In this document: positions 1 to 41,797 of the stretch, piece by piece | Position numbering within the stretch: the first letter of the stretch is position 1 | Layout: each line of letters begins with the position of its first letter | Source of the DNA: a virus | Direction: 5' to 3' (one strand) | IMG/VR virus record: IMGVR_UViG_3300013306_000028 | Coordinates: 1-41,797 of that record | DNA: 41,797 nt | The notes under the pieces: model-generated | What the model was told of the DNA's origin: nothing | What the model saw: the letters and a program-made list of their open reading frames with translations, nothing else | Databases searched by the model: none | Program-made: the position numbers and the translations under genes

Positions 1-2
1 TG

Positions 3-140
3 AGGGGGGTTGCCGCTTTCCTCTTCGGATGCGGCATCACACTTTGGAGTTATCAAGTAGCGAAAGATGACAAAGTGGTCCCCCCGAGCAACGAACTCGG
101 CATGACAAGCGATGTGGGGACCGCAGTTAGAGGGAGTTAG
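3..140 (+). CDS. C-terminal end of a membrane protein (partial)
   Basis: The frame is open from the left window edge and ends at TAG 138-140, giving 45 residues. It starts with a hydrophobic segment (GVAAFLFGCGITLW), compatible with the end of a transmembrane helix, followed by a polar tail rich in charged and small residues. Its stop overlaps the stop of the convergent excisionase-like gene by 3 bases, which is common in compact phage genomes. The family cannot be named from so short a tail. A hydrophobic stretch by chance is possible, so confidence is moderate. Confidence 0.45.
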   Translation, partial: RGVAAFLFGCGITLWSYQVAKDDKVVPPSNELGMTSDVGTAVRGS

Positions 141-364
141 GTGGCTCGGCGTTTAGCGCGACTCTGAGGGCTTTGCGCGTACAGGTCGGGTTTGGCGCTT
201 AGGTGTGCGTCGATGGCGGACAGTTGGAACATCCATTTGCCGCCCAGTTTGGTTCCGGGGATGCTGCCTGCTTTGGCCCATTCGCGGATGGTGTATGCAG
301 ACTTTTGGAGGTGGTCGGCTACTCGGAGGCTGTCCACCCAGGACTCACGGAATGTGTCGCTCAT
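137..364 (-). CDS. xis: Excisionase-like HTH (MerR/HTH_17 type) protein
   Basis: 75 residues from ATG at 364, preceded by GGAG 8 nt upstream; a longer in-frame extension to 427 lacks a ribosome site. The winged-helix pattern of phage excisionases is clear: VADHLQKSAYTIREWAKAG, then IPGTKLGGKWMF, then SAIDAHL. Such proteins bind next to attP and direct tyrosine integrases towards excision. The gene is transcribed leftward, away from the repressor region, from a promoter with TTGACA at 520-525 that carries an operator between its -35 and -10 (502-517). It should therefore be silent in the lysogen and expressed on induction. A small regulatory Cro-like role is an alternative. Confidence 0.75.
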   Translation of the reverse strand: MSDTFRESWVDSLRVADHLQKSAYTIREWAKAGSIPGTKLGGKWMFQLSAIDAHLSAKPDLYAQSPQSRAKRRAT

Positions 365-496
365 GCGTCCGTCTCCATGACGAATGCGAGGAGTGCGGCA
401 GGGTTGACCTGTAGTAGTGAAGCGCAATATTGCACGTCTGCTACGGTGGGGTGTTCAACCGTTTTGGTGGGTGCTTCGTTGTGCTCCATGTAGATC

Positions 497-525
497 AGTA
501 TTGCTCCATGTGGGACAACTGTCAA
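497..525 (-). promoter_or_regulatory. Leftward promoter of the excisionase gene
   Basis: On the minus strand a perfect TTGACA (520-525) is followed after 17 bases by AATACT (497-502), four of six matches to the -10 consensus. The operator at 502-517 fills the spacer. The predicted start near 490 leaves a leader of about 120 bases before the excisionase ATG at 364. This is the arrangement of a repressor-controlled early promoter. Confidence 0.6.
502..517 (+). promoter_or_regulatory. Operator site a (CCATGTGG family)
   Basis: TGCTCCATGTGGGACA is one of five copies of a conserved, slightly asymmetric dyad (consensus CCCATGTGGNRCA). It sits between the -35 and -10 of the leftward promoter. A partial copy, TGCTCCATGT, starts exactly 20 bases upstream at 482. 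It is likely bound by the phage repressor, though which of the two HTH proteins binds is not decided by sequence. Confidence 0.6.
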
Positions 526-591
526 TACACCGTGCCGAAAAAGTTGGGATCAGTGCTGGCACGGATTTTCCTGCACGTACTCACACGGTTG

Positions 592-619
592 TTGACGACT
601 GCCCCGTATGGGATATGTT
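592..619 (+). promoter_or_regulatory. Promoter for a leaderless transcript
   Basis: TTGACG (592-597), a 16-base spacer and TATGTT (614-619) place the transcription start at about 626, exactly on the ATG of the HTH gene. There is no Shine-Dalgarno sequence. Leaderless mRNAs are common in actinobacteria, and CI-type repressors are often made from them. Confidence 0.5.
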
Positions 620-625
620 TGGGCC

Positions 626-886
626 ATGGCAAACAGACCGGTAACGGACTTTGATAGAGCCGTTTCCGCATACATTCGTTCGACCGCTGCTAAGAAGAAG
701 GTCACCCAAACGAAGACGGCGGAGCGTGCCGAGATTCCGTTTGGCACGTTCCGCCGTTACTGGGACGGTGAGAGGTCGATTACGTTAGGCGACTTCGCTT
801 CTATTCTTCGCGCCTTGGAGGTCACTCCCGAACAGGCGACTAAGGAAATTTGGCGCATCTTCGAGGCCGGCGATTACACGAATTAG
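626..886 (+). CDS. Small HTH DNA-binding protein (repressor/Cro-like)
   Basis: 86 residues from ATG 626; an in-frame ATG at 608 lies inside the predicted promoter and is unlikely to be the start. Residues 20-75 fit a lambda-repressor-like HTH: TQTKTAERAEIPFGTFRRYW, followed by GERSITLGDFASILRALEV. The promoter spacing predicts a leaderless message. It is divergent from the excisionase gene, the usual position of a lysogeny switch regulator. It has no protease or multimerisation domain. It could be the immunity repressor or a partner of the HTH protein at 1180. Confidence 0.7.
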   Translation: MANRPVTDFDRAVSAYIRSTAAKKKVTQTKTAERAEIPFGTFRRYWDGERSITLGDFASILRALEVTPEQATKEIWRIFEAGDYTN

Positions 887-973
887 GGTGTCCTGCGGGT
901 CGGCCCCGGTTCGTAAGCATTGTTCGTAGATGTCGTTGACTGTCAGCTCTGACAGGTCATGTTTTGAGACCAT
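785..973 (-). CDS. Possible small protein overlapping the HTH gene tail
   Basis: 62 residues from ATG 973 with AGGGG about 7 bases upstream (a TTG lies two codons before). The first 30 residues, which fall outside the neighbouring gene, look protein-like (SKHDLSELTVNDIYEQCLRT), but the last third is antisense to the HTH gene at 626-886. No family is recognised. The long convergent overlap is unusual, so it is reported as possible only. Confidence 0.35.
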   Translation of the reverse strand: MVSKHDLSELTVNDIYEQCLRTGADPQDTLIRVIAGLEDAPNFLSRLFGSDLQGAKNRSEVA

Positions 974-1063
974 ACTCAACCCCTTGCTTGTGGCCGATAC
1001 CCCGATAGATCGAACCTACGGGCAACCTATGACATGGGTGGACTCGGGGTCTACCCCTTGGAA

Positions 1064-1142
1064 CCTAGCCCGGCTAGGAGTTACGAGCTGGTTGGCACAC
1101 TTTTGTGCCACATGGGGTTGATTTGCCCCCCGCAATGGGGGG
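1064..1142 (+). promoter_or_regulatory. Regulatory leader of the repressor gene with operator b
   Basis: This leader is packed with symmetry. CCTAGCCCGGCTAGG is a dyad at 1064-1078. TGGCACA-CTTT-TGTGCCA is a perfect inverted repeat at 1093-1110. Operator b (TGTGCCACATGGGG, opposite orientation to site a) lies at 1104-1117, and a CCCCCC-GCAAT-GGGGGG hairpin at 1126-1142 lies 38 bases before the start codon. The arrangement suggests autoregulation of the repressor and possibly an RNA hairpin in its leader. I see no convincing -35/-10 pair. Confidence 0.5.
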
Positions 1143-1179
1143 ATGCTTGGAAAGTAAATCGTTCCAGAGGAGGGCATAC

Positions 1180-1521
1180 GTGTCTGAGTGGGATGAGTGG
1201 GTGCACACGACCACTGCCGGCGCCACCTCGAGGGAGGTTGGCGAGCGGATCGGGCATTCGCACACAACAGCTCTGAAGTGGATGCATGAGCCGACCCCGC
1301 AACACGCCATCGGGTTGGCACTCGCGTACAACAGTGACATTTTGGGGGCGTTGGTTGCGGTCGGGTTGTTGTCGCCGGAGGAAGCGGACCGCCTGAACTT
1401 GGATAAAGCGTTGGCGAAACTGTCGTCTATCAAGTTGACGGGGGAGCTGTATCGGCGTGCTGTGGCGCAGGCCAGGAGGCACGCAGCAGAGTTGGATGCG
1501 TTCGATGAGGAACGGGGCTAG
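1180..1521 (+). CDS. Immunity repressor-like HTH protein
   Basis: 113 residues from GTG 1180, preceded by GAGGAGG with ideal spacing; the in-frame ATG at 1105 lies in operator b and lacks a ribosome site. Residues 10-35 form the HTH (TAGATSREVGERIGHSHTTA, then LKWM). The following PTPQHAIGLALAYNSDILGA and an SSIKLTGELYRRAVAQARR helix match the pattern I know from actinophage immunity repressors. Operator b directly upstream suggests autoregulation. It is probably the protein that maintains lysogeny and binds the five CCATGTGG sites; this is inference from position and family. Confidence 0.7.
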   Translation: MSEWDEWVHTTTAGATSREVGERIGHSHTTALKWMHEPTPQHAIGLALAYNSDILGALVAVGLLSPEEADRLNLDKALAKLSSIKLTGELYRRAVAQARRHAAELDAFDEERG

Positions 1522-1533
1522 CGCGACGAAATA

Positions 1534-1848
1534 CTAGCCATCGTTTCTCATCCGCCTTGGCTCGACCCACCATTTGCCCGTCGGCATCACATCACCCTCA
1601 TACGATTCAATCTCCGTGATGTCCGCCGACTGCACCTTCTCGAGAGCCTCCGCCTTACTGGATGCCATCACGAAGAACATATTCGAAGTGGCCATGAGTT
1701 CGTGAACGATGTACTCGCGTGGCTTCGGTCTAGCCATCAGCGGGCCCTCCCGAAGAGCAGCAAGCTTCGACAAGACGCGTTTGGCGTAGGCGATTTCCCC
1801 TGCCGAACAGGATTCGCCGCCGTACTCCATGTAGGAGCCTGCGAGCAT
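1534..1848 (-). CDS. Hypothetical small phage protein, start uncertain
   Basis: Two starts are possible. ATG 1737 (67 residues, MARPKPREYIVHEL onwards) has GGGAGG about 8 bases upstream in the recurring GGCCCGCTGATGG junction. ATG 1848 gives 104 residues but has no ribosome site. The upstream part (MLAGSYMEYGG, SAGEIAYAKRVLSKLAALRE) looks genuinely coding, so the long form may be the 3' part of a gene whose 5' part is broken (see 1849-1962). Residues VMASSKAEALEKVQ and WWVEPRRMRNDG end a compact alpha/beta-looking domain. Function unknown. Confidence 0.6.
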   Translation of the reverse strand: MLAGSYMEYGGESCSAGEIAYAKRVLSKLAALREGPLMARPKPREYIVHELMATSNMFFVMASSKAEALEKVQSADITEIESYEGDVMPTGKWWVEPRRMRNDG

Positions 1849-1962
1849 CCAAGCGGCGATTCAACGGTTGTCATTTGCTTACCAGCCCTCGACCAGATGT
1901 GTCCACGCGACGAACGCAGCTCGGTCAGGATCGGGTTGGCGGCCATCAGCGGGCCTCCCCAA
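1849..1962 (-). pseudogene. Remnant of the 5' part of a small gene
   Basis: On the minus strand the text PDPDRAAFVAWTHLVEGW is readable and ends in TAA at 1879-1881. A second in-frame stop follows after five codons, then the frame runs into IAAWMLAGSYMEYGG of the gene ending at 1534. From the ATG at 1946, placed in the usual TGATG junction, one added C in the run AACCCG would join MAANP to DPDRAAFV. The pattern suggests a small gene degraded by a one-base deletion and two stops. A functional 69-residue product of frame 1737-1946 has an unconvincing composition. Confidence 0.35.
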
Positions 1963-2179
1963 GAGCACGGACAGCGTCCATGGCATCCCGGCCACCCTGC
2001 GCCCAGTGGCTCATTTCGGCGCTGTCTTGGAAGAAGTCAGCGATCGCCTTTTCGGCTTCTTCGAGTGTTTGCTTCCGCGCCCACTCGGCAATCACCTGAT
2101 ACTCGTAATACGCAGGTTCTAGGGGTGCTTCGAAACCGGCCTTATCGGCGGCAGCGTACACGTCTTCGGGGATGTTCAT
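1946..2179 (-). CDS. Small hypothetical protein, paralogue of the 3303-3821 product
   Basis: 77 residues from ATG 2179, with GGGGCGAGTG before the ATG; the upstream stop overlaps as TGATG. It shares the start MxIPE, a central IAEWARKQTLEE and the end ALGEAR with the C-terminal half of the plus-strand gene at 3303-3821. At DNA level 30 bases (2057-2086) are identical to 3633-3662 in inverted orientation. The protein looks helical and acidic. Function unknown; the family seems to belong to lysogeny-module accessory genes. It is the third gene of the leftward mirror cassette. Confidence 0.7.
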   Translation of the reverse strand: MNIPEDVYAAADKAGFEAPLEPAYYEYQVIAEWARKQTLEEAEKAIADFFQDSAEMSHWAQGGRDAMDAVRALGEAR

Positions 2180-2322
2180 CACTCGCCCCGATTCTTCTGG
2201 AAGATCACGCCGAGCGACCACGCGTACTCAAGTAATTCGTACCGTGAGGTTGCGTAGGCTTCACCCGAGTCCATGAGGTTGTCGCGCATTGCGTCGAACG
2301 CTTGCTTCTCGTCGTCGTCCAT
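2179..2322 (-). CDS. 47-residue hypothetical protein
   Basis: ATG 2322 has a strong ribosome site (GGAGGGG) and the stop TGA overlaps the next ATG as TGATG at 2177-2181. The product starts MDDDEKQAFDAMRDNL and ends VIFQKNRGE; it is short, charged and probably helical. Its coupling to both neighbours (15 bases after the preceding stop, overlap with the following start) supports translation. No family recognised. Confidence 0.65.
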   Translation of the reverse strand: MDDDEKQAFDAMRDNLMDSGEAYATSRYELLEYAWSLGVIFQKNRGE

Positions 2323-2337
2323 TACTCGCCCCTCCGA

Positions 2338-2610
2338 TCAGCAGCAATCGCGGCCTTGCAGTTGCCGATTGAACCCGGACCAGTAGCCTTCATCCCAGGC
2401 GTCAGCCTTGACTCGCGCGATCCACCGCTCGAATTCCTCGATCCTGTCCTGTAGGAAATCGGCATCCGCGTTCGCATAGGCGTAACGCACCGCCCCATCG
2501 CGCGGCACGAAGTTGGCACCGGTCGTCGCCGCGCTCTGCAATGGCGGGTTCAACCAAGTGGCCCCGATGCTGTTTTTCATCGCCTCGGCTGCGGGGTTGA
2601 AGCTATCCAT
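2338..2610 (-). CDS. Small hypothetical protein, paralogue of the 3019-3303 product
   Basis: 90 residues from ATG 2610 with AGGAT 7 bases upstream. It shares VRY, FERWIARVKADAWDE and general length with the plus-strand gene at 3019 (FDRWLAQVKADAWDE). The upstream DNA is also shared: 18 bases around the start (2607-2624) are repeated inverted at 3005-3022. It is the first gene of the leftward cassette. The KADAWDEGY motif is common in small actinophage proteins of unknown function. It ends in CC. Confidence 0.7.
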   Translation of the reverse strand: MDSFNPAAEAMKNSIGATWLNPPLQSAATTGANFVPRDGAVRYAYANADADFLQDRIEEFERWIARVKADAWDEGYWSGFNRQLQGRDCC

Positions 2611-2635
2611 GATGCATCCTAACGTTTAGGGGTTG

Positions 2636-2701
2636 TGGAGGTCGCTCCCAGAGACTCGAACTCTGGATTACTGTTTCGTTACGCCGCCGCCCCGAGCGAC
2701 C
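2636..2701 (-). tRNA. tRNA-like element, non-canonical
   Basis: On the minus strand a perfect 8-base pairing joins GGTCGCTC (2694-2701) to GAGCGACC (2640-2647), followed by T and a CCA. A T-arm-like hairpin CCAGAG-TTCGAGT-CTCTGG lies between. The remaining 27 bases are too short for D and anticodon arms and form no obvious anticodon stem. It may be a decayed tRNA that kept its acceptor-T half, or a tRNA mimic. A folding search with tRNAscan-SE in relaxed mode would settle it. Confidence 0.35.
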
Positions 2702-2713
2702 GCCACATATCTA

Positions 2714-2733
2714 TTGTCCCACATGGGACACAA
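2714..2733 (+). promoter_or_regulatory. Operator site c
   Basis: TTGTCCCACATGGGACACAA is the most symmetric of the five sites (TGTCCCA / TGGGACA arms). A TAAACT hexamer 11 bases downstream (2744-2749) could be the -10 of a rightward promoter whose start would fall on the ATG at 2756. The site lies between the two mirrored gene cassettes. Confidence 0.6.
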
Positions 2734-2799
2734 ATGCGCCACCTAAACTGTCCCCATGGACACAACGCGTAGCAATTTGTGCGCCGTATGGAGCTTTTC

Positions 2800-2815
2800 T
2801 GCCCCACATGGGTAT
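2800..2815 (+). promoter_or_regulatory. Operator site d
   Basis: TGCCCCACATGGGTAT repeats the operator core. TAAAAC at 2821-2826 follows directly and could be a rightward -10 element. Sites c, d and e lie at 2714, 2800 and 2870, so a cooperative repressor could loop or coat this control region. Confidence 0.55.
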
Positions 2816-2869
2816 TCCGGTAAAACACTGGGGAAAACCCCCTACTTCCCAATGTTTACGGGGCAAAGG

Positions 2870-2885
2870 TGCCCCATGTGGTACA
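2870..2885 (+). promoter_or_regulatory. Operator site e, next to attP
   Basis: TGCCCCATGTGGTACA repeats the operator core in the same orientation as site a. It overlaps TACACT (2882-2887), a possible -10, and ends only 9 bases before the tRNA-like T-arm taken as attP. Repressor bound here could affect both rightward transcription and recombination. Confidence 0.55.
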
Positions 2886-2890
2886 CTTTT

Positions 2891-2920
2891 GGTTACGGGT
2901 TCGAGTCCCGTGGCCGGCTC
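2891..2920 (+). other. attP: Putative attP core (tRNA 3' end)
   Basis: ACGGG-TTCGAGT-CCCGT (2895-2911) is a perfect T-arm, and GGCCGGC plus T (2912-2919) fits an acceptor 3' strand. No matching 5' half exists upstream, so this is the 3' end of a tRNA, not a gene. Tyrosine integrases of actinophages commonly use such sequences, restoring the host tRNA on integration. The integrase starts 1.2 kb downstream. The host tRNA identity cannot be read because the anticodon is absent. Confidence 0.6.
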
Positions 2921-3018
2921 TTCTACACCCCAGTAAACATAAGGGATTCAGGGGTATCGAGACGGTGAAAACAGTCCGTGGCAACAGCCATGGACACAGA
3001 CTACCGTTAGGATGCATC

Positions 3019-3303
3019 ATGGCTGAAGGAATTGGGCACGAGTTCATGGCTGGACACAGCATGAACGTCGGCACGACTAGGGACTTCGAGTACACGCCGA
3101 CGACCGAGGTAGTGCGCTACAAATTCAGTTGGTCCGCGAACGAGGACGCATTCGATGTCGCCGCGGGGGCGTTCGACCGTTGGTTGGCGCAGGTCAAGGC
3201 TGACGCCTGGGATGAAGCCGTCAAGGCTACTAACGCTTGGTACGTTGGCCCGTACAAGCCGCTGTCTGAACAGGCGCCGAACCCGTATCGGAACGGCGAG
3301 TAA
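3019..3303 (+). CDS. Small hypothetical protein with VKADAWDE motif
   Basis: 94 residues from ATG 3019 with AGGAT 7 bases upstream, in a sequence copied inverted at the minus gene 2338-2610. The shared block FDRWLAQVKADAWDE lies near residue 55-70. TAATG at 3301-3305 couples it to the next gene. It opens the rightward cassette leading to the integrase, under operators c-e. Function unknown. A longer frame from 2869 runs through attP and is not needed. Confidence 0.7.
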   Translation: MAEGIGHEFMAGHSMNVGTTRDFEYTPTTEVVRYKFSWSANEDAFDVAAGAFDRWLAQVKADAWDEAVKATNAWYVGPYKPLSEQAPNPYRNGE

Positions 3304-3821
3304 TGACCACCGAGTGGGGTGTGTGGCAGCTTTGGGACGGGGTCGTCGGGTACCCGGATGCTGAAACGGCTGCGTTGGGTGTCTACCGGGAGGGGCAGTA
3401 TGTTGTGTCCCGGCAGGTCACCGAGTGGGCGCCCGTTGCGGTCGGGGCAACGCCGTATCGGCAGGATCTAGTCGGGTTGGGTACTTACTCTGCTGATGGC
3501 GGACCTTGGGAAGGGCGAGTGATGGACATCCCCGAAGAGGCCGTGCGCCGTTATGGCGCACCCGGTTCTGGCCTTACCCGCGATAGTCGAGACTCGACCT
3601 CCTATCTCAACCAAGGCTTCATCGCGGGTGCTGAGTGGGCGCGGAAGCAAACACTCGAAGAATTCCGCCAGTTGCTCGATGACCTCGTGGACCCGGATGA
3701 CTGCTGGTTTGACCATCACGGCGGATGTCAGGCGCATGGCTATCTCGACTTGCAGCCCGGTCAGATTTGTCCGCAGCAGGAAGCGAAAGCCGTTCTTGCT
3801 GCTCTTGAGGAGGCCCGCTGA
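3303..3821 (+). CDS. Hypothetical protein, apparent fusion of two small genes
   Basis: 172 residues from ATG 3303 (overlapping the previous TAA). Residues 1-72 contain a GYPDAETAALGVYR segment resembling the small gene at 5264 (GTRREADEAAGVYR). Residues 74-172 begin MDIPEE and carry AEWARKQTLEE and ALEEAR, matching the minus gene 1946-2179. At the junction the sequence GGGCGAGTGATGGACATC is nearly identical to the minus cassette, where the same bases form a TGATG stop-start. Here the reading frame passes through, fusing the two. A separate start at 3522 with its own GAAGGG is still possible. Function unknown. Confidence 0.7.
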   Translation: MTTEWGVWQLWDGVVGYPDAETAALGVYREGQYVVSRQVTEWAPVAVGATPYRQDLVGLGTYSADGGPWEGRVMDIPEEAVRRYGAPGSGLTRDSRDSTSYLNQGFIAGAEWARKQTLEEFRQLLDDLVDPDDCWFDHHGGCQAHGYLDLQPGQICPQQEAKAVLAALEEAR

Positions 3822-4102
3822 TGGCTAGTGACCTCGACCTCGACAATTGGTGGCGGTGGAATCCGGGCGTGAAGGTCGCCTTCCCTGGTGACATGCCGAC
3901 AGCGATGCCAACCCCGCGTTTTCGCCGCGTGGAACAACGCTGGACGGTGACTCGTGCAGGCTTGGACGGATTCCACGAATGGGTGAAACGCGAGGGGTGG
4001 ACCATCGACAGTCACCACATCGACAATCACAGCGACGGAACCCGCTCCGACCCGTGGTACATCTTCAACCTGTCGATGATGGTTGAGGAAGATCGTGGCT
4101 AG
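3821..4102 (+). CDS. Hypothetical protein upstream of the integrase
   Basis: 93 residues from ATG 3821 in a TGATGG junction with GAGG 8 bases before the ATG. It is rich in Trp and charged residues (WWRWNPGVKV, GFHEWVKREGWTI, HHIDNHSDG) and has no recognised family. It overlaps the integrase start by 8 bases (GTGGCTAG), so the two are translationally coupled. It could be a recombination accessory protein by position only. Confidence 0.65.
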   Translation: MASDLDLDNWWRWNPGVKVAFPGDMPTAMPTPRFRRVEQRWTVTRAGLDGFHEWVKREGWTIDSHHIDNHSDGTRSDPWYIFNLSMMVEEDRG

Positions 4103-5264
4103 TATCTCGTCGCGGAAGAACGCGAACGGTTCCGTAACCCACACCGTCCATTTCCGTATCGACGGGCAGTCGCGTAAAGAAACGTTCAAAGACTTGATCG
4201 CCGCCGAAAACTTCAAAGCCAAAGAAGAACTGCTCGGTGGGAAAGAAGCGCGCGCATGGTTGCAACGGCAAGCACACCGCACCGGACCGTCTGTCACGTT
4301 CGCTGAATGGGCGGAACGCTACCTCGACCCCGACACTGGCCTGCTCACCGGTATCGAACCTGGCACACGCGACCAATACCGGCGCGACACCATCAACGCA
4401 CTCAACCCAGTACTCGGTGACATGCCCATAGACGAGATTGACAAACCTGCTATCGGCAAATGGGTGACATGGCAAGAATCACAGGTTGCTGCACGTGGGC
4501 CACATAAAGGCCAACCGGTGTCCGCGAAAACGGTGAAGAACCGGCACGGGCTACTGTCCAACATTCTGCGGGCTGCTGTGGAGAACGGGTTACGACTCGA
4601 CAACCCGGCATACCGTACACGCCTATCTGCGGGCCTAACCGACGAAGCCGTGTTCCTGTCCGTGACAGACTACAACGCCCTGTACGAGGCCATTGCGGAC
4701 CGGTGGAAGCCTCTTGTAGCGTTCCTCGTCGGGTCACAATGCAGACTATCGGAAGCGCTCGCTCTTACGTGGGGTGACATCAACCGTGACACAGACCCAC
4801 CCACCGTCCGCATCATGAAAGCATGGAAACGCAACCCAGACGGGCCCGCACAAATCGGCACCACCAAATCGAAAAAAGGGCGCCGCACCGTTGCACTCTG
4901 GCCGGCGCTCGTCACCGAGCTGGGCAAACCCGGACGTGCGAAAGATCTTGTGTTCCACAACGACGACGGAACCCGCATCCCAGCACGCACCTTCGCCGGC
5001 GCATGGGAGAGGGCCATCCGAAAATCGGGCCTCGACCAAACGCCGCGCATCCACGACCTCAGACACACAGGTGTGTCCTGGTTGATCGCGGATGGTGTGC
5101 CGCTCCCGTTCATTCAGCAACGGGTTGGGCACGCGAACATCACAACGACCGTGCAGGTGTACGGTCACCTGTTGCCGGATGCTCATACGCGGATGGCTGA
5201 TTCGTTGTCACACACCCTGTCTAGGGTTGTCACCGACCACAAACAGATTGAGGATGCCCGCTGA
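4095..5264 (+). CDS. int: Tyrosine site-specific integrase
   Basis: 389 residues from GTG 4095 with GAGGAAG upstream. The N-terminal arm-binding region (about 1-60) and core-binding SAM-like domain (about 65-170) precede the catalytic domain. Catalytic residues are visible: Arg217 in SQCRLSE, a candidate Lys near 258-261 (TKSKKGRR), His320-x-x-Arg323 in HDLRHTGVSWL, His346 in RVGHANITTT and nucleophile Tyr356 in VQVYGHLL. It integrates the phage DNA at a tRNA 3' end; the attP candidate lies 1.2 kb upstream. The operon order places it behind operators c-e. The tail IEDAR ends in the recurring GCCCGCTGATGG junction. Confidence 0.95.
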   Translation: MASISSRKNANGSVTHTVHFRIDGQSRKETFKDLIAAENFKAKEELLGGKEARAWLQRQAHRTGPSVTFAEWAERYLDPDTGLLTGIEPGTRDQYRRDTINALNPVLGDMPIDEIDKPAIGKWVTWQESQVAARGPHKGQPVSAKTVKNRHGLLSNILRAAVENGLRLDNPAYRTRLSAGLTDEAVFLSVTDYNALYEAIADRWKPLVAFLVGSQCRLSEALALTWGDINRDTDPPTVRIMKAWKRNPDGPAQIGTTKSKKGRRTVALWPALVTELGKPGRAKDLVFHNDDGTRIPARTFAGAWERAIRKSGLDQTPRIHDLRHTGVSWLIADGVPLPFIQQRVGHANITTTVQVYGHLLPDAHTRMADSLSHTLSRVVTDHKQIEDAR

Positions 5265-5431
5265 TGGCTCATAACACCGTTTACGTTGTCGTTGATGATT
5301 ACTACGACAGCAGTTTCATCGGTCTTTACGGGACGCGGCGTGAGGCCGATGAAGCAGCCGGCGTTTACCGAGTAGTGATTGAGTACACCGTGGATTCTGA
5401 CGGAACCGTGACCGAGTTGGAGGCCCGCTGA
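5264..5431 (+). CDS. 55-residue hypothetical protein
   Basis: ATG 5264 overlaps the integrase stop (TGATG), and its own stop overlaps the next ATG at 5431 in the same way, with GAGGCCCGC providing the ribosome site. It starts MAHNTVYVVVDDYYDSSF and contains GTRREADEAAGVYR, similar to the N-terminal half of the 3303 product. It ends LEAR like several cassette proteins. Beta-strand-rich start plus helix; function unknown. Confidence 0.7.
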   Translation: MAHNTVYVVVDDYYDSSFIGLYGTRREADEAAGVYRVVIEYTVDSDGTVTELEAR

Positions 5432-6348
5432 TGTCACGAAACCGTACCGGAAACGTGACATGGGTAGTCGCACCCGTTGACTACCAAAAGGTATTCAGTA
5501 CCCGCACGGATACCCCAGTAGACAACCGGGTGTACCGTAAACACAAGAAAGCGCGGGACCGCCAGTTAGCCCCTGACGGTCCCGCTAAACCCACCATGAA
5601 GGAAGTCATGATGAGCCGTACAACACATTACCCGCAACCGATGGACCGTGGCTGGTACACCGTGTTCGGTTTGGCAGGCGTGTCAGCTGTGATCATGGTT
5701 GCTGTGATCGCCGCCCTGATCGGTCTCGCATCCACACTGTTGGCGCCTGCACCTGTGGCCGCGTCGGAACCTCCACGCATTCCCCCGCACATCAACGTCA
5801 CCCCCGTCCCGCTACCGGTCACGTTCGCCTCCGAAGGCGACAGCATCTCCGCTCTGCGTGACAACAACAATGTGCCCATCACATGGTCGTGGGTGCGTGA
5901 CGCTGTTGCTGAAGGGAACCTCACCTATGTGGGTGTGTATATGCGTGCCGGTGCTGCAACCCCTGAACTGTTGGCGCACGCGAAACCGACTGCTGCGAAG
6001 GTGATGGTGGTGATGGCTGGCACGAACGACGTGTCACAGCACCTCAGCATCTCCTCAACCCTGAACAGGATTGCCGCCATTTTTGGGCGTACTGGTGGGC
6101 GTGTGAAAATCCTGTCAGCGGTCGCCCCGAGGAACACGTTGACGGCTGAAACCAACCAACTCAACTACTGGTTGCAGAAACTGGCAGCACAACATCATTG
6201 GGTGTTCATCGACCCGTGGACTTCCGTCAGGGCTGCGAACGGTACATGGGTTCCTGGTGCGAACGCTGACGTAATCCACCCGTCCGCAGCAACCGGTGTG
6301 ATCGTCGGGCAAGTGCTACGTCAAACGATGCTGGCTTATGCTGGATGA
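5431..6348 (+). CDS. Membrane-anchored SGNH/GDSL hydrolase
   Basis: 305 residues from ATG 5431 (TGATG coupling); ATG 5608 or 5611 with AAGGAAG is an alternative, since MSRTTHYP there resembles the first start. A basic N-terminus is followed by one transmembrane helix (about 75-105, GLAGVSAVIMVAVIAALIGL) and a Pro-rich linker, predicting an extracytoplasmic domain. SGNH blocks are present: SEGDSIS (block I Ser), AGTNDV (block III Asn) and DVIHPS (block V Asp/His). Family members are esterases or O-acetyl hydrolases. Placed between the integrase and the end of the late operon, it is a good lysogenic-conversion candidate acting on the cell envelope. Substrate unknown. Confidence 0.8.
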   Translation: MSRNRTGNVTWVVAPVDYQKVFSTRTDTPVDNRVYRKHKKARDRQLAPDGPAKPTMKEVMMSRTTHYPQPMDRGWYTVFGLAGVSAVIMVAVIAALIGLASTLLAPAPVAASEPPRIPPHINVTPVPLPVTFASEGDSISALRDNNNVPITWSWVRDAVAEGNLTYVGVYMRAGAATPELLAHAKPTAAKVMVVMAGTNDVSQHLSISSTLNRIAAIFGRTGGRVKILSAVAPRNTLTAETNQLNYWLQKLAAQHHWVFIDPWTSVRAANGTWVPGANADVIHPSAATGVIVGQVLRQTMLAYAG

Positions 6349-6349
6349 C

Positions 6350-6454
6350 ATGAACGTGTGGTGTCGTATCGGATGGCATGTGTGGGTGTGGGATGGCCAC
6401 TGGTATTCGTGTTCCCGCTGCCACATCGTCCAAGAGGATCACGAAACCGTTTAG
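6350..6454 (+). CDS. 34-residue putative zinc-ribbon peptide
   Basis: Starting at ATG 6350, just after the SGNH stop (an in-frame ATG at 6338 would overlap it), the product contains CRIGWHVWVW then CSRCH. The W/H-rich pattern with CxxC resembles the very small metal-binding proteins found in many actinophages. No strong ribosome site is visible; translation would be by coupling. It is the last gene before the terminator. Confidence 0.5.
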   Translation: MNVWCRIGWHVWVWDGHWYSCSRCHIVQEDHETV

Positions 6455-6504
6455 ACAAGAAAAGGACCCCGCCCAAGCCGAAGCTCGAGCGGGGTTTCTT
6501 GTCT
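6453..6504. terminator. Bidirectional intrinsic terminator
   Basis: AGACAAGAAA-AGGACCCCGC at the left pairs with GCGGGG-TTTCTTGTCT at the right. The core stem CCCCGC/GCGGGG is flanked by an A-rich arm on one side and a T-rich arm on the other, so it works on both strands. It separates the rightward integrase-SGNH operon from the leftward late operon, and its right arm holds the last stop codon of that operon. Confidence 0.85.
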
Positions 6505-6772
6505 AGCGGGTGGAGATTTTGAAGTCGCCGCAATCGAACACGGGTGCTTCGGGTGCGTCGGTGACCTTCCCGTACACATGCCACACACCGGGTGCGTACG
6601 TGCCAACGTAGAAGCCTGTTTGGCCTTCGAGAATGTCAGCAGGGTTGAACGCGCCCGGATCTGACCCTGATGTGACAACAGAGTAGAACACGTTCGACGT
6701 GACAACCACGCCATTCACCGTCACAGGCACACCCTGAAATTCGAGGGACTCTTTCAAATACTCATTGAACAT
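6503..6772 (-). CDS. Hypothetical protein at the end of the late operon
   Basis: 89 residues from ATG 6772, which overlaps the end of the fibre gene by 11 bases and has AAAGG 8 bases upstream. Beta-rich sequence (VPVTVNGVVVTSNVFYSVV, TGFYVGTYAPGVWHVYGKVT) suggests a small Ig-like or jelly-roll structural protein. Likely a virion fibre accessory by position. No family recognised. Confidence 0.65.
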   Translation of the reverse strand: MFNEYLKESLEFQGVPVTVNGVVVTSNVFYSVVTSGSDPGAFNPADILEGQTGFYVGTYAPGVWHVYGKVTDAPEAPVFDCGDFKISTR

Positions 6773-8321
6773 CGAGTGAGCCTTTCCATCGAACGTCTGA
6801 GAGTGTGCCCGACCATCTTGAGGGCGCAAGGGTGCCGGACCAGCGGGGTGGTGCAAGGTAGGCGGTGACAGTGATGTTGCGTCTCACACCGTTGTCCATG
6901 CTGAACCGCAGCACAGGCACCACGGCAACCAGGAGGCAAGCGTTCACCATGTTTGCGGTCAGCGTTGTCGTCACGCGCGGGCTGGCTGCCGCGAGCGTTC
7001 CACCGTTCACCTGTGTACCCGCGACCGATGTTGTCAGCCTCGGGATCGACGTGTTGAGGACCGCCGAGTTGACTGAGCCGTCCGCAATGGTTGTGGTGAG
7101 ACGCGGAACAGCAACGTTCAGGACTGCAGCGTTGGTTTCGGTGCCACTGCTCGTGGTGGTGACCGTGGGCAATTGCGCCGTCAGGACAGCAGAGTTGATC
7201 TGCGACCCGACCATGCTGGACGTTACAACTGGGAGTGCCGCGTTCAGTGTTGCTGGGTTGCCGACCTGATCGGCTATCGAGGTTGTCGCCCTCGGCACGG
7301 ATGCGCTCAGGCTGCCCGTATTGGTTTGGGTACCCGTGATGCTCGAGGTGAGCACGGGAACGTTGTCAGTCAGGATCGCGACGTTGGTTTGTGTTCCGGC
7401 GATTGCACTGGTGAGGACCGGTGAGGCTGCGGACAGTGATGCGGGATCCGTCTGGGTGCCAGCGATGGAACTTGTCAGAACTGGTACCGCATCCGACAAG
7501 ACGGCTGCGTTGACTTGGGTTCCCGCTATTGCGGTGGTGAGACGCGGGACAGCAACCGTGGAGGCGTCCGCCAGGTTCGTTTGCGTGCCCCCGATACTCG
7601 ACGTGAGGACCGGGATGTGCTGAGAAAGCACGCCAGCATTCGCGCCGGACGGTACGTTCATGGCGAGGGTGATGCCCTCTTTGGTCAAACCCTGAGTCTG
7701 GTTCGCCAACCCGAAAAACGATGTCGCGGTGGATGAGTCAATGGTCGCAATGGTCAGCCCGTAACCGTCAACCGTGGTCAGACCGGTACCTGTGTCCACA
7801 ATTTCTGTGGGGGTCGGCGTGCCGGTCCATGTTGCCGAACCAGGGGTTGCTGAATGGTTGGCGTTACCCGAAATGGCAGCCAACCAGTTCGTACCAGTCA
7901 GCGACGAAATGGTGGGGTTGTTACCGGTGGTCAACGCAAGGTTGGTTGCGGTGGCAGCCTTCACAAAGGTGGTGCCCGAAGGGAACTCGAAGAACGTCAC
8001 ACCGATGGTGTAGTTCGACCCGTTATGGCGACAAAAAATGGTGTCAGACCCGGCAGCAGTCTTCATGAACACGTACAGGCCCGAGTTGTTCACAGCGGAA
8101 CAGTTCGTGTTCAACGTCCACCCGGTGGGCGCCGTCGTGCCCGTGCCGCCTGCCGTGCCAGTCGTTGTGACCGCGCCCTCAACCACGGCCAACAGGACAC
8201 GCCCCGACGTGGGGGTGAACAGTGTTCCCGCGACCGCTGTACCCGTAGACGGGTCTACGGTGTGGTCGGCTGTCCCGTTCTGTGGGGCGGCAATGGTGAC
8301 CATATTCAAGTAGTCAGCCAT
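6762..8321 (-). CDS. Repetitive tail fibre-like protein
   Basis: 519 residues from ATG 8321 with GGGGG upstream. Residues 1-228 form a beta-rich head domain (LLAVVEGAV, GWTLNTN, NYTIGVTFFEFP) resembling the N-terminal domain of actinophage minor structural proteins. Residues 229-482 are twelve consecutive 21-residue repeats of the form xxxLxxxxPxLTSSIAGTQTN. The C-terminus holds three copies of a RWSGTL motif. The regular short beta repeat suggests a fibrous stalk. It lies among spike genes after the lysis module, where actinophages place extra fibres. A host-range or appendage role is inferred. Confidence 0.75.
   Translation of the reverse strand: MADYLNMVTIAAPQNGTADHTVDPSTGTAVAGTLFTPTSGRVLLAVVEGAVTTTGTAGGTGTTAPTGWTLNTNCSAVNNSGLYVFMKTAAGSDTIFCRHNGSNYTIGVTFFEFPSGTTFVKAATATNLALTTGNNPTISSLTGTNWLAAISGNANHSATPGSATWTGTPTPTEIVDTGTGLTTVDGYGLTIATIDSSTATSFFGLANQTQGLTKEGITLAMNVPSGANAGVLSQHIPVLTSSIGGTQTNLADASTVAVPRLTTAIAGTQVNAAVLSDAVPVLTSSIAGTQTDPASLSAASPVLTSAIAGTQTNVAILTDNVPVLTSSITGTQTNTGSLSASVPRATTSIADQVGNPATLNAALPVVTSSMVGSQINSAVLTAQLPTVTTTSSGTETNAAVLNVAVPRLTTTIADGSVNSAVLNTSIPRLTTSVAGTQVNGGTLAAASPRVTTTLTANMVNACLLVAVVPVLRFSMDNGVRRNITVTAYLAPPRWSGTLAPSRWSGTLSDVRWKGSLDVQ
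6876..7637 (-). repeat. Twelve 63-bp coding repeats
   Basis: Copies encode 21 residues each (one has 22), aligned by Leu at position 4, Pro at 9, a TSSIAGTQTN-like end and Asn at 21. Copies 3-5 and 10 are closest to each other; copies 6, 11 and 12 are most diverged. The divergence shows an old expansion maintained by selection for structure. Confidence 0.85.
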
Positions 8322-8339
8322 CAGCCGCCCCCATTCCAG

Positions 8340-9200
8340 TTATACGAGTGCGCCAGTGTCGTTATCGACGTTTCCCGAAATGATGTTCCCGGTGCTCCCA
8401 CCGAGAACGGGCATGTACGCGACCGGGCCGTAGTACCCGTAGTTGGGGAAAGTTCCGGCCATCGTTTTCGAGAACTTGTTGTTCGTGATCCGACAGTTCG
8501 TGACCGCACCACGGGTCTGGCCGGGACCGTAAATGCAATACCCGGCGCCAGACAGAAGGTTGTTGTCGATGAGAATGTCGGTCAGTGTCGAATTGCCTGT
8601 TTCGCGTTCGGCGGTGATGCATGACGTTTCCGTCTGCTTCACAATCACCGTGTTGTGTTGGATCACCCAATGCCCAACCTGCGACTCAAAGTCGATGCCG
8701 TCATTGTGTTCCGACCCGGAAAAGTACAGGTCGTGCACATAGTTGTCTTGGGCGGTGCACCAGTCCTTCCCGCGAATACCGTCCGAACTGCCGGACACAT
8801 TGTTGCGGGAAGCGACCGCATACGAGTTCATGATGAACGAACACTCGGAGGCGGGACCGGTGGTGAACGTGTTGTCGTAGATTTGCGCCCACGAGGATGA
8901 GGCGCCATCGACCATGAGTGGCCACGGGGTTGTTGATGTGAACTTGTTGTTGCGGACAATGATGCCGGGACCGGAAATGTACAGGTCACCGTTGCCGATC
9001 AGGTACCCGTCAAGGATGACTGGGTTCGCAACCGTCGAAGTCAGGTTCCACGGGCCCGTGTAAGCCTTGAGAGCAGCGACCTTAGTGCCCGTATTAGCCG
9101 CACTAGGAAACCCGGCGGCTACAGGATCAGTGACCGGCACCGAAGCAGTAAACGTCTTCCCGCCACGCGTGTACGTGACGGTGACCGTTTCCGTAGCCAT
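8340..9200 (-). CDS. Right-handed beta-helix spike/depolymerase-like protein
   Basis: 286 residues from ATG 9200. Short N-terminal domain (about 1-45), then a parallel beta-helix with regularly spaced turns: GPGIIVRNNKF, AQIYDNTF, VASRNNVSG, TAQDNYVHD, VIQHNTVIV, ILIDNNLLS, CRITNNKFS. Such pectate-lyase folds form tail spikes that bind or degrade surface polysaccharide. It overlaps the previous gene as TGATGG. Catalytic residues cannot be assigned from sequence alone. Confidence 0.8.
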   Translation of the reverse strand: MATETVTVTYTRGGKTFTASVPVTDPVAAGFPSAANTGTKVAALKAYTGPWNLTSTVANPVILDGYLIGNGDLYISGPGIIVRNNKFTSTTPWPLMVDGASSSWAQIYDNTFTTGPASECSFIMNSYAVASRNNVSGSSDGIRGKDWCTAQDNYVHDLYFSGSEHNDGIDFESQVGHWVIQHNTVIVKQTETSCITAERETGNSTLTDILIDNNLLSGAGYCIYGPGQTRGAVTNCRITNNKFSKTMAGTFPNYGYYGPVAYMPVLGGSTGNIISGNVDNDTGALV

Positions 9201-9502
9201 CAGGCGGAAGTGGTGTACTTCGCGACAGTGCCAGTATCCGACCCAGCCACAATCGCCACCGTGCGACCACCCGTAGCCGTCACCGAACCCGGAGACTTCG
9301 CCGGAACAGCAGGCGCACCAGGAGTGACCACATCAACGTTGCCATTCACGATCTGCCCATTCGACAGGGCAGTTGAGAACGTCGCCGTCTCGTGGGAGTC
9401 AGGGCCGGCAGGCAACGCTGCACGCCCAGAGTCGGTGACAACCACCGTGATGGTGTCGCCCTTTACATATGACGCCTTGTCGAAGGCGATTCCGTCAGCC
9501 AT
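9200..9502 (-). CDS. Small Ig-like structural protein
   Basis: 100 residues from ATG 9502. It begins FDKASYVKGDTITVVVTDSG, typical of bacterial Ig-like domains, and ends in beta strands (GSVTATGGRTVAIV). No transmembrane or signal segment. It probably decorates fibre or spike, given tight coupling to the beta-helix gene. Confidence 0.7.
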   Translation of the reverse strand: MADGIAFDKASYVKGDTITVVVTDSGRAALPAGPDSHETATFSTALSNGQIVNGNVDVVTPGAPAVPAKSPGSVTATGGRTVAIVAGSDTGTVAKYTTSA

Positions 9503-9520
9503 GCGTTTCTCCTAAGTTTC

Positions 9521-9916
9521 TTATGCAACCGGGACAGTGATGGTGGGCACGCCAAGGTCAACGTTCACACCAGTGCTGATCGTGGTAGACCCAAGAGTCA
9601 TATCCCCGCCACCACCCGTCGCCGTGACCGTGCCGTCGAGAATGGCCGTACCACCCGACGTTGCGAGACGGAAATACCCGGCAGTACCCGACGCGGCAGG
9701 TGACGCGGCAGCAGGGTCAGCAGCAGTCAGCGCACCCGACGAGGACGTGAACGAACCCGAAATGGCAACCGTCACCAGGAGTGTTCCGGTGGCGCCCGTT
9801 TCAGGGGTGGCCGGTTTCGACCCTGAATAGATTTTGATGGTCGAGCTGGCGCCAATAGCGGTCGCAAGCGCGGCACCCATCGACTGTGTTGCCGCAACCG
9901 TTACGGAAATGGACAT
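9521..9916 (-). CDS. Minor structural protein (actinophage fibre-associated family)
   Basis: 131 residues from ATG 9916. The pattern IKIYSGSKPATPETGATG, LLVTVAISG, GYFRLATSGG, ILDGTVTATGG and MTLGSTTISTG is that of a widespread actinophage structural family of one all-beta domain. It is Ala/Thr/Gly rich. It follows the lysis genes and a hairpin at 9941-9958. Confidence 0.75.
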   Translation of the reverse strand: MSISVTVAATQSMGAALATAIGASSTIKIYSGSKPATPETGATGTLLVTVAISGSFTSSSGALTAADPAAASPAASGTAGYFRLATSGGTAILDGTVTATGGGGDMTLGSTTISTGVNVDLGVPTITVPVA

Positions 9917-9940
9917 TGGTGAGGCTCCTTAAATGGCGAA

Positions 9941-9958
9941 GCCCCACCAACGTGGGGC
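9941..9958 (-). terminator. Hairpin after the lysis module
   Basis: GCCCCAC-GTTG-GTGGGGC is a perfect 7-bp stem with a 4-base loop, followed on the minus strand by TTCGCCATTT. It lies between the small acidic gene (ends 9984) and the ribosome site of the 9916 gene, so it would attenuate rather than fully end transcription. Confidence 0.5.
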
Positions 9959-9983
9959 CGTGAATATATCTACTTGGATATGG

Positions 9984-10058
9984 TCATTGGCAGGACTCGC
10001 ACCACAGATCCGTCATGGGATCTTCGGGCACGTAGTACTCGTCTTCGGGGTCCGTCAC
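9984..10058 (-). CDS. 24-residue acidic peptide with CxxC
   Basis: GTG 10058 overlaps the holin stop as GTGA. The peptide is very acidic (TDPEDEYYVPEDPMTD) and ends WCESCQ. Coupling to the holin gene and a metal-binding-like Cys pair support a real short gene; no strong ribosome site is present. Confidence 0.45.
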   Translation of the reverse strand: MTDPEDEYYVPEDPMTDLWCESCQ

Positions 10059-10285
10059 TTCGTGTTAGCTACAGCCAGACCACCAACAGGGATAGCAAGA
10101 TAGGCGACAACCGCCTGCGAACCCACCACAATCTCAGGGATGCTGTGACCGATACCAAGGAAATAGGCGGCTGCACCACCAACCAGGACAGCACCAACCG
10201 CGTAGATCGAATACACAACCTTGCGAATGGTTGCGGACGTGATGATCACACCGATACTCGGCGGGGTGGGAATAGGGTCAGACAT
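10055..10285 (-). CDS. Holin
   Basis: 76 residues from ATG 10285 with AAGGAG 6 bases upstream. Two hydrophobic helices (about residues 20-42, VVYSIYAVGAVLVGGAAAYFLG, and 50-72, IVVGSQAVVAYLAIPVGGLA) with short polar ends fit a small phage holin. It sits two genes after the M15 endolysin. It would form membrane lesions that release or trigger the endolysin. Assignment is by topology and context. Confidence 0.75.
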   Translation of the reverse strand: MSDPIPTPPSIGVIITSATIRKVVYSIYAVGAVLVGGAAAYFLGIGHSIPEIVVGSQAVVAYLAIPVGGLAVANTK

Positions 10286-10595
10286 TGTTGTCTCCTTCTT
10301 TACTGAGCCGGGTCATCAGCTCGTCAGTTTTCGTTTCCACCCGTGCAACAGCGTCCTTCACAGACGAACCGTTGTTGTAGTGGACTTCATGGTGAATGTC
10401 GTCAATGCGGTCGTTCGTGCGTTCAATGAACTCCGGCAAATCCGATAAGGCGTTGATCGTGTTCACGAATTGGGAAATGAACTTCCAGGCGGCAGGGATG
10501 CCCCGTATGGCGCCGAAGATGACACCGAGGACAACCGATACTGCGATCACCCATTGGAGCCACGGCCACGCCTGCGAGAAGTCGAGGCTAGGCAT
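10278..10595 (-). CDS. Membrane protein with coiled coil (DUF2746-like)
   Basis: 105 residues from ATG 10595. One N-terminal helix (about 12-35, PWLQWVIAVSVVLGVIFGAI) is followed by an amphipathic, coiled-coil-prone C-terminus. The block IDDIHHEVHYNNGSSVKDAV is the signature of a protein found beside holins in many actinophages. It may act as a second holin-like or regulatory lysis protein. It overlaps the holin gene by 8 bases. Confidence 0.7.
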   Translation of the reverse strand: MPSLDFSQAWPWLQWVIAVSVVLGVIFGAIRGIPAAWKFISQFVNTINALSDLPEFIERTNDRIDDIHHEVHYNNGSSVKDAVARVETKTDELMTRLSKEGDNNV

Positions 10596-10598
10596 CCC

Positions 10599-11279
10599 TT
10601 ACCACTTAGGGGCGGCGTTCACCGCAGCGGAAAGGGCGTCAGGGGTCGTCACAGACAGGGCAACACCCTGCGCAACAATCGCCTGATACTCGGCCAGTTT
10701 CAGTCCACGAAACGCACCATCCGAAAGGCGGTAAAGCCATACGGTGGCGTCAGCAGACGACTTGATGAGGGCGTAATCCATTAGCTTCTTCTTCCTAGGT
10801 TTCGGGGCATCCGTGATGGGTTTGACAGTGACGACAGCGGGGGCGTTGATGATCGTTCCTGGCGCGGTCAGGCACTCCCAATGCCACCGTTCATCGGACG
10901 CTTGACCGGTCGCCCACGAATACCCGTAGGCGGAAGCATTCGACTGCAACCAATTCCACACAGCAGCAGAAGACTCATACCCGGTCAGGTCAATTGCGCG
11001 ACCCCACCCATGATTCGAGGTACCCGGATACGCGGCAACGTTCCCTTTGCCCTGCTGGTACAGGTTGTAAAACTCAACCTGCGTCACATACGGGCGGTAA
11101 CAGGACGAACCAGGGGCCGGGTTGATGACCACGCCGGTAGCAGCCAGGCACGCGGCACGCATCCGCAACCACTGGGCTGCGGCAGTCGGCTCGAGGTAGT
11201 CTTCACGCCCGGAAACGTCCACCAGAATGTTGGTGTTGATGTGCCCGTTCGACAGGCCACCCCACGCAAGATTGATCAT
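10599..11279 (-). CDS. Endolysin, D,D/L,D-carboxypeptidase-type (peptidase M15)
   Basis: 226 residues from ATG 11279 with AGAGG upstream. Zinc ligands of the VanY/M15 fold are visible: His90 and Asp97 in SNHGWGRAIDL, and His133 in RWHWEC; Arg62 in YRPYVTQ matches the conserved Arg. The fold covers about residues 20-145. A basic linker (KPRKKK) leads to a 60-residue C-terminal domain (ALIKSSADATVWLYRL...) that probably binds the wall. It would cut peptidoglycan stem peptides. It overlaps a 21-codon gene whose start resembles a GH25 lysozyme. Confidence 0.88.
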   Translation of the reverse strand: MINLAWGGLSNGHINTNILVDVSGREDYLEPTAAAQWLRMRAACLAATGVVINPAPGSSCYRPYVTQVEFYNLYQQGKGNVAAYPGTSNHGWGRAIDLTGYESSAAVWNWLQSNASAYGYSWATGQASDERWHWECLTAPGTIINAPAVVTVKPITDAPKPRKKKLMDYALIKSSADATVWLYRLSDGAFRGLKLAEYQAIVAQGVALSVTTPDALSAAVNAAPKW

Positions 11280-11341
11280 GACAACCTCTGTCCGGGCTGG
11301 TAGTTGCCTTGGGCGTAACTTACGTCCACACCTTCAAGCAT
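11276..11341 (-). CDS. 21-residue peptide resembling a GH25 lysozyme N-terminus
   Basis: ATG 11341 has an ideal ribosome site (AGGAGG). The peptide begins MLEGVDVSYAQGNYQPG, close to the first strand of GH25 muramidases (GxDVSxxQG), and stops in a TGA that overlaps the endolysin ATG. It may be a translational-coupling leader for the endolysin or the stump of a muramidase replaced by the M15 domain. The catalytic Asp of GH25 would be the first Asp, but the remainder of the barrel is missing. Confidence 0.5.
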   Translation of the reverse strand: MLEGVDVSYAQGNYQPGQRLS

Positions 11342-11353
11342 TCGTGCCTCCTA

Positions 11354-13321
11354 TCAGGACAGGCCAACCCACGGCGCAGTAGTAGCCGCTGTCAGGGTCG
11401 GCAGCGTGCCGGGCAGGGTGGTGAGCGAAGTGCCGCCCGTCGCGAACCGGAAATCAGGGGAAGAGACGGTGCCGATGGTGCCCATACCGGAACCGTTCAC
11501 CCCACGGATCTGGGGTGAGGTGGTGCCGTTCCACAGGAACGCCACATACACAAACCCGGACTGCTCGGAGGTCGCGGTAGAAAGCGTCGTCTGCTTGTTA
11601 CCGGTCGAGTTCCACACACCCGACTGATCAGCTGACGACTGCAACAGGTTCAGGTTCGAGTCGTACACGCCCACAAAGTTCTGCGAAGCGGTCAACGTCG
11701 CACCAGCGGCAGAGATCTGGTACCAAATGTTCTTGATCGCACCGCCGCCATCAAGCGGCACCTTCACGACGAACAGGGTGCCAGCAGTCCACACCGCCTG
11801 GCTGATCGTCGCAAACGCAGGATCGAATGCTTCACCGAGAAGCATGTTCATGCCCGTAAGAGAAGACGAACCGTAGACGGTCAGCATGGCGCCGAGAAGG
11901 CCCGCGCACGTGTTCTGATGCCATTCCATCGGGCGGATACCGGACTGCAGGTTCGCCCCATAGTCGGTGGCGCCAGTAAACCGGTTACCCCGGAACCGCA
12001 TGGTCGCCTGCGTGCCTGCACCAATGTTGAGGCCGTACTTCATGTGCGAACCGGTGTCATTCACCGTGTTGTTTAGGAGCGTGATTCGGGTAGAGGCGGA
12101 ACCCTGAATGTCGATCCCGTAGTTCGTGGAAACCGTGTTCGCGGTTGCCGGGTCTTGTACCCGGTTGTGCGACAGGTCCAAATCGGTGGAGTCGGTGATG
12201 AAGATTCCGCGCTGCGAGGCGGAGATGGCGCGGTTGCCAGTCATGGTCAGGCCGGCGACATTCTGAATCACAATCCCGTTGCGTCCACCGCTGACACGGT
12301 TGCCCTCAATGATCCCGTCGGCGCCGTAGATGTACCGGATACCGTCACCGGCAGCAGTGTTGCAGTACACGGTGTTGTCGGAGATGATCACGCGTCGGCT
12401 GCGCTGGGTCAGCTCGGTGGTCACGTTGGTGACATGGATGCCGTGCGATCCGCAACGGGTGATGCTGTTACCAACGATCACAATGTCTTCAGCGTCAACG
12501 GAAGTGCCCGAGTGGCCGATCTGCAGTTTGATGCCCTCGAGGCCGGTGTCTTCAATCTGGTTTCCGTGGGCGGCGAACTCGCGGACACTGCCGAGGTAGA
12601 TTCCGTGCTGGCCAACAATGTTGAAAATGTGGTTGTTGCTGATGCGGATGCTGTCACAGTCGCCACCGACAACGCCCTGCGCCCACTGACTGATCGCACA
12701 CCCGGTCACCAGGCAGTCGTCGGCGCCGTCATCAATGAGGATGCCTGCACCAAAGTTGGAGGTTGTGTCAACGATGGGCGGGTGGCCGGGACCAACGATC
12801 TTGCACGCACTGATCACAACCCGTTTCGGAGTGAACCCGCCGCCCGACTTCATGACCCGAACACCCACGCCCGCGTAACCGGAAACGGTCACACCGGTCA
12901 CGTTGGCGTCATCCGAGGTTCCCGAAATCTGGATCGCAGTAGCCCCATAGACGGAGGACGAGTTCACCCAGTCGGTGCCCTTGCCGAGGAACTTACCGCC
13001 CCGGATCGAAACACCTGCAGTGTCAGCAATTGTGATCGCGGGGGTGAGGTCAACGGTCTGCTGCAGGGTTGCACCCGTGAGGTCGATGCTTGTCCCAGCA
13101 ATCGCCACTGACAGGGCCGAGGTGAGTGAGTACGTTCCGGGCGCGAACGCGACACGACTACCGGAGGTCACACCTGACAGAACCGTTTGGATTGCTGCCT
13201 GCGACATGCTCGGGTTGACCGAAACGGCGCGACCAAACTGGAACTGGTCACCCACGGCCCCCATCACGGCGGAGGGGAACAGGTAGGACAAGGAGTCAAC
13301 AGAAACGAGCCTGTTCGTCAT
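11354..13321 (-). CDS. Large beta-helix tail spike protein
   Basis: 655 residues from ATG 13321. The N-terminus (about 1-35) likely attaches to the tail; residues 40-470 form a right-handed beta-helix of the pectate-lyase/NosD type with repeated turns such as IRISNNHIF, FAAHGNQIED, IVIVGNSITRCG, VIISDNTVYC, GIIEGNRVSGG, LTMTGNRAIS, LDLSHNRVQD, ITLLNNTVND. The C-terminal 180 residues form a separate beta domain (FVVKVPLDGGGAIKNIWYQI; FVGVYDSNLNLLQSS), probably for trimerisation or receptor binding. Polysaccharide binding or cleavage is inferred. Confidence 0.85.
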   Translation of the reverse strand: MTNRLVSVDSLSYLFPSAVMGAVGDQFQFGRAVSVNPSMSQAAIQTVLSGVTSGSRVAFAPGTYSLTSALSVAIAGTSIDLTGATLQQTVDLTPAITIADTAGVSIRGGKFLGKGTDWVNSSSVYGATAIQISGTSDDANVTGVTVSGYAGVGVRVMKSGGGFTPKRVVISACKIVGPGHPPIVDTTSNFGAGILIDDGADDCLVTGCAISQWAQGVVGGDCDSIRISNNHIFNIVGQHGIYLGSVREFAAHGNQIEDTGLEGIKLQIGHSGTSVDAEDIVIVGNSITRCGSHGIHVTNVTTELTQRSRRVIISDNTVYCNTAAGDGIRYIYGADGIIEGNRVSGGRNGIVIQNVAGLTMTGNRAISASQRGIFITDSTDLDLSHNRVQDPATANTVSTNYGIDIQGSASTRITLLNNTVNDTGSHMKYGLNIGAGTQATMRFRGNRFTGATDYGANLQSGIRPMEWHQNTCAGLLGAMLTVYGSSSLTGMNMLLGEAFDPAFATISQAVWTAGTLFVVKVPLDGGGAIKNIWYQISAAGATLTASQNFVGVYDSNLNLLQSSADQSGVWNSTGNKQTTLSTATSEQSGFVYVAFLWNGTTSPQIRGVNGSGMGTIGTVSSPDFRFATGGTSLTTLPGTLPTLTAATTAPWVGLS

Positions 13322-13352
13322 GGGTGCGCCTTTCAGGGCCGTTTAAATAGCG

Positions 13353-13395
13353 AAACCCCGCAAAAGCGAGGCGAAAAGGGGATCTTGAGGGGTTT
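13353..13395 (-). terminator. Possible hairpin between spike and minor tail genes
   Basis: AAACCCC (13353-13359) pairs with GGGGTTT (13389-13395) around an inner GC-rich region containing short inverted pieces. The right arm overlaps the stop of the 13394 gene. It could be a weak terminator for the leftward strand. Confidence 0.35.
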
Positions 13396-13993
13396 AGTCC
13401 ATGTACCAGAAACAGTGCAGAGGAACCCTGTTACCGAACGGCAGTGACCCAATGTTGTATGCACCGGAAGGCGCGTTGAGGACACCAGCGGTGAGCTGCA
13501 GTTCGACAGCAACACCACCCCCGGACAGGATCGCGTTACCCACGAACCGGGCGCCCGTAGACGGCGGCTGGAACGCTGCCGGGACGGTCAGAATGTTCGT
13601 GTACCCACCAGTCGGACCCGCACCAAGCAGAACCGAACCGGTAAGGTCCACCCGGTTCCCATTCAGTTGCACCTTCGGTATCTGCGAACCCGTACCAGCA
13701 GTCCAGTTCGTACCAAACGTGGTCACCTGAACACTCGTAGTGGGCGCGGCGACCAGAATCCAAGCCGTGTTATCCGAGTTGCGAACATACGTGCCAATGT
13801 TCGTCAACGTCGGGTCAGCATTCACAAACACGGTACGGCCAGGCCAACACGACCCCACAGCAGGCAGGGCCGCAACCGTGGCCACCGTTTCACCGATCAG
13901 CGGATCAATCCACGTCTCGATGTCCTCAAAATATTCGGGGCCACCAAAACCAATACTGTTGTCGAAGTCCGGGTATCCGGTACGTCCACCCAT
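13394..13993 (-). CDS. Minor tail protein
   Basis: 199 residues from ATG 13993, five bases after GGAGG and overlapping the previous stop as TGATG. Starts MGGRTGYPDFDNSIGFGGPE; residues 45-80 (ETVATVAALPAVGSCWPGRT, VFVNADPTLTNIGTYVRNSD) are typical of actinophage baseplate or fibre-attachment proteins, and the C-terminal half is all-beta (LTGSVLLGAGPTGGYTNIL). Lies directly after the DUF5047-like tail genes. Exact role unknown. Confidence 0.7.
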   Translation of the reverse strand: MGGRTGYPDFDNSIGFGGPEYFEDIETWIDPLIGETVATVAALPAVGSCWPGRTVFVNADPTLTNIGTYVRNSDNTAWILVAAPTTSVQVTTFGTNWTAGTGSQIPKVQLNGNRVDLTGSVLLGAGPTGGYTNILTVPAAFQPPSTGARFVGNAILSGGGVAVELQLTAGVLNAPSGAYNIGSLPFGNRVPLHCFWYMD

Positions 13994-14874
13994 CATGACC
14001 TCCAAGTTGCAGCGATAGCACCACTGTTGTTTTGTCCAGCGGCAGGGAACTTCCAGTTGCCGCCGCCACCCGTACCGATACCTTTGAGCGCACCAGTTTT
14101 GAACGAGTCAAAGAACTCGCTGATGTCGACCCATCCGCCCGAAGCCGGAATCACCTTCCGGCCCGTGATGCTCGCCAAAGACCCGGAAGGGCCGGCGAGC
14201 GCATGCGCACCGATAGACGGGTTCCCGCCGTACCCGTTGCCTGACGGCACAAAGATTTTGAGCGTCCCGTTCGTAGCCGAATCGGGGATGGTGTCAGCGA
14301 TACCCTTGTAGAACCAACCCCCACGGTTGTGATCCGAATCCCACAGCAGCCCGCCCGCCCAACCTGACGCGTACACCCCGTCACGCCACGTTGCTGACGT
14401 GTACGGGTTGAACGTCCGCGAATGGGTTCCGAAAGTGTGAATCACCCCACCCGTCGTAATCGGCGCACCCGAAGTCGGGTCAGCCAGAGGAGCCAAAACG
14501 ATGGCACCACCGCCCGTCCAATCGATGAGCACACGCGTACCCAAAGTAGGGTCCGCCCCCTGATAAGTGACATCACGCGGAACGGTGTCATCACAGAGAA
14601 CCGTCACCAAACCGCCAGCAGGAGTGCCCGTCACAGTCGCATACGGCGGTCGGGGGACAGGCCCCAACACAACTGTTGTGTTCCCCATCGAACCGATCCA
14701 ACACAAATCATTCAAAATCGGGGGCACACCAACCATCGGCAACAACAGGTCAGACCCCGGCACATTCACCGTCGCCAAACCCGCCACCCAATCAATGGCA
14801 GTACACGTCCCCTTCCGGGCAGACGACTGACCAAACGCGAGCTGCTGGTTGATGCGCGCCTGCTGGACGGTCAC
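13993..14874 (-). CDS. Minor tail/baseplate protein with OB-like N-terminus
   Basis: 293 residues from a start at 14874. The first 100 residues (GTCTAIDWVAGLATVNVPGS, then PMVGVPPILNDLCWIGSMGN) fit the OB-fold start of tail-hub or gp5-like proteins. The second half (WRDGVYASGWAGGLLWDSDH, GWFYKGIADTIPD) is beta-rich and could be a fibre or carbohydrate-binding domain. It overlaps the preceding gene by 4 bases, indicating coupled expression in the tail tip set. Confidence 0.7.
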   Translation of the reverse strand: MTVQQARINQQLAFGQSSARKGTCTAIDWVAGLATVNVPGSDLLLPMVGVPPILNDLCWIGSMGNTTVVLGPVPRPPYATVTGTPAGGLVTVLCDDTVPRDVTYQGADPTLGTRVLIDWTGGGAIVLAPLADPTSGAPITTGGVIHTFGTHSRTFNPYTSATWRDGVYASGWAGGLLWDSDHNRGGWFYKGIADTIPDSATNGTLKIFVPSGNGYGGNPSIGAHALAGPSGSLASITGRKVIPASGGWVDISEFFDSFKTGALKGIGTGGGGNWKFPAAGQNNSGAIAATWRS

Positions 14875-16004
14875 CGTTTCTCCGCGACCGTCAGATCAAA
14901 CGTCATCAGGTCGGTCGGGTTCATCGAAAACTCCATCTTCCGAACCTCCCCAAACCACTCCGCCACAACAACGTTCTCAACAACCTCGTTGACCTGGATG
15001 TAATCACCCAGCTCGAGGTCGGGCCTTGGAAGACAAGACACCGACACAACACGTGACTGCTGCGTTGACAGTCGTGCAAGCGCAGTCACAGACGCCTTCT
15101 GCGCCTTCGTTTGCGTGTCCATCAGCGGGTCGGAAAGCTCTTCCGTCCGACGACCCAACGGCCCGTCAACACACAACGGGTCAGTCGGATCATTCACCTC
15201 CGACAAACCCAAAATGGTTGCGTTCGACGGATTCGTGACAGCAACCGAATTCTTCAGATTGTTGGACATGCCACCCGAAACAGTCACCGCACCATTCACC
15301 ACAGCCACAGGAACCGTCGCGGTCAACCAATTGTTTTTGACACGCGCCGTCAACTGACCCTGCCGCGTCAAATGAGGTTCCCCACCAAGGTTCGCCATCA
15401 ACTGGGTGATCGCATCAAACCTGGACTGATACACCAGCCCTGCAGGCACCGGCTGATCATCCAACGACACCACAATCGGAATCGGTGAAAGCAACTGGAT
15501 TTCATCCCACGTCGAAGCTTTAGTCGGACCCGTCTTCTGAAGAAAATCGTCCGCAAGCAACCGGTCAAACAGGTCAGTCACATCCAGTTGTGCAGCCCAA
15601 CCAACCTGCTGCAATGACACACCCGGCCAACTCTTGAACAGTTTCGACGTGTCCGGGACGTTCTGAATCCGAAACCGACCAAGCGGAACATCCCACGTGT
15701 TGTCCGCATACGACACCCGCCGAACAATCGACAACTCCTGCCCATACGGGGCAAGAGGGTCAGTCTTCTCCTCCGGCACCAACGACTGGCCATCGAACGC
15801 CAAATACAAGGAGCCGTTCGATTGCGTTTCCGCATCAGCATCAAACGTGATCCGACCATCCGTCGTGATCGGCACCCGATCCAACCCCGGATAGTTAGCC
15901 GAAGGAATCGTCTGCTGCGACCCATAAAACGCGGTCACAACCCATTCCGAACCATTCGTCTGCTCCATAGCAGCAACCGCATCCGGATCAACTGGAACCG
16001 CCAT
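14871..16004 (-). CDS. Minor tail protein, DUF5047-like
   Basis: 377 residues from ATG 16004. The blocks TTDGRITFDADAETQSNGSL, LVPEEKTDPLAPYGQELSIV and TWDVPLGRFRIQ are characteristic of DUF5047 minor tail proteins of actinophages, followed by a hub-like second domain and a C-terminal segment (VVAEWFGEVRKMEFS). It is probably part of the distal tail hub. Position after the tape measure and the distal tail protein is canonical. Confidence 0.85.
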   Translation of the reverse strand: MAVPVDPDAVAAMEQTNGSEWVVTAFYGSQQTIPSANYPGLDRVPITTDGRITFDADAETQSNGSLYLAFDGQSLVPEEKTDPLAPYGQELSIVRRVSYADNTWDVPLGRFRIQNVPDTSKLFKSWPGVSLQQVGWAAQLDVTDLFDRLLADDFLQKTGPTKASTWDEIQLLSPIPIVVSLDDQPVPAGLVYQSRFDAITQLMANLGGEPHLTRQGQLTARVKNNWLTATVPVAVVNGAVTVSGGMSNNLKNSVAVTNPSNATILGLSEVNDPTDPLCVDGPLGRRTEELSDPLMDTQTKAQKASVTALARLSTQQSRVVSVSCLPRPDLELGDYIQVNEVVENVVVAEWFGEVRKMEFSMNPTDLMTFDLTVAEKR

Positions 16005-16007
16005 GCG

Positions 16008-16973
16008 TTACACCCCCGGAGGATTACTGATCGCGTCCAACCATGTACCCGTGTACACAGCCATCACGTCCGCCCAAGAAGCACCAGGGAACGCATCAAT
16101 GTAGGTTTGCCAGGTCACAATCGGCACAAGAATGTCGAGAGTGGAAGGCGAGATTTCCTGACCCGTACCAGACCACAGCGCAAGCCCACCGCCGTACTGA
16201 ATGTCCTGCGCCGAGCCGAGGCCCGTCTTGTTCACATCCGGGACAACCACATACAGGAGACGCGGAACATCCGCCGGCGGGTTCGTCCTGATCAGCACAG
16301 ATGTTTGACCCAAAATCTGATCCAGCAACGCCCCATCATCAAGCGTTTCGGTCTGCACCCGGAAGTTGAGATTCTGAAGTTTCCCTCGAGCACCCAACAG
16401 GGCAACAACACGGTCACCAATCTGATACGTCTGCGCCTGCCGCACACGCGTCAACGTGTCAACAAAGTCGGACTTCAGATCAACTTGGACAACCATGTTC
16501 GGGTTGTTCGGGTCAGAAATCCATGCCTTCGACGGGTCCGAAAAGACTTCACCGATCACATAATCGGTGAACCCCAAAGACACACCGCTGACATCGAACG
16601 CTTCCGCCCGATACGACACAGGCACACCGGTCGGGATCTCCCAATCGTCATGAACCGCACCACCCGCAGCAAACAGCGACCCAGCCCCACGAACTGTCTC
16701 CGTCACACCATCGTGGGTGCGCGTGATATTGATCGTGTGCGCCCCATCCGGCAGATCATCGGCAGCGAACACCATATGAGCTGACGGAGGCGCCGTCGTA
16801 AGGACCAACGTGAACGCATCCCCCGCAGTGAACGCATACAACCCCGAACCGGGTGGGGTTTCCACCAGATCCGAAGTCGTATACAAGCCAGACAGTGCAG
16901 GAGTTTCAACAACAGATGTGGTCACCCGGTAAAGGCCAGGCCGACCAAACGTCGGCGGGAACGGGAGAGCCAT
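16008..16973 (-). CDS. Minor tail protein (distal tail-like)
   Basis: 321 residues from ATG 16973 in a TAATG junction with AGGAGG upstream. Beta-rich N-terminal region (LYRVTTSVVETPALSGLYTT, AFTLVLTTAPPSAHMVF, HTINITRTHDG) and a middle fibronectin-like part (VPVSYRAEAFDVSG), followed by an alpha/beta C-terminus. The first gene after the tape measure usually encodes the distal tail protein in siphoviruses; this is inferred from order. Confidence 0.75.
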   Translation of the reverse strand: MALPFPPTFGRPGLYRVTTSVVETPALSGLYTTSDLVETPPGSGLYAFTAGDAFTLVLTTAPPSAHMVFAADDLPDGAHTINITRTHDGVTETVRGAGSLFAAGGAVHDDWEIPTGVPVSYRAEAFDVSGVSLGFTDYVIGEVFSDPSKAWISDPNNPNMVVQVDLKSDFVDTLTRVRQAQTYQIGDRVVALLGARGKLQNLNFRVQTETLDDGALLDQILGQTSVLIRTNPPADVPRLLYVVVPDVNKTGLGSAQDIQYGGGLALWSGTGQEISPSTLDILVPIVTWQTYIDAFPGASWADVMAVYTGTWLDAISNPPGV

Positions 16974-19529
16974 TTAGGGTTGCCTCCTGTATCCGCGTGA
17001 AGCGGCACGATCCTGAGTGTTCTGGGCGGACGCAATCTGCTTCTGAATCATGAACTGGAACGGCTGACCATCAATCGTCCCCTGCAACGTGGCACCCTCA
17101 AGCGACACCGTCGTAGGACCGCCAGCATCCGCCGAACCCATCCCCAAGCGCCGGCCAGCATCAACCCACACCTTCCGGTTCTCAGCCTCCTTACCCGGCT
17201 TCCCGGAAATGAACGCCTCCCACCGGGTGTCCTTCTCAGCAAACTTGTACATCGGCGCACCACCCGAATAGATACCCGCACCGAAGCCACCATCCGCATA
17301 CGAGTACAGGCCACCGTTCGCATTCGCAATCGCAGGGCCACCCGCACGCACAATGATCGACTGACCCGCATTGAAACGCGCCTGCAGGTTCGCATACGCA
17401 GCATTGATGTTCGCAATAGCACTCAACGCCTGACTGTCATCCACATTCAGCAGCGTGTGAACAACCGGAGGGATCTTCCCCAAATGGTTGTTCACATAGT
17501 CATCCGCAGCAGCACCAGTAAGACCCATCTGCGCCGCGACTCCATACAGAGCCTTACGACCAGCAACCCAAGCCGCAGTCGTCTTCACCTGAGATGCAGT
17601 AGACGCCTCAGTGGCATCAATCACATCCTGCTGGGCATTCGCAACCGCATCCAAAGCCGTCTGATTGTCACGACCAGCCACAGTCGTCGCATCCAACGTT
17701 TTACCGTTCTTCGCAACCGACTGTGTAGCCTTCGTCGTCGCAGCAGTAACCGACTTCTGAGCATCCGCAAGAACACCCATCGCCTTCGCCGTGTTCAGGG
17801 CTTGCCGTTGCGCATTCTTCAAATCGCCAGACGACTGACCAACACCCTCAAGCACCTTGTTGATATCAGCCAAACCCTGACCAGAACCAGGAGAACCAAT
17901 CGAAGACGACTTCTGCCGTTGAGCCACAGCCGACGCCTGAATAGCCTGCAACTGTGCGAGCGCCTTCTGATTACCCAGCGACGCATCCACAACTGTTGCC
18001 AACGGAATACCCGACCGGTTCGCAGCCTCAATCGCCCCCGAATCATGCAGGGCTTTCACCGCAGCTGCACGAGTATTGTTCGTGATCGCACCAGTCTGCT
18101 TATCCAGAGAATCAGTAAGATCCTGCACACGAGCCGCAGCATCCGCCTGAGCCTTCAAGAACGCGCCACCAAGCAGGGCGGTAGCCGTTGTCAGTGCGAT
18201 ACCCCACGGGCCAGCCAGGAACCCAACCACGCCCTGCAGGGCAGACGCAATCCGCACCTGACCGACAGACTCGAGAGCACCAGCAAAAGCCAGCACCTTC
18301 GGCACACCCAGAAGGAACGCACCACCAGCAAGCCCAACAGCAGCAGTGATCAGCCCGAACGCAAGAGCACCCTGCTGCACCGGCACCGGCAGGTCGTTGA
18401 ACATCTTCAACAGGCCTGTCAGCGTTTTCGCAATATCCCGGAGAGGACCATTCGCAGCCGAACCGGCACGAATCAGATCCACATTGAACGCAGCAGACAG
18501 CTTCTTGATGTCACCCTGCAGGTTGTTCATCTTCCCGGACGCCTGACCAGCAGCGAACCCCTGATCGTTGACCTTGTTCGTCCAGTCCTCAATACCCTTC
18601 GCGCCCTCTTTATAGAGCACGTTCGCACCAGCGATAGCGCGGGCGCCGAAGATCGTTGCCAGGGTCGAGTTGCGCTGCGCCTCCGTCAGACCACCAAGCT
18701 TGTCGTGGAGCTGGCCAGCAAGGTTCGACACGCCAACAAACCGGCCCGCACTGTCGTACAGCGAAATGCCAAGATCCTTCATGTCCCCGGCAGCTTCCTT
18801 GGACGGGTTGGCCAGTTTCAGAAGCATCTGCCGAAGGTCAGTACCAGCAACCTCACCGATCAGACCAGCGTTCGCGAACGCCGACAGGGTACCGATCGTT
18901 TCATCCAGCGAGATGCCGAACTGGGATGCGACCAGACCACCCGACTTGAGGGCCTCACCGAGATCACCGACACCACCAAGCGCCTTATCCGCACCAGCAG
19001 CAAGCAGGTCAGCCACGTGAGGGATGTCAGCACCCTGCAGGTTGAACTGGGTCAGAGCAATCGTCGCAATCTCAGTCGCCTTACCCACATCAATCTGACC
19101 AGCAGCAGCCAACTGCAGAGCACCCGCAAGAGCACCACCCATGATGTCCTTGACCGCAATACCAGCCTTGACAAGCTCAGTCTCAGCATCCGCAACCTCA
19201 TTCGCGGAAAACCCGATGTTCTGACCCATCGTCAACGCAGCCTCGGAAAGCTGCTTCATCTCACCAGCAGTCGCATGCGACAGGGTTTGAACAAGCGACA
19301 TCTTCGCGTCGAACTCAGCAAACGACTTGATCGCCAAACCAACACCAACCGCCGCCACAGTCCCAATAGCAAGGAGGGCCACACCGAGCTGCTTGACGTT
19401 CTCCTTCTGCGCAGCCAGCTTCTTGGCCTCATCGGTGGTGGTCTTCGTCGCCAGAGACGCCTTCTGAAGCCCAGCAATATAGTTGCTGACCTCAGCCACA
19501 AGAGTGACCTTGGTGGTCCTGTCGGTCAA
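16974..19529 (-). CDS. Tail tape measure protein
   Basis: 851 residues from TTG 19529, seven bases after GGAGG (an upstream frame to 19628 lacks coding character and overlaps the moron promoter). N-terminal coiled coil (about 15-60), the TP901-type core (NEVADAETELVKAGIAVKDI, GTDLRQMLLKLANPSKEAAG, TLATIFGARAIAGANVLYKE) and two hydrophobic stretches (LLAIGTVAAVGVGLAIKSF; ALAFGLITAAVGLAGGAFLL). It sets tail length: at about 1.5 A per residue, 851 residues suggest a tail near 125-130 nm. No lytic transglycosylase or peptidase motif seen. Confidence 0.93.
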   Translation of the reverse strand: MTDRTTKVTLVAEVSNYIAGLQKASLATKTTTDEAKKLAAQKENVKQLGVALLAIGTVAAVGVGLAIKSFAEFDAKMSLVQTLSHATAGEMKQLSEAALTMGQNIGFSANEVADAETELVKAGIAVKDIMGGALAGALQLAAAGQIDVGKATEIATIALTQFNLQGADIPHVADLLAAGADKALGGVGDLGEALKSGGLVASQFGISLDETIGTLSAFANAGLIGEVAGTDLRQMLLKLANPSKEAAGDMKDLGISLYDSAGRFVGVSNLAGQLHDKLGGLTEAQRNSTLATIFGARAIAGANVLYKEGAKGIEDWTNKVNDQGFAAGQASGKMNNLQGDIKKLSAAFNVDLIRAGSAANGPLRDIAKTLTGLLKMFNDLPVPVQQGALAFGLITAAVGLAGGAFLLGVPKVLAFAGALESVGQVRIASALQGVVGFLAGPWGIALTTATALLGGAFLKAQADAAARVQDLTDSLDKQTGAITNNTRAAAVKALHDSGAIEAANRSGIPLATVVDASLGNQKALAQLQAIQASAVAQRQKSSSIGSPGSGQGLADINKVLEGVGQSSGDLKNAQRQALNTAKAMGVLADAQKSVTAATTKATQSVAKNGKTLDATTVAGRDNQTALDAVANAQQDVIDATEASTASQVKTTAAWVAGRKALYGVAAQMGLTGAAADDYVNNHLGKIPPVVHTLLNVDDSQALSAIANINAAYANLQARFNAGQSIIVRAGGPAIANANGGLYSYADGGFGAGIYSGGAPMYKFAEKDTRWEAFISGKPGKEAENRKVWVDAGRRLGMGSADAGGPTTVSLEGATLQGTIDGQPFQFMIQKQIASAQNTQDRAASRGYRRQP

Positions 19530-19591
19530 AAGGACCACCTCCACGCATTGAAATTGGGTGCTAGCACTGATACGCCAAAAAAGTGGGCGCG

Positions 19592-19607
19592 TAGAATCTG
19601 TGATATG
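19592..19607 (+). promoter_or_regulatory. Promoter for leaderless moron gene
   Basis: TAGAAT (19592-19597) lies 7 bases before ATG 19605, so transcription should start on the start codon. A weak -35 (CTGATA, 19567-19572) is visible with a long spacer. There is no Shine-Dalgarno sequence before the ATG. This matches the leaderless layout of the HTH gene at 626. Confidence 0.5.
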
Positions 19608-19880
19608 AGCGAAACGCAGATGACCCACAAGAACGGCGCAGCATACGCATTGCCTGTCATCGGGGCATTGGCGGCAGTGATCGGCATCATCCTTTGGATC
19701 GCCGGCACAAACCAGCTAGCTCACGACACCGCCGTGAACAGCTTCTCGAGCGCCCTCGGAGGGCTGACAACCGGCAACACCAGCGGCGACCAAATCATGA
19801 TCTTCGCCGGCATTGCACTACTCGTCGTCGGGGTGATCCTGCTGCTCGTCCGCCTCATCATTGCCGCGGTACGTAATTGA
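19605..19880 (+). CDS. Two-helix membrane protein, divergent moron in the tail operon
   Basis: 91 residues from ATG 19605. The first helix lies at about 14-34 (ALPVIGALAAVIGIILWIAG) and the second at about 64-88 (IMIFAGIALLVVGVILLLVRLII); a loop of about 28 residues contains the NSFSSALGGLTTGNTSGDQ segment. It is the only plus-strand gene between 6.5 and 41.8 kb, set between the chaperones and the tape measure, with a promoter giving a leaderless message. Its last 23 bases overlap the chaperone 3' end. Position and topology match the HK97 gp15 superinfection-exclusion moron, so expression from the prophage is likely. No sequence homology is claimed. Confidence 0.75.
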   Translation: MSETQMTHKNGAAYALPVIGALAAVIGIILWIAGTNQLAHDTAVNSFSSALGGLTTGNTSGDQIMIFAGIALLVVGVILLLVRLIIAAVRN

Positions 19881-20675
19881 TGCCCTCCACCCGCTGAACC
19901 GACCACCGGAACCCATGCATCGGATCGTCAGGGTACGTCTTCTGAAGTAAAGCCTGCTCCCGCTCAACCGCAGCAGCAGCATGGTTGACCCGGTAAGACG
20001 CCTCATAGTGATACTTGGCGTTCCTATCCACGGCCCCATTGGCGTCATCAGACATGGCTTCTTCGATCACTTCGCCGTACTGGCCGATCCCATCTTTATA
20101 CGCCAGGTACGCGAGGAACTTTGCGCGCTCCTCCGGGGTGAATTCCGGTTCACGGGTAGTCACAGAAGACACCAACCGGTCGCCCTCATAGATGTACTCA
20201 GTGAACTCGCGTGGCTCCCACCCGTTCAAACGACGGTGGGAAATCCGCAGCTCGAGGGCTAGTCTGAGTTCCGCTTCCGCTCGCCCTCGGACGCTTTTTT
20301 TAGCGCTTCCACCTCAGCCGCAGGATCGTACTCATTCAGGGCGAAAATGGCGTCACCGATACGTGACACGGTGGAGCCGGCGCCCTTGAAAATGGCCCGC
20401 CACTGATCTTCGGTCACATCCACGAGCTGGTCATCCTCAACAAGGTGCCCGGTGGCCTGAGCCACAATCGGAACCAGCGCACGCAGGTTGTACCCGTAAC
20501 GCATGTCCAACAGCACACCAGGACGCGCCGTGGCGGCGTCACAAGCAAGCGTCCACTCGGTACCATCCATGCGTTCAAAACGCAGCACGTACAGGTGGTT
20601 GTTCAACGAAATCTCAACATCGCGGGTGGGCTTCTCAGCCTCAAACTCCGCCTTCAGATCGTCAGCAAAACTCAT
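19858..20675 (-). CDS. Tail assembly chaperone, long form by -1 frameshift
   Basis: Ribosomes starting at 20675 decode 127 codons to the slippery run at 20295-20301, slip back one base and continue in the frame that runs to TGA 19858, giving 272 residues. The added part reads SVRGRAEAELRLALELRISH and then RRLNGWEPREFTEYIYEGD. The separate frame beginning at 20229 has no proper start, because its first codon is the TTG of that continuous segment. This is the lambda G/GT arrangement: the long form binds the tape measure while the tail shaft polymerises. Confidence 0.88.
20259..20675 (-). CDS. Tail assembly chaperone, short form
   Basis: 138 residues from ATG 20675, ending at TAG 20259 when no frameshift occurs. 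It starts SFADDLKAEFEAEKPTRDVE, contains LYVLRFERMDGTEWTLACDA and ends in a charged tail EALKKASEGERKRNSD. Length, position between major tail protein and tape measure, and the slippery heptamer near its end identify it as the G-like chaperone. Confidence 0.88.
   Translation of the reverse strand: MSFADDLKAEFEAEKPTRDVEISLNNHLYVLRFERMDGTEWTLACDAATARPGVLLDMRYGYNLRALVPIVAQATGHLVEDDQLVDVTEDQWRAIFKGAGSTVSRIGDAIFALNEYDPAAEVEALKKASEGERKRNSD
20295..20301 (-). other. -1 ribosomal frameshift site (A AAA AAA)
   Basis: On the minus strand CTA-AAA-AAA-GCG gives the heptamer A AAA AAA in the exact X XXY YYZ phase of the chaperone frame. A one-base backward slip enters the frame that continues for 145 codons. 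Confidence 0.85.
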
Positions 20676-20710
20676 TAGTAACGTCTCCCGTTATCACCCG
20701 TGAAAGAAGA

Positions 20711-20744
20711 CCCGGCAGGCAGCACGGGAGAACCACCTGCCGGG
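20711..20744 (-). terminator. Hairpin after the major tail protein
   Basis: CCCGGCAGG and CCTGCCGGG form a perfect 9-bp stem around a 16-base loop, followed on the minus strand by TCTTCTTTCA. It lies in the 75-base gap between the major tail protein stop and the chaperone start and probably reduces transcription downstream. Confidence 0.65.
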
Positions 20745-20750
20745 AGTTGG

Positions 20751-21257
20751 TTATGCGACGAGCGCCTGGTCCTTCAGCGTCGGCGCGGTGATGTAAAGAA
20801 CCTGCGTCACCGTCTGAAGACCGTTAGCGGTCGGCGCGTCACGGAGAGCCTTACCCGACGTGAACGTGAACGAGTCAACCTTCTGACCAATCGTCCACGC
20901 GGTAGCGTTCGCGACACCATAACGGGCGGTCAGGAAACCAGACACCAGACCATTCGCACCACCAAACGCGGTGTACGCAATGTCCGTAGCCGAACCGTCA
21001 GTGATCACATACTGAATCGTGATCTGCTCCGTGAACGTGCCAGGACGGTTGAGCACCTGAACGTTCGTGAGGCGCCCATCGGAGATGACGTTCTCAGTCT
21101 GGTTTCGGTTCCACCCGGAAGGGGTGAGCGAATAGGTGATGTCCTTCGCCGTACCACCCGCAAGGATCGCGACGGACAGGTTGTTGCCGGACGGCACAAA
21201 CGTGAGTCGGAAGAATCCGTCTGATTGCTGGCTCGGCGGCGTGGTTTCAAGGGCCAC
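20751..21257 (-). CDS. Major tail protein
   Basis: 168 residues from GTG 21257 with AAGGAG upstream. An all-beta protein (FFRLTFVPSGNNLSVAILAG, DITYSLTPSGWNRNQTENV, EQITIQYVITDGSATD) with the length and position of a siphovirus tail tube subunit. It is flanked by terminator hairpins on both sides (20711 and 21323), suggesting that its message level is set separately, as expected for an abundant virion protein. Confidence 0.88.
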   Translation of the reverse strand: MALETTPPSQQSDGFFRLTFVPSGNNLSVAILAGGTAKDITYSLTPSGWNRNQTENVISDGRLTNVQVLNRPGTFTEQITIQYVITDGSATDIAYTAFGGANGLVSGFLTARYGVANATAWTIGQKVDSFTFTSGKALRDAPTANGLQTVTQVLYITAPTLKDQALVA

Positions 21258-21322
21258 GGGGTACTCCTTCTACTTGTAACCCCGCTCCGGGGGCGTGACT
21301 GCGCAACGTTTGTTGGCAGGGC

Positions 21323-21351
21323 AAAGAAAAAGGCACCCTCGCGGGTGCCTT
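21323..21351 (-). terminator. Intrinsic terminator upstream of the major tail protein
   Basis: On the minus strand GGCACCC-GCGA-GGGTGCC is a perfect 7-bp stem with a 4-base loop followed by TTTTTCTTT. It lies between the tail terminator gene and the major tail gene. Confidence 0.85.
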
Positions 21352-21369
21352 CAGAAATGGGGTTGCGGT

Positions 21370-21786
21370 CTAAGCCGGGTCGGATGACCAACCCAGTTCG
21401 ATGACCTGATACAGGGCGGGTGGGTTCGAATCGTTGTCTGGCTGAATTGGGATCGGGGACGACCAAAACCCGTTGTAGTTCCGGCGCCCAGTCACAGCCG
21501 GCGGAATCATAAACCCGTCAGTGACGAACTGAGCTTTGACTAGGGCCGTGTTCTTCTGCACCGACTCCGCAGTAGACCCCACAATGTGCAGGGTGTACCT
21601 AGGATGCGTGGTCACAGGAGGGCCAGAAGCCCTCGTCTGCTCGTCAATACCTTCAGACGGATGCACCATCGCATACTGCGTGTACTCCGTCGCGCTTGAC
21701 GGCACAGCAGTCACAAACGTTGCCGACGCAAACGCCGCAACAGCCTGAACCTTCGCCTTCACCGCCAAAGTGTCAGCCCACGTCAT
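21370..21786 (-). CDS. Tail terminator-like protein
   Basis: 138 residues from ATG 21786 (ATGA overlap with the previous gene). Sequence DTLAVKAKVQAVAAFASATF, then HPRYTLHIVGSTAESVQKNT and ALVKAQFVTDGF, fits the alpha/beta tail-terminator family of siphoviruses. It is the last connector gene before the tail tube. It would cap the tail tube and join it to the neck. Assignment is by length and order. Confidence 0.75.
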   Translation of the reverse strand: MTWADTLAVKAKVQAVAAFASATFVTAVPSSATEYTQYAMVHPSEGIDEQTRASGPPVTTHPRYTLHIVGSTAESVQKNTALVKAQFVTDGFMIPPAVTGRRNYNGFWSSPIPIQPDNDSNPPALYQVIELGWSSDPA

Positions 21787-22193
21787 AGTCCGGCCTTCTT
21801 CTCAGCCTGCTCAAGCGCGATGTTCAGGCCCTTTTGGAAGTCAGCCTCATTGTTGTGCAGCGCATTCAAAAGGTCATTGGACGGGGCCGTGTGAGGCGTA
21901 CCGAACTCGCGCAGGTTACCCAGGGGGCCACCAGCCTTGTCCTTGTTGTACCCAATCTCAGAGGAGATTGCCCCAAGCCGTGCACCCGTTGTCCCGTGCA
22001 CGTCAAAGTCGATTGCGCCCGCAGCAGCAGACCACCGGTTGTTACCAACCGACTTAGCCGACTCCCTCTTAATGAGCACCGACGTGAACTTGAGCGCCGA
22101 CACCACATTCGGGCCAGCAATAAGCGGCACGTGCGCCATATCGGCAGCAAGTTTGCCCAACTCCGAAAAGTCGAACTCGATCCCATCGGACAT
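21783..22193 (-). CDS. Head-tail connector (HK97 gp10-like)
   Basis: 136 residues from ATG 22193 with AGGAGG upstream. The blocks FDFSELGKLAADMAHVP, KFTSVLIKRESAKSV, GARLGAISSEIGYNKDKAGG and LGNLREFGTPHTAPSNDLL match the gp10/tail completion family, whose typical end is a helical segment with NNEADFQKGL. It would help join head and tail. Confidence 0.85.
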   Translation of the reverse strand: MSDGIEFDFSELGKLAADMAHVPLIAGPNVVSALKFTSVLIKRESAKSVGNNRWSAAAGAIDFDVHGTTGARLGAISSEIGYNKDKAGGPLGNLREFGTPHTAPSNDLLNALHNNEADFQKGLNIALEQAEKKAGL

Positions 22194-22201
22194 GACGCCT
22201 C

Positions 22202-22594
22202 CTAGGTAATCGCTTCAACCGCAAGCCGACGCGCGGTCGCATGAGTTTCCGTAAACGGACCCTCAACACGAAACGTCTGACCCTGCACACCCACATCCAA
22301 AGGGTTCACAGTGATCGTCGCCACATCATCCGTCTGCACAGACTCAGAACCCACAATCGGGAGCGAAAGAATGCCGCGCTGCTTCGCCAACTGCTGACCC
22401 TCAACAAGAGCCTGCTGCGGACGCACAAACGGATACCGCAAACGACACTTCCCGGTGTAGACGGTCGTCCATGTTTGGGACTCAGTACCATCCGGGTTCA
22501 CCACAATCCCCGCAGCCCGACGAATCGTGCACGTCGATGTCATGTTCAACTCAGCCAGTTGACGACCAGCCAACGTTGCAGAATCGGCGCTCAT
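22202..22594 (-). CDS. Head-tail stopper-like connector
   Basis: 130 residues from ATG 22594, overlapping the previous stop as ATGA, which decides the start. Contains TCTIRRAAGIVVNPDGTESQ, WTTVYTGKCRLRYP and ATITVNPLDVGVQGQTFRVE: a small beta-barrel with the pattern of actinophage stopper proteins (DUF6093 type). Role: closing the connector channel after packaging. Confidence 0.8.
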   Translation of the reverse strand: MSADSATLAGRQLAELNMTSTCTIRRAAGIVVNPDGTESQTWTTVYTGKCRLRYPFVRPQQALVEGQQLAKQRGILSLPIVGSESVQTDDVATITVNPLDVGVQGQTFRVEGPFTETHATARRLAVEAIT

Positions 22595-23028
22595 ATCCAC
22601 GGATTCCAAGGATCAGGCCAACCAGAAGGCATCGACCGAAACGGGACAGCAGGTGTACGAATCGTCCACGCCGCATCCGAATTGCCGTCACCCAAACCAA
22701 GAAGATTCTTCTCAGCCTCAGACAGATACAAGGCACCCGTCGAAACAGCCTGGTCAAGACGGTACGAATAATCGTCAACCGTCTCCTCAAGCTTCCCATT
22801 CGGGTTATTCAACACACGCAGGACCATCGCACACTCAACCTGAACCACCAGATTCACAAACGACGGATCAGGTGTTGCATCGATCCGGGTTGGCACCGAA
22901 GGCACCTGTGCGACAATCTGGGACCACGCATCATCAAGAAGCGCGGCCCCAGCATTCGTCTCAACACTGGTGAGGGTGCGCAACGACCTATTACCAAGGT
23001 CAAACACTGTTGCCGGGTTAGACGCCAT
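22591..23028 (-). CDS. Head-tail adaptor
   Basis: 145 residues from a start at 23028. Mostly helical (LLDDAWSQIVAQVPSVPTRI, FVNLVVQVECAMVLRVLNNP, VDDYSYRLDQAVSTGALYLS, EAEKNLLGLG), matching the Gp19/Gp15-like adaptor family that binds below the portal. First of four connector genes; normal order in HK97-type phages. Confidence 0.83.
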   Translation of the reverse strand: MASNPATVFDLGNRSLRTLTSVETNAGAALLDDAWSQIVAQVPSVPTRIDATPDPSFVNLVVQVECAMVLRVLNNPNGKLEETVDDYSYRLDQAVSTGALYLSEAEKNLLGLGDGNSDAAWTIRTPAVPFRSMPSGWPDPWNPWI

Positions 23029-23043
23029 CGCGCACCCTCCTAT

Positions 23044-23655
23044 TCAGTTACGAGAAGCCATCCAATCCCAAGGATCAGACGCATGCTTGCTCCGATTACA
23101 CGGAAGACAAGCCGGGACAATATTCGCGCGACAATGCAAACCGCCACGCGACAACGGATAGAAGTGGTCAGCCTCAGCAGCCGGCCCGCCACAATACGCA
23201 CACGGCTCGCCATACACCGAAGTCAAAAACTCGACATCGACACAATCCGGGCCATGCTCACAAACCGCCTCCAACGCGCGAGCCTTCCGAAGAAAGTTAC
23301 GCGCCAGAAACGGCTCAGGATTCGCGTAATAGTCCGCGAGCTTCTTGGCGCGTGCGTATTCGACGTTGCGCCAATACCAATCACGAGACCCGGCAAGATA
23401 AGCGGCACGATTTGATTCGCGCCACTCCTGGGTGCGCGCGGCTTCAAGAGATCGCTTTTCGGGCGACCATTCGGCGCGAGCAGCATTTCTCAGCAGATTG
23501 GCGCGCACGCGGTCCGCTTCACGCTTCTCTGGCGACCATTGCGACCGCAACTCGGCCTGCTTCTTTGTCAAGCAAGCGCGACAGCGATAACGGCCCTTCT
23601 GAAGTACCCGCTCAGAACCACACTGGCGACAACGGGGATCGGGTAAGCTAGACAC
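23044..23655 (-). CDS. HNH endonuclease with N-terminal zinc ribbon
   Basis: 203 residues from GTG 23655 with AGGAG five bases upstream; ATG 23679 is a less well-supported alternative. N-terminal zinc ribbon CRQCG...CRAC (about 9-28), a long basic helical linker, and a C-terminal HNH: CAYCGG, then EADHFYPLSRGG, then IVPACLPCNRSK. It interrupts the head operon between capsid and adaptor and looks like a free-standing homing endonuclease. It follows a strong hairpin at 23681-23707. Confidence 0.87.
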   Translation of the reverse strand: MSSLPDPRCRQCGSERVLQKGRYRCRACLTKKQAELRSQWSPEKREADRVRANLLRNAARAEWSPEKRSLEAARTQEWRESNRAAYLAGSRDWYWRNVEYARAKKLADYYANPEPFLARNFLRKARALEAVCEHGPDCVDVEFLTSVYGEPCAYCGGPAAEADHFYPLSRGGLHCRANIVPACLPCNRSKHASDPWDWMASRN

Positions 23656-23680
23656 ATCGACTCCTAAACAGTCGGTCATG

Positions 23681-23707
23681 CCCCCGGATGTTTGCGCATC
23701 GCGGGGG
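23681..23707 (-). terminator. Hairpin downstream of the major capsid gene
   Basis: CCCCCG-C-GATG-CGCAAA-CATC-CGGGGG on the minus strand forms 10 base pairs with one bulged C. It lies 59 bases after the capsid stop and before the HNH gene, and may limit transcription into the connector genes. Confidence 0.55.
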
Positions 23708-23765
23708 TCCTGTGTCTATTCTACCGCGAGGGTGCGACACCTGAAGATGCCGCACCCAGCGACGG

Positions 23766-25028
23766 TTAGAACGCAGCCGTGCCCTTCGTATAGATGGTAA
23801 AGGCGTCGTTCGAGCCAATGACAAAGCCATAGTAAGCCTCGACCAGGAGAAGGGTAAGGTTCTCCTGAAAAGCGCTATGCCAGTTGGTTCCGTCGAAGTA
23901 GTTGGCTTCGGTCGAAATCTTCACCGAGATGTCCATGCCGACACCGTATGCAGCCTGCGACCAGTCGCCACCGACAGCGCGGATAAGCGAGTCCTGACCA
24001 CCCTGACCGGAAGCAACAACAGTTGCCTTCGACGCAGCAGCGGTACCACCGGTGAGGAGACGCTGGTCAACCGTGAACGGTGCAGCCGTAGCGGCAACGT
24101 TCGAGCTGATCGCCGGGAACGTGATCGTGTAAGGACCGCCAGCAGAACCAGAAACGGTGACGGTAGCGAAAACGCCACCCCACGCCTGAACAGCCGTCTG
24201 AATGGTGGCCGCAGCAGCGTTGTAAGCCTGCGTGGTCGAGTTACCACCCGAAGACAGAACGAACGTGCCACCGGTCGGGGTACCAACGATGGTGACCGTC
24301 TGGGTGGCGTCACCTGCACGCCAATACCGTCCCGAAACACCCTTACCGAACGACACCGGGTAGCCGGCAAACGAGCCGTCAATACCAGGAACCGATGCTG
24401 CGTTGTCGTTCCCGAGGAACAGGGGGCGACCGGTGGTGTCCGTGGCAAGACCAGCATCAATGCGCAGACGCGGGTCGGCGACGATACCGGTGAAGTCGTA
24501 GTTCTTGTCCACAACCTTGCCAGCACCCGTCAGGATGTCAGCGTAGATGCCACCGTTCGCCTGCGAGGCGGTACCGAGCGCAACCGTGTTGGTCGAGTTC
24601 GACAGGTTGTCCGAGAACGGGCCAGCCGCACCAGACTTCAGGTCCTTACCGGTGATGGCCGCATAGTCGAACGCGCGAGCAATCGCCGTGGGGAGATCCT
24701 GAATGAGCTGGTCGTACAGACCAGCCGGGTTGGACATGACAACTTCGTCCGACACGGGAACAAGAAGGGCAACCTTCTTACCGGTCATGACCTTGACGCC
24801 GATGCCGCCCTGAGCGGCAGGCTTGACGCCACCCTCAGAAACCCACCCAGCAATCGGAATGTCCATGGGGACGGGGATTGCAGTTGCAGCGGACACGGAC
24901 AGCGGCACCCGACGCGCCTGCGACATGATCGCGGACGTTTCGACAGCCTTGTTGAAGATGGGACCAGTGATGGTCGGGGGGAGCAGAGTCGAGTTGATGT
25001 TCGACAGTGCATTGGGGTTGATAGCCAT
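23766..25028 (-). CDS. Major capsid protein (HK97 fold) with inserted domain
   Basis: 420 residues from ATG 25028. N-terminal part ALSNINSTLLPPTITGPIFN, VPMDIPIAGWVSEGG, VKVMTGKKVALLVPVSDEVV (E-loop and start of P-domain) and RAFDYAAITG are typical of actinophage HK97-type capsids. Residues about 240-345 (GTPTGGTFVLSSGG, AYNAAAATIQTAVQAWGG, SGSAGGPYTITFPA) form an extra beta domain also seen in phage tail proteins. The C-terminus resumes the capsid fold (VGMDISVKISTEANYFDG, LTLLLVEAYYGFVI). The insertion probably projects from the capsid surface. Confidence 0.93.
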   Translation of the reverse strand: MAINPNALSNINSTLLPPTITGPIFNKAVETSAIMSQARRVPLSVSAATAIPVPMDIPIAGWVSEGGVKPAAQGGIGVKVMTGKKVALLVPVSDEVVMSNPAGLYDQLIQDLPTAIARAFDYAAITGKDLKSGAAGPFSDNLSNSTNTVALGTASQANGGIYADILTGAGKVVDKNYDFTGIVADPRLRIDAGLATDTTGRPLFLGNDNAASVPGIDGSFAGYPVSFGKGVSGRYWRAGDATQTVTIVGTPTGGTFVLSSGGNSTTQAYNAAAATIQTAVQAWGGVFATVTVSGSAGGPYTITFPAISSNVAATAAPFTVDQRLLTGGTAAASKATVVASGQGGQDSLIRAVGGDWSQAAYGVGMDISVKISTEANYFDGTNWHSAFQENLTLLLVEAYYGFVIGSNDAFTIYTKGTAAF

Positions 25029-25046
25029 GAGGACTCTTCCTGCGGC

Positions 25047-25532
25047 TTAGCCGCGGGTCTGGTTACGGATGATGTCCGCGAACTGCTCGGCGGGAGTTTG
25101 CGAGTTCCCGGTCGGCTTCTGACCCTGAGACGGGTCGGCGCGCGGTACAGAAGGTTTCGTGCCCGAAGGCAACATCTCGGCGAGCGCTTCCGCGTCAGCG
25201 GACATCTCGTCGTAATCGGATCCCTGAATGCGTGCAGCCAGATTCGCGGGGAGCCCTTTTTCGAGAGCGACCTTGTATCGGATCGCTTCAAGCTCTTTCG
25301 CTGACTGGCTTGAGAACAGTTCGTCGCGTTCCTTCTTGAGTCGCTCAAGTTCGGAGAGTTCAGCGTTGGCCCTCGTAGCGGCATCCAGCTTGAAAGCCTT
25401 CAGCTCCTTTTCGAGTGCATCTGCACGCTTGCGTTCTGCGGCGATTGCTCGCTTACCCGCATCACCTAGATCGAGGGATTCGCCCTCTTCGTTGGTTTCA
25501 TCGGGGGTTTCCGGGGGTACTTCTTCGGACAT
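25047..25532 (-). CDS. Capsid scaffolding protein
   Basis: 161 residues from ATG 25532. Acidic N-terminus (SEEVPPETPDETNEEGESLD), long coiled coil about residues 28-85 (AIAAERKRADALEKELKAFK, ELERLKKERDEL), and a C-terminal AEQFADIIRNQTRG that resembles the capsid-binding tail of scaffolds. Directly upstream of the capsid gene in transcription order. Assembles the procapsid and then leaves. Confidence 0.88.
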   Translation of the reverse strand: MSEEVPPETPDETNEEGESLDLGDAGKRAIAAERKRADALEKELKAFKLDAATRANAELSELERLKKERDELFSSQSAKELEAIRYKVALEKGLPANLAARIQGSDYDEMSADAEALAEMLPSGTKPSVPRADPSQGQKPTGNSQTPAEQFADIIRNQTRG

Positions 25533-25597
25533 GACTTGCTCCTGAATCGCTCGGGAAATCCGCTCTACGTCGCGTGGAGCGGAGGTTTTTGGGCAAC

Positions 25598-25621
25598 AAA
25601 AAAGGCGCCCTCTCGGACGCC
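25598..25621 (-). terminator. Intrinsic terminator before the scaffold gene
   Basis: On the minus strand GGCGTCC-GAGA-GGGCGCC (one G-U pair) is followed by TTTTTTG. It separates the packaging-portal genes from the scaffold-capsid genes, so the latter may have their own promoter in 25533-25597 or rely on read-through. Confidence 0.85.
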
Positions 25622-25639
25622 CTTTCGTGTTTGGTCTAA

Positions 25640-26830
25640 CTAGCTGAGATAGAAGTTGCCGTACCGTTTCGCGGCACGGTCAACCAGGATGCGATCGTTT
25701 TGCCGCATCTGGTTGAGCTGTTGAATCCACTTACCCGCAGAGTCGTAACCGTGCGGTGGGATGTAGTCGAGGTAGCCGGCGTCACGGAGGAAAGCTTGAC
25801 GTGTTGCAAGGTCGGGGCCAGCAATCTCCATGATGCTTTCTGGCATGAGGCGGACACGTGATGTGGTCGAGTAGCGGGCGTTCCCAACTTTCTCAAAGTT
25901 GGATCGGCCCATCTGCTGCTTCCCGAACTGGCCTCGAGCCGTAGCACCCTCAGTAGTCGTGTACACGCGCACCGGTTCCCCGTTTGGGCGAACACCGATG
26001 GTGGTCTTCGTCATCACCGAATGACCTTCGGGACGGTTCGGAAGCCGGTGTGAATACCCGATCCCGTTGGCGCCACGACGCGCATCCACAACCTTGGTCA
26101 CATCAGCACCAGACCGAATCGACTCAGCACCCGCCTTCCCAAACACGCTGTCCTGTTCTTCCGCAGACAACGAGTCGAAATAGGATTGCGGGTCAGCATG
26201 CAACCCGGTGGGCAGTTTCTCCCGCGACGACGACGTAACCGCAACCGCAGTGCACTGACACGACACATGCCGCAAAAACGCTTCCTCACCCGACGAAATA
26301 CCAGCCAGGGCGGCACACCTCGAGCAGGCGGAACCGTTCGTCACACGCACATAGTGGGTGAACGACTTCCCAGCGCTGGATACGAGATCCGCGGACCGGG
26401 CCATATCCGCCACAACCGTTTTGAAGATCGCAGCAAGATAGGTGGCGCCCGATTCCATCGACTGGATGCGCCCCAGGCCGGCACCAACCGCTTCCTTCGT
26501 CGTCGTCACCGACCCATACAGGATTCCGGCCACGTCGCGTCCGTCACCGTCCACACCCGTGAACGCTTCAGGGATAATCGCAGCCTTCGTCGGGGTGAAA
26601 CCCTCCGTGTTCGCCGCAACTTTCGCGTTGAACCGATCAGAACCCTTTGCCAGCTCGAGCTGAGCCGACGCAGCATGTGCCGTCACCTGCGGGCCGATAG
26701 AAGCCCACGAGGCGTCCAAGTTGTCGAAATCCATTTGCCGCCACAACGACAACGACCTGTTTCGGGCAACATCAGTCACCTGAATGAGCCGATTCTGTCG
26801 TTCGAACGCGAGCGCCGCTGCGGACTCCAT
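25640..26830 (-). CDS. MuF-like minor head protein
   Basis: 396 residues from ATG 26830, coupled to the portal stop (TAATG). The N-terminal 250 residues are helical; a Cys/His cluster NGSACSRCAALAG...RHVSCQCTAV (about 175-210) is the signature of the SPP1 gp7/MuF head-morphogenesis fold. The C-terminal 150 residues (SHRLPNRPEGHSVMTKTTIG, then LMPESIMEIAGPDLATRQAF) have no recognised fold. MuF proteins often carry C-terminal effector domains, which makes this tail worth testing. Confidence 0.8.
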   Translation of the reverse strand: MESAAALAFERQNRLIQVTDVARNRSLSLWRQMDFDNLDASWASIGPQVTAHAASAQLELAKGSDRFNAKVAANTEGFTPTKAAIIPEAFTGVDGDGRDVAGILYGSVTTTKEAVGAGLGRIQSMESGATYLAAIFKTVVADMARSADLVSSAGKSFTHYVRVTNGSACSRCAALAGISSGEEAFLRHVSCQCTAVAVTSSSREKLPTGLHADPQSYFDSLSAEEQDSVFGKAGAESIRSGADVTKVVDARRGANGIGYSHRLPNRPEGHSVMTKTTIGVRPNGEPVRVYTTTEGATARGQFGKQQMGRSNFEKVGNARYSTTSRVRLMPESIMEIAGPDLATRQAFLRDAGYLDYIPPHGYDSAGKWIQQLNQMRQNDRILVDRAAKRYGNFYLS

Positions 26831-28275
26831 TACGCCACCTTCGGATCAACCGCCTGCGGGTCTGTAGGGGCAGCATTCGGGTCTGAGAGGGCGTTAGCCG
26901 CCGCCTGCACGCCGAAACCCTGCGCCTGCACCGAATCGGCTTGGCGACGCAGTTTCATGCGTGCAATCGTCTCCGGTGAACGGCCCAGGTTCTCCTGCGC
27001 AGTCTCCCAATCCGTAAGACCAGACTGGTACTCCTTCGTCACAGCATCAGTCACCTGAGCCTGCGTTGGTGTACCCGCATCACGCCACAGGGTTTCCATC
27101 CTGCGGGCGTCATCGTTCCAATCCCCGTCACGGAACCGCAGCACAAGACGCTGCATTTCCTCCCACGAGTTCCCAAACGCAGTCTGCTTCCGCTCCGCAC
27201 GCTTGATCAGACGCGTTTCGCCGGCACGCTGACCCTCAGCCGTTGGGGCGTTGATCGTTTCGAGGCCGAAATACTCAATCGGCAGAGACGAAACACCCGA
27301 TGCGAGACGCGAATACATGTTTATCGCAGTCTCAAAGTTGCTGAGGTCAGAAGCAGGCAGTTGCCCAACCTTCGCATCCGGGTTCGAGTTCGCCCACACC
27401 GACCCGAAATAGGCTTCCCACGCAGGCATCGGATTACCGTCAGCATCCACAAAATCACCCTTGGACACACCAAGCGCATACTTCTGCGGCACCGCCGTAA
27501 CCTCAACACCCAACTGCAAGTTCGTGAGCGTCCTGGACGCCGAATCCGCAATCGGAATCAGGTCAGCCATCTCCGAAACACCCTCAGAAATGCTCCACGT
27601 CACCCGCGTCGCACGATTCCGGTTGATGAACGGCACAACAGGCGGCTTCCCCAGATTATGAAAGTCAGGGTCTTGCTCGTTCTCCCACTGACCGTCCACA
27701 TTCACAAGCCACATGGTTTTGTTCGGCAGATACAGGGTCGCCTTGTTGTCAAGCAGCTCCGACGCGTTCGAATACGCCCCAAACTGGTCCGTGCTCGAGT
27801 ACGACCCGTACAGGCGCAGAGCAGCAGTCACCTTATGGGTGCGAGGGTCACGAATAGCCACCATCTCCATAGGCGACTCAACCGTGATCAGCGGATACTC
27901 GGAATCCTCATCATTCGTACCCACACACACATACGAACGAGCCAACGACAGCGCATCCGTGTGCGCAAACCCGGCCCGCTCATCCATGTTGTTGTACTGC
28001 CAAATATCCCAAAGATCCGCATCCGCAGAATCCTTACCAGGCATCCGAAAACCAGTCACATCAAGGCGCTGCTCAATCGCATCCACCCCAACACGCGGCC
28101 AGTTCACACACACCGTAAACCGCTTCAACTCCTCCGGGATCGCCAGACCGAGCTGCACAAGACGGTGCATACCCTCGTAATAGTCGTTATACAGACGCGT
28201 CTGCACACGAGTAGCCACAAGAGTGTTCCGCAAGTTATTGAAAAGGGACTGCTCGTCATCGGTCAGCGCGCCCAT
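26830..28275 (-). CDS. Portal protein (SPP1 gp6-like)
   Basis: 481 residues from ATG 28275. Matches the SPP1-type portal family: RLYNDYYEGMHRLVQLGLAI at the start, VGVDAIEQRLDVTGFRMPG, TLYLPNKTMWLVNVDGQWEN, a stem/crown region LSNFETAINMYSRLASGVSS with LPIEYFGLETINAPTAEGQR, and a helical C-terminus. The dodecamer sits at one head vertex and binds terminase. A CCCATGTGGACT sequence spans its start codon and partly resembles the operator (see rejected items). Confidence 0.92.
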   Translation of the reverse strand: MGALTDDEQSLFNNLRNTLVATRVQTRLYNDYYEGMHRLVQLGLAIPEELKRFTVCVNWPRVGVDAIEQRLDVTGFRMPGKDSADADLWDIWQYNNMDERAGFAHTDALSLARSYVCVGTNDEDSEYPLITVESPMEMVAIRDPRTHKVTAALRLYGSYSSTDQFGAYSNASELLDNKATLYLPNKTMWLVNVDGQWENEQDPDFHNLGKPPVVPFINRNRATRVTWSISEGVSEMADLIPIADSASRTLTNLQLGVEVTAVPQKYALGVSKGDFVDADGNPMPAWEAYFGSVWANSNPDAKVGQLPASDLSNFETAINMYSRLASGVSSLPIEYFGLETINAPTAEGQRAGETRLIKRAERKQTAFGNSWEEMQRLVLRFRDGDWNDDARRMETLWRDAGTPTQAQVTDAVTKEYQSGLTDWETAQENLGRSPETIARMKLRRQADSVQAQGFGVQAAANALSDPNAAPTDPQAVDPKVA

Positions 28276-28284
28276 GTGGACTCC

Positions 28285-29724
28285 TTATCTACCGAAAACG
28301 AACATGCGAGAATCCACAGGCGGCACAGCCGCAGCAGCAGAACGAGAATGAGCAAAAACAGCAAGCGTGACAGCCACCAAAGGCGAAATATCGGTTTCAT
28401 CGCGACGGTTCCAACCCCACGCCCCCGAATCACCCAACGGACGTTTCCGGGCCGACTCCAACGCAGCATTCAAACCAGGCTGATCCTTATGCCGAATGTC
28501 ATCGTTCAAAACCATCTCCTTGAACGACCCACACGCCTGCCCGTACTCACGCATCGACACAACCTCAACATCGACACCAGCAATAGCAAACGAATTCAAC
28601 AGGGCGCCGGCAGGACCAATCGCATCAAGAACAATCGACGCAGGCTTCCACTTCGACTGCATGTCCTCCATGAAATCGACAACCCACCCCGTACCACGGG
28701 ACCGCTTCACAACCTCCGTGTGAACCTTCCCATCAGCACGCCGACCAGCAATAGCCACCGAAGTAAACGAACTGTCAGGCGGAATATCAATAGCAAACGA
28801 CACCGGATCCAGAGCCGAACTGAGCTGATCACCAGCAGCAGCCCAAAGATCCAGATCAATGACCGCAGCAGTCTTCGTGTCATCCCACACACCCAGACGT
28901 TCACGCATGAAATCGATCTCAGTGAACGTCTTACGTTCCACATCAATGAACGAATCGAAAATGCGGATGTTGTACGCCGGATTAGCTTCAGCACGAGACT
29001 CGGGAGAGTCCGGGTCAGCCGTTTTCGGGTCAGCGCTATACGAAAGCCAGATCAGCGACGGGTCACCCTCATCACCTCGAGCTTTGAGGCCACGGAACAC
29101 ATCCGATTCGCCCGTGTCCTTACCCGACGACGAAAAATAATAGATGTGCGGGTTCGGACGGCTCGAAAGGGTCGGCAGGATAGCCGCCATCGACGCCTGA
29201 TTGAGATTGAACGCCTCATCAAACAGGATCACATCACCCGTGAACCCGCGACCACCATCCTTCGACCGTGTAAGAAACCGGAGCCGCTGCCCCGACTTCA
29301 AACCAATCGAAGTGTCCTCATTCGAGTTGTGATAATACGCAACCTGCTTATCGAACTCAGGCGTGTTCTTCACCAGGGCATAAATCTTCAGATACGCCTC
29401 TTTGGCCGTCTTGAACTCATGAGCCGAATAGATAACCGTCTCAGTCCGCAGCACAAACAGGTGCAGCAACATCAGGGCGTTGATGATCTCGCCCTTACCG
29501 TTCTGGCGAGGCACCTCCTCGGCGGACTCCAACGTCAACCACTTACCGCTCGCCTGCTCCGCACAATGATCATCCAACGAAGTCCGCTGCCACTCATCCA
29601 GGCGCCGACCGGTACGCTCATAAATCGCAACCGCATCAGGCCCAGACGTGAACTCATAATCAGGACAACTACGAACCCGTGGCCTTTGAGATCCGGTCAG
29701 CACGTCGCCTTGCGAGGTCGTCAC
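28285..29724 (-). CDS. terL: Terminase large subunit
   Basis: About 479 residues from GTG 29724 (TTG 29727 equally possible; GGAGG lies 6-9 bases upstream; the first codon at 29733 overlaps the ribosome site). Walker A-like EEVPRQNGKGE (about 69-79), Walker B VILFDEAF (about 165-172), coupling motif YYFSSSGKDTGE, then an RNase H-like nuclease domain with acidic residues in SFAIDIPPDSS, SIVLDAIGP and near the C-terminus. It powers DNA packaging and cuts the concatemer. It overlaps the small subunit by about 56 bases. Confidence 0.93.
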   Translation of the reverse strand: MTTSQGDVLTGSQRPRVRSCPDYEFTSGPDAVAIYERTGRRLDEWQRTSLDDHCAEQASGKWLTLESAEEVPRQNGKGEIINALMLLHLFVLRTETVIYSAHEFKTAKEAYLKIYALVKNTPEFDKQVAYYHNSNEDTSIGLKSGQRLRFLTRSKDGGRGFTGDVILFDEAFNLNQASMAAILPTLSSRPNPHIYYFSSSGKDTGESDVFRGLKARGDEGDPSLIWLSYSADPKTADPDSPESRAEANPAYNIRIFDSFIDVERKTFTEIDFMRERLGVWDDTKTAAVIDLDLWAAAGDQLSSALDPVSFAIDIPPDSSFTSVAIAGRRADGKVHTEVVKRSRGTGWVVDFMEDMQSKWKPASIVLDAIGPAGALLNSFAIAGVDVEVVSMREYGQACGSFKEMVLNDDIRHKDQPGLNAALESARKRPLGDSGAWGWNRRDETDISPLVAVTLAVFAHSRSAAAAVPPVDSRMFVFGR

Positions 29725-29926
29725 CAAGATCAACCTCCGCGCCGGCCAACGCCGAACTCTCCGAAATGTCCTTCATCAAAGAACGCAACTCCCGAGCCAT
29801 CGACGCATTCGGCTGATCATCCAAAGACCGCGCCAACGTCCGCGCCAACTGTGCAAACCACGACGACTGAGCCGCATCAGGCAACTTCCCCAACTCGGCT
29901 TCAACCGAGACGAAAACACCAGCCAT
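29669..29926 (-). CDS. terS: Terminase small subunit
   Basis: 85 residues from ATG 29926 with GGAGG upstream. Helical, with LARTLARSLDDQPNASMARE and LRSLMKDISESSALAGAEVD, the usual size and composition for actinophage small terminases; the charged C-terminus (DDLARRRADRISK) may bind TerL. It is the first gene downstream of the LexA-box gap at 29927-30085. Confidence 0.82.
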   Translation of the reverse strand: MAGVFVSVEAELGKLPDAAQSSWFAQLARTLARSLDDQPNASMARELRSLMKDISESSALAGAEVDLGDDLARRRADRISKATGS

Positions 29927-29943
29927 CAGGGAACCTCCGACAT

Positions 29944-29959
29944 TCGAATATGTGTTCGA
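29944..29959. promoter_or_regulatory. LexA (SOS) box, near-consensus
   Basis: TCGAAT-ATGT-GTTCGA differs by one base from the actinobacterial LexA consensus TCGAAC-N4-GTTCGA. It lies 17 bases before the TerS ATG, just upstream of its ribosome site, where bound LexA would block transcription into the packaging operon. Confidence 0.7.
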
Positions 29960-30059
29960 AAGAACCCGAAATTTCAGTGGGGAGAGAAGCGTCGCCGCCC
30001 CGGAGGTCCCGGCGTCGCAATCGATTCACCCCGTCCCCCACCCCTTGGAGGGCCGAGTT
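29960..30059. other. cos: GC-rich gap, candidate cos site
   Basis: This 100-base gap between the two LexA boxes has no gene. It holds strings such as GTCGCCGCCCCGGAGG and CACCCCGTCCCCCACCCC. In HNH-associated cos phages the cohesive-end site lies close to the HNH and small-terminase genes, so this is the best cos candidate in the window. The exact nick positions cannot be read from sequence. Confidence 0.35.
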
Positions 30060-30075
30060 TCGAACAAGTGTTCGA
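30060..30075. promoter_or_regulatory. LexA (SOS) box, perfect consensus
   Basis: TCGAAC-AAGT-GTTCGA matches the mycobacterial/actinobacterial LexA box exactly, with a fully symmetric 12-base dyad. It lies 10 bases past the 30086 gene stop. With the second box 100 bases away it brackets the presumed late promoter region. Confidence 0.8.
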
Positions 30076-30085
30076 TTGGTTGGGC

Positions 30086-30307
30086 TTATCGCTTGTGTGC
30101 GTGTTGTGCTACTGCTTCGAAGCGGTGCTTGTATGCACCTTGCTTGGGCCATGCCTCTGTGTCTGTGTGCAGTAGGCGGGTGATGTCCTGGTAGCCGGCT
30201 GATGCAGCCTCGGTGAGCATGGTGTTGCGTACCCGTGTGTAGTCATGGGCTGTGGGTGTCGGCTTTGCTGTGATGACTTCTGCTGCTATCACTCTGCGTG
30301 CGCTCAT
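30086..30307 (-). CDS. Hypothetical protein next to the small terminase
   Basis: 73 residues from ATG 30307 with GGGAG 8 bases upstream; starts at 30331 or 30385 lack a ribosome site. Positively charged and helical (ARRVIAAEVITAKPTPTAHD, EAASAGYQDITRLLHTDTEA, HRFEAVAQHAHKR). It lies between the HNH gene and the LexA-box gap. It may be involved in packaging by context. No family recognised. Confidence 0.65.
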   Translation of the reverse strand: MSARRVIAAEVITAKPTPTAHDYTRVRNTMLTEAASAGYQDITRLLHTDTEAWPKQGAYKHRFEAVAQHAHKR

Positions 30308-30324
30308 GGTGTGTGCTCCCGTGT

Positions 30325-30597
30325 CTACCATTGGCGTGAGGTTGGGTATTGGCCACGTGTGGTGTTGCCTCTGCTGCTGTTGCATCCGTAGTGTGCTGGG
30401 CGCAGGTTGCTTGACCGTGTGGGGTCACCGCCTAATGAGGTGGGTGTCACATGGTCTGCTGAGAATGAGGCTGGTGTTCTTGGTTCAGCCGTGTAGTCGA
30501 TGGGTTGCATGCACAACCAGCAGGGTGCGTTGACCTTCTGGCATTCGGTCTTGAACCTGGCGCGTGCTTCATTCCATGCATGACCTCGAGCCGGCAT
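30325..30597 (-). CDS. HNH endonuclease, packaging-associated
   Basis: 90 residues from ATG 30597 with GAGGTG upstream. Motif order: CWLCMQPIDY, FSADHVTPTSLGGDP, SSNLRPAHYGCNSSRGN. This short HNH type adjacent to terS is the gp74/HK97-type enzyme that is needed for terminase cutting at cos. It lacks extra domains, unlike homing enzymes. Supports a cos packaging strategy. Confidence 0.9.
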   Translation of the reverse strand: MPARGHAWNEARARFKTECQKVNAPCWLCMQPIDYTAEPRTPASFSADHVTPTSLGGDPTRSSNLRPAHYGCNSSRGNTTRGQYPTSRQW

Positions 30598-30609
30598 GGC
30601 ATCACCTCA

Positions 30610-31065
30610 CTAATGGGTGGACTTCACGACCAGCTCGCCGCGCTTGCGCGCTCTCGCGTCTCGAGCACGGCGCACATTGTCTGCTTGGTGCTTCTGGTAT
30701 TGATCCTTCTGGCACGCCCGACAGTAACGGACGCCATCGGGTGCGAACCGGGAGTTGTCCGGAGTGTACGCATGACCATTGCGACAGTATGGGAGTTTGT
30801 ACAGAGCGCGGGTGCCATGACGCCACTTGTCTGCTTCGTTCTCCAGCTTCGTACCGTACGCCAGGTTTGATGCGTGGGCGTTAGTGGGATCACCATCGAG
30901 GTGTCGGATGTCCAGCCCTTCAGGACGCGGCCCAAGGAAAGCGAGGGCAACCGCTACGTGTACCTTGACCGTGGTCTGCTTCTCACGCCCGTGGCTCGGA
31001 CCGAAGTGAAGATAGCCGCCGCGGTGCGAGTCTTCTATCTCAATTGTCCCATCGACCACCGACAC
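30610..31065 (-). CDS. HNH homing-type endonuclease (HNH_3)
   Basis: 151 residues from GTG 31065, immediately after the TAA of the upstream gene. N-terminal strand GGYLHFGPSHGREKQ, then VKVHVAVALAFLGPRPEG, IRHLDGDPTNAHASNLAYGT (the HNH core with N and H residues), and a C-terminal zinc finger CRNGHAYTPDN...CRACQ. Basic tail. Such genes are mobile, and this one sits directly in the packaging region between two other genes. Confidence 0.85.
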   Translation of the reverse strand: MSVVDGTIEIEDSHRGGYLHFGPSHGREKQTTVKVHVAVALAFLGPRPEGLDIRHLDGDPTNAHASNLAYGTKLENEADKWRHGTRALYKLPYCRNGHAYTPDNSRFAPDGVRYCRACQKDQYQKHQADNVRRARDARARKRGELVVKSTH

Positions 31066-31587
31066 TTATGGCTTGTCGGTCCACCCTCGTCGGACAAAGA
31101 TCTTGGCAAGGCTGCCTGGCCAAACCGAACCAGTTGGGCGGTCGTCGCGGAACAGGTTGATACCTGCAGCGCTGTATGAGGCATCGGCTATCTGACTGCA
31201 AATCCATGTACTTTGGTCGCTCAACTTGGCTTCGATCCATTTGGGTGTGCGTGTGCGGAAGATGTGGGCTATCCCAATCCATGCGTCAGTCCAGAACCCG
31301 TAAGGTTTGCCGACTTGGTCGAGGTTGAACCCTTTGATCGCCAACTGTTGCGTTGGCGTGAGGTCGAAGTCGGACCATACTGCATCGGGGAAGTCACCCC
31401 TCTGCATGATCATGACTCCGGAGCCTTCAGCGCTTACTACAGCGTCGTTGATTAGGTGTCCTCTGGTGTCGTACACGTCGCCGACGAAGACGACGTTGTG
31501 TGACCAGTGGGAGTTGGTGACGACACGGATGACGAAGGGCCAGAACCCGTTGGAGTGAACCAATCCGATTTGGCCAACATCCGACAT
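31066..31587 (-). CDS. Permuted NlpC/P60-like (YiiX/LRAT-type) protein
   Basis: 173 residues from ATG 31587 with AGGAG upstream. The His comes first (VTNSHWSHNVVFVGD) and the Cys later (STWICSQIADASYSAAGINL), the reverse of normal NlpC/P60, as in permuted papain-like folds. Members cut peptide or acyl bonds in envelope components. It has no signal peptide and no lysis neighbour; its substrate is unknown. A strong hairpin at 31608-31643 precedes it. Confidence 0.7.
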   Translation of the reverse strand: MSDVGQIGLVHSNGFWPFVIRVVTNSHWSHNVVFVGDVYDTRGHLINDAVVSAEGSGVMIMQRGDFPDAVWSDFDLTPTQQLAIKGFNLDQVGKPYGFWTDAWIGIAHIFRTRTPKWIEAKLSDQSTWICSQIADASYSAAGINLFRDDRPTGSVWPGSLAKIFVRRGWTDKP

Positions 31588-31607
31588 GTGGTCAGCTCCT
31601 CGTTAAC

Positions 31608-31643
31608 GACGAAAGCGCCACCCGTCATGGGCAGCGCTTCGTC
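31608..31643 (-). terminator. Strong hairpin between small genes and the NlpC-like gene
   Basis: GACGAAGCGC-TGCCC and GGGTG-GCGCTTTCGTC pair over about 15 positions around a 4-5 base loop. No U-run follows, so it may be a terminator, an RNA processing site or a message-stabilising hairpin. Confidence 0.5.
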
Positions 31644-31651
31644 TTAGTTGG

Positions 31652-31843
31652 TCAGCAGGTGGGTTCGAGGTGGTGTTCTTGACCGTCGTCTAGGGAGGCC
31701 AAGAATTCTTCTGCCGTGTTGTAGGTGGTGACCCCGTTGAGTCGGTCTTGGAGTCGGTTGGCTTCACGGATGATGATGCGTTCAACGGTCATCTTTTGGA
31801 TTGCGAGCGCTTCAGCTATCTCGTCTGGCGTTCTCGTTTGCAT
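31652..31843 (-). CDS. 63-residue hypothetical protein
   Basis: ATG 31843 has AAGGAGG with good spacing. Helical start QTRTPDEIAEALAIQKMTVE then REANRLQDRLNGVTTYNTAE; ends HHLEPTC. Looks like a small helical, perhaps DNA-associated, protein. Overlaps the previous gene by 32 bases. Confidence 0.65.
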   Translation of the reverse strand: MQTRTPDEIAEALAIQKMTVERIIIREANRLQDRLNGVTTYNTAEEFLASLDDGQEHHLEPTC

Positions 31844-31985
31844 CGGTCGCCTCCTTCGCGAACACGCTTGGGTGTGTGAGTAGCCGGATGAGTGCGGGGA
31901 GTACACGTGGTGGGTGTGACTCGAGCAAAGGCCAGTACCGTTTGTCGGTGGTGATGCGTCCCCATCCGTGCCAGGGGTCGATCAT
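31812..31985 (-). CDS. 57-residue hypothetical protein
   Basis: ATG 31985 overlaps the upstream TGA as ATGA, which decides the start (a longer frame to 32057 is unnecessary). Trp-rich start MIDPWHGWGRITTDKRYWPL; helical end LTHPSVFAKEATDANENARR. Unknown function. Confidence 0.55.
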   Translation of the reverse strand: MIDPWHGWGRITTDKRYWPLLESHPPRVLPALIRLLTHPSVFAKEATDANENARRDS

Positions 31986-32137
31986 GGGCGTTTCACTTTC
32001 ACTGGTTTCGGCAACCACACAACACCTGCCGCAGCAGCACGATCCTTGTCCGCGCACTCAAGAGCAAGCGAGGGCACAACCCATGCCTGACCACACAGAG
32101 CACAGTGAAAGCGATCTAAAGGGTCGATGTCGTGCAT
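31982..32137 (-). CDS. 51-residue zinc-binding-like protein
   Basis: ATG 32137 with GAGG upstream. FHCALCGQAWVVPSLALECA gives CxxC plus a third Cys, like a small zinc ribbon; the C-terminus is basic (PKPVKVKRP). Stop TGA overlaps the next ATG. Such proteins are frequent in actinophage early regions. Confidence 0.65.
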   Translation of the reverse strand: MHDIDPLDRFHCALCGQAWVVPSLALECADKDRAAAAGVVWLPKPVKVKRP

Positions 32138-32202
32138 GGTGCCTCGGATCTAATGAGCGCTATACCGTCCATAACAGGCTGTAATGGCACGTATAGCTGC
32201 CA

Positions 32203-32469
32203 TTACCCGTCTTCGTCGGTGTCTTCGTCCCAGATGGCGTACGCAATTGCTGGTGCGTTCTCCGCTTTGTGCAGCTCGAGCGCATCGTTGAGCAGCCCTG
32301 TGGTCACGTGTGGGAACTGGCCGTCAGCCTCGATCAGCACAGGTTCGCTGGCCGTCATCGTTTCAGGGTCAACCGCGACGGCGTATGTGACCCAAGCAAC
32401 TACGGGCCAGTGTTCACCGAAGATGTCGTCTACACGTTTCTGGATGTGTTTCTCGAGTCGGTCAGTCAT
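32203..32469 (-). CDS. Hypothetical acidic protein
   Basis: 88 residues from ATG 32469 with GGAG upstream. Begins MTDRLEKHIQKRVDDIFGEH, has a central beta-rich block VVAWVTYAVAVDPETMTASE and ends in a strongly acidic WDEDTDEDG tail. Overlaps the upstream gene by 8 bases. Unknown function. Confidence 0.7.
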   Translation of the reverse strand: MTDRLEKHIQKRVDDIFGEHWPVVAWVTYAVAVDPETMTASEPVLIEADGQFPHVTTGLLNDALELHKAENAPAIAYAIWDEDTDEDG

Positions 32470-32725
32470 GGGCGCCCGACTCCAACTTCACGTCCAGCAG
32501 GTGGCGTTCATCAATGACCGTCAGCGCTGTCGTGCTGAGCGCATCCTGCGACACAGCGAAATGATGTCCGCACATCAGCAGATGCGACAGTTCGTCGCCT
32601 ACATGGAAGAACACTTTCACGTATGCGCGTGCACCACACTTACGGAAATCGCAACGGTCAGCGTGGGTGAGTACCGGGTTCGCCGGCTTCACAATGTCCA
32701 ACGCCCATCACCGTTTCGTGTCCAT
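32462..32725 (-). pseudogene. DUF7455-like zinc-binding gene interrupted by TGA
   Basis: The downstream part (32462-32701, 79 residues from TTG) has the family pattern DRCDFRKCGARAYVKVFF...LMCGHHF. Upstream in the same frame ATG 32725 with an AAGGGG ribosome site starts M-D-T-K-R and then meets TGA, followed by W-A-L and the rest. A single-base change would restore an 87-codon gene. Translation may restart at the TTG or at GTG 32692. Either a recent nonsense mutation, a sequencing error, or a 5-codon leader that couples translation. Confidence 0.65.
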
Positions 32726-32735
32726 GATGTGCCCC

Positions 32736-32927
32736 TTAGAAGTCGTCTTCGTACATGCCGTGCTTGTGTTGGTATCGTGCCAACCGTCGCAACGCACGTT
32801 TCGCCTTGGCACTCACGGACCAATGCCGCATGTCAATGAAGTAGTCGCGCCCATGAAACGTGATCACACGTGCTATCGGGTCAGCGAAGGGAAGGTCACC
32901 GAAACGCGGGAACTCATACTCAGCCAT
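32736..32927 (-). CDS. 63-residue basic hypothetical protein
   Basis: ATG 32927 inside the end of the upstream gene (8-base overlap). AEYEFPRFGDLPFADPIARV, a short beta block ITFHGRDYFIDMRHW, then a basic helix SVSAKAKRALRRLARYQHKH. Weak ribosome site, so coupled translation is likely. Unknown function; possible nucleic-acid binding. Confidence 0.6.
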   Translation of the reverse strand: MAEYEFPRFGDLPFADPIARVITFHGRDYFIDMRHWSVSAKAKRALRRLARYQHKHGMYEDDF

Positions 32928-33204
32928 GGCGTCTGGTTGATCCGTGTCCAGATCGCTCCGACTTGATCTCCCAGAACGTGAACGGATAGAGGTCGCTGTG
33001 CTGCACCGCTCCAGGCTTGCCCGATTCGATGGCACGACCAGTGAGGATGTCTGAGCAATCCCATGCGGTCGGTCGACTGCCGCCGTAGGCCAGGCCCGCG
33101 CCGCATGTGCATCGAGCCGACTGGCTGTAGGTCAGATCCTTGTCCTTCAGCGGCTTCGGCTTTTCTGTCCGCTTCTTGCGGAACCTATCGCGCCAGTCGA
33201 CCAT
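32920..33204 (-). CDS. Hypothetical protein with Cys motif
   Basis: 94 residues from ATG 33204 with GGAG upstream. Basic start VDWRDRFRKKRTEKPKPLKD, then SARCTCGAGLAYGG and TAWDCSDIL, a Cys-rich centre, and EIKSERSGHGSTRR at the end. This pattern is common in actinophage early proteins. Function unknown. Confidence 0.65.
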   Translation of the reverse strand: MVDWRDRFRKKRTEKPKPLKDKDLTYSQSARCTCGAGLAYGGSRPTAWDCSDILTGRAIESGKPGAVQHSDLYPFTFWEIKSERSGHGSTRRHG

Positions 33205-33343
33205 CGTCTTCTCCATGCTCCACAATGAGACCCAAGATGCGGGCTGCTGGGTCGTCCTCAAGGCGCGGCGATTGGTACGCTGCTCCCGCGAACAGGTCTT
33301 CAAGTGCGATCGCCGGGAGTCGCTGCTGCTTGTCCTCAGGCAT
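33185..33343 (-). CDS. 52-residue acidic hypothetical protein
   Basis: ATG 33343 overlaps the upstream TAA as TAATG. PEDKQQRLPAIALEDLFAGA, then ARILGLIVEHGEDDGRLAR: helical and acidic. Overlaps the next gene by 20 bases. Unknown function. Confidence 0.6.
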   Translation of the reverse strand: MPEDKQQRLPAIALEDLFAGAAYQSPRLEDDPAARILGLIVEHGEDDGRLAR

Positions 33344-33558
33344 TAGCCGCCCATTTCCTCAACCTGTGGCGAGTTCGTTTCAACCCACGCCCACGCCGTC
33401 TCACGCTGCTCAGGTGTGATCTGATCCCCGCACCACACCAGTGCACGCAAAAGAATCCGCGACACATCAACAGGAACCACCGGGGTAGGTGTGACATGTG
33501 CGTGAGGTGTCGTGTACGGGTGATGACAGACACTACAGATCGGTTCACGCTGGACCAT
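33343..33558 (-). CDS. 71-residue hypothetical protein with CxxCH
   Basis: ATG 33558 lies within the end of the upstream membrane-peptide gene. Begins MVQREPICSVCHHPYTTPHA; the CxxC-x-H pattern suggests a metal site. Helical C-terminus (SRILLRALVWCGDQITPEQR). Unknown function. Confidence 0.6.
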   Translation of the reverse strand: MVQREPICSVCHHPYTTPHAHVTPTPVVPVDVSRILLRALVWCGDQITPEQRETAWAWVETNSPQVEEMGG

Positions 33559-33664
33559 TTGTGCACCGTCCCGTCAACCGTCTACGAACAGGACGCATGT
33601 AACAGAACACCCCTGCGAGTGCTGCAAGGATGCCAACCGATGAGCCGTACACGAAATGACGCAT
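33545..33664 (-). CDS. 39-residue single-pass membrane peptide
   Basis: ATG 33664 has a near-ideal ribosome site (AAAGGAG). One hydrophobic segment (VYGSSVGILAALAGVFCYM) and a basic tail (RPVRRRLTGR) predict an N-out or N-in single helix with a cytoplasmic positive end. Overlaps the next gene by 14 bases. Unknown role; small phage membrane peptides can act in exclusion or lysis timing. Confidence 0.6.
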   Translation of the reverse strand: MRHFVYGSSVGILAALAGVFCYMRPVRRRLTGRCTNGPA

Positions 33665-33786
33665 GGTGGCTCCTTTGCCAGCCGAAAATGTGGGGTGAGG
33701 CTCGTCAACCGTCCGGAATCCTGCCCCACCCCATGAGGACCAACCCTGGACTCAACGAGCGGAACTGGTCATGATGTGCCGTGCGC
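33665..33786. other. Gene-free gap with a GTGGGG/CCCCAC dyad
   Basis: About 120 bases without a credible gene between the membrane peptide and the tRNA-like element. TGTGGGGTGAGG and CCTGCCCCACCCC could pair across the middle, a possible weak terminator. Confidence 0.3.
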
Positions 33787-33857
33787 AAGCGGGGGCAGGA
33801 TTTGAACCTGCAACTCCGGGTAAACCACGGCGGGCTACCAACTTCCCCCACCCCGCC
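33787..33857 (-). tRNA. Degenerate tRNA (shortened anticodon arm)
   Basis: Acceptor GGCGGGG pairs with CCCCGCT (one G-U); the D-loop has the normal AAGTTGGTA; the T-arm GCAGG-TTCAAAT-CCTGC is perfect. Between D and T arms only 20 bases remain. The anticodon arm (CCGTGGTTTACCCGG) is 15 bases instead of 17, with a mismatch and a 5-base loop, so the anticodon cannot be assigned. A 2-3 base deletion in the anticodon loop is the simplest explanation. CCA is not encoded. Confidence 0.6.
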
Positions 33858-34119
33858 CACACACGCGCTATTCAGTTATCGGCGGCAATCGGCGCCGCAT
33901 CACTCGCCATCGACCGAAGCCGTGACGAGGAGTGTTAGACCCACAGTTCTACTTGAACTCAGATAGAACGTGGGGCCTTACAAAGATCCGGATGCAAGCA
34001 CTCGCAGCGCGATATAGAGGCTCGGATGGCCCACGATTGTTGTTGTCGCTGGTGTGCATACGGAAGTATGTAGGTGGTGCAGGGCTGGCCGTTGTCGCCA
34101 AACACCCTGCACCACCAGA
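33858..34119. other. Gene-poor region with two hairpins
   Basis: About 260 bases without a convincing gene. ACCCAC-A-GTTCTA and TAGAAC-GTGGGG pair at 33939-33975 (11 pairs, one bulge). A perfect 12-bp inverted repeat, GGTGGTGCAGGG (34073-34084) and CCCTGCACCACC (34105-34116), follows the metallophosphoesterase stop and probably ends the early operon. CATAC-GGAA-GTATG lies at about 34058-34071. No U-run. Confidence 0.5.
34073..34116 (-). terminator. 12-bp inverted repeat after the metallophosphoesterase gene
   Basis: Perfect 12-bp stem with a 20-base loop starting 4 bases after the gene stop. The 3' side is followed by CTACATACTTCC rather than a T-run, so it is a U-less or weak terminator, as is common in actinobacteria. 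Confidence 0.5.
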
Positions 34120-35250
34120 TCAGAGAATCGTCAACGAAGACAGGTCGAAACCGTCGTCGTTGATTTGGAACACAAGCAGACCAGGATCAGAGTCATCACC
34201 AGACTTGTTCCGATACCAGTCAGACCCGTTGTCGAGTGTGGGTGCTTGAAGCCACCACTTCGACTTACCTGTCCGCTGCGACCTGCCAGTGGGCAGTACT
34301 CGCAGGTGGTGGTAGTGGCCGGACAAGAACACTTCAGCGTTCGCAAGCGCCTGAGCGCCATGCTGCTGACCCGCCCACCACTTCGGCATCTGATCAACCG
34401 CCGACTGGTGCCCGTGATGAACACCAAGCTTCGTCCCACGCACATCGACCGTTACTGATTCATCCCAATCACCAGGGCGATGGAACGTAACCGGCAGATT
34501 CAGCAGTTCAGCCTCATGCTTCAGGCGTGACTGAATGGTGAGTCCCCAATCATCCGAGGGCCGACCAAGCGACTGCTTAGACGAACGCCACGCGCCATGA
34601 TTCGACGGAACAGCCACCGCATCGACCGGACCATACTTGGCCAGCAGGGCGAGCGTCTTCCACATCTCCACCGCAGACAAATCAATCTGCTGCGGCAAGC
34701 TGAGGTCGTTGGTGAACATCTGCGAGGCGACGTTCTCGAAACCCTCAATGGCGTCACCAACATCCACGAACACAAAATCGTGCAATTTGTTCGCCTTGAT
34801 GTGAGCCTCAAGTGCGGCACGTTTCAGTGCAAGACGGGCCACCAGTTCCGGCGTCCCACCTCGAGCACCAACCTTGCCAACCTGTGTGTCCGCCCACGCC
34901 ACAACCAGTGTGGAATCAGCGACCATACGCGGAAACGGTTTGACCTTCGTCCTACGCACCTCGGCATACAGGGCTGGCAGGTCGATGTGGTCACGCTTCG
35001 ACTGCACCCCAAAAAAGTATGAGGTCAGCCATTGGCCGTCAGGGCGTTCTTTCTTCCACTGCGACACCTTGCCAACGATTTCAACCACGTCAGGGTCGTA
35101 ATCGAACTTACGCAAGATCTCCGAGAAGTCAGTCAGCGGGGCGCCCACGATAGGGCCGGTAACAATCTCACCCCGTTCACCATCAAACGTGGAGTGTGCC
35201 TGCCATTCGCGCGGAACATCCTGGTTCCCCAACACGTCAGCGAACGTCAC
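34120..35250 (-). CDS. Calcineurin-like metallophosphoesterase
   Basis: 376 residues from GTG 35250, which overlaps the previous gene by 14 bases. An N-terminal region of about 110 residues contains a small HTH-like part (DFSEILRKFDYDPDVVEIVG). The phosphoesterase motifs follow: LVVAWADTQVGK, FVDVGDAIEGFE, AVPSNHGAWR, LGVHHGHQS and FLSGHYHHLR, supplying the Asp, Asn and His ligands for two metals. Phage enzymes of this type are thought to act on DNA ends or nucleotides. It belongs to a leftward operon with its own sigma70-like promoter at 35540-35568. Confidence 0.88.
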   Translation of the reverse strand: MTFADVLGNQDVPREWQAHSTFDGERGEIVTGPIVGAPLTDFSEILRKFDYDPDVVEIVGKVSQWKKERPDGQWLTSYFFGVQSKRDHIDLPALYAEVRRTKVKPFPRMVADSTLVVAWADTQVGKVGARGGTPELVARLALKRAALEAHIKANKLHDFVFVDVGDAIEGFENVASQMFTNDLSLPQQIDLSAVEMWKTLALLAKYGPVDAVAVPSNHGAWRSSKQSLGRPSDDWGLTIQSRLKHEAELLNLPVTFHRPGDWDESVTVDVRGTKLGVHHGHQSAVDQMPKWWAGQQHGAQALANAEVFLSGHYHHLRVLPTGRSQRTGKSKWWLQAPTLDNGSDWYRNKSGDDSDPGLLVFQINDDGFDLSSLTIL

Positions 35251-35476
35251 AATTGCACCTGCCCGCCCGGTGTTTGTAAATCGCAGACACCTCGCGCGGG
35301 TAACCAAGCTCCTTCATTGCGTTCAGCAACATTTGGTGGCCAACGTTTTCGTCACCTGCCGCCTGGTCAAACTCGGTTCGGTCGGTTTCGGAGAGTTTGC
35401 TACGCCATACACCGACCGAACATTTGGGGCCGGGGATAGCGGATGCCTGTTTGGCTAAAACGTCCTTGAAAGTCAC
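35237..35476 (-). CDS. Small HTH-like protein upstream of the phosphoesterase
   Basis: 79 residues from GTG 35476 with AAGGAG upstream. PGPKCSVGVWRSKLSETDRT, then HQMLLNAMKELGYPREVSAI and a HRAGRCNC end. The pattern PGPxCxVG...HRxGxCxC recurs in a small actinophage family found next to phosphoesterases; the C-terminus resembles a HTH/metal hybrid. Likely a DNA-binding partner of the next gene. Confidence 0.75.
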   Translation of the reverse strand: MTFKDVLAKQASAIPGPKCSVGVWRSKLSETDRTEFDQAAGDENVGHQMLLNAMKELGYPREVSAIYKHRAGRCNCDVR

Positions 35477-35539
35477 GGGTGACTCCTTAAACGGAAGAGT
35501 CGACCTGAGTGTGAATACACTTCTAGCCGACTGGGATTG

Positions 35540-35568
35540 ATTCTACAGGATTGTGGTGCTTAATGCAA
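35540..35568 (-). promoter_or_regulatory. Sigma70-like promoter for the phosphoesterase operon
   Basis: On the minus strand TTGCAT (35563-35568) and TAGAAT (35540-35545) are separated by 17 bases, giving 4/6 and 5/6 consensus matches. The start near 35533 leaves about 57 bases before the GTG 35476. No operator of the CCATGTGG type is nearby. Confidence 0.65.
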
Positions 35569-35571
35569 CTC

Positions 35572-36303
35572 TCACACGTGTTTCGTGTCTAAATGTTTGC
35601 TGAGAATGTCTTCGAGTGTTTCGTCTGCCCCGATGGCTCCGATCATGCGCCCAAAGTTTTCGAACATGGGTTTCGGCCAATCCAGGGAGCAGGCGGTGCA
35701 TTCGAATGCAACAGTTTCCCCAGTCTGACGGTCTACCCGTTGCCAGAGTGCTGGTGTCGTAACCGATACCCCATCCTGCTTTTTGAGGTAGTTGCGGACA
35801 CCACAGTTCGGACAGGCGGCCAGGATTTCGATTCGTTTGGGTGGGTCGAAAAAGTCGGTCACCCGTTTGAACCACGACGAGACGAGCTGCAACGAGGTGT
35901 ACTCGCGGAAGTCGGTTACCACTTTCGGCGGCGTCCCATCTTCGGGCTGACCCAACACCCGCACCGACACGATCACCCGCTTCTCCTCCGACGTGACCTC
36001 AGCCCACGCTTTCACATAATCCTCAGCCTGCCCCAACGGTGTCGGCCTCTTGTCGACAGATGCGAGCGCTTCAGATGCTTGGACGGTGATTTCATCGAGG
36101 AGGTCGTAGGCGGCGGCGCTGAGTGGCAGTTTCCCGCCTTTCTGTGACCCACCGGATGATCCCATGCCTTCGAAGAACGCGGCCCGCAGTTGGGCGAGTA
36201 GCCCGTCTACGTTCACGTATTCGCGTCCACTGTCGCGGTCTACACCTACAGGGTGGGTTTCAGTCAGTTGGGAAACCATGTCACGAAATCCGAGGTCAGT
36301 CAC
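35572..36303 (-). CDS. Hypothetical phage protein with C-terminal zinc ribbon
   Basis: 243 residues from GTG 36303, forming a GTGA overlap with the upstream stop (the in-frame GTG at 36318 overlaps the ribosome site). Helical N-terminus (SQLTETHPVGVDRDSGREYV), GGKLPLSAAAYDLLDEITVQ, helical centre and a ribbon CPNCGVRNYL...CTACSLDW in the last 70 residues. Known to me as a conserved actinophage early protein (DUF7341-like) without a proven role. Confidence 0.75.
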   Translation of the reverse strand: MTDLGFRDMVSQLTETHPVGVDRDSGREYVNVDGLLAQLRAAFFEGMGSSGGSQKGGKLPLSAAAYDLLDEITVQASEALASVDKRPTPLGQAEDYVKAWAEVTSEEKRVIVSVRVLGQPEDGTPPKVVTDFREYTSLQLVSSWFKRVTDFFDPPKRIEILAACPNCGVRNYLKKQDGVSVTTPALWQRVDRQTGETVAFECTACSLDWPKPMFENFGRMIGAIGADETLEDILSKHLDTKHV

Positions 36304-36530
36304 CAGAGTTTCCTCCACTCCCGCTCGCTGACAACAGTTCGACCAATCAGGCTTTCACCCTTGTCGGTGTCACCGAAGAATTTCACGACCACAAGGTTGC
36401 TGCCACCGTGCCGCACGTATTGGCGACTCATGGTGAACGGCTTGACCCTGATGTCCCCGTCCAACGTCAGCGAATCGAGAAGCGCTTTCGAAGCGAGGCG
36501 TTCGCGTTCCACCACAACAATCCGTGCCAT
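36300..36530 (-). CDS. 76-residue hypothetical protein
   Basis: ATG 36530 with AAGGAAGG upstream, TAATG overlap. Beta-rich: ARIVVVERERLASKALLDSL, DIRVKPFTMSRQYVRHGGSN, LVVVKFFGDTDKGESLIGRT. Unknown function. Confidence 0.7.
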   Translation of the reverse strand: MARIVVVERERLASKALLDSLTLDGDIRVKPFTMSRQYVRHGGSNLVVVKFFGDTDKGESLIGRTVVSEREWRKLW

Positions 36531-36724
36531 TAGTTGCCTTCCTTGCCGTAGTTGAGTAGGCCCGCCAACAGCACGTCATCCTCCACGTAATACATGTAGT
36601 GGGTGACTGTCGTCAGATCGGTTGAGTTCTCAAGCAACTGTCCGAGTCGCAAATCGGGGTTGCGGTTCCAGATGCGGCGTATCTCACCCAAAATCAGGTC
36701 AATACGCTCAGGATTACGAGACAT
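36530..36724 (-). CDS. 64-residue conserved phage protein
   Basis: ATG 36724. RIDLILGEIRRIWNRNPDLR-LGQLLENS and MYYVEDDVLLAGLLNYGKEG fit a widespread short actinophage family (RxWxxxPDLRLGQLL ... YVEDDxL). The role is unknown, probably in early replication. Coupled to both neighbours. Confidence 0.75.
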   Translation of the reverse strand: MSRNPERIDLILGEIRRIWNRNPDLRLGQLLENSTDLTTVTHYMYYVEDDVLLAGLLNYGKEGN

Positions 36725-37020
36725 CAGTGTTCGCCCTTCTTGTCGCTAATGTGACCAACAATCGCGAATAGGTCTGACGCGATCCGGGCAGACCCGACAG
36801 TTCGTCCGGCGCGCCCATATGCGGCTCGATCTTCGGCGTATCTGCGAACCTTGTCGATCACGGCGAGCGCTTCAAGACGCGCAGCTTCAGTCGCCGCCCA
36901 ATCCAAACCGCCCACTCGCGATAGCTCGGATTCAAGCTCGGCAACCCGTTGTACTGGGTCGTTTGTGGTGCCCGCATAATCCGACACACCACCCTGACGC
37001 GGCGAACAACGATCAGACAT
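36724..37020 (-). CDS. Hypothetical helical protein
   Basis: 98 residues from ATG 37020, the TGATG junction of the intact methyltransferase frame (a GTG lies one codon upstream). Coiled-coil-prone segment VQRVAELESELSRVGGLDWA and EALAVIDKVRRYAEDRAAYG. Unknown function. Confidence 0.65.
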   Translation of the reverse strand: MSDRCSPRQGGVSDYAGTTNDPVQRVAELESELSRVGGLDWAATEAARLEALAVIDKVRRYAEDRAAYGRAGRTVGSARIASDLFAIVGHISDKKGEH

Positions 37021-37576
37021 CACGCAATCCCTTCCAAATCAAATGACTGCTGGGACAAACGCTTGGCAATAAGCTCGCAATACGCTTCGTCAATCTCGAC
37101 AACTTCTGCATCAACGCCACCGGTTTGCCATGAGGGTGTCCGACTAGGTAGTTCTGCTTCCCGCCATCAGTCGTCAGAACCGACGAGTCCTTAGACGTTC
37201 GCTGCGGCCATCTGCCAACAAGGAAGATCAACTCGGTGTCAAGCCGGAACCCTGTAACCGAACCCACCACGCCCGCATCGACGGGCTTGCGCCACACCAA
37301 CGTCTGTCTGGTCTCGGGAAACGCTGCGCGCCACGATCCAAAGACCGCTCCCGGCCTATCGCCCCAGAGGGCCAGTGCGGCGTCACGTACCGCCGTGTCT
37401 TGATCGTTGATGATCCCGGCGTGAGCTTTGGACTTGGCCTTCCTATTCTCCGACTTACGCCACGCGATCCCGTATGGAGGGTCGGTCACGAGCACATCGG
37501 CGGCAAGCCATTCGGTCACCTCGAGGCAGTCGGCGTGATACAGGGTGACCAGGTCGTCTTCGTAATACGGGCGCAT
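37013..37576 (-). pseudogene. DNA methyltransferase lacking the AdoMet motif (deleted, frameshifted)
   Basis: ATG 37576. Motif IV is intact (VLVTDPPYGIAW, residues about 28-39) and the region through GHPHGKPVALMQKL fits N4/N6 methyltransferases. There the expected 30-40 residues with DPFAGSGTT (AdoMet-binding motif I) are missing. The next bases in another frame read VVEIDEAYCELIAKRLSQQS and end in a TGA at 37020-37022 that forms a TGATG junction with the next ATG. The current frame instead gives a meaningless tail to TGA 37013. An internal deletion of roughly 100 bases explains both. Confidence 0.8.
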
Positions 37577-37683
37577 CAGTCAACCTCGATTACGCCGACA
37601 ACACCCTGCGACCAATCCAAAGCAGCCCGAAAATCATCAGCCCACTCCGAATCCACCGTCACCTCAAACGTGCGCGTGGTCAT
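37576..37683 (-). CDS. 35-residue hypothetical protein
   Basis: ATG 37683 with GGGGAGG upstream; TGA overlaps the methyltransferase ATG. TTRTFEVTVDSEWADDFRAA, then WSQGVVGVIEVD. Small alpha/beta-looking product; ribosome site and coupling support translation. Confidence 0.6.
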   Translation of the reverse strand: MTTRTFEVTVDSEWADDFRAALDWSQGVVGVIEVD

Positions 37684-37916
37684 GAGCGTGCCTCCCCGTC
37701 TTTTGCGATCAGGCCGTTCATCACGGCAATGTAGAGACGAATGAAGTTCGGGGTTTCAGCGCGCGCCATCTGCTTCTTGCGCTTCCACCCCCGAGGCGTC
37801 TTGTAATGCAGACGCGACGTGACATGCTTGTTCATCCGCGCGTTGAGGCGACGCCCAATGTTGTCCTTCACCGGATCACCAGACTTCTCCGGCCAGACCT
37901 TCCAGGTGATAGCCAT
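37680..37916 (-). CDS. 78-residue basic hypothetical protein
   Basis: ATG 37916. Basic (KSGDPVKDNIGRRLNARMNK, HYKTPRGWKRKKQMARAETP) and ends NFIRLYIAVMNGLIAKDGEA. Coupled to the SSB operon by an ATGA-type overlap. May bind nucleic acid. No family recognised. Confidence 0.7.
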   Translation of the reverse strand: MAITWKVWPEKSGDPVKDNIGRRLNARMNKHVTSRLHYKTPRGWKRKKQMARAETPNFIRLYIAVMNGLIAKDGEARS

Positions 37917-38083
37917 CAGCTCACGCCGCTTTCCTTGACAATCTTCCGATGGGGCGCCGGCTCTTTCGCCTCAAGCGCATCAGCCGCCTCAAACATGAGC
38001 GTCCGAACATACGAACCCAGGCTCTCCCGCAGAATCGCCACATTGCGCAGCTCGTCAGAAAGGCGTCGAGTCGTTGAGGTCAA
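37916..38083 (-). CDS. Helical hypothetical protein after SSB
   Basis: About 55 residues from TTG 38083 (GTG 38092 also possible; GGGGG 8 bases upstream). TSTTRRLSDELRNVAILRES and LGSYVRTLMFEAADALEAKE form a helical, amphipathic protein typical of short actinophage proteins. Overlaps the end of ssb by 29 bases. Confidence 0.55.
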   Translation of the reverse strand: MTSTTRRLSDELRNVAILRESLGSYVRTLMFEAADALEAKEPAPHRKIVKESGVS

Positions 38084-38501
38084 AACCAGCACCCCCAGCC
38101 GGAATCCAAGACTCCTCAGCCGGCGCGGCACCACGAGCAGACGCCTTCGTGACCGTTGCAATCGACCACCGAAGATCCGGGCCAATCGCATCAACCTCAA
38201 GCTCAATGCTGGAACGCTTCTCGCCCTCCTTGGTTTCATACGAGCGCTGCTTCAACACACCCGACGCGATAACTCGGTTGCCCTTCGTCAGACTCCCCGC
38301 AACATGCTCCGCGAACTCACGCCACACAGACGCCCGCAGAAACAGTGCATCCCCATCAACCATTTCGTTCCGGCTCTTGTCCCACACCTTCGGAGTGGAT
38401 GCAATAGTGAAGTTGGCCACTGCCAACCCGTTCTGCGTATACCGCAGCTCCGGGTCAGAAGTCAGATTGCCAATAACCGTGATCGTTGTTTCGCCGCTCA
38501 T
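38055..38501 (-). CDS. ssb: Single-stranded DNA-binding protein
   Basis: 148 residues from ATG 38501 with AAAGGATG upstream. OB-fold blocks GETTITVIGNLTSDPELRYT, ANFTIASTPKVWDKSRNEM, LFLRASVWREFAEHVAGSL, KGNRVIASGVLKQRSYETKE and the acidic end NDSTPF, the interaction tip of bacterial SSBs. It coats ssDNA at the phage replication fork and would bring RecT-like and RusA partners together. Confidence 0.93.
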   Translation of the reverse strand: MSGETTITVIGNLTSDPELRYTQNGLAVANFTIASTPKVWDKSRNEMVDGDALFLRASVWREFAEHVAGSLTKGNRVIASGVLKQRSYETKEGEKRSSIELEVDAIGPDLRWSIATVTKASARGAAPAEESWIPAGGAGFDLNDSTPF

Positions 38502-38686
38502 GCGGACATCCTTTCCTCGGCAGCACTCATGCCGCGCACCAACATCAACTGCTGTTCTGTTTCCTGCTCATACGCCCGACGCCGAATCTCAGCAGCAGGC
38601 AGACGCATCCGTTCACGCTTCCCAGGCCGCAATGACCCCAACCAGAAGGCGAAGTCAAGATCGGCGAGGGTCAATTGGTCTTGCAT
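38498..38686 (-). CDS. 62-residue hypothetical protein upstream of ssb
   Basis: ATG 38686 with AAAAGG upstream. QDQLTLADLDFAFWLGSLRP, RMRLPAAEIRRRAYEQETEQ and QLMLVRGMSAAEERMSA; helical. Stop overlaps the ssb start. Longer frames upstream are antisense/out-of-frame shadows of the replisome organiser gene. Confidence 0.65.
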   Translation of the reverse strand: MQDQLTLADLDFAFWLGSLRPGKRERMRLPAAEIRRRAYEQETEQQLMLVRGMSAAEERMSA

Positions 38687-38760
38687 GACGAAACCTTTTC
38701 CCGGTATCCACAGGCTCCGACGTGTCGAGAACGCGAGGATTTCTATGTGGTCTTGGTAGA

Positions 38761-38843
38761 CGTTCGTTAGTTGCGTTCGTAGCGTTCGTAGCGTGCATTG
38801 CTTGGAGCATCGAAAAGTCATGCTTGGAGCAATGCTTGGAGCA
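38761..38843. repeat. Tandem short repeats, candidate replication origin
   Basis: Three CGTTCGT(T)AG units (38761-38770, 38774-38782, 38783-38791) are followed by three TGCTTGGAGCA units (38799-38809, 38821-38831, 38833-38843). The region lies directly after the stop of the replisome organiser gene. Such iteron-like clusters are often binding sites of the initiator. Alternatively it is the decayed 3' end of that gene, since the repeats border its stop. Confidence 0.5.
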
Positions 38844-39197
38844 TCACCTTTGGGCCTTCGCCCACCTGGCCTCAGCCGCTTTCTTCGCCTTCTCCGACCG
38901 CAACCTTGAATCCTCAGTTGTCGGTTGGTACTCGAGCCAGTCGTGAATCTCCCACCCGCCACGCAACGTGTTCCACAGCCCAACCGATGTGAGCAATGCG
39001 GCATCCCTCGGTTTCCCATGGAAGAGGCCCAACGCGGTGGAAGGGATGAACCCTGCCGTGCCGTGAGCTGCCGAATGGCCGAGGGAGAACACGTACACGC
39101 AGAGAGCATGATCCCCTCCACGTTCGGCCAGTAACGCCAGCACTTTGTGATTACTGTGCAGGTTCGTATCAACTCGAACCCACGTCAAACCAGCCAT
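38844..39197 (-). CDS. Replisome organiser/DnaT-like N-terminal domain protein
   Basis: 117 residues from ATG 39197 with AAAAGGAGG upstream. AGLTWVRVDTNLHSNHKVLA, LAERGGDHALCVYVFSLGHS, AGFIPSTALGLFHGKPRDAA, and WEIHDWLEYQPTTEDSRL follow the winged-helix replication initiator pattern of many phages, ending in a basic helix SEKAKKAAEARWAKAQR. Relatives are often longer, so it may be shortened at the repeat region just downstream. Likely loads helicase or primase at the origin. Confidence 0.82.
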   Translation of the reverse strand: MAGLTWVRVDTNLHSNHKVLALLAERGGDHALCVYVFSLGHSAAHGTAGFIPSTALGLFHGKPRDAALLTSVGLWNTLRGGWEIHDWLEYQPTTEDSRLRSEKAKKAAEARWAKAQR

Positions 39198-39209
39198 CGC
39201 ACCTCCTTT

Positions 39210-39557
39210 TCATGTTTCGTTTAGTCCGCCGTCAGCCGTGAGCAGCATCCACACGCCCCGGTACAGGACACGCCTCGAGGCAGGGTCGTCACCGGACGCG
39301 ACCGACCACCCGTTATCTAGTGCGTCCTTGTCTGTGTGCGCCTTGCCGTGGCAGCCGGTGTGGTTGCCCCAGCCGCACACCCGGAGCAGGTTCGCGGCTT
39401 CGTGCCCGCCACCCCTGGACCTGTATTTGCGGTGATGGGTTTCCGTCGCCGGGCGCACACCACATATTTCGCAGAGACCGAAGGACCGGTCTGCGGCGAG
39501 TTGGTAGGCGCGGCGTGCTTCTGCGGGGGTTTGCTTAGGCGACTTCGGCCCGAGCAT
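39210..39557 (-). CDS. HNH endonuclease
   Basis: 115 residues from ATG 39557. SFGLCEICGVRPATETHHRK, RSRGGGHEAANLLRVCGWGN and HTGCHGKAH provide the Cys pairs and HNH core of a short HNH protein. Overlaps whiB by 23 bases. It may be a homing nuclease or a replication-linked DNA nuclease. Confidence 0.88.
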   Translation of the reverse strand: MLGPKSPKQTPAEARRAYQLAADRSFGLCEICGVRPATETHHRKYRSRGGGHEAANLLRVCGWGNHTGCHGKAHTDKDALDNGWSVASGDDPASRRVLYRGVWMLLTADGGLNET

Positions 39558-39792
39558 CAGCCTTCTTCTCTCGCCGGATTGACCTGCGCTCGAGTTCGCT
39601 GAGTCCGCCCCATACCCCGAATTTCTGGTTGTTGGCCAGGGCGTACCGCAAGCATTGTTCGGTCACGTCGCAGGTTGCGCAGATCCGTTTCGCCGGCAGT
39701 GTTGATTCGCCTTTGTTTGGGAACCAAAGTTCTGGGTCTGTGTTTGCACATGCGGCATCATTCATCCAGGGTTCGCGTTCACCATCGGTCAT
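39535..39792 (-). CDS. whiB: WhiB-family transcription factor
   Basis: 85 residues. Cys15, Cys38, Cys41 and Cys47 in the C-x22-C-x2-C-x5-C layout bind a 4Fe-4S cluster; GVWGG at 59-63 is the conserved sigma-factor contact turn; the basic tail RRSIRREKKADARAE fits DNA binding. It is restricted to actinobacteria and their phages, giving the host phylum. It may redirect host SigA-dependent transcription during early infection. Confidence 0.93.
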   Translation of the reverse strand: MTDGEREPWMNDAACANTDPELWFPNKGESTLPAKRICATCDVTEQCLRYALANNQKFGVWGGLSELERRSIRREKKADARAEVA

Positions 39793-40006
39793 GTCGCATC
39801 CCCGTTTTCATGTATTGGAGTTCGTCGGAGAACGGTCGCGCCAAATCGTTGAGTCCGTGGCGTCTGAGGATGGTTGCGGTGGATTCGATGGTGCGACCCA
39901 ACGCTGCGGCAATGTGGGTGGGATGCACACCAAAGCTCTCCATCCAGCGCACCTCCTCGGCGACTTTCTGCCACTTGTATTCGAACGGTGGCTTCTCAGT
40001 TCTCAT
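39779..40006 (-). CDS. Small HTH protein
   Basis: 75 residues from ATG 40006 with AAGGAGG at proper spacing (GTG 40012 is too close). RWMESFGVHPTHIAAALGRT, then IESTATILRRHG is a clear HTH. It overlaps whiB by 14 bases and rusA by 4 (ATGTCC/TGA). A regulator or a replication accessory protein; unknown. Confidence 0.7.
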   Translation of the reverse strand: MRTEKPPFEYKWQKVAEEVRWMESFGVHPTHIAAALGRTIESTATILRRHGLNDLARPFSDELQYMKTGMRHDRW

Positions 40007-40407
40007 GTCCACCCCTCCTTGACATCAGTGATTCGAACGAGTGTGCGACCGTTGCCTTTGCCCGCGTAGTGTTTGGCGGCAACAAGTTCCACGATCTGTA
40101 CGTCATCCACGTAGGCGTGCTTGTTGAGCGCGTCTTGGACGGTTTTCACGAGGTTGTCGAGATCTGCACGGACACGGGTTTCGCGGTAGAAGATGACTCC
40201 GAGCGCAATGTGGTGTTCGACGGGTGACCAGAACGGGTAGGCGTCGTAGAAGGCGTCCAGCACCGCCGTTTCCGCAAGCACGGTGGCCTTGGGCGTGTAG
40301 GTGTGCCCTTTGACTACGCGGGGGCGTTCCTTGGGTTTCGGGTTGCCGGGGATGGTGAAGTCCGCGAGGATCTTCCGCCCGCTGTACCCGTTCCCATCCC
40401 ATGTCAT
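40003..40407 (-). CDS. rusA: RusA-type Holliday junction resolvase
   Basis: 134 residues from ATG 40407, fixed by the ATGA overlap with the upstream stop. ILADFTIPGNPKPKERPRV, VIFYRETRVRADLDNLVKTV and QDALNKHAYVDDVQI: the DLDN segment and the downstream DD carry the catalytic acidic residues. It resolves recombination and replication branches before packaging. Confidence 0.92.
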   Translation of the reverse strand: MTWDGNGYSGRKILADFTIPGNPKPKERPRVVKGHTYTPKATVLAETAVLDAFYDAYPFWSPVEHHIALGVIFYRETRVRADLDNLVKTVQDALNKHAYVDDVQIVELVAAKHYAGKGNGRTLVRITDVKEGWT

Positions 40408-40556
40408 AGGAGCACCAACTGTAGGAACGCTGCACCGAGCAGGAAGACCACCAAAGCGGTGCGCATCTTCCACGGCCCATCAGTCTGGTACCGGTAGCCG
40501 GCGAACGCCGCATTGGCGACAGCCATGAGGACCATGAGGATGATGTAGAACTTCAT
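40404..40556 (-). CDS. 50-residue two-helix membrane protein
   Basis: ATG 40556; TGA overlaps the rusA ATG. First hydrophobic helix FYIILMVLMAVANAAFAG (about 3-20), second ALVVFLLGAAFLQLVLL (about 34-50), loop YRYQTDGPWKMRT. Weak ribosome site, coupling likely. Unexpected among replication genes; could alter the membrane early in infection. Confidence 0.6.
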   Translation of the reverse strand: MKFYIILMVLMAVANAAFAGYRYQTDGPWKMRTALVVFLLGAAFLQLVLL

Positions 40557-40762
40557 GAGCCGATCCGATCAGCGATGTCACCCATGCGTGTTTCGAGCGA
40601 TTCGATGCGCGCTTTGAGCGATTGTTTGAGTGCCTGGTTCTCTTTGTTCAAAGACTCAAGAGCATCCGCCGCGACATGAAGTGCTGTGCGTGACCAGTTG
40701 TCAAGATCCGCATCATCAGCAATCGTTCGCACGTCAGCGGTGATCGCTTCTACATCGCTCAT
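40553..40762 (-). CDS. 69-residue coiled-coil protein
   Basis: ATG 40762 with GAGGGAG upstream. Acidic helix ITADVRTIADDADLDNWSRT then a heptad-like region ALESLNKENQALKQSLKARI and IESLETRMGDIADRI. Likely a small scaffolding or partner protein of unknown function. Upstream start at 40792 lacks support. Confidence 0.65.
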   Translation of the reverse strand: MSDVEAITADVRTIADDADLDNWSRTALHVAADALESLNKENQALKQSLKARIESLETRMGDIADRIGS

Positions 40763-41298
40763 GCTGCTTCTCCCTCGTTCTGGCCCGGCCAATCCGGCGG
40801 GTAATCGGCAACCATCGCCTCGAACGTGTCGTAAAACGGGATGTTGAAATAGCGTTCATGCACCAACTCGACACGGGAACGTTGCGCCAACTTCACCTCC
40901 GACATGCACAGGGCGGCGATACGTGCTCGCATACACCGGAACCCGCGAGTACCGATCATGACCTCTTTGCCCCACCCATAGATGACGCCGGACACGAACC
41001 CGGTTTGGTGGTAATCCCTGGACTCGTCCCCGTACGCGTAGAAACCGTGACGGCAAACTGACATGCCATGTTCGGGCGGCAACGTTTCAGCCGGAATGGT
41101 CGTAGGTATGCCTTTGACGTATCCGTGAACCCATGTGGTGGATCTGCGGCATTCGGCTTCGTTGACTTCGTTGGTCCACCGTTGCCGGTACACCATCCCG
41201 GTCAACCAGCCGTCCTCGTCCATTTGGAATGATCGGACGCCACGGAACACACCTAAGTGGAATCCGCGACTGTCGAACTCTTCGGCAAAGTCGGGCAT
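40759..41298 (-). CDS. Conserved actinophage early protein
   Basis: 179 residues from ATG 41298. EFDSRGFHLGVFRGVRSFQM, WLTGMVYRQRWTNEVNEAEC, SVCRHGFYAYGDESRDYHQT, FVSGVIYGWGKEVMIGTRGF and RCMRARIAAL match a family seen in many actinophages next to recombination genes; CRHGFYA and RGFRC may bind metal. Function unknown. Confidence 0.75.
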   Translation of the reverse strand: MPDFAEEFDSRGFHLGVFRGVRSFQMDEDGWLTGMVYRQRWTNEVNEAECRRSTTWVHGYVKGIPTTIPAETLPPEHGMSVCRHGFYAYGDESRDYHQTGFVSGVIYGWGKEVMIGTRGFRCMRARIAALCMSEVKLAQRSRVELVHERYFNIPFYDTFEAMVADYPPDWPGQNEGEAA

Positions 41299-41302
41299 GA
41301 CA

Positions 41303-41407
41303 TCAGGCCGGGACAGGCTCGGCGGGGACGGTTGAGGGGATCTCGACGGGTTCTACTTCTTTGATCTCGCGTTCGGTTCCGATGTCGCCGTTGAGGGTTG
41401 TGTACAT
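41303..41407 (-). CDS. 34-residue acidic peptide
   Basis: ATG 41407 with AAGGAGC at good spacing (ATG 41413 is too close to it). YTTLNGDIGTEREIKEVEPV then IPSTVPAEPVPA. Stop lies 5 bases before the next start. Short, acidic and Pro-rich; possibly an interaction peptide. Unknown function. Confidence 0.55.
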   Translation of the reverse strand: MYTTLNGDIGTEREIKEVEPVEIPSTVPAEPVPA

Positions 41408-41409
41408 GG

Positions 41410-41797
41410 TCATGCTCCTTCTAGTTCTGCCGCTTCTTCGGCGGTCATTTTGGTGGGGTCGCCGGTGAAGGCTTCGTTGGCACGGTTGAATTCGCCGTGT
41501 TTGACGAGTGCTTTGGTGCGGACGGCATCGGTGAGTTCGTTGACTTCACGTGCCCGGTTGACGTAGTCCACGAGCTGGTCTTTTGTTTCGGCCTGTTCGA
41601 TGAGGGTTTCCCAGTCTTCGGATGGTTCGATGACCATTGCTTCGTCATCGGGGTCGAAGTCTTCTGCCGTGTACAGGCCGGAGAGGTCGTTGGGGAATGC
41701 GCGGCGGAGGGCGTGTGATTCGGCTCGGATGCCCAACATGTGGGCTGGTCGTTTGCCCCAGTTGTCGCCTTTGAACCGTGAGTCCATGCCGAACTCA
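41410..41797 (-). CDS. RecT-like ssDNA annealing protein (3' part)
   Basis: The frame is open to the right window edge. GDNWGKRPAHMLGIRAESHA and LRRAFPNDLSGLYTAEDFDP match the C-terminal core of RecT-family proteins (W...P..ML..RA...ALR.AFP..L.G.Y), followed by an acidic, helical tail (DDEAMVIEPSEDWE, TAEEAAELEGA). RecT anneals complementary strands in phage recombination. Fits the neighbouring RusA and SSB. The N-terminal part lies outside. Confidence 0.8.
   Translation of the reverse strand, partial: EFGMDSRFKGDNWGKRPAHMLGIRAESHALRRAFPNDLSGLYTAEDFDPDDEAMVIEPSEDWETLIEQAETKDQLVDYVNRAREVNELTDAVRTKALVKHGEFNRANEAFTGDPTKMTAEEAAELEGA

What the first reader, a model, noticed from the sequence alone, without database searches (positions are those of the whole stretch)
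19592..19880. Divergent leaderless membrane moron where HK97 carries its superinfection-exclusion gene
A two-helix protein of 91 residues is the only plus-strand gene inside a 35 kb leftward block. TAGAAT 7 bases before its ATG predicts a leaderless message independent of the late operon. It lies exactly between tail chaperones and tape measure, the site of the HK97 gp15 moron. I infer expression from the prophage and a role in blocking DNA entry of incoming phages.
Basis: partly seen in the sequence, partly recalled or inferred. Interest (0 to 1): 0.8.

Follow-up and report, generated by a model that had tools for sequence, protein, structure and literature searches.

The report
Antisense membrane gene beside tape-measure gene
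A small membrane-protein gene sits backwards between two tail genes of a temperate bacterial virus, and dozens of related viruses keep an often unrelated membrane or lipid-anchored protein gene in the same spot behind the same kind of leaderless start, which looks like an exchangeable slot for proteins that probably block rival phages in lysogens.

Summary
Window 19605-19880 (+) encodes 91 residues with two hydrophobic helices. TAGAAT ends 7 nt before the ATG. The gene fills a 328-nt gap between the frameshifted tail chaperone and the tape-measure gene (TMP), both on the minus strand. The phage has an integrase.

The pattern is general. Among 138 distinct TMP-relative loci, 38 carry an antisense leaderless (TANNNT 6-7 nt before the start codon) membrane or lipoprotein ORF starting 25-120 nt upstream of TMP. 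Control windows on the same strand gave 4 of 5,617. The proteins fall into about 21 similarity groups. Close relatives lack the insert, and phages with 86-89% identical TMPs can carry unrelated proteins. Eleven of 14 isolated phages inspected have it annotated, without function.

HK97 gp15, a known exclusion moron, is at the same site but on the same strand as its late operon, with one helix and no sequence similarity.

Best reading: an exchange slot for lysogen-expressed, outward-facing membrane proteins that probably act as superinfection exclusion. Location, architecture and exchange are shown. Transcription and exclusion are inferred. P0001 itself has only one clear homologue, a chromosomal gene (49%). 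No paper I could reach describes the slot.

The parts
19605..19880 (+). Antisense moron gene, 91 aa (P0001), two predicted membrane helices with a 30-residue, net -2 loop between them carrying the NQLxHD motif
19592..19597 (+). TAGAAT, TANNNT-type -10 element 7 nt before the ATG (predicted leaderless start); shared with L002, whose encoded protein is unrelated
19530..19604 (.). 75-nt divergent intergenic region holding the antisense promoter and the TMP ribosome-binding site (GGAGGTGG at 19542-19535, minus strand)
16974..19529 (-). Tail tape-measure protein gene, TTG start (PF10145)
19858..20301 (-). Frameshift extension (T part) of the tail assembly chaperone, ending 23 nt inside the antisense gene; slippery A7 on the minus strand at 20295-20301 (frameshift inferred from sequence)
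20259..20675 (-). Tail assembly chaperone, G part
4083..5264 (+). Tyrosine integrase (PF00589), marks the phage as temperate
10599..11279 (-). Peptidase-like endolysin candidate; with the membrane ORFs 10055-10285 and 10278-10595 (minus) it forms a separate candidate lysis cassette
   Evidence: assignment partly by reading the sequence

Best explanation
The gene is one occupant of an exchangeable antisense moron slot between the tail chaperone and tape-measure genes of temperate actinobacterial siphophages. A host-type TANNNT promoter makes a leaderless mRNA from the integrated prophage while the late operon is silent (inferred). The product is a two-helix hairpin with both ends inside and a loop on the outer face of the cytoplasmic membrane; other occupants are small membrane proteins or lipoproteins facing the same side (predicted). 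It most likely works as superinfection exclusion, interfering with tape-measure-dependent DNA entry of incoming siphophages (inferred by analogy). In lytic growth, late transcription running across the gene in the opposite direction would suppress it (inferred).
For: 38 of 138 loci have a leaderless membrane ORF at this spot against 4 of 5,617 control windows. Of all antisense ATG ORFs of 45-140 aa, 38 of 114 at the site versus 6 of 2,557 elsewhere have TANNNT 6-7 nt upstream, and 79 of 114 versus 344 of 2,557 are hydrophobic. The proteins form about 21 groups, nine of the 39 with a convincing lipoprotein start. Filled gaps are 181-457 nt with one exception; gaps without a called gene are mostly under 60 nt; pairs with 85-86% identical TMP differ by presence or absence of the insert. 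WIN/L002 (86% TMP identity) and L081/L083 (89%) carry unrelated proteins; L072/L080 (96%) carry proteins 46% identical. In 32 two-helix members the positive charges sit on both tails and not in the loop (3.06/0.38/2.69). Twelve of the 13 tested leaderless-gene records of 35 kb or more, the window included, have a tyrosine integrase. Isolated A. globiformis phages carry the gene in the same place, and PeggyLeg03 is annotated with integrases. [quoted passage not shown] TANNNT is the dominant -10 motif in M. tuberculosis, with no -35 motif (PMC3898074).
Against: No phenotype or transcript is known for any member. P0001 resembles no characterised exclusion protein. Its one clear homologue (49%) is a host chromosomal gene away from any recognisable TMP, so the family may have another cellular role. 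Powerpuff lysogens are immune to superinfection yet that phage lacks the slot gene (PMC8758107), so it is not needed for exclusion. Integrases are also common in the records without the slot gene, so temperate lifestyle does not discriminate, and one slot-bearing record of about 40 kb lacks a detected tyrosine integrase (L085). Some isolates have a short leader with an SD-like stretch instead of a leaderless start.
Confidence: 0.5

Rival explanations
1. The slot carries lysogenic-conversion genes that alter the host envelope or physiology for reasons other than excluding phages.
For: The clear P0001 homologue is an isolated chromosomal gene with its own TACCAT-type leaderless start. Two occupants are DUF732 lipoproteins, a family of unknown function. 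Other temperate-phage cargo is present in the window: a GDSL lipase gene beside the integrase.
Against: It does not explain why the slot is tied to the tape-measure gene or why neighbours with near-identical TMP exchange the protein so fast.
Confidence: 0.22
2. It is part of lysis control: an extra holin or antiholin (two-helix members) or spanin-like lipoprotein.
For: Two-helix, both-ends-in topology also fits class II holins (general knowledge); some lipoprotein members weakly hit Rz-like spanin profiles, E 0.02-0.09.
Against: The window has its own endolysin candidate with adjoining membrane ORFs, as does PeggyLeg03. The gene opposes the late operon and has a host-type promoter. The weak spanin hits lie mostly in the signal-peptide region.
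Confidence: 0.08
3. The promoter matters, not the protein: antisense transcription represses tail genes in the lysogen.
For: The -10 is conserved between WIN and L002 while the protein is not; the promoter lies in the TMP upstream region.
Against: The transcript runs away from TMP and into the 3' end of the chaperone gene. Reading frames stay open, hydrophobic and charge-patterned in about 21 groups, which needs selection on protein.
Confidence: 0.07
4. The ORF is a chance open frame in a spacer.
For: Codon usage does not match the late genes, it is the end of a longer antisense open frame of 807 codons, and no close homologue was found in phages.
Against: The recurrence at the site, the 49% identical homologue with the same two-helix layout, and the clean insertion against empty sites.
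Confidence: 0.03

Closest known systems
HK97 gp15 superinfection-exclusion moron
   Same: Small predicted membrane protein encoded exactly between the frameshifted tail chaperone and the tape-measure gene of a temperate siphophage.
   Different: HK97 gp15 is on the same strand as the late operon, 62 aa with one N-terminal hydrophobic stretch, and has an annotated terminator downstream. Ours is antisense, 91 aa with two helices, has no detected terminator, and no sequence similarity.
Ltp-type superinfection-exclusion lipoproteins (TP-J34)
   Same: Prophage-expressed protein on the outer face of the cytoplasmic membrane acting against tape-measure-dependent DNA injection (PMC3952083, PMC10883804); several slot occupants are lipoproteins.
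   Different: ltp lies in the lysogeny module, not beside the tape-measure gene. The window protein has no lipobox, and Pfam found no known exclusion domain in the slot lipoproteins.
Reverse-strand hypothetical/membrane protein genes of Arthrobacter globiformis phages (PeggyLeg03 gp17, Tiff81 gp19, Anekin gp17, Seahorse gp19, Auxilium gp18, Hestia gp18, Faja gp18, TripleJ gp17, EvePickles gp18, Kukla gp16)
   Same: Same site, same antisense orientation, small two-helix proteins, related tape-measure genes.
   Different: No clear sequence relation to P0001 was seen; some use an SD-type leader; function not annotated.

Membership tests
HK97 gp15-type superinfection-exclusion moron | Located between tail chaperone and tape-measure gene | tested here: met
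HK97 gp15-type superinfection-exclusion moron | Small predicted inner-membrane protein | tested here: met
HK97 gp15-type superinfection-exclusion moron | Same orientation as the late operon, as in HK97 | tested here: not met
   Antisense here; sense in HK97
HK97 gp15-type superinfection-exclusion moron | Own promoter and terminator | tested here: inconclusive
   TANNNT element at leaderless spacing; no sigma-70-type pair, no terminator for this gene
HK97 gp15-type superinfection-exclusion moron | Sequence homology to gp15 | tested here: not met
   No alignment
HK97 gp15-type superinfection-exclusion moron | Blocks DNA entry, tape-measure-dependent escape | not testable with these tools
   needs plating and injection assays
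Ltp-type exclusion lipoprotein | Lipobox signal peptide | tested here: not met
   P0001 has none; other occupants of the slot do
Ltp-type exclusion lipoprotein | Gene in the lysogeny module | tested here: not met
   Gene is inside the tail operon, 14 kb from the integrase
Actinobacterial leaderless gene | TANNNT -10 with 6-7 nt to the start codon | tested here: met
   the transcript start itself was not measured
Antisense tape-measure slot (pattern defined here) | Reverse-strand membrane or lipoprotein ORF starting 25-120 nt upstream of TMP behind a TANNNT element | tested here: met

The most novel reading that the evidence does not exclude
Temperate actinobacterial siphophages have a dedicated, rapidly exchanging exclusion locus physically linked to the tape-measure gene but transcribed in the opposite direction from a leaderless host promoter. 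It is on in lysogens and shut off by convergent late transcription in lytic growth, so that exclusion specificity travels with the tail gene it concerns.
Probability: 0.4. Interest if true: 0.78.

Novelty: new variant of a known kind. Interest (0 to 1): 0.62.

Why it matters
If true, the position alone (reverse strand, just upstream of the tape-measure start, leaderless) would point to candidate superinfection-exclusion genes that sequence searches miss, because the proteins are short, hydrophobic and mostly unrelated to each other. Low-complexity masking probably hides them: tblastn did not report PeggyLeg03 gp17 with a query about 68% identical to it. The isolated A. globiformis phages make the function directly testable in a laboratory host.

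Tried and rejected
Direct homologue searches of P0001 in phages, viral contigs and genome contigs were empty. These are weak negatives: the same kind of search with the L067 protein missed the 68% identical PeggyLeg03 gp17, probably because of low-complexity masking. A profile of P0001 plus its homologue in 396 genomes of the order found nothing. The idea that the slot explains repressor-less immunity of Powerpuff was rejected: it has a 12-nt empty site. A recurrent TTGAGTTGT stretch upstream of some members looked like an operator but occurs once in PeggyLeg03, so it was dropped. Codon-usage scoring was not useful for this gene, nor for other plus-strand genes such as the integrase. The single-sequence structure model is two helices at low confidence (pLDDT 68), so no fold search was run. 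The L041 protein, 28% identical in BLAST, was not accepted as a homologue. Pfam, PHROGs, PADLOC and PDB gave nothing for P0001.

Full report
What is there. The window is a 41.8-kb IMG/VR virus record. Most identified genes run leftward: terminase, portal, tail tube, chaperone, tape measure and minor tail genes. A tyrosine integrase at 4083-5264 (+) marks it as temperate. Between the chaperone and the tape-measure gene there is a 328-nt gap with one gene on the plus strand, 19605-19880. It encodes 91 residues: MSETQMTHKNGAAYALPVIGALAAVIGIILWIAGTNQLAHDTAVNSFSSALGGLTTGNTSGDQIMIFAGIALLVVGVILLLVRLIIAAVRN. It has two hydrophobic segments with a 30-residue loop of net charge -2 and positive charges at the C-terminal tail. 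TAGAAT at 19592-19597 leaves 7 nt to the ATG. The tape-measure gene starts at TTG 19529 behind GGAGGTGG, so the two genes diverge across 75 nt. The chaperone's frameshift product ends at 19858, 23 nt inside the antisense gene. Codon-position GC of 0.59/0.44/0.77 is coding-like, although synonymous usage does not match the late genes.

Is it more than chance? I collected loci encoding relatives of the tape-measure N-terminus from viral contigs and from bacterial genomes and located the tape-measure start in each. In 138 distinct loci, 38 carry an antisense ORF with a membrane segment and TANNNT 6-7 nt before the start codon, within 25-120 nt upstream of the tape-measure start. In 5,617 control windows on the same strand there were 4 (Fisher p about 1e-59; loci are related by descent, so the p-value overstates independence). 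Counting all antisense ATG ORFs of 45-140 aa, 38 of 114 at the site against 6 of 2,557 elsewhere have the element at leaderless spacing; 79 of 114 against 344 of 2,557 are hydrophobic. The feature is real and general.

What occupies the slot. The 39 leaderless members listed fall into about 21 groups by BLAST. Most are 55-105-residue proteins with one or two membrane helices. Nine have a convincing lipoprotein start (L005, L049, L051, L054, L060, L064, L076, L090, L155). Two of the lipoproteins contain DUF732. In 32 two-helix members the mean number of positive residues is 3.06 in the N tail, 0.38 in the loop and 2.69 in the C tail, which predicts both ends inside and a loop outside. Lipoproteins face the same side. 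For P0001, a search of 300 genomes of the family of the L097 host (Leifsonia) found one clear homologue, 49% identical, in a chromosome away from any recognisable tape-measure gene. Both proteins share GxNQLxHD in the loop, and the homologue has TACCAT 7 nt before its own ATG.

Insertion and exchange. Where the chaperone end could be recognised, filled gaps are 181-457 nt (one exception, 13 nt, is probably a misread). Gaps without a called gene are mostly below 60 nt; part of the remainder hold hydrophobic ORFs without the TANNNT element (for example L011, L058, L086). Pairs with 85-86% identical tape-measure N-termini differ by presence or absence (L007/L004, L049/L094). WIN and L002 share 86% of the first 400 tape-measure residues and the stretch GCGCGTAGAAT, but the proteins are unrelated; L081/L083 share 89% with unrelated proteins; L072/L080 share 96% with proteins 46% identical. 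This is the behaviour of a cassette under exchange or rapid divergence.

Cultured phages. Isolated A. globiformis phages carry it: PeggyLeg03 gp17, Tiff81 gp19, Anekin gp17, Seahorse gp19, Auxilium gp18, Hestia gp18, Faja gp18, TripleJ gp17, EvePickles gp18 and Kukla gp16, plus Microbacterium phage Footloose gp15, annotated as hypothetical or membrane protein. In Footloose an HNH endonuclease gene lies between it and the tape-measure gene. Pitbull has an unannotated ORF there; Bbif-1 and Powerpuff have none annotated. PeggyLeg03 carries annotated integrases. Several of these isolates use a short leader with an SD-like stretch instead of a leaderless start.

How it probably works. Shown: position, orientation, membrane nature, promoter-like element, exchange, temperate context. 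Inferred: transcription in lysogens, outward topology, exclusion, suppression in lytic growth. The case for exclusion rests on three points. First, HK97 gp15, a known exclusion protein, is at exactly this site. [quoted passage not shown] Third, the known examples act in a tape-measure-dependent way: TP-J34 exclusion is overcome by changes in the tape measure, and HK97 exclusion by a tail-tube/tape-measure exchange (PMC10883804). TANNNT is the dominant -10 motif in M. tuberculosis, where no -35 motif was found (PMC3898074), which fits the lack of a sigma-70-type pair here. Twelve of 13 tested slot-bearing records of 35 kb or more have an integrase, but so do most records without the slot gene, so this does not discriminate.

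Membership and novelty. It is not an HK97 gp15 homologue: no alignment, opposite orientation relative to the late operon, two helices against one. It is not an Ltp lipoprotein. It may work like either. I found no description of an antisense leaderless slot at the tape-measure gene in the papers I could search; the library is partial and the genes themselves are already annotated in GenBank. I therefore call it a new variant of a known kind.

Noticed in passing
window 5431-6348 (+): A GDSL-type lipase/acylhydrolase with an internal hydrophobic segment is encoded next to the integrase on the plus strand: a possible second lysogenic-conversion gene.
   Followed up: no
window 11354-13321 and 8340-9200 (-): Two right-handed beta-helix proteins (PF13229, NosD-like) in the tail region, likely tail spikes acting on surface polysaccharide.
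   Followed up: no
L049, L060: Slot lipoproteins containing DUF732, a family of unknown function; a phage context could hint at its role.
   Followed up: partly
L168 490-1406 (Footloose): The reverse gene is followed by an HNH endonuclease gene before the tape measure, so the slot can also collect other inserts.
   Followed up: no
L215 5482-5916: Chromosomal gene 49% identical to the window protein over the membrane part, with a TACCAT leaderless-type start and no recognisable tape-measure gene nearby.
   Followed up: partly
search tools: The masked tblastn search with the L067 protein missed the 68% identical PeggyLeg03 gp17, so negative homology results for short membrane proteins in these collections are unreliable.
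   Followed up: yes
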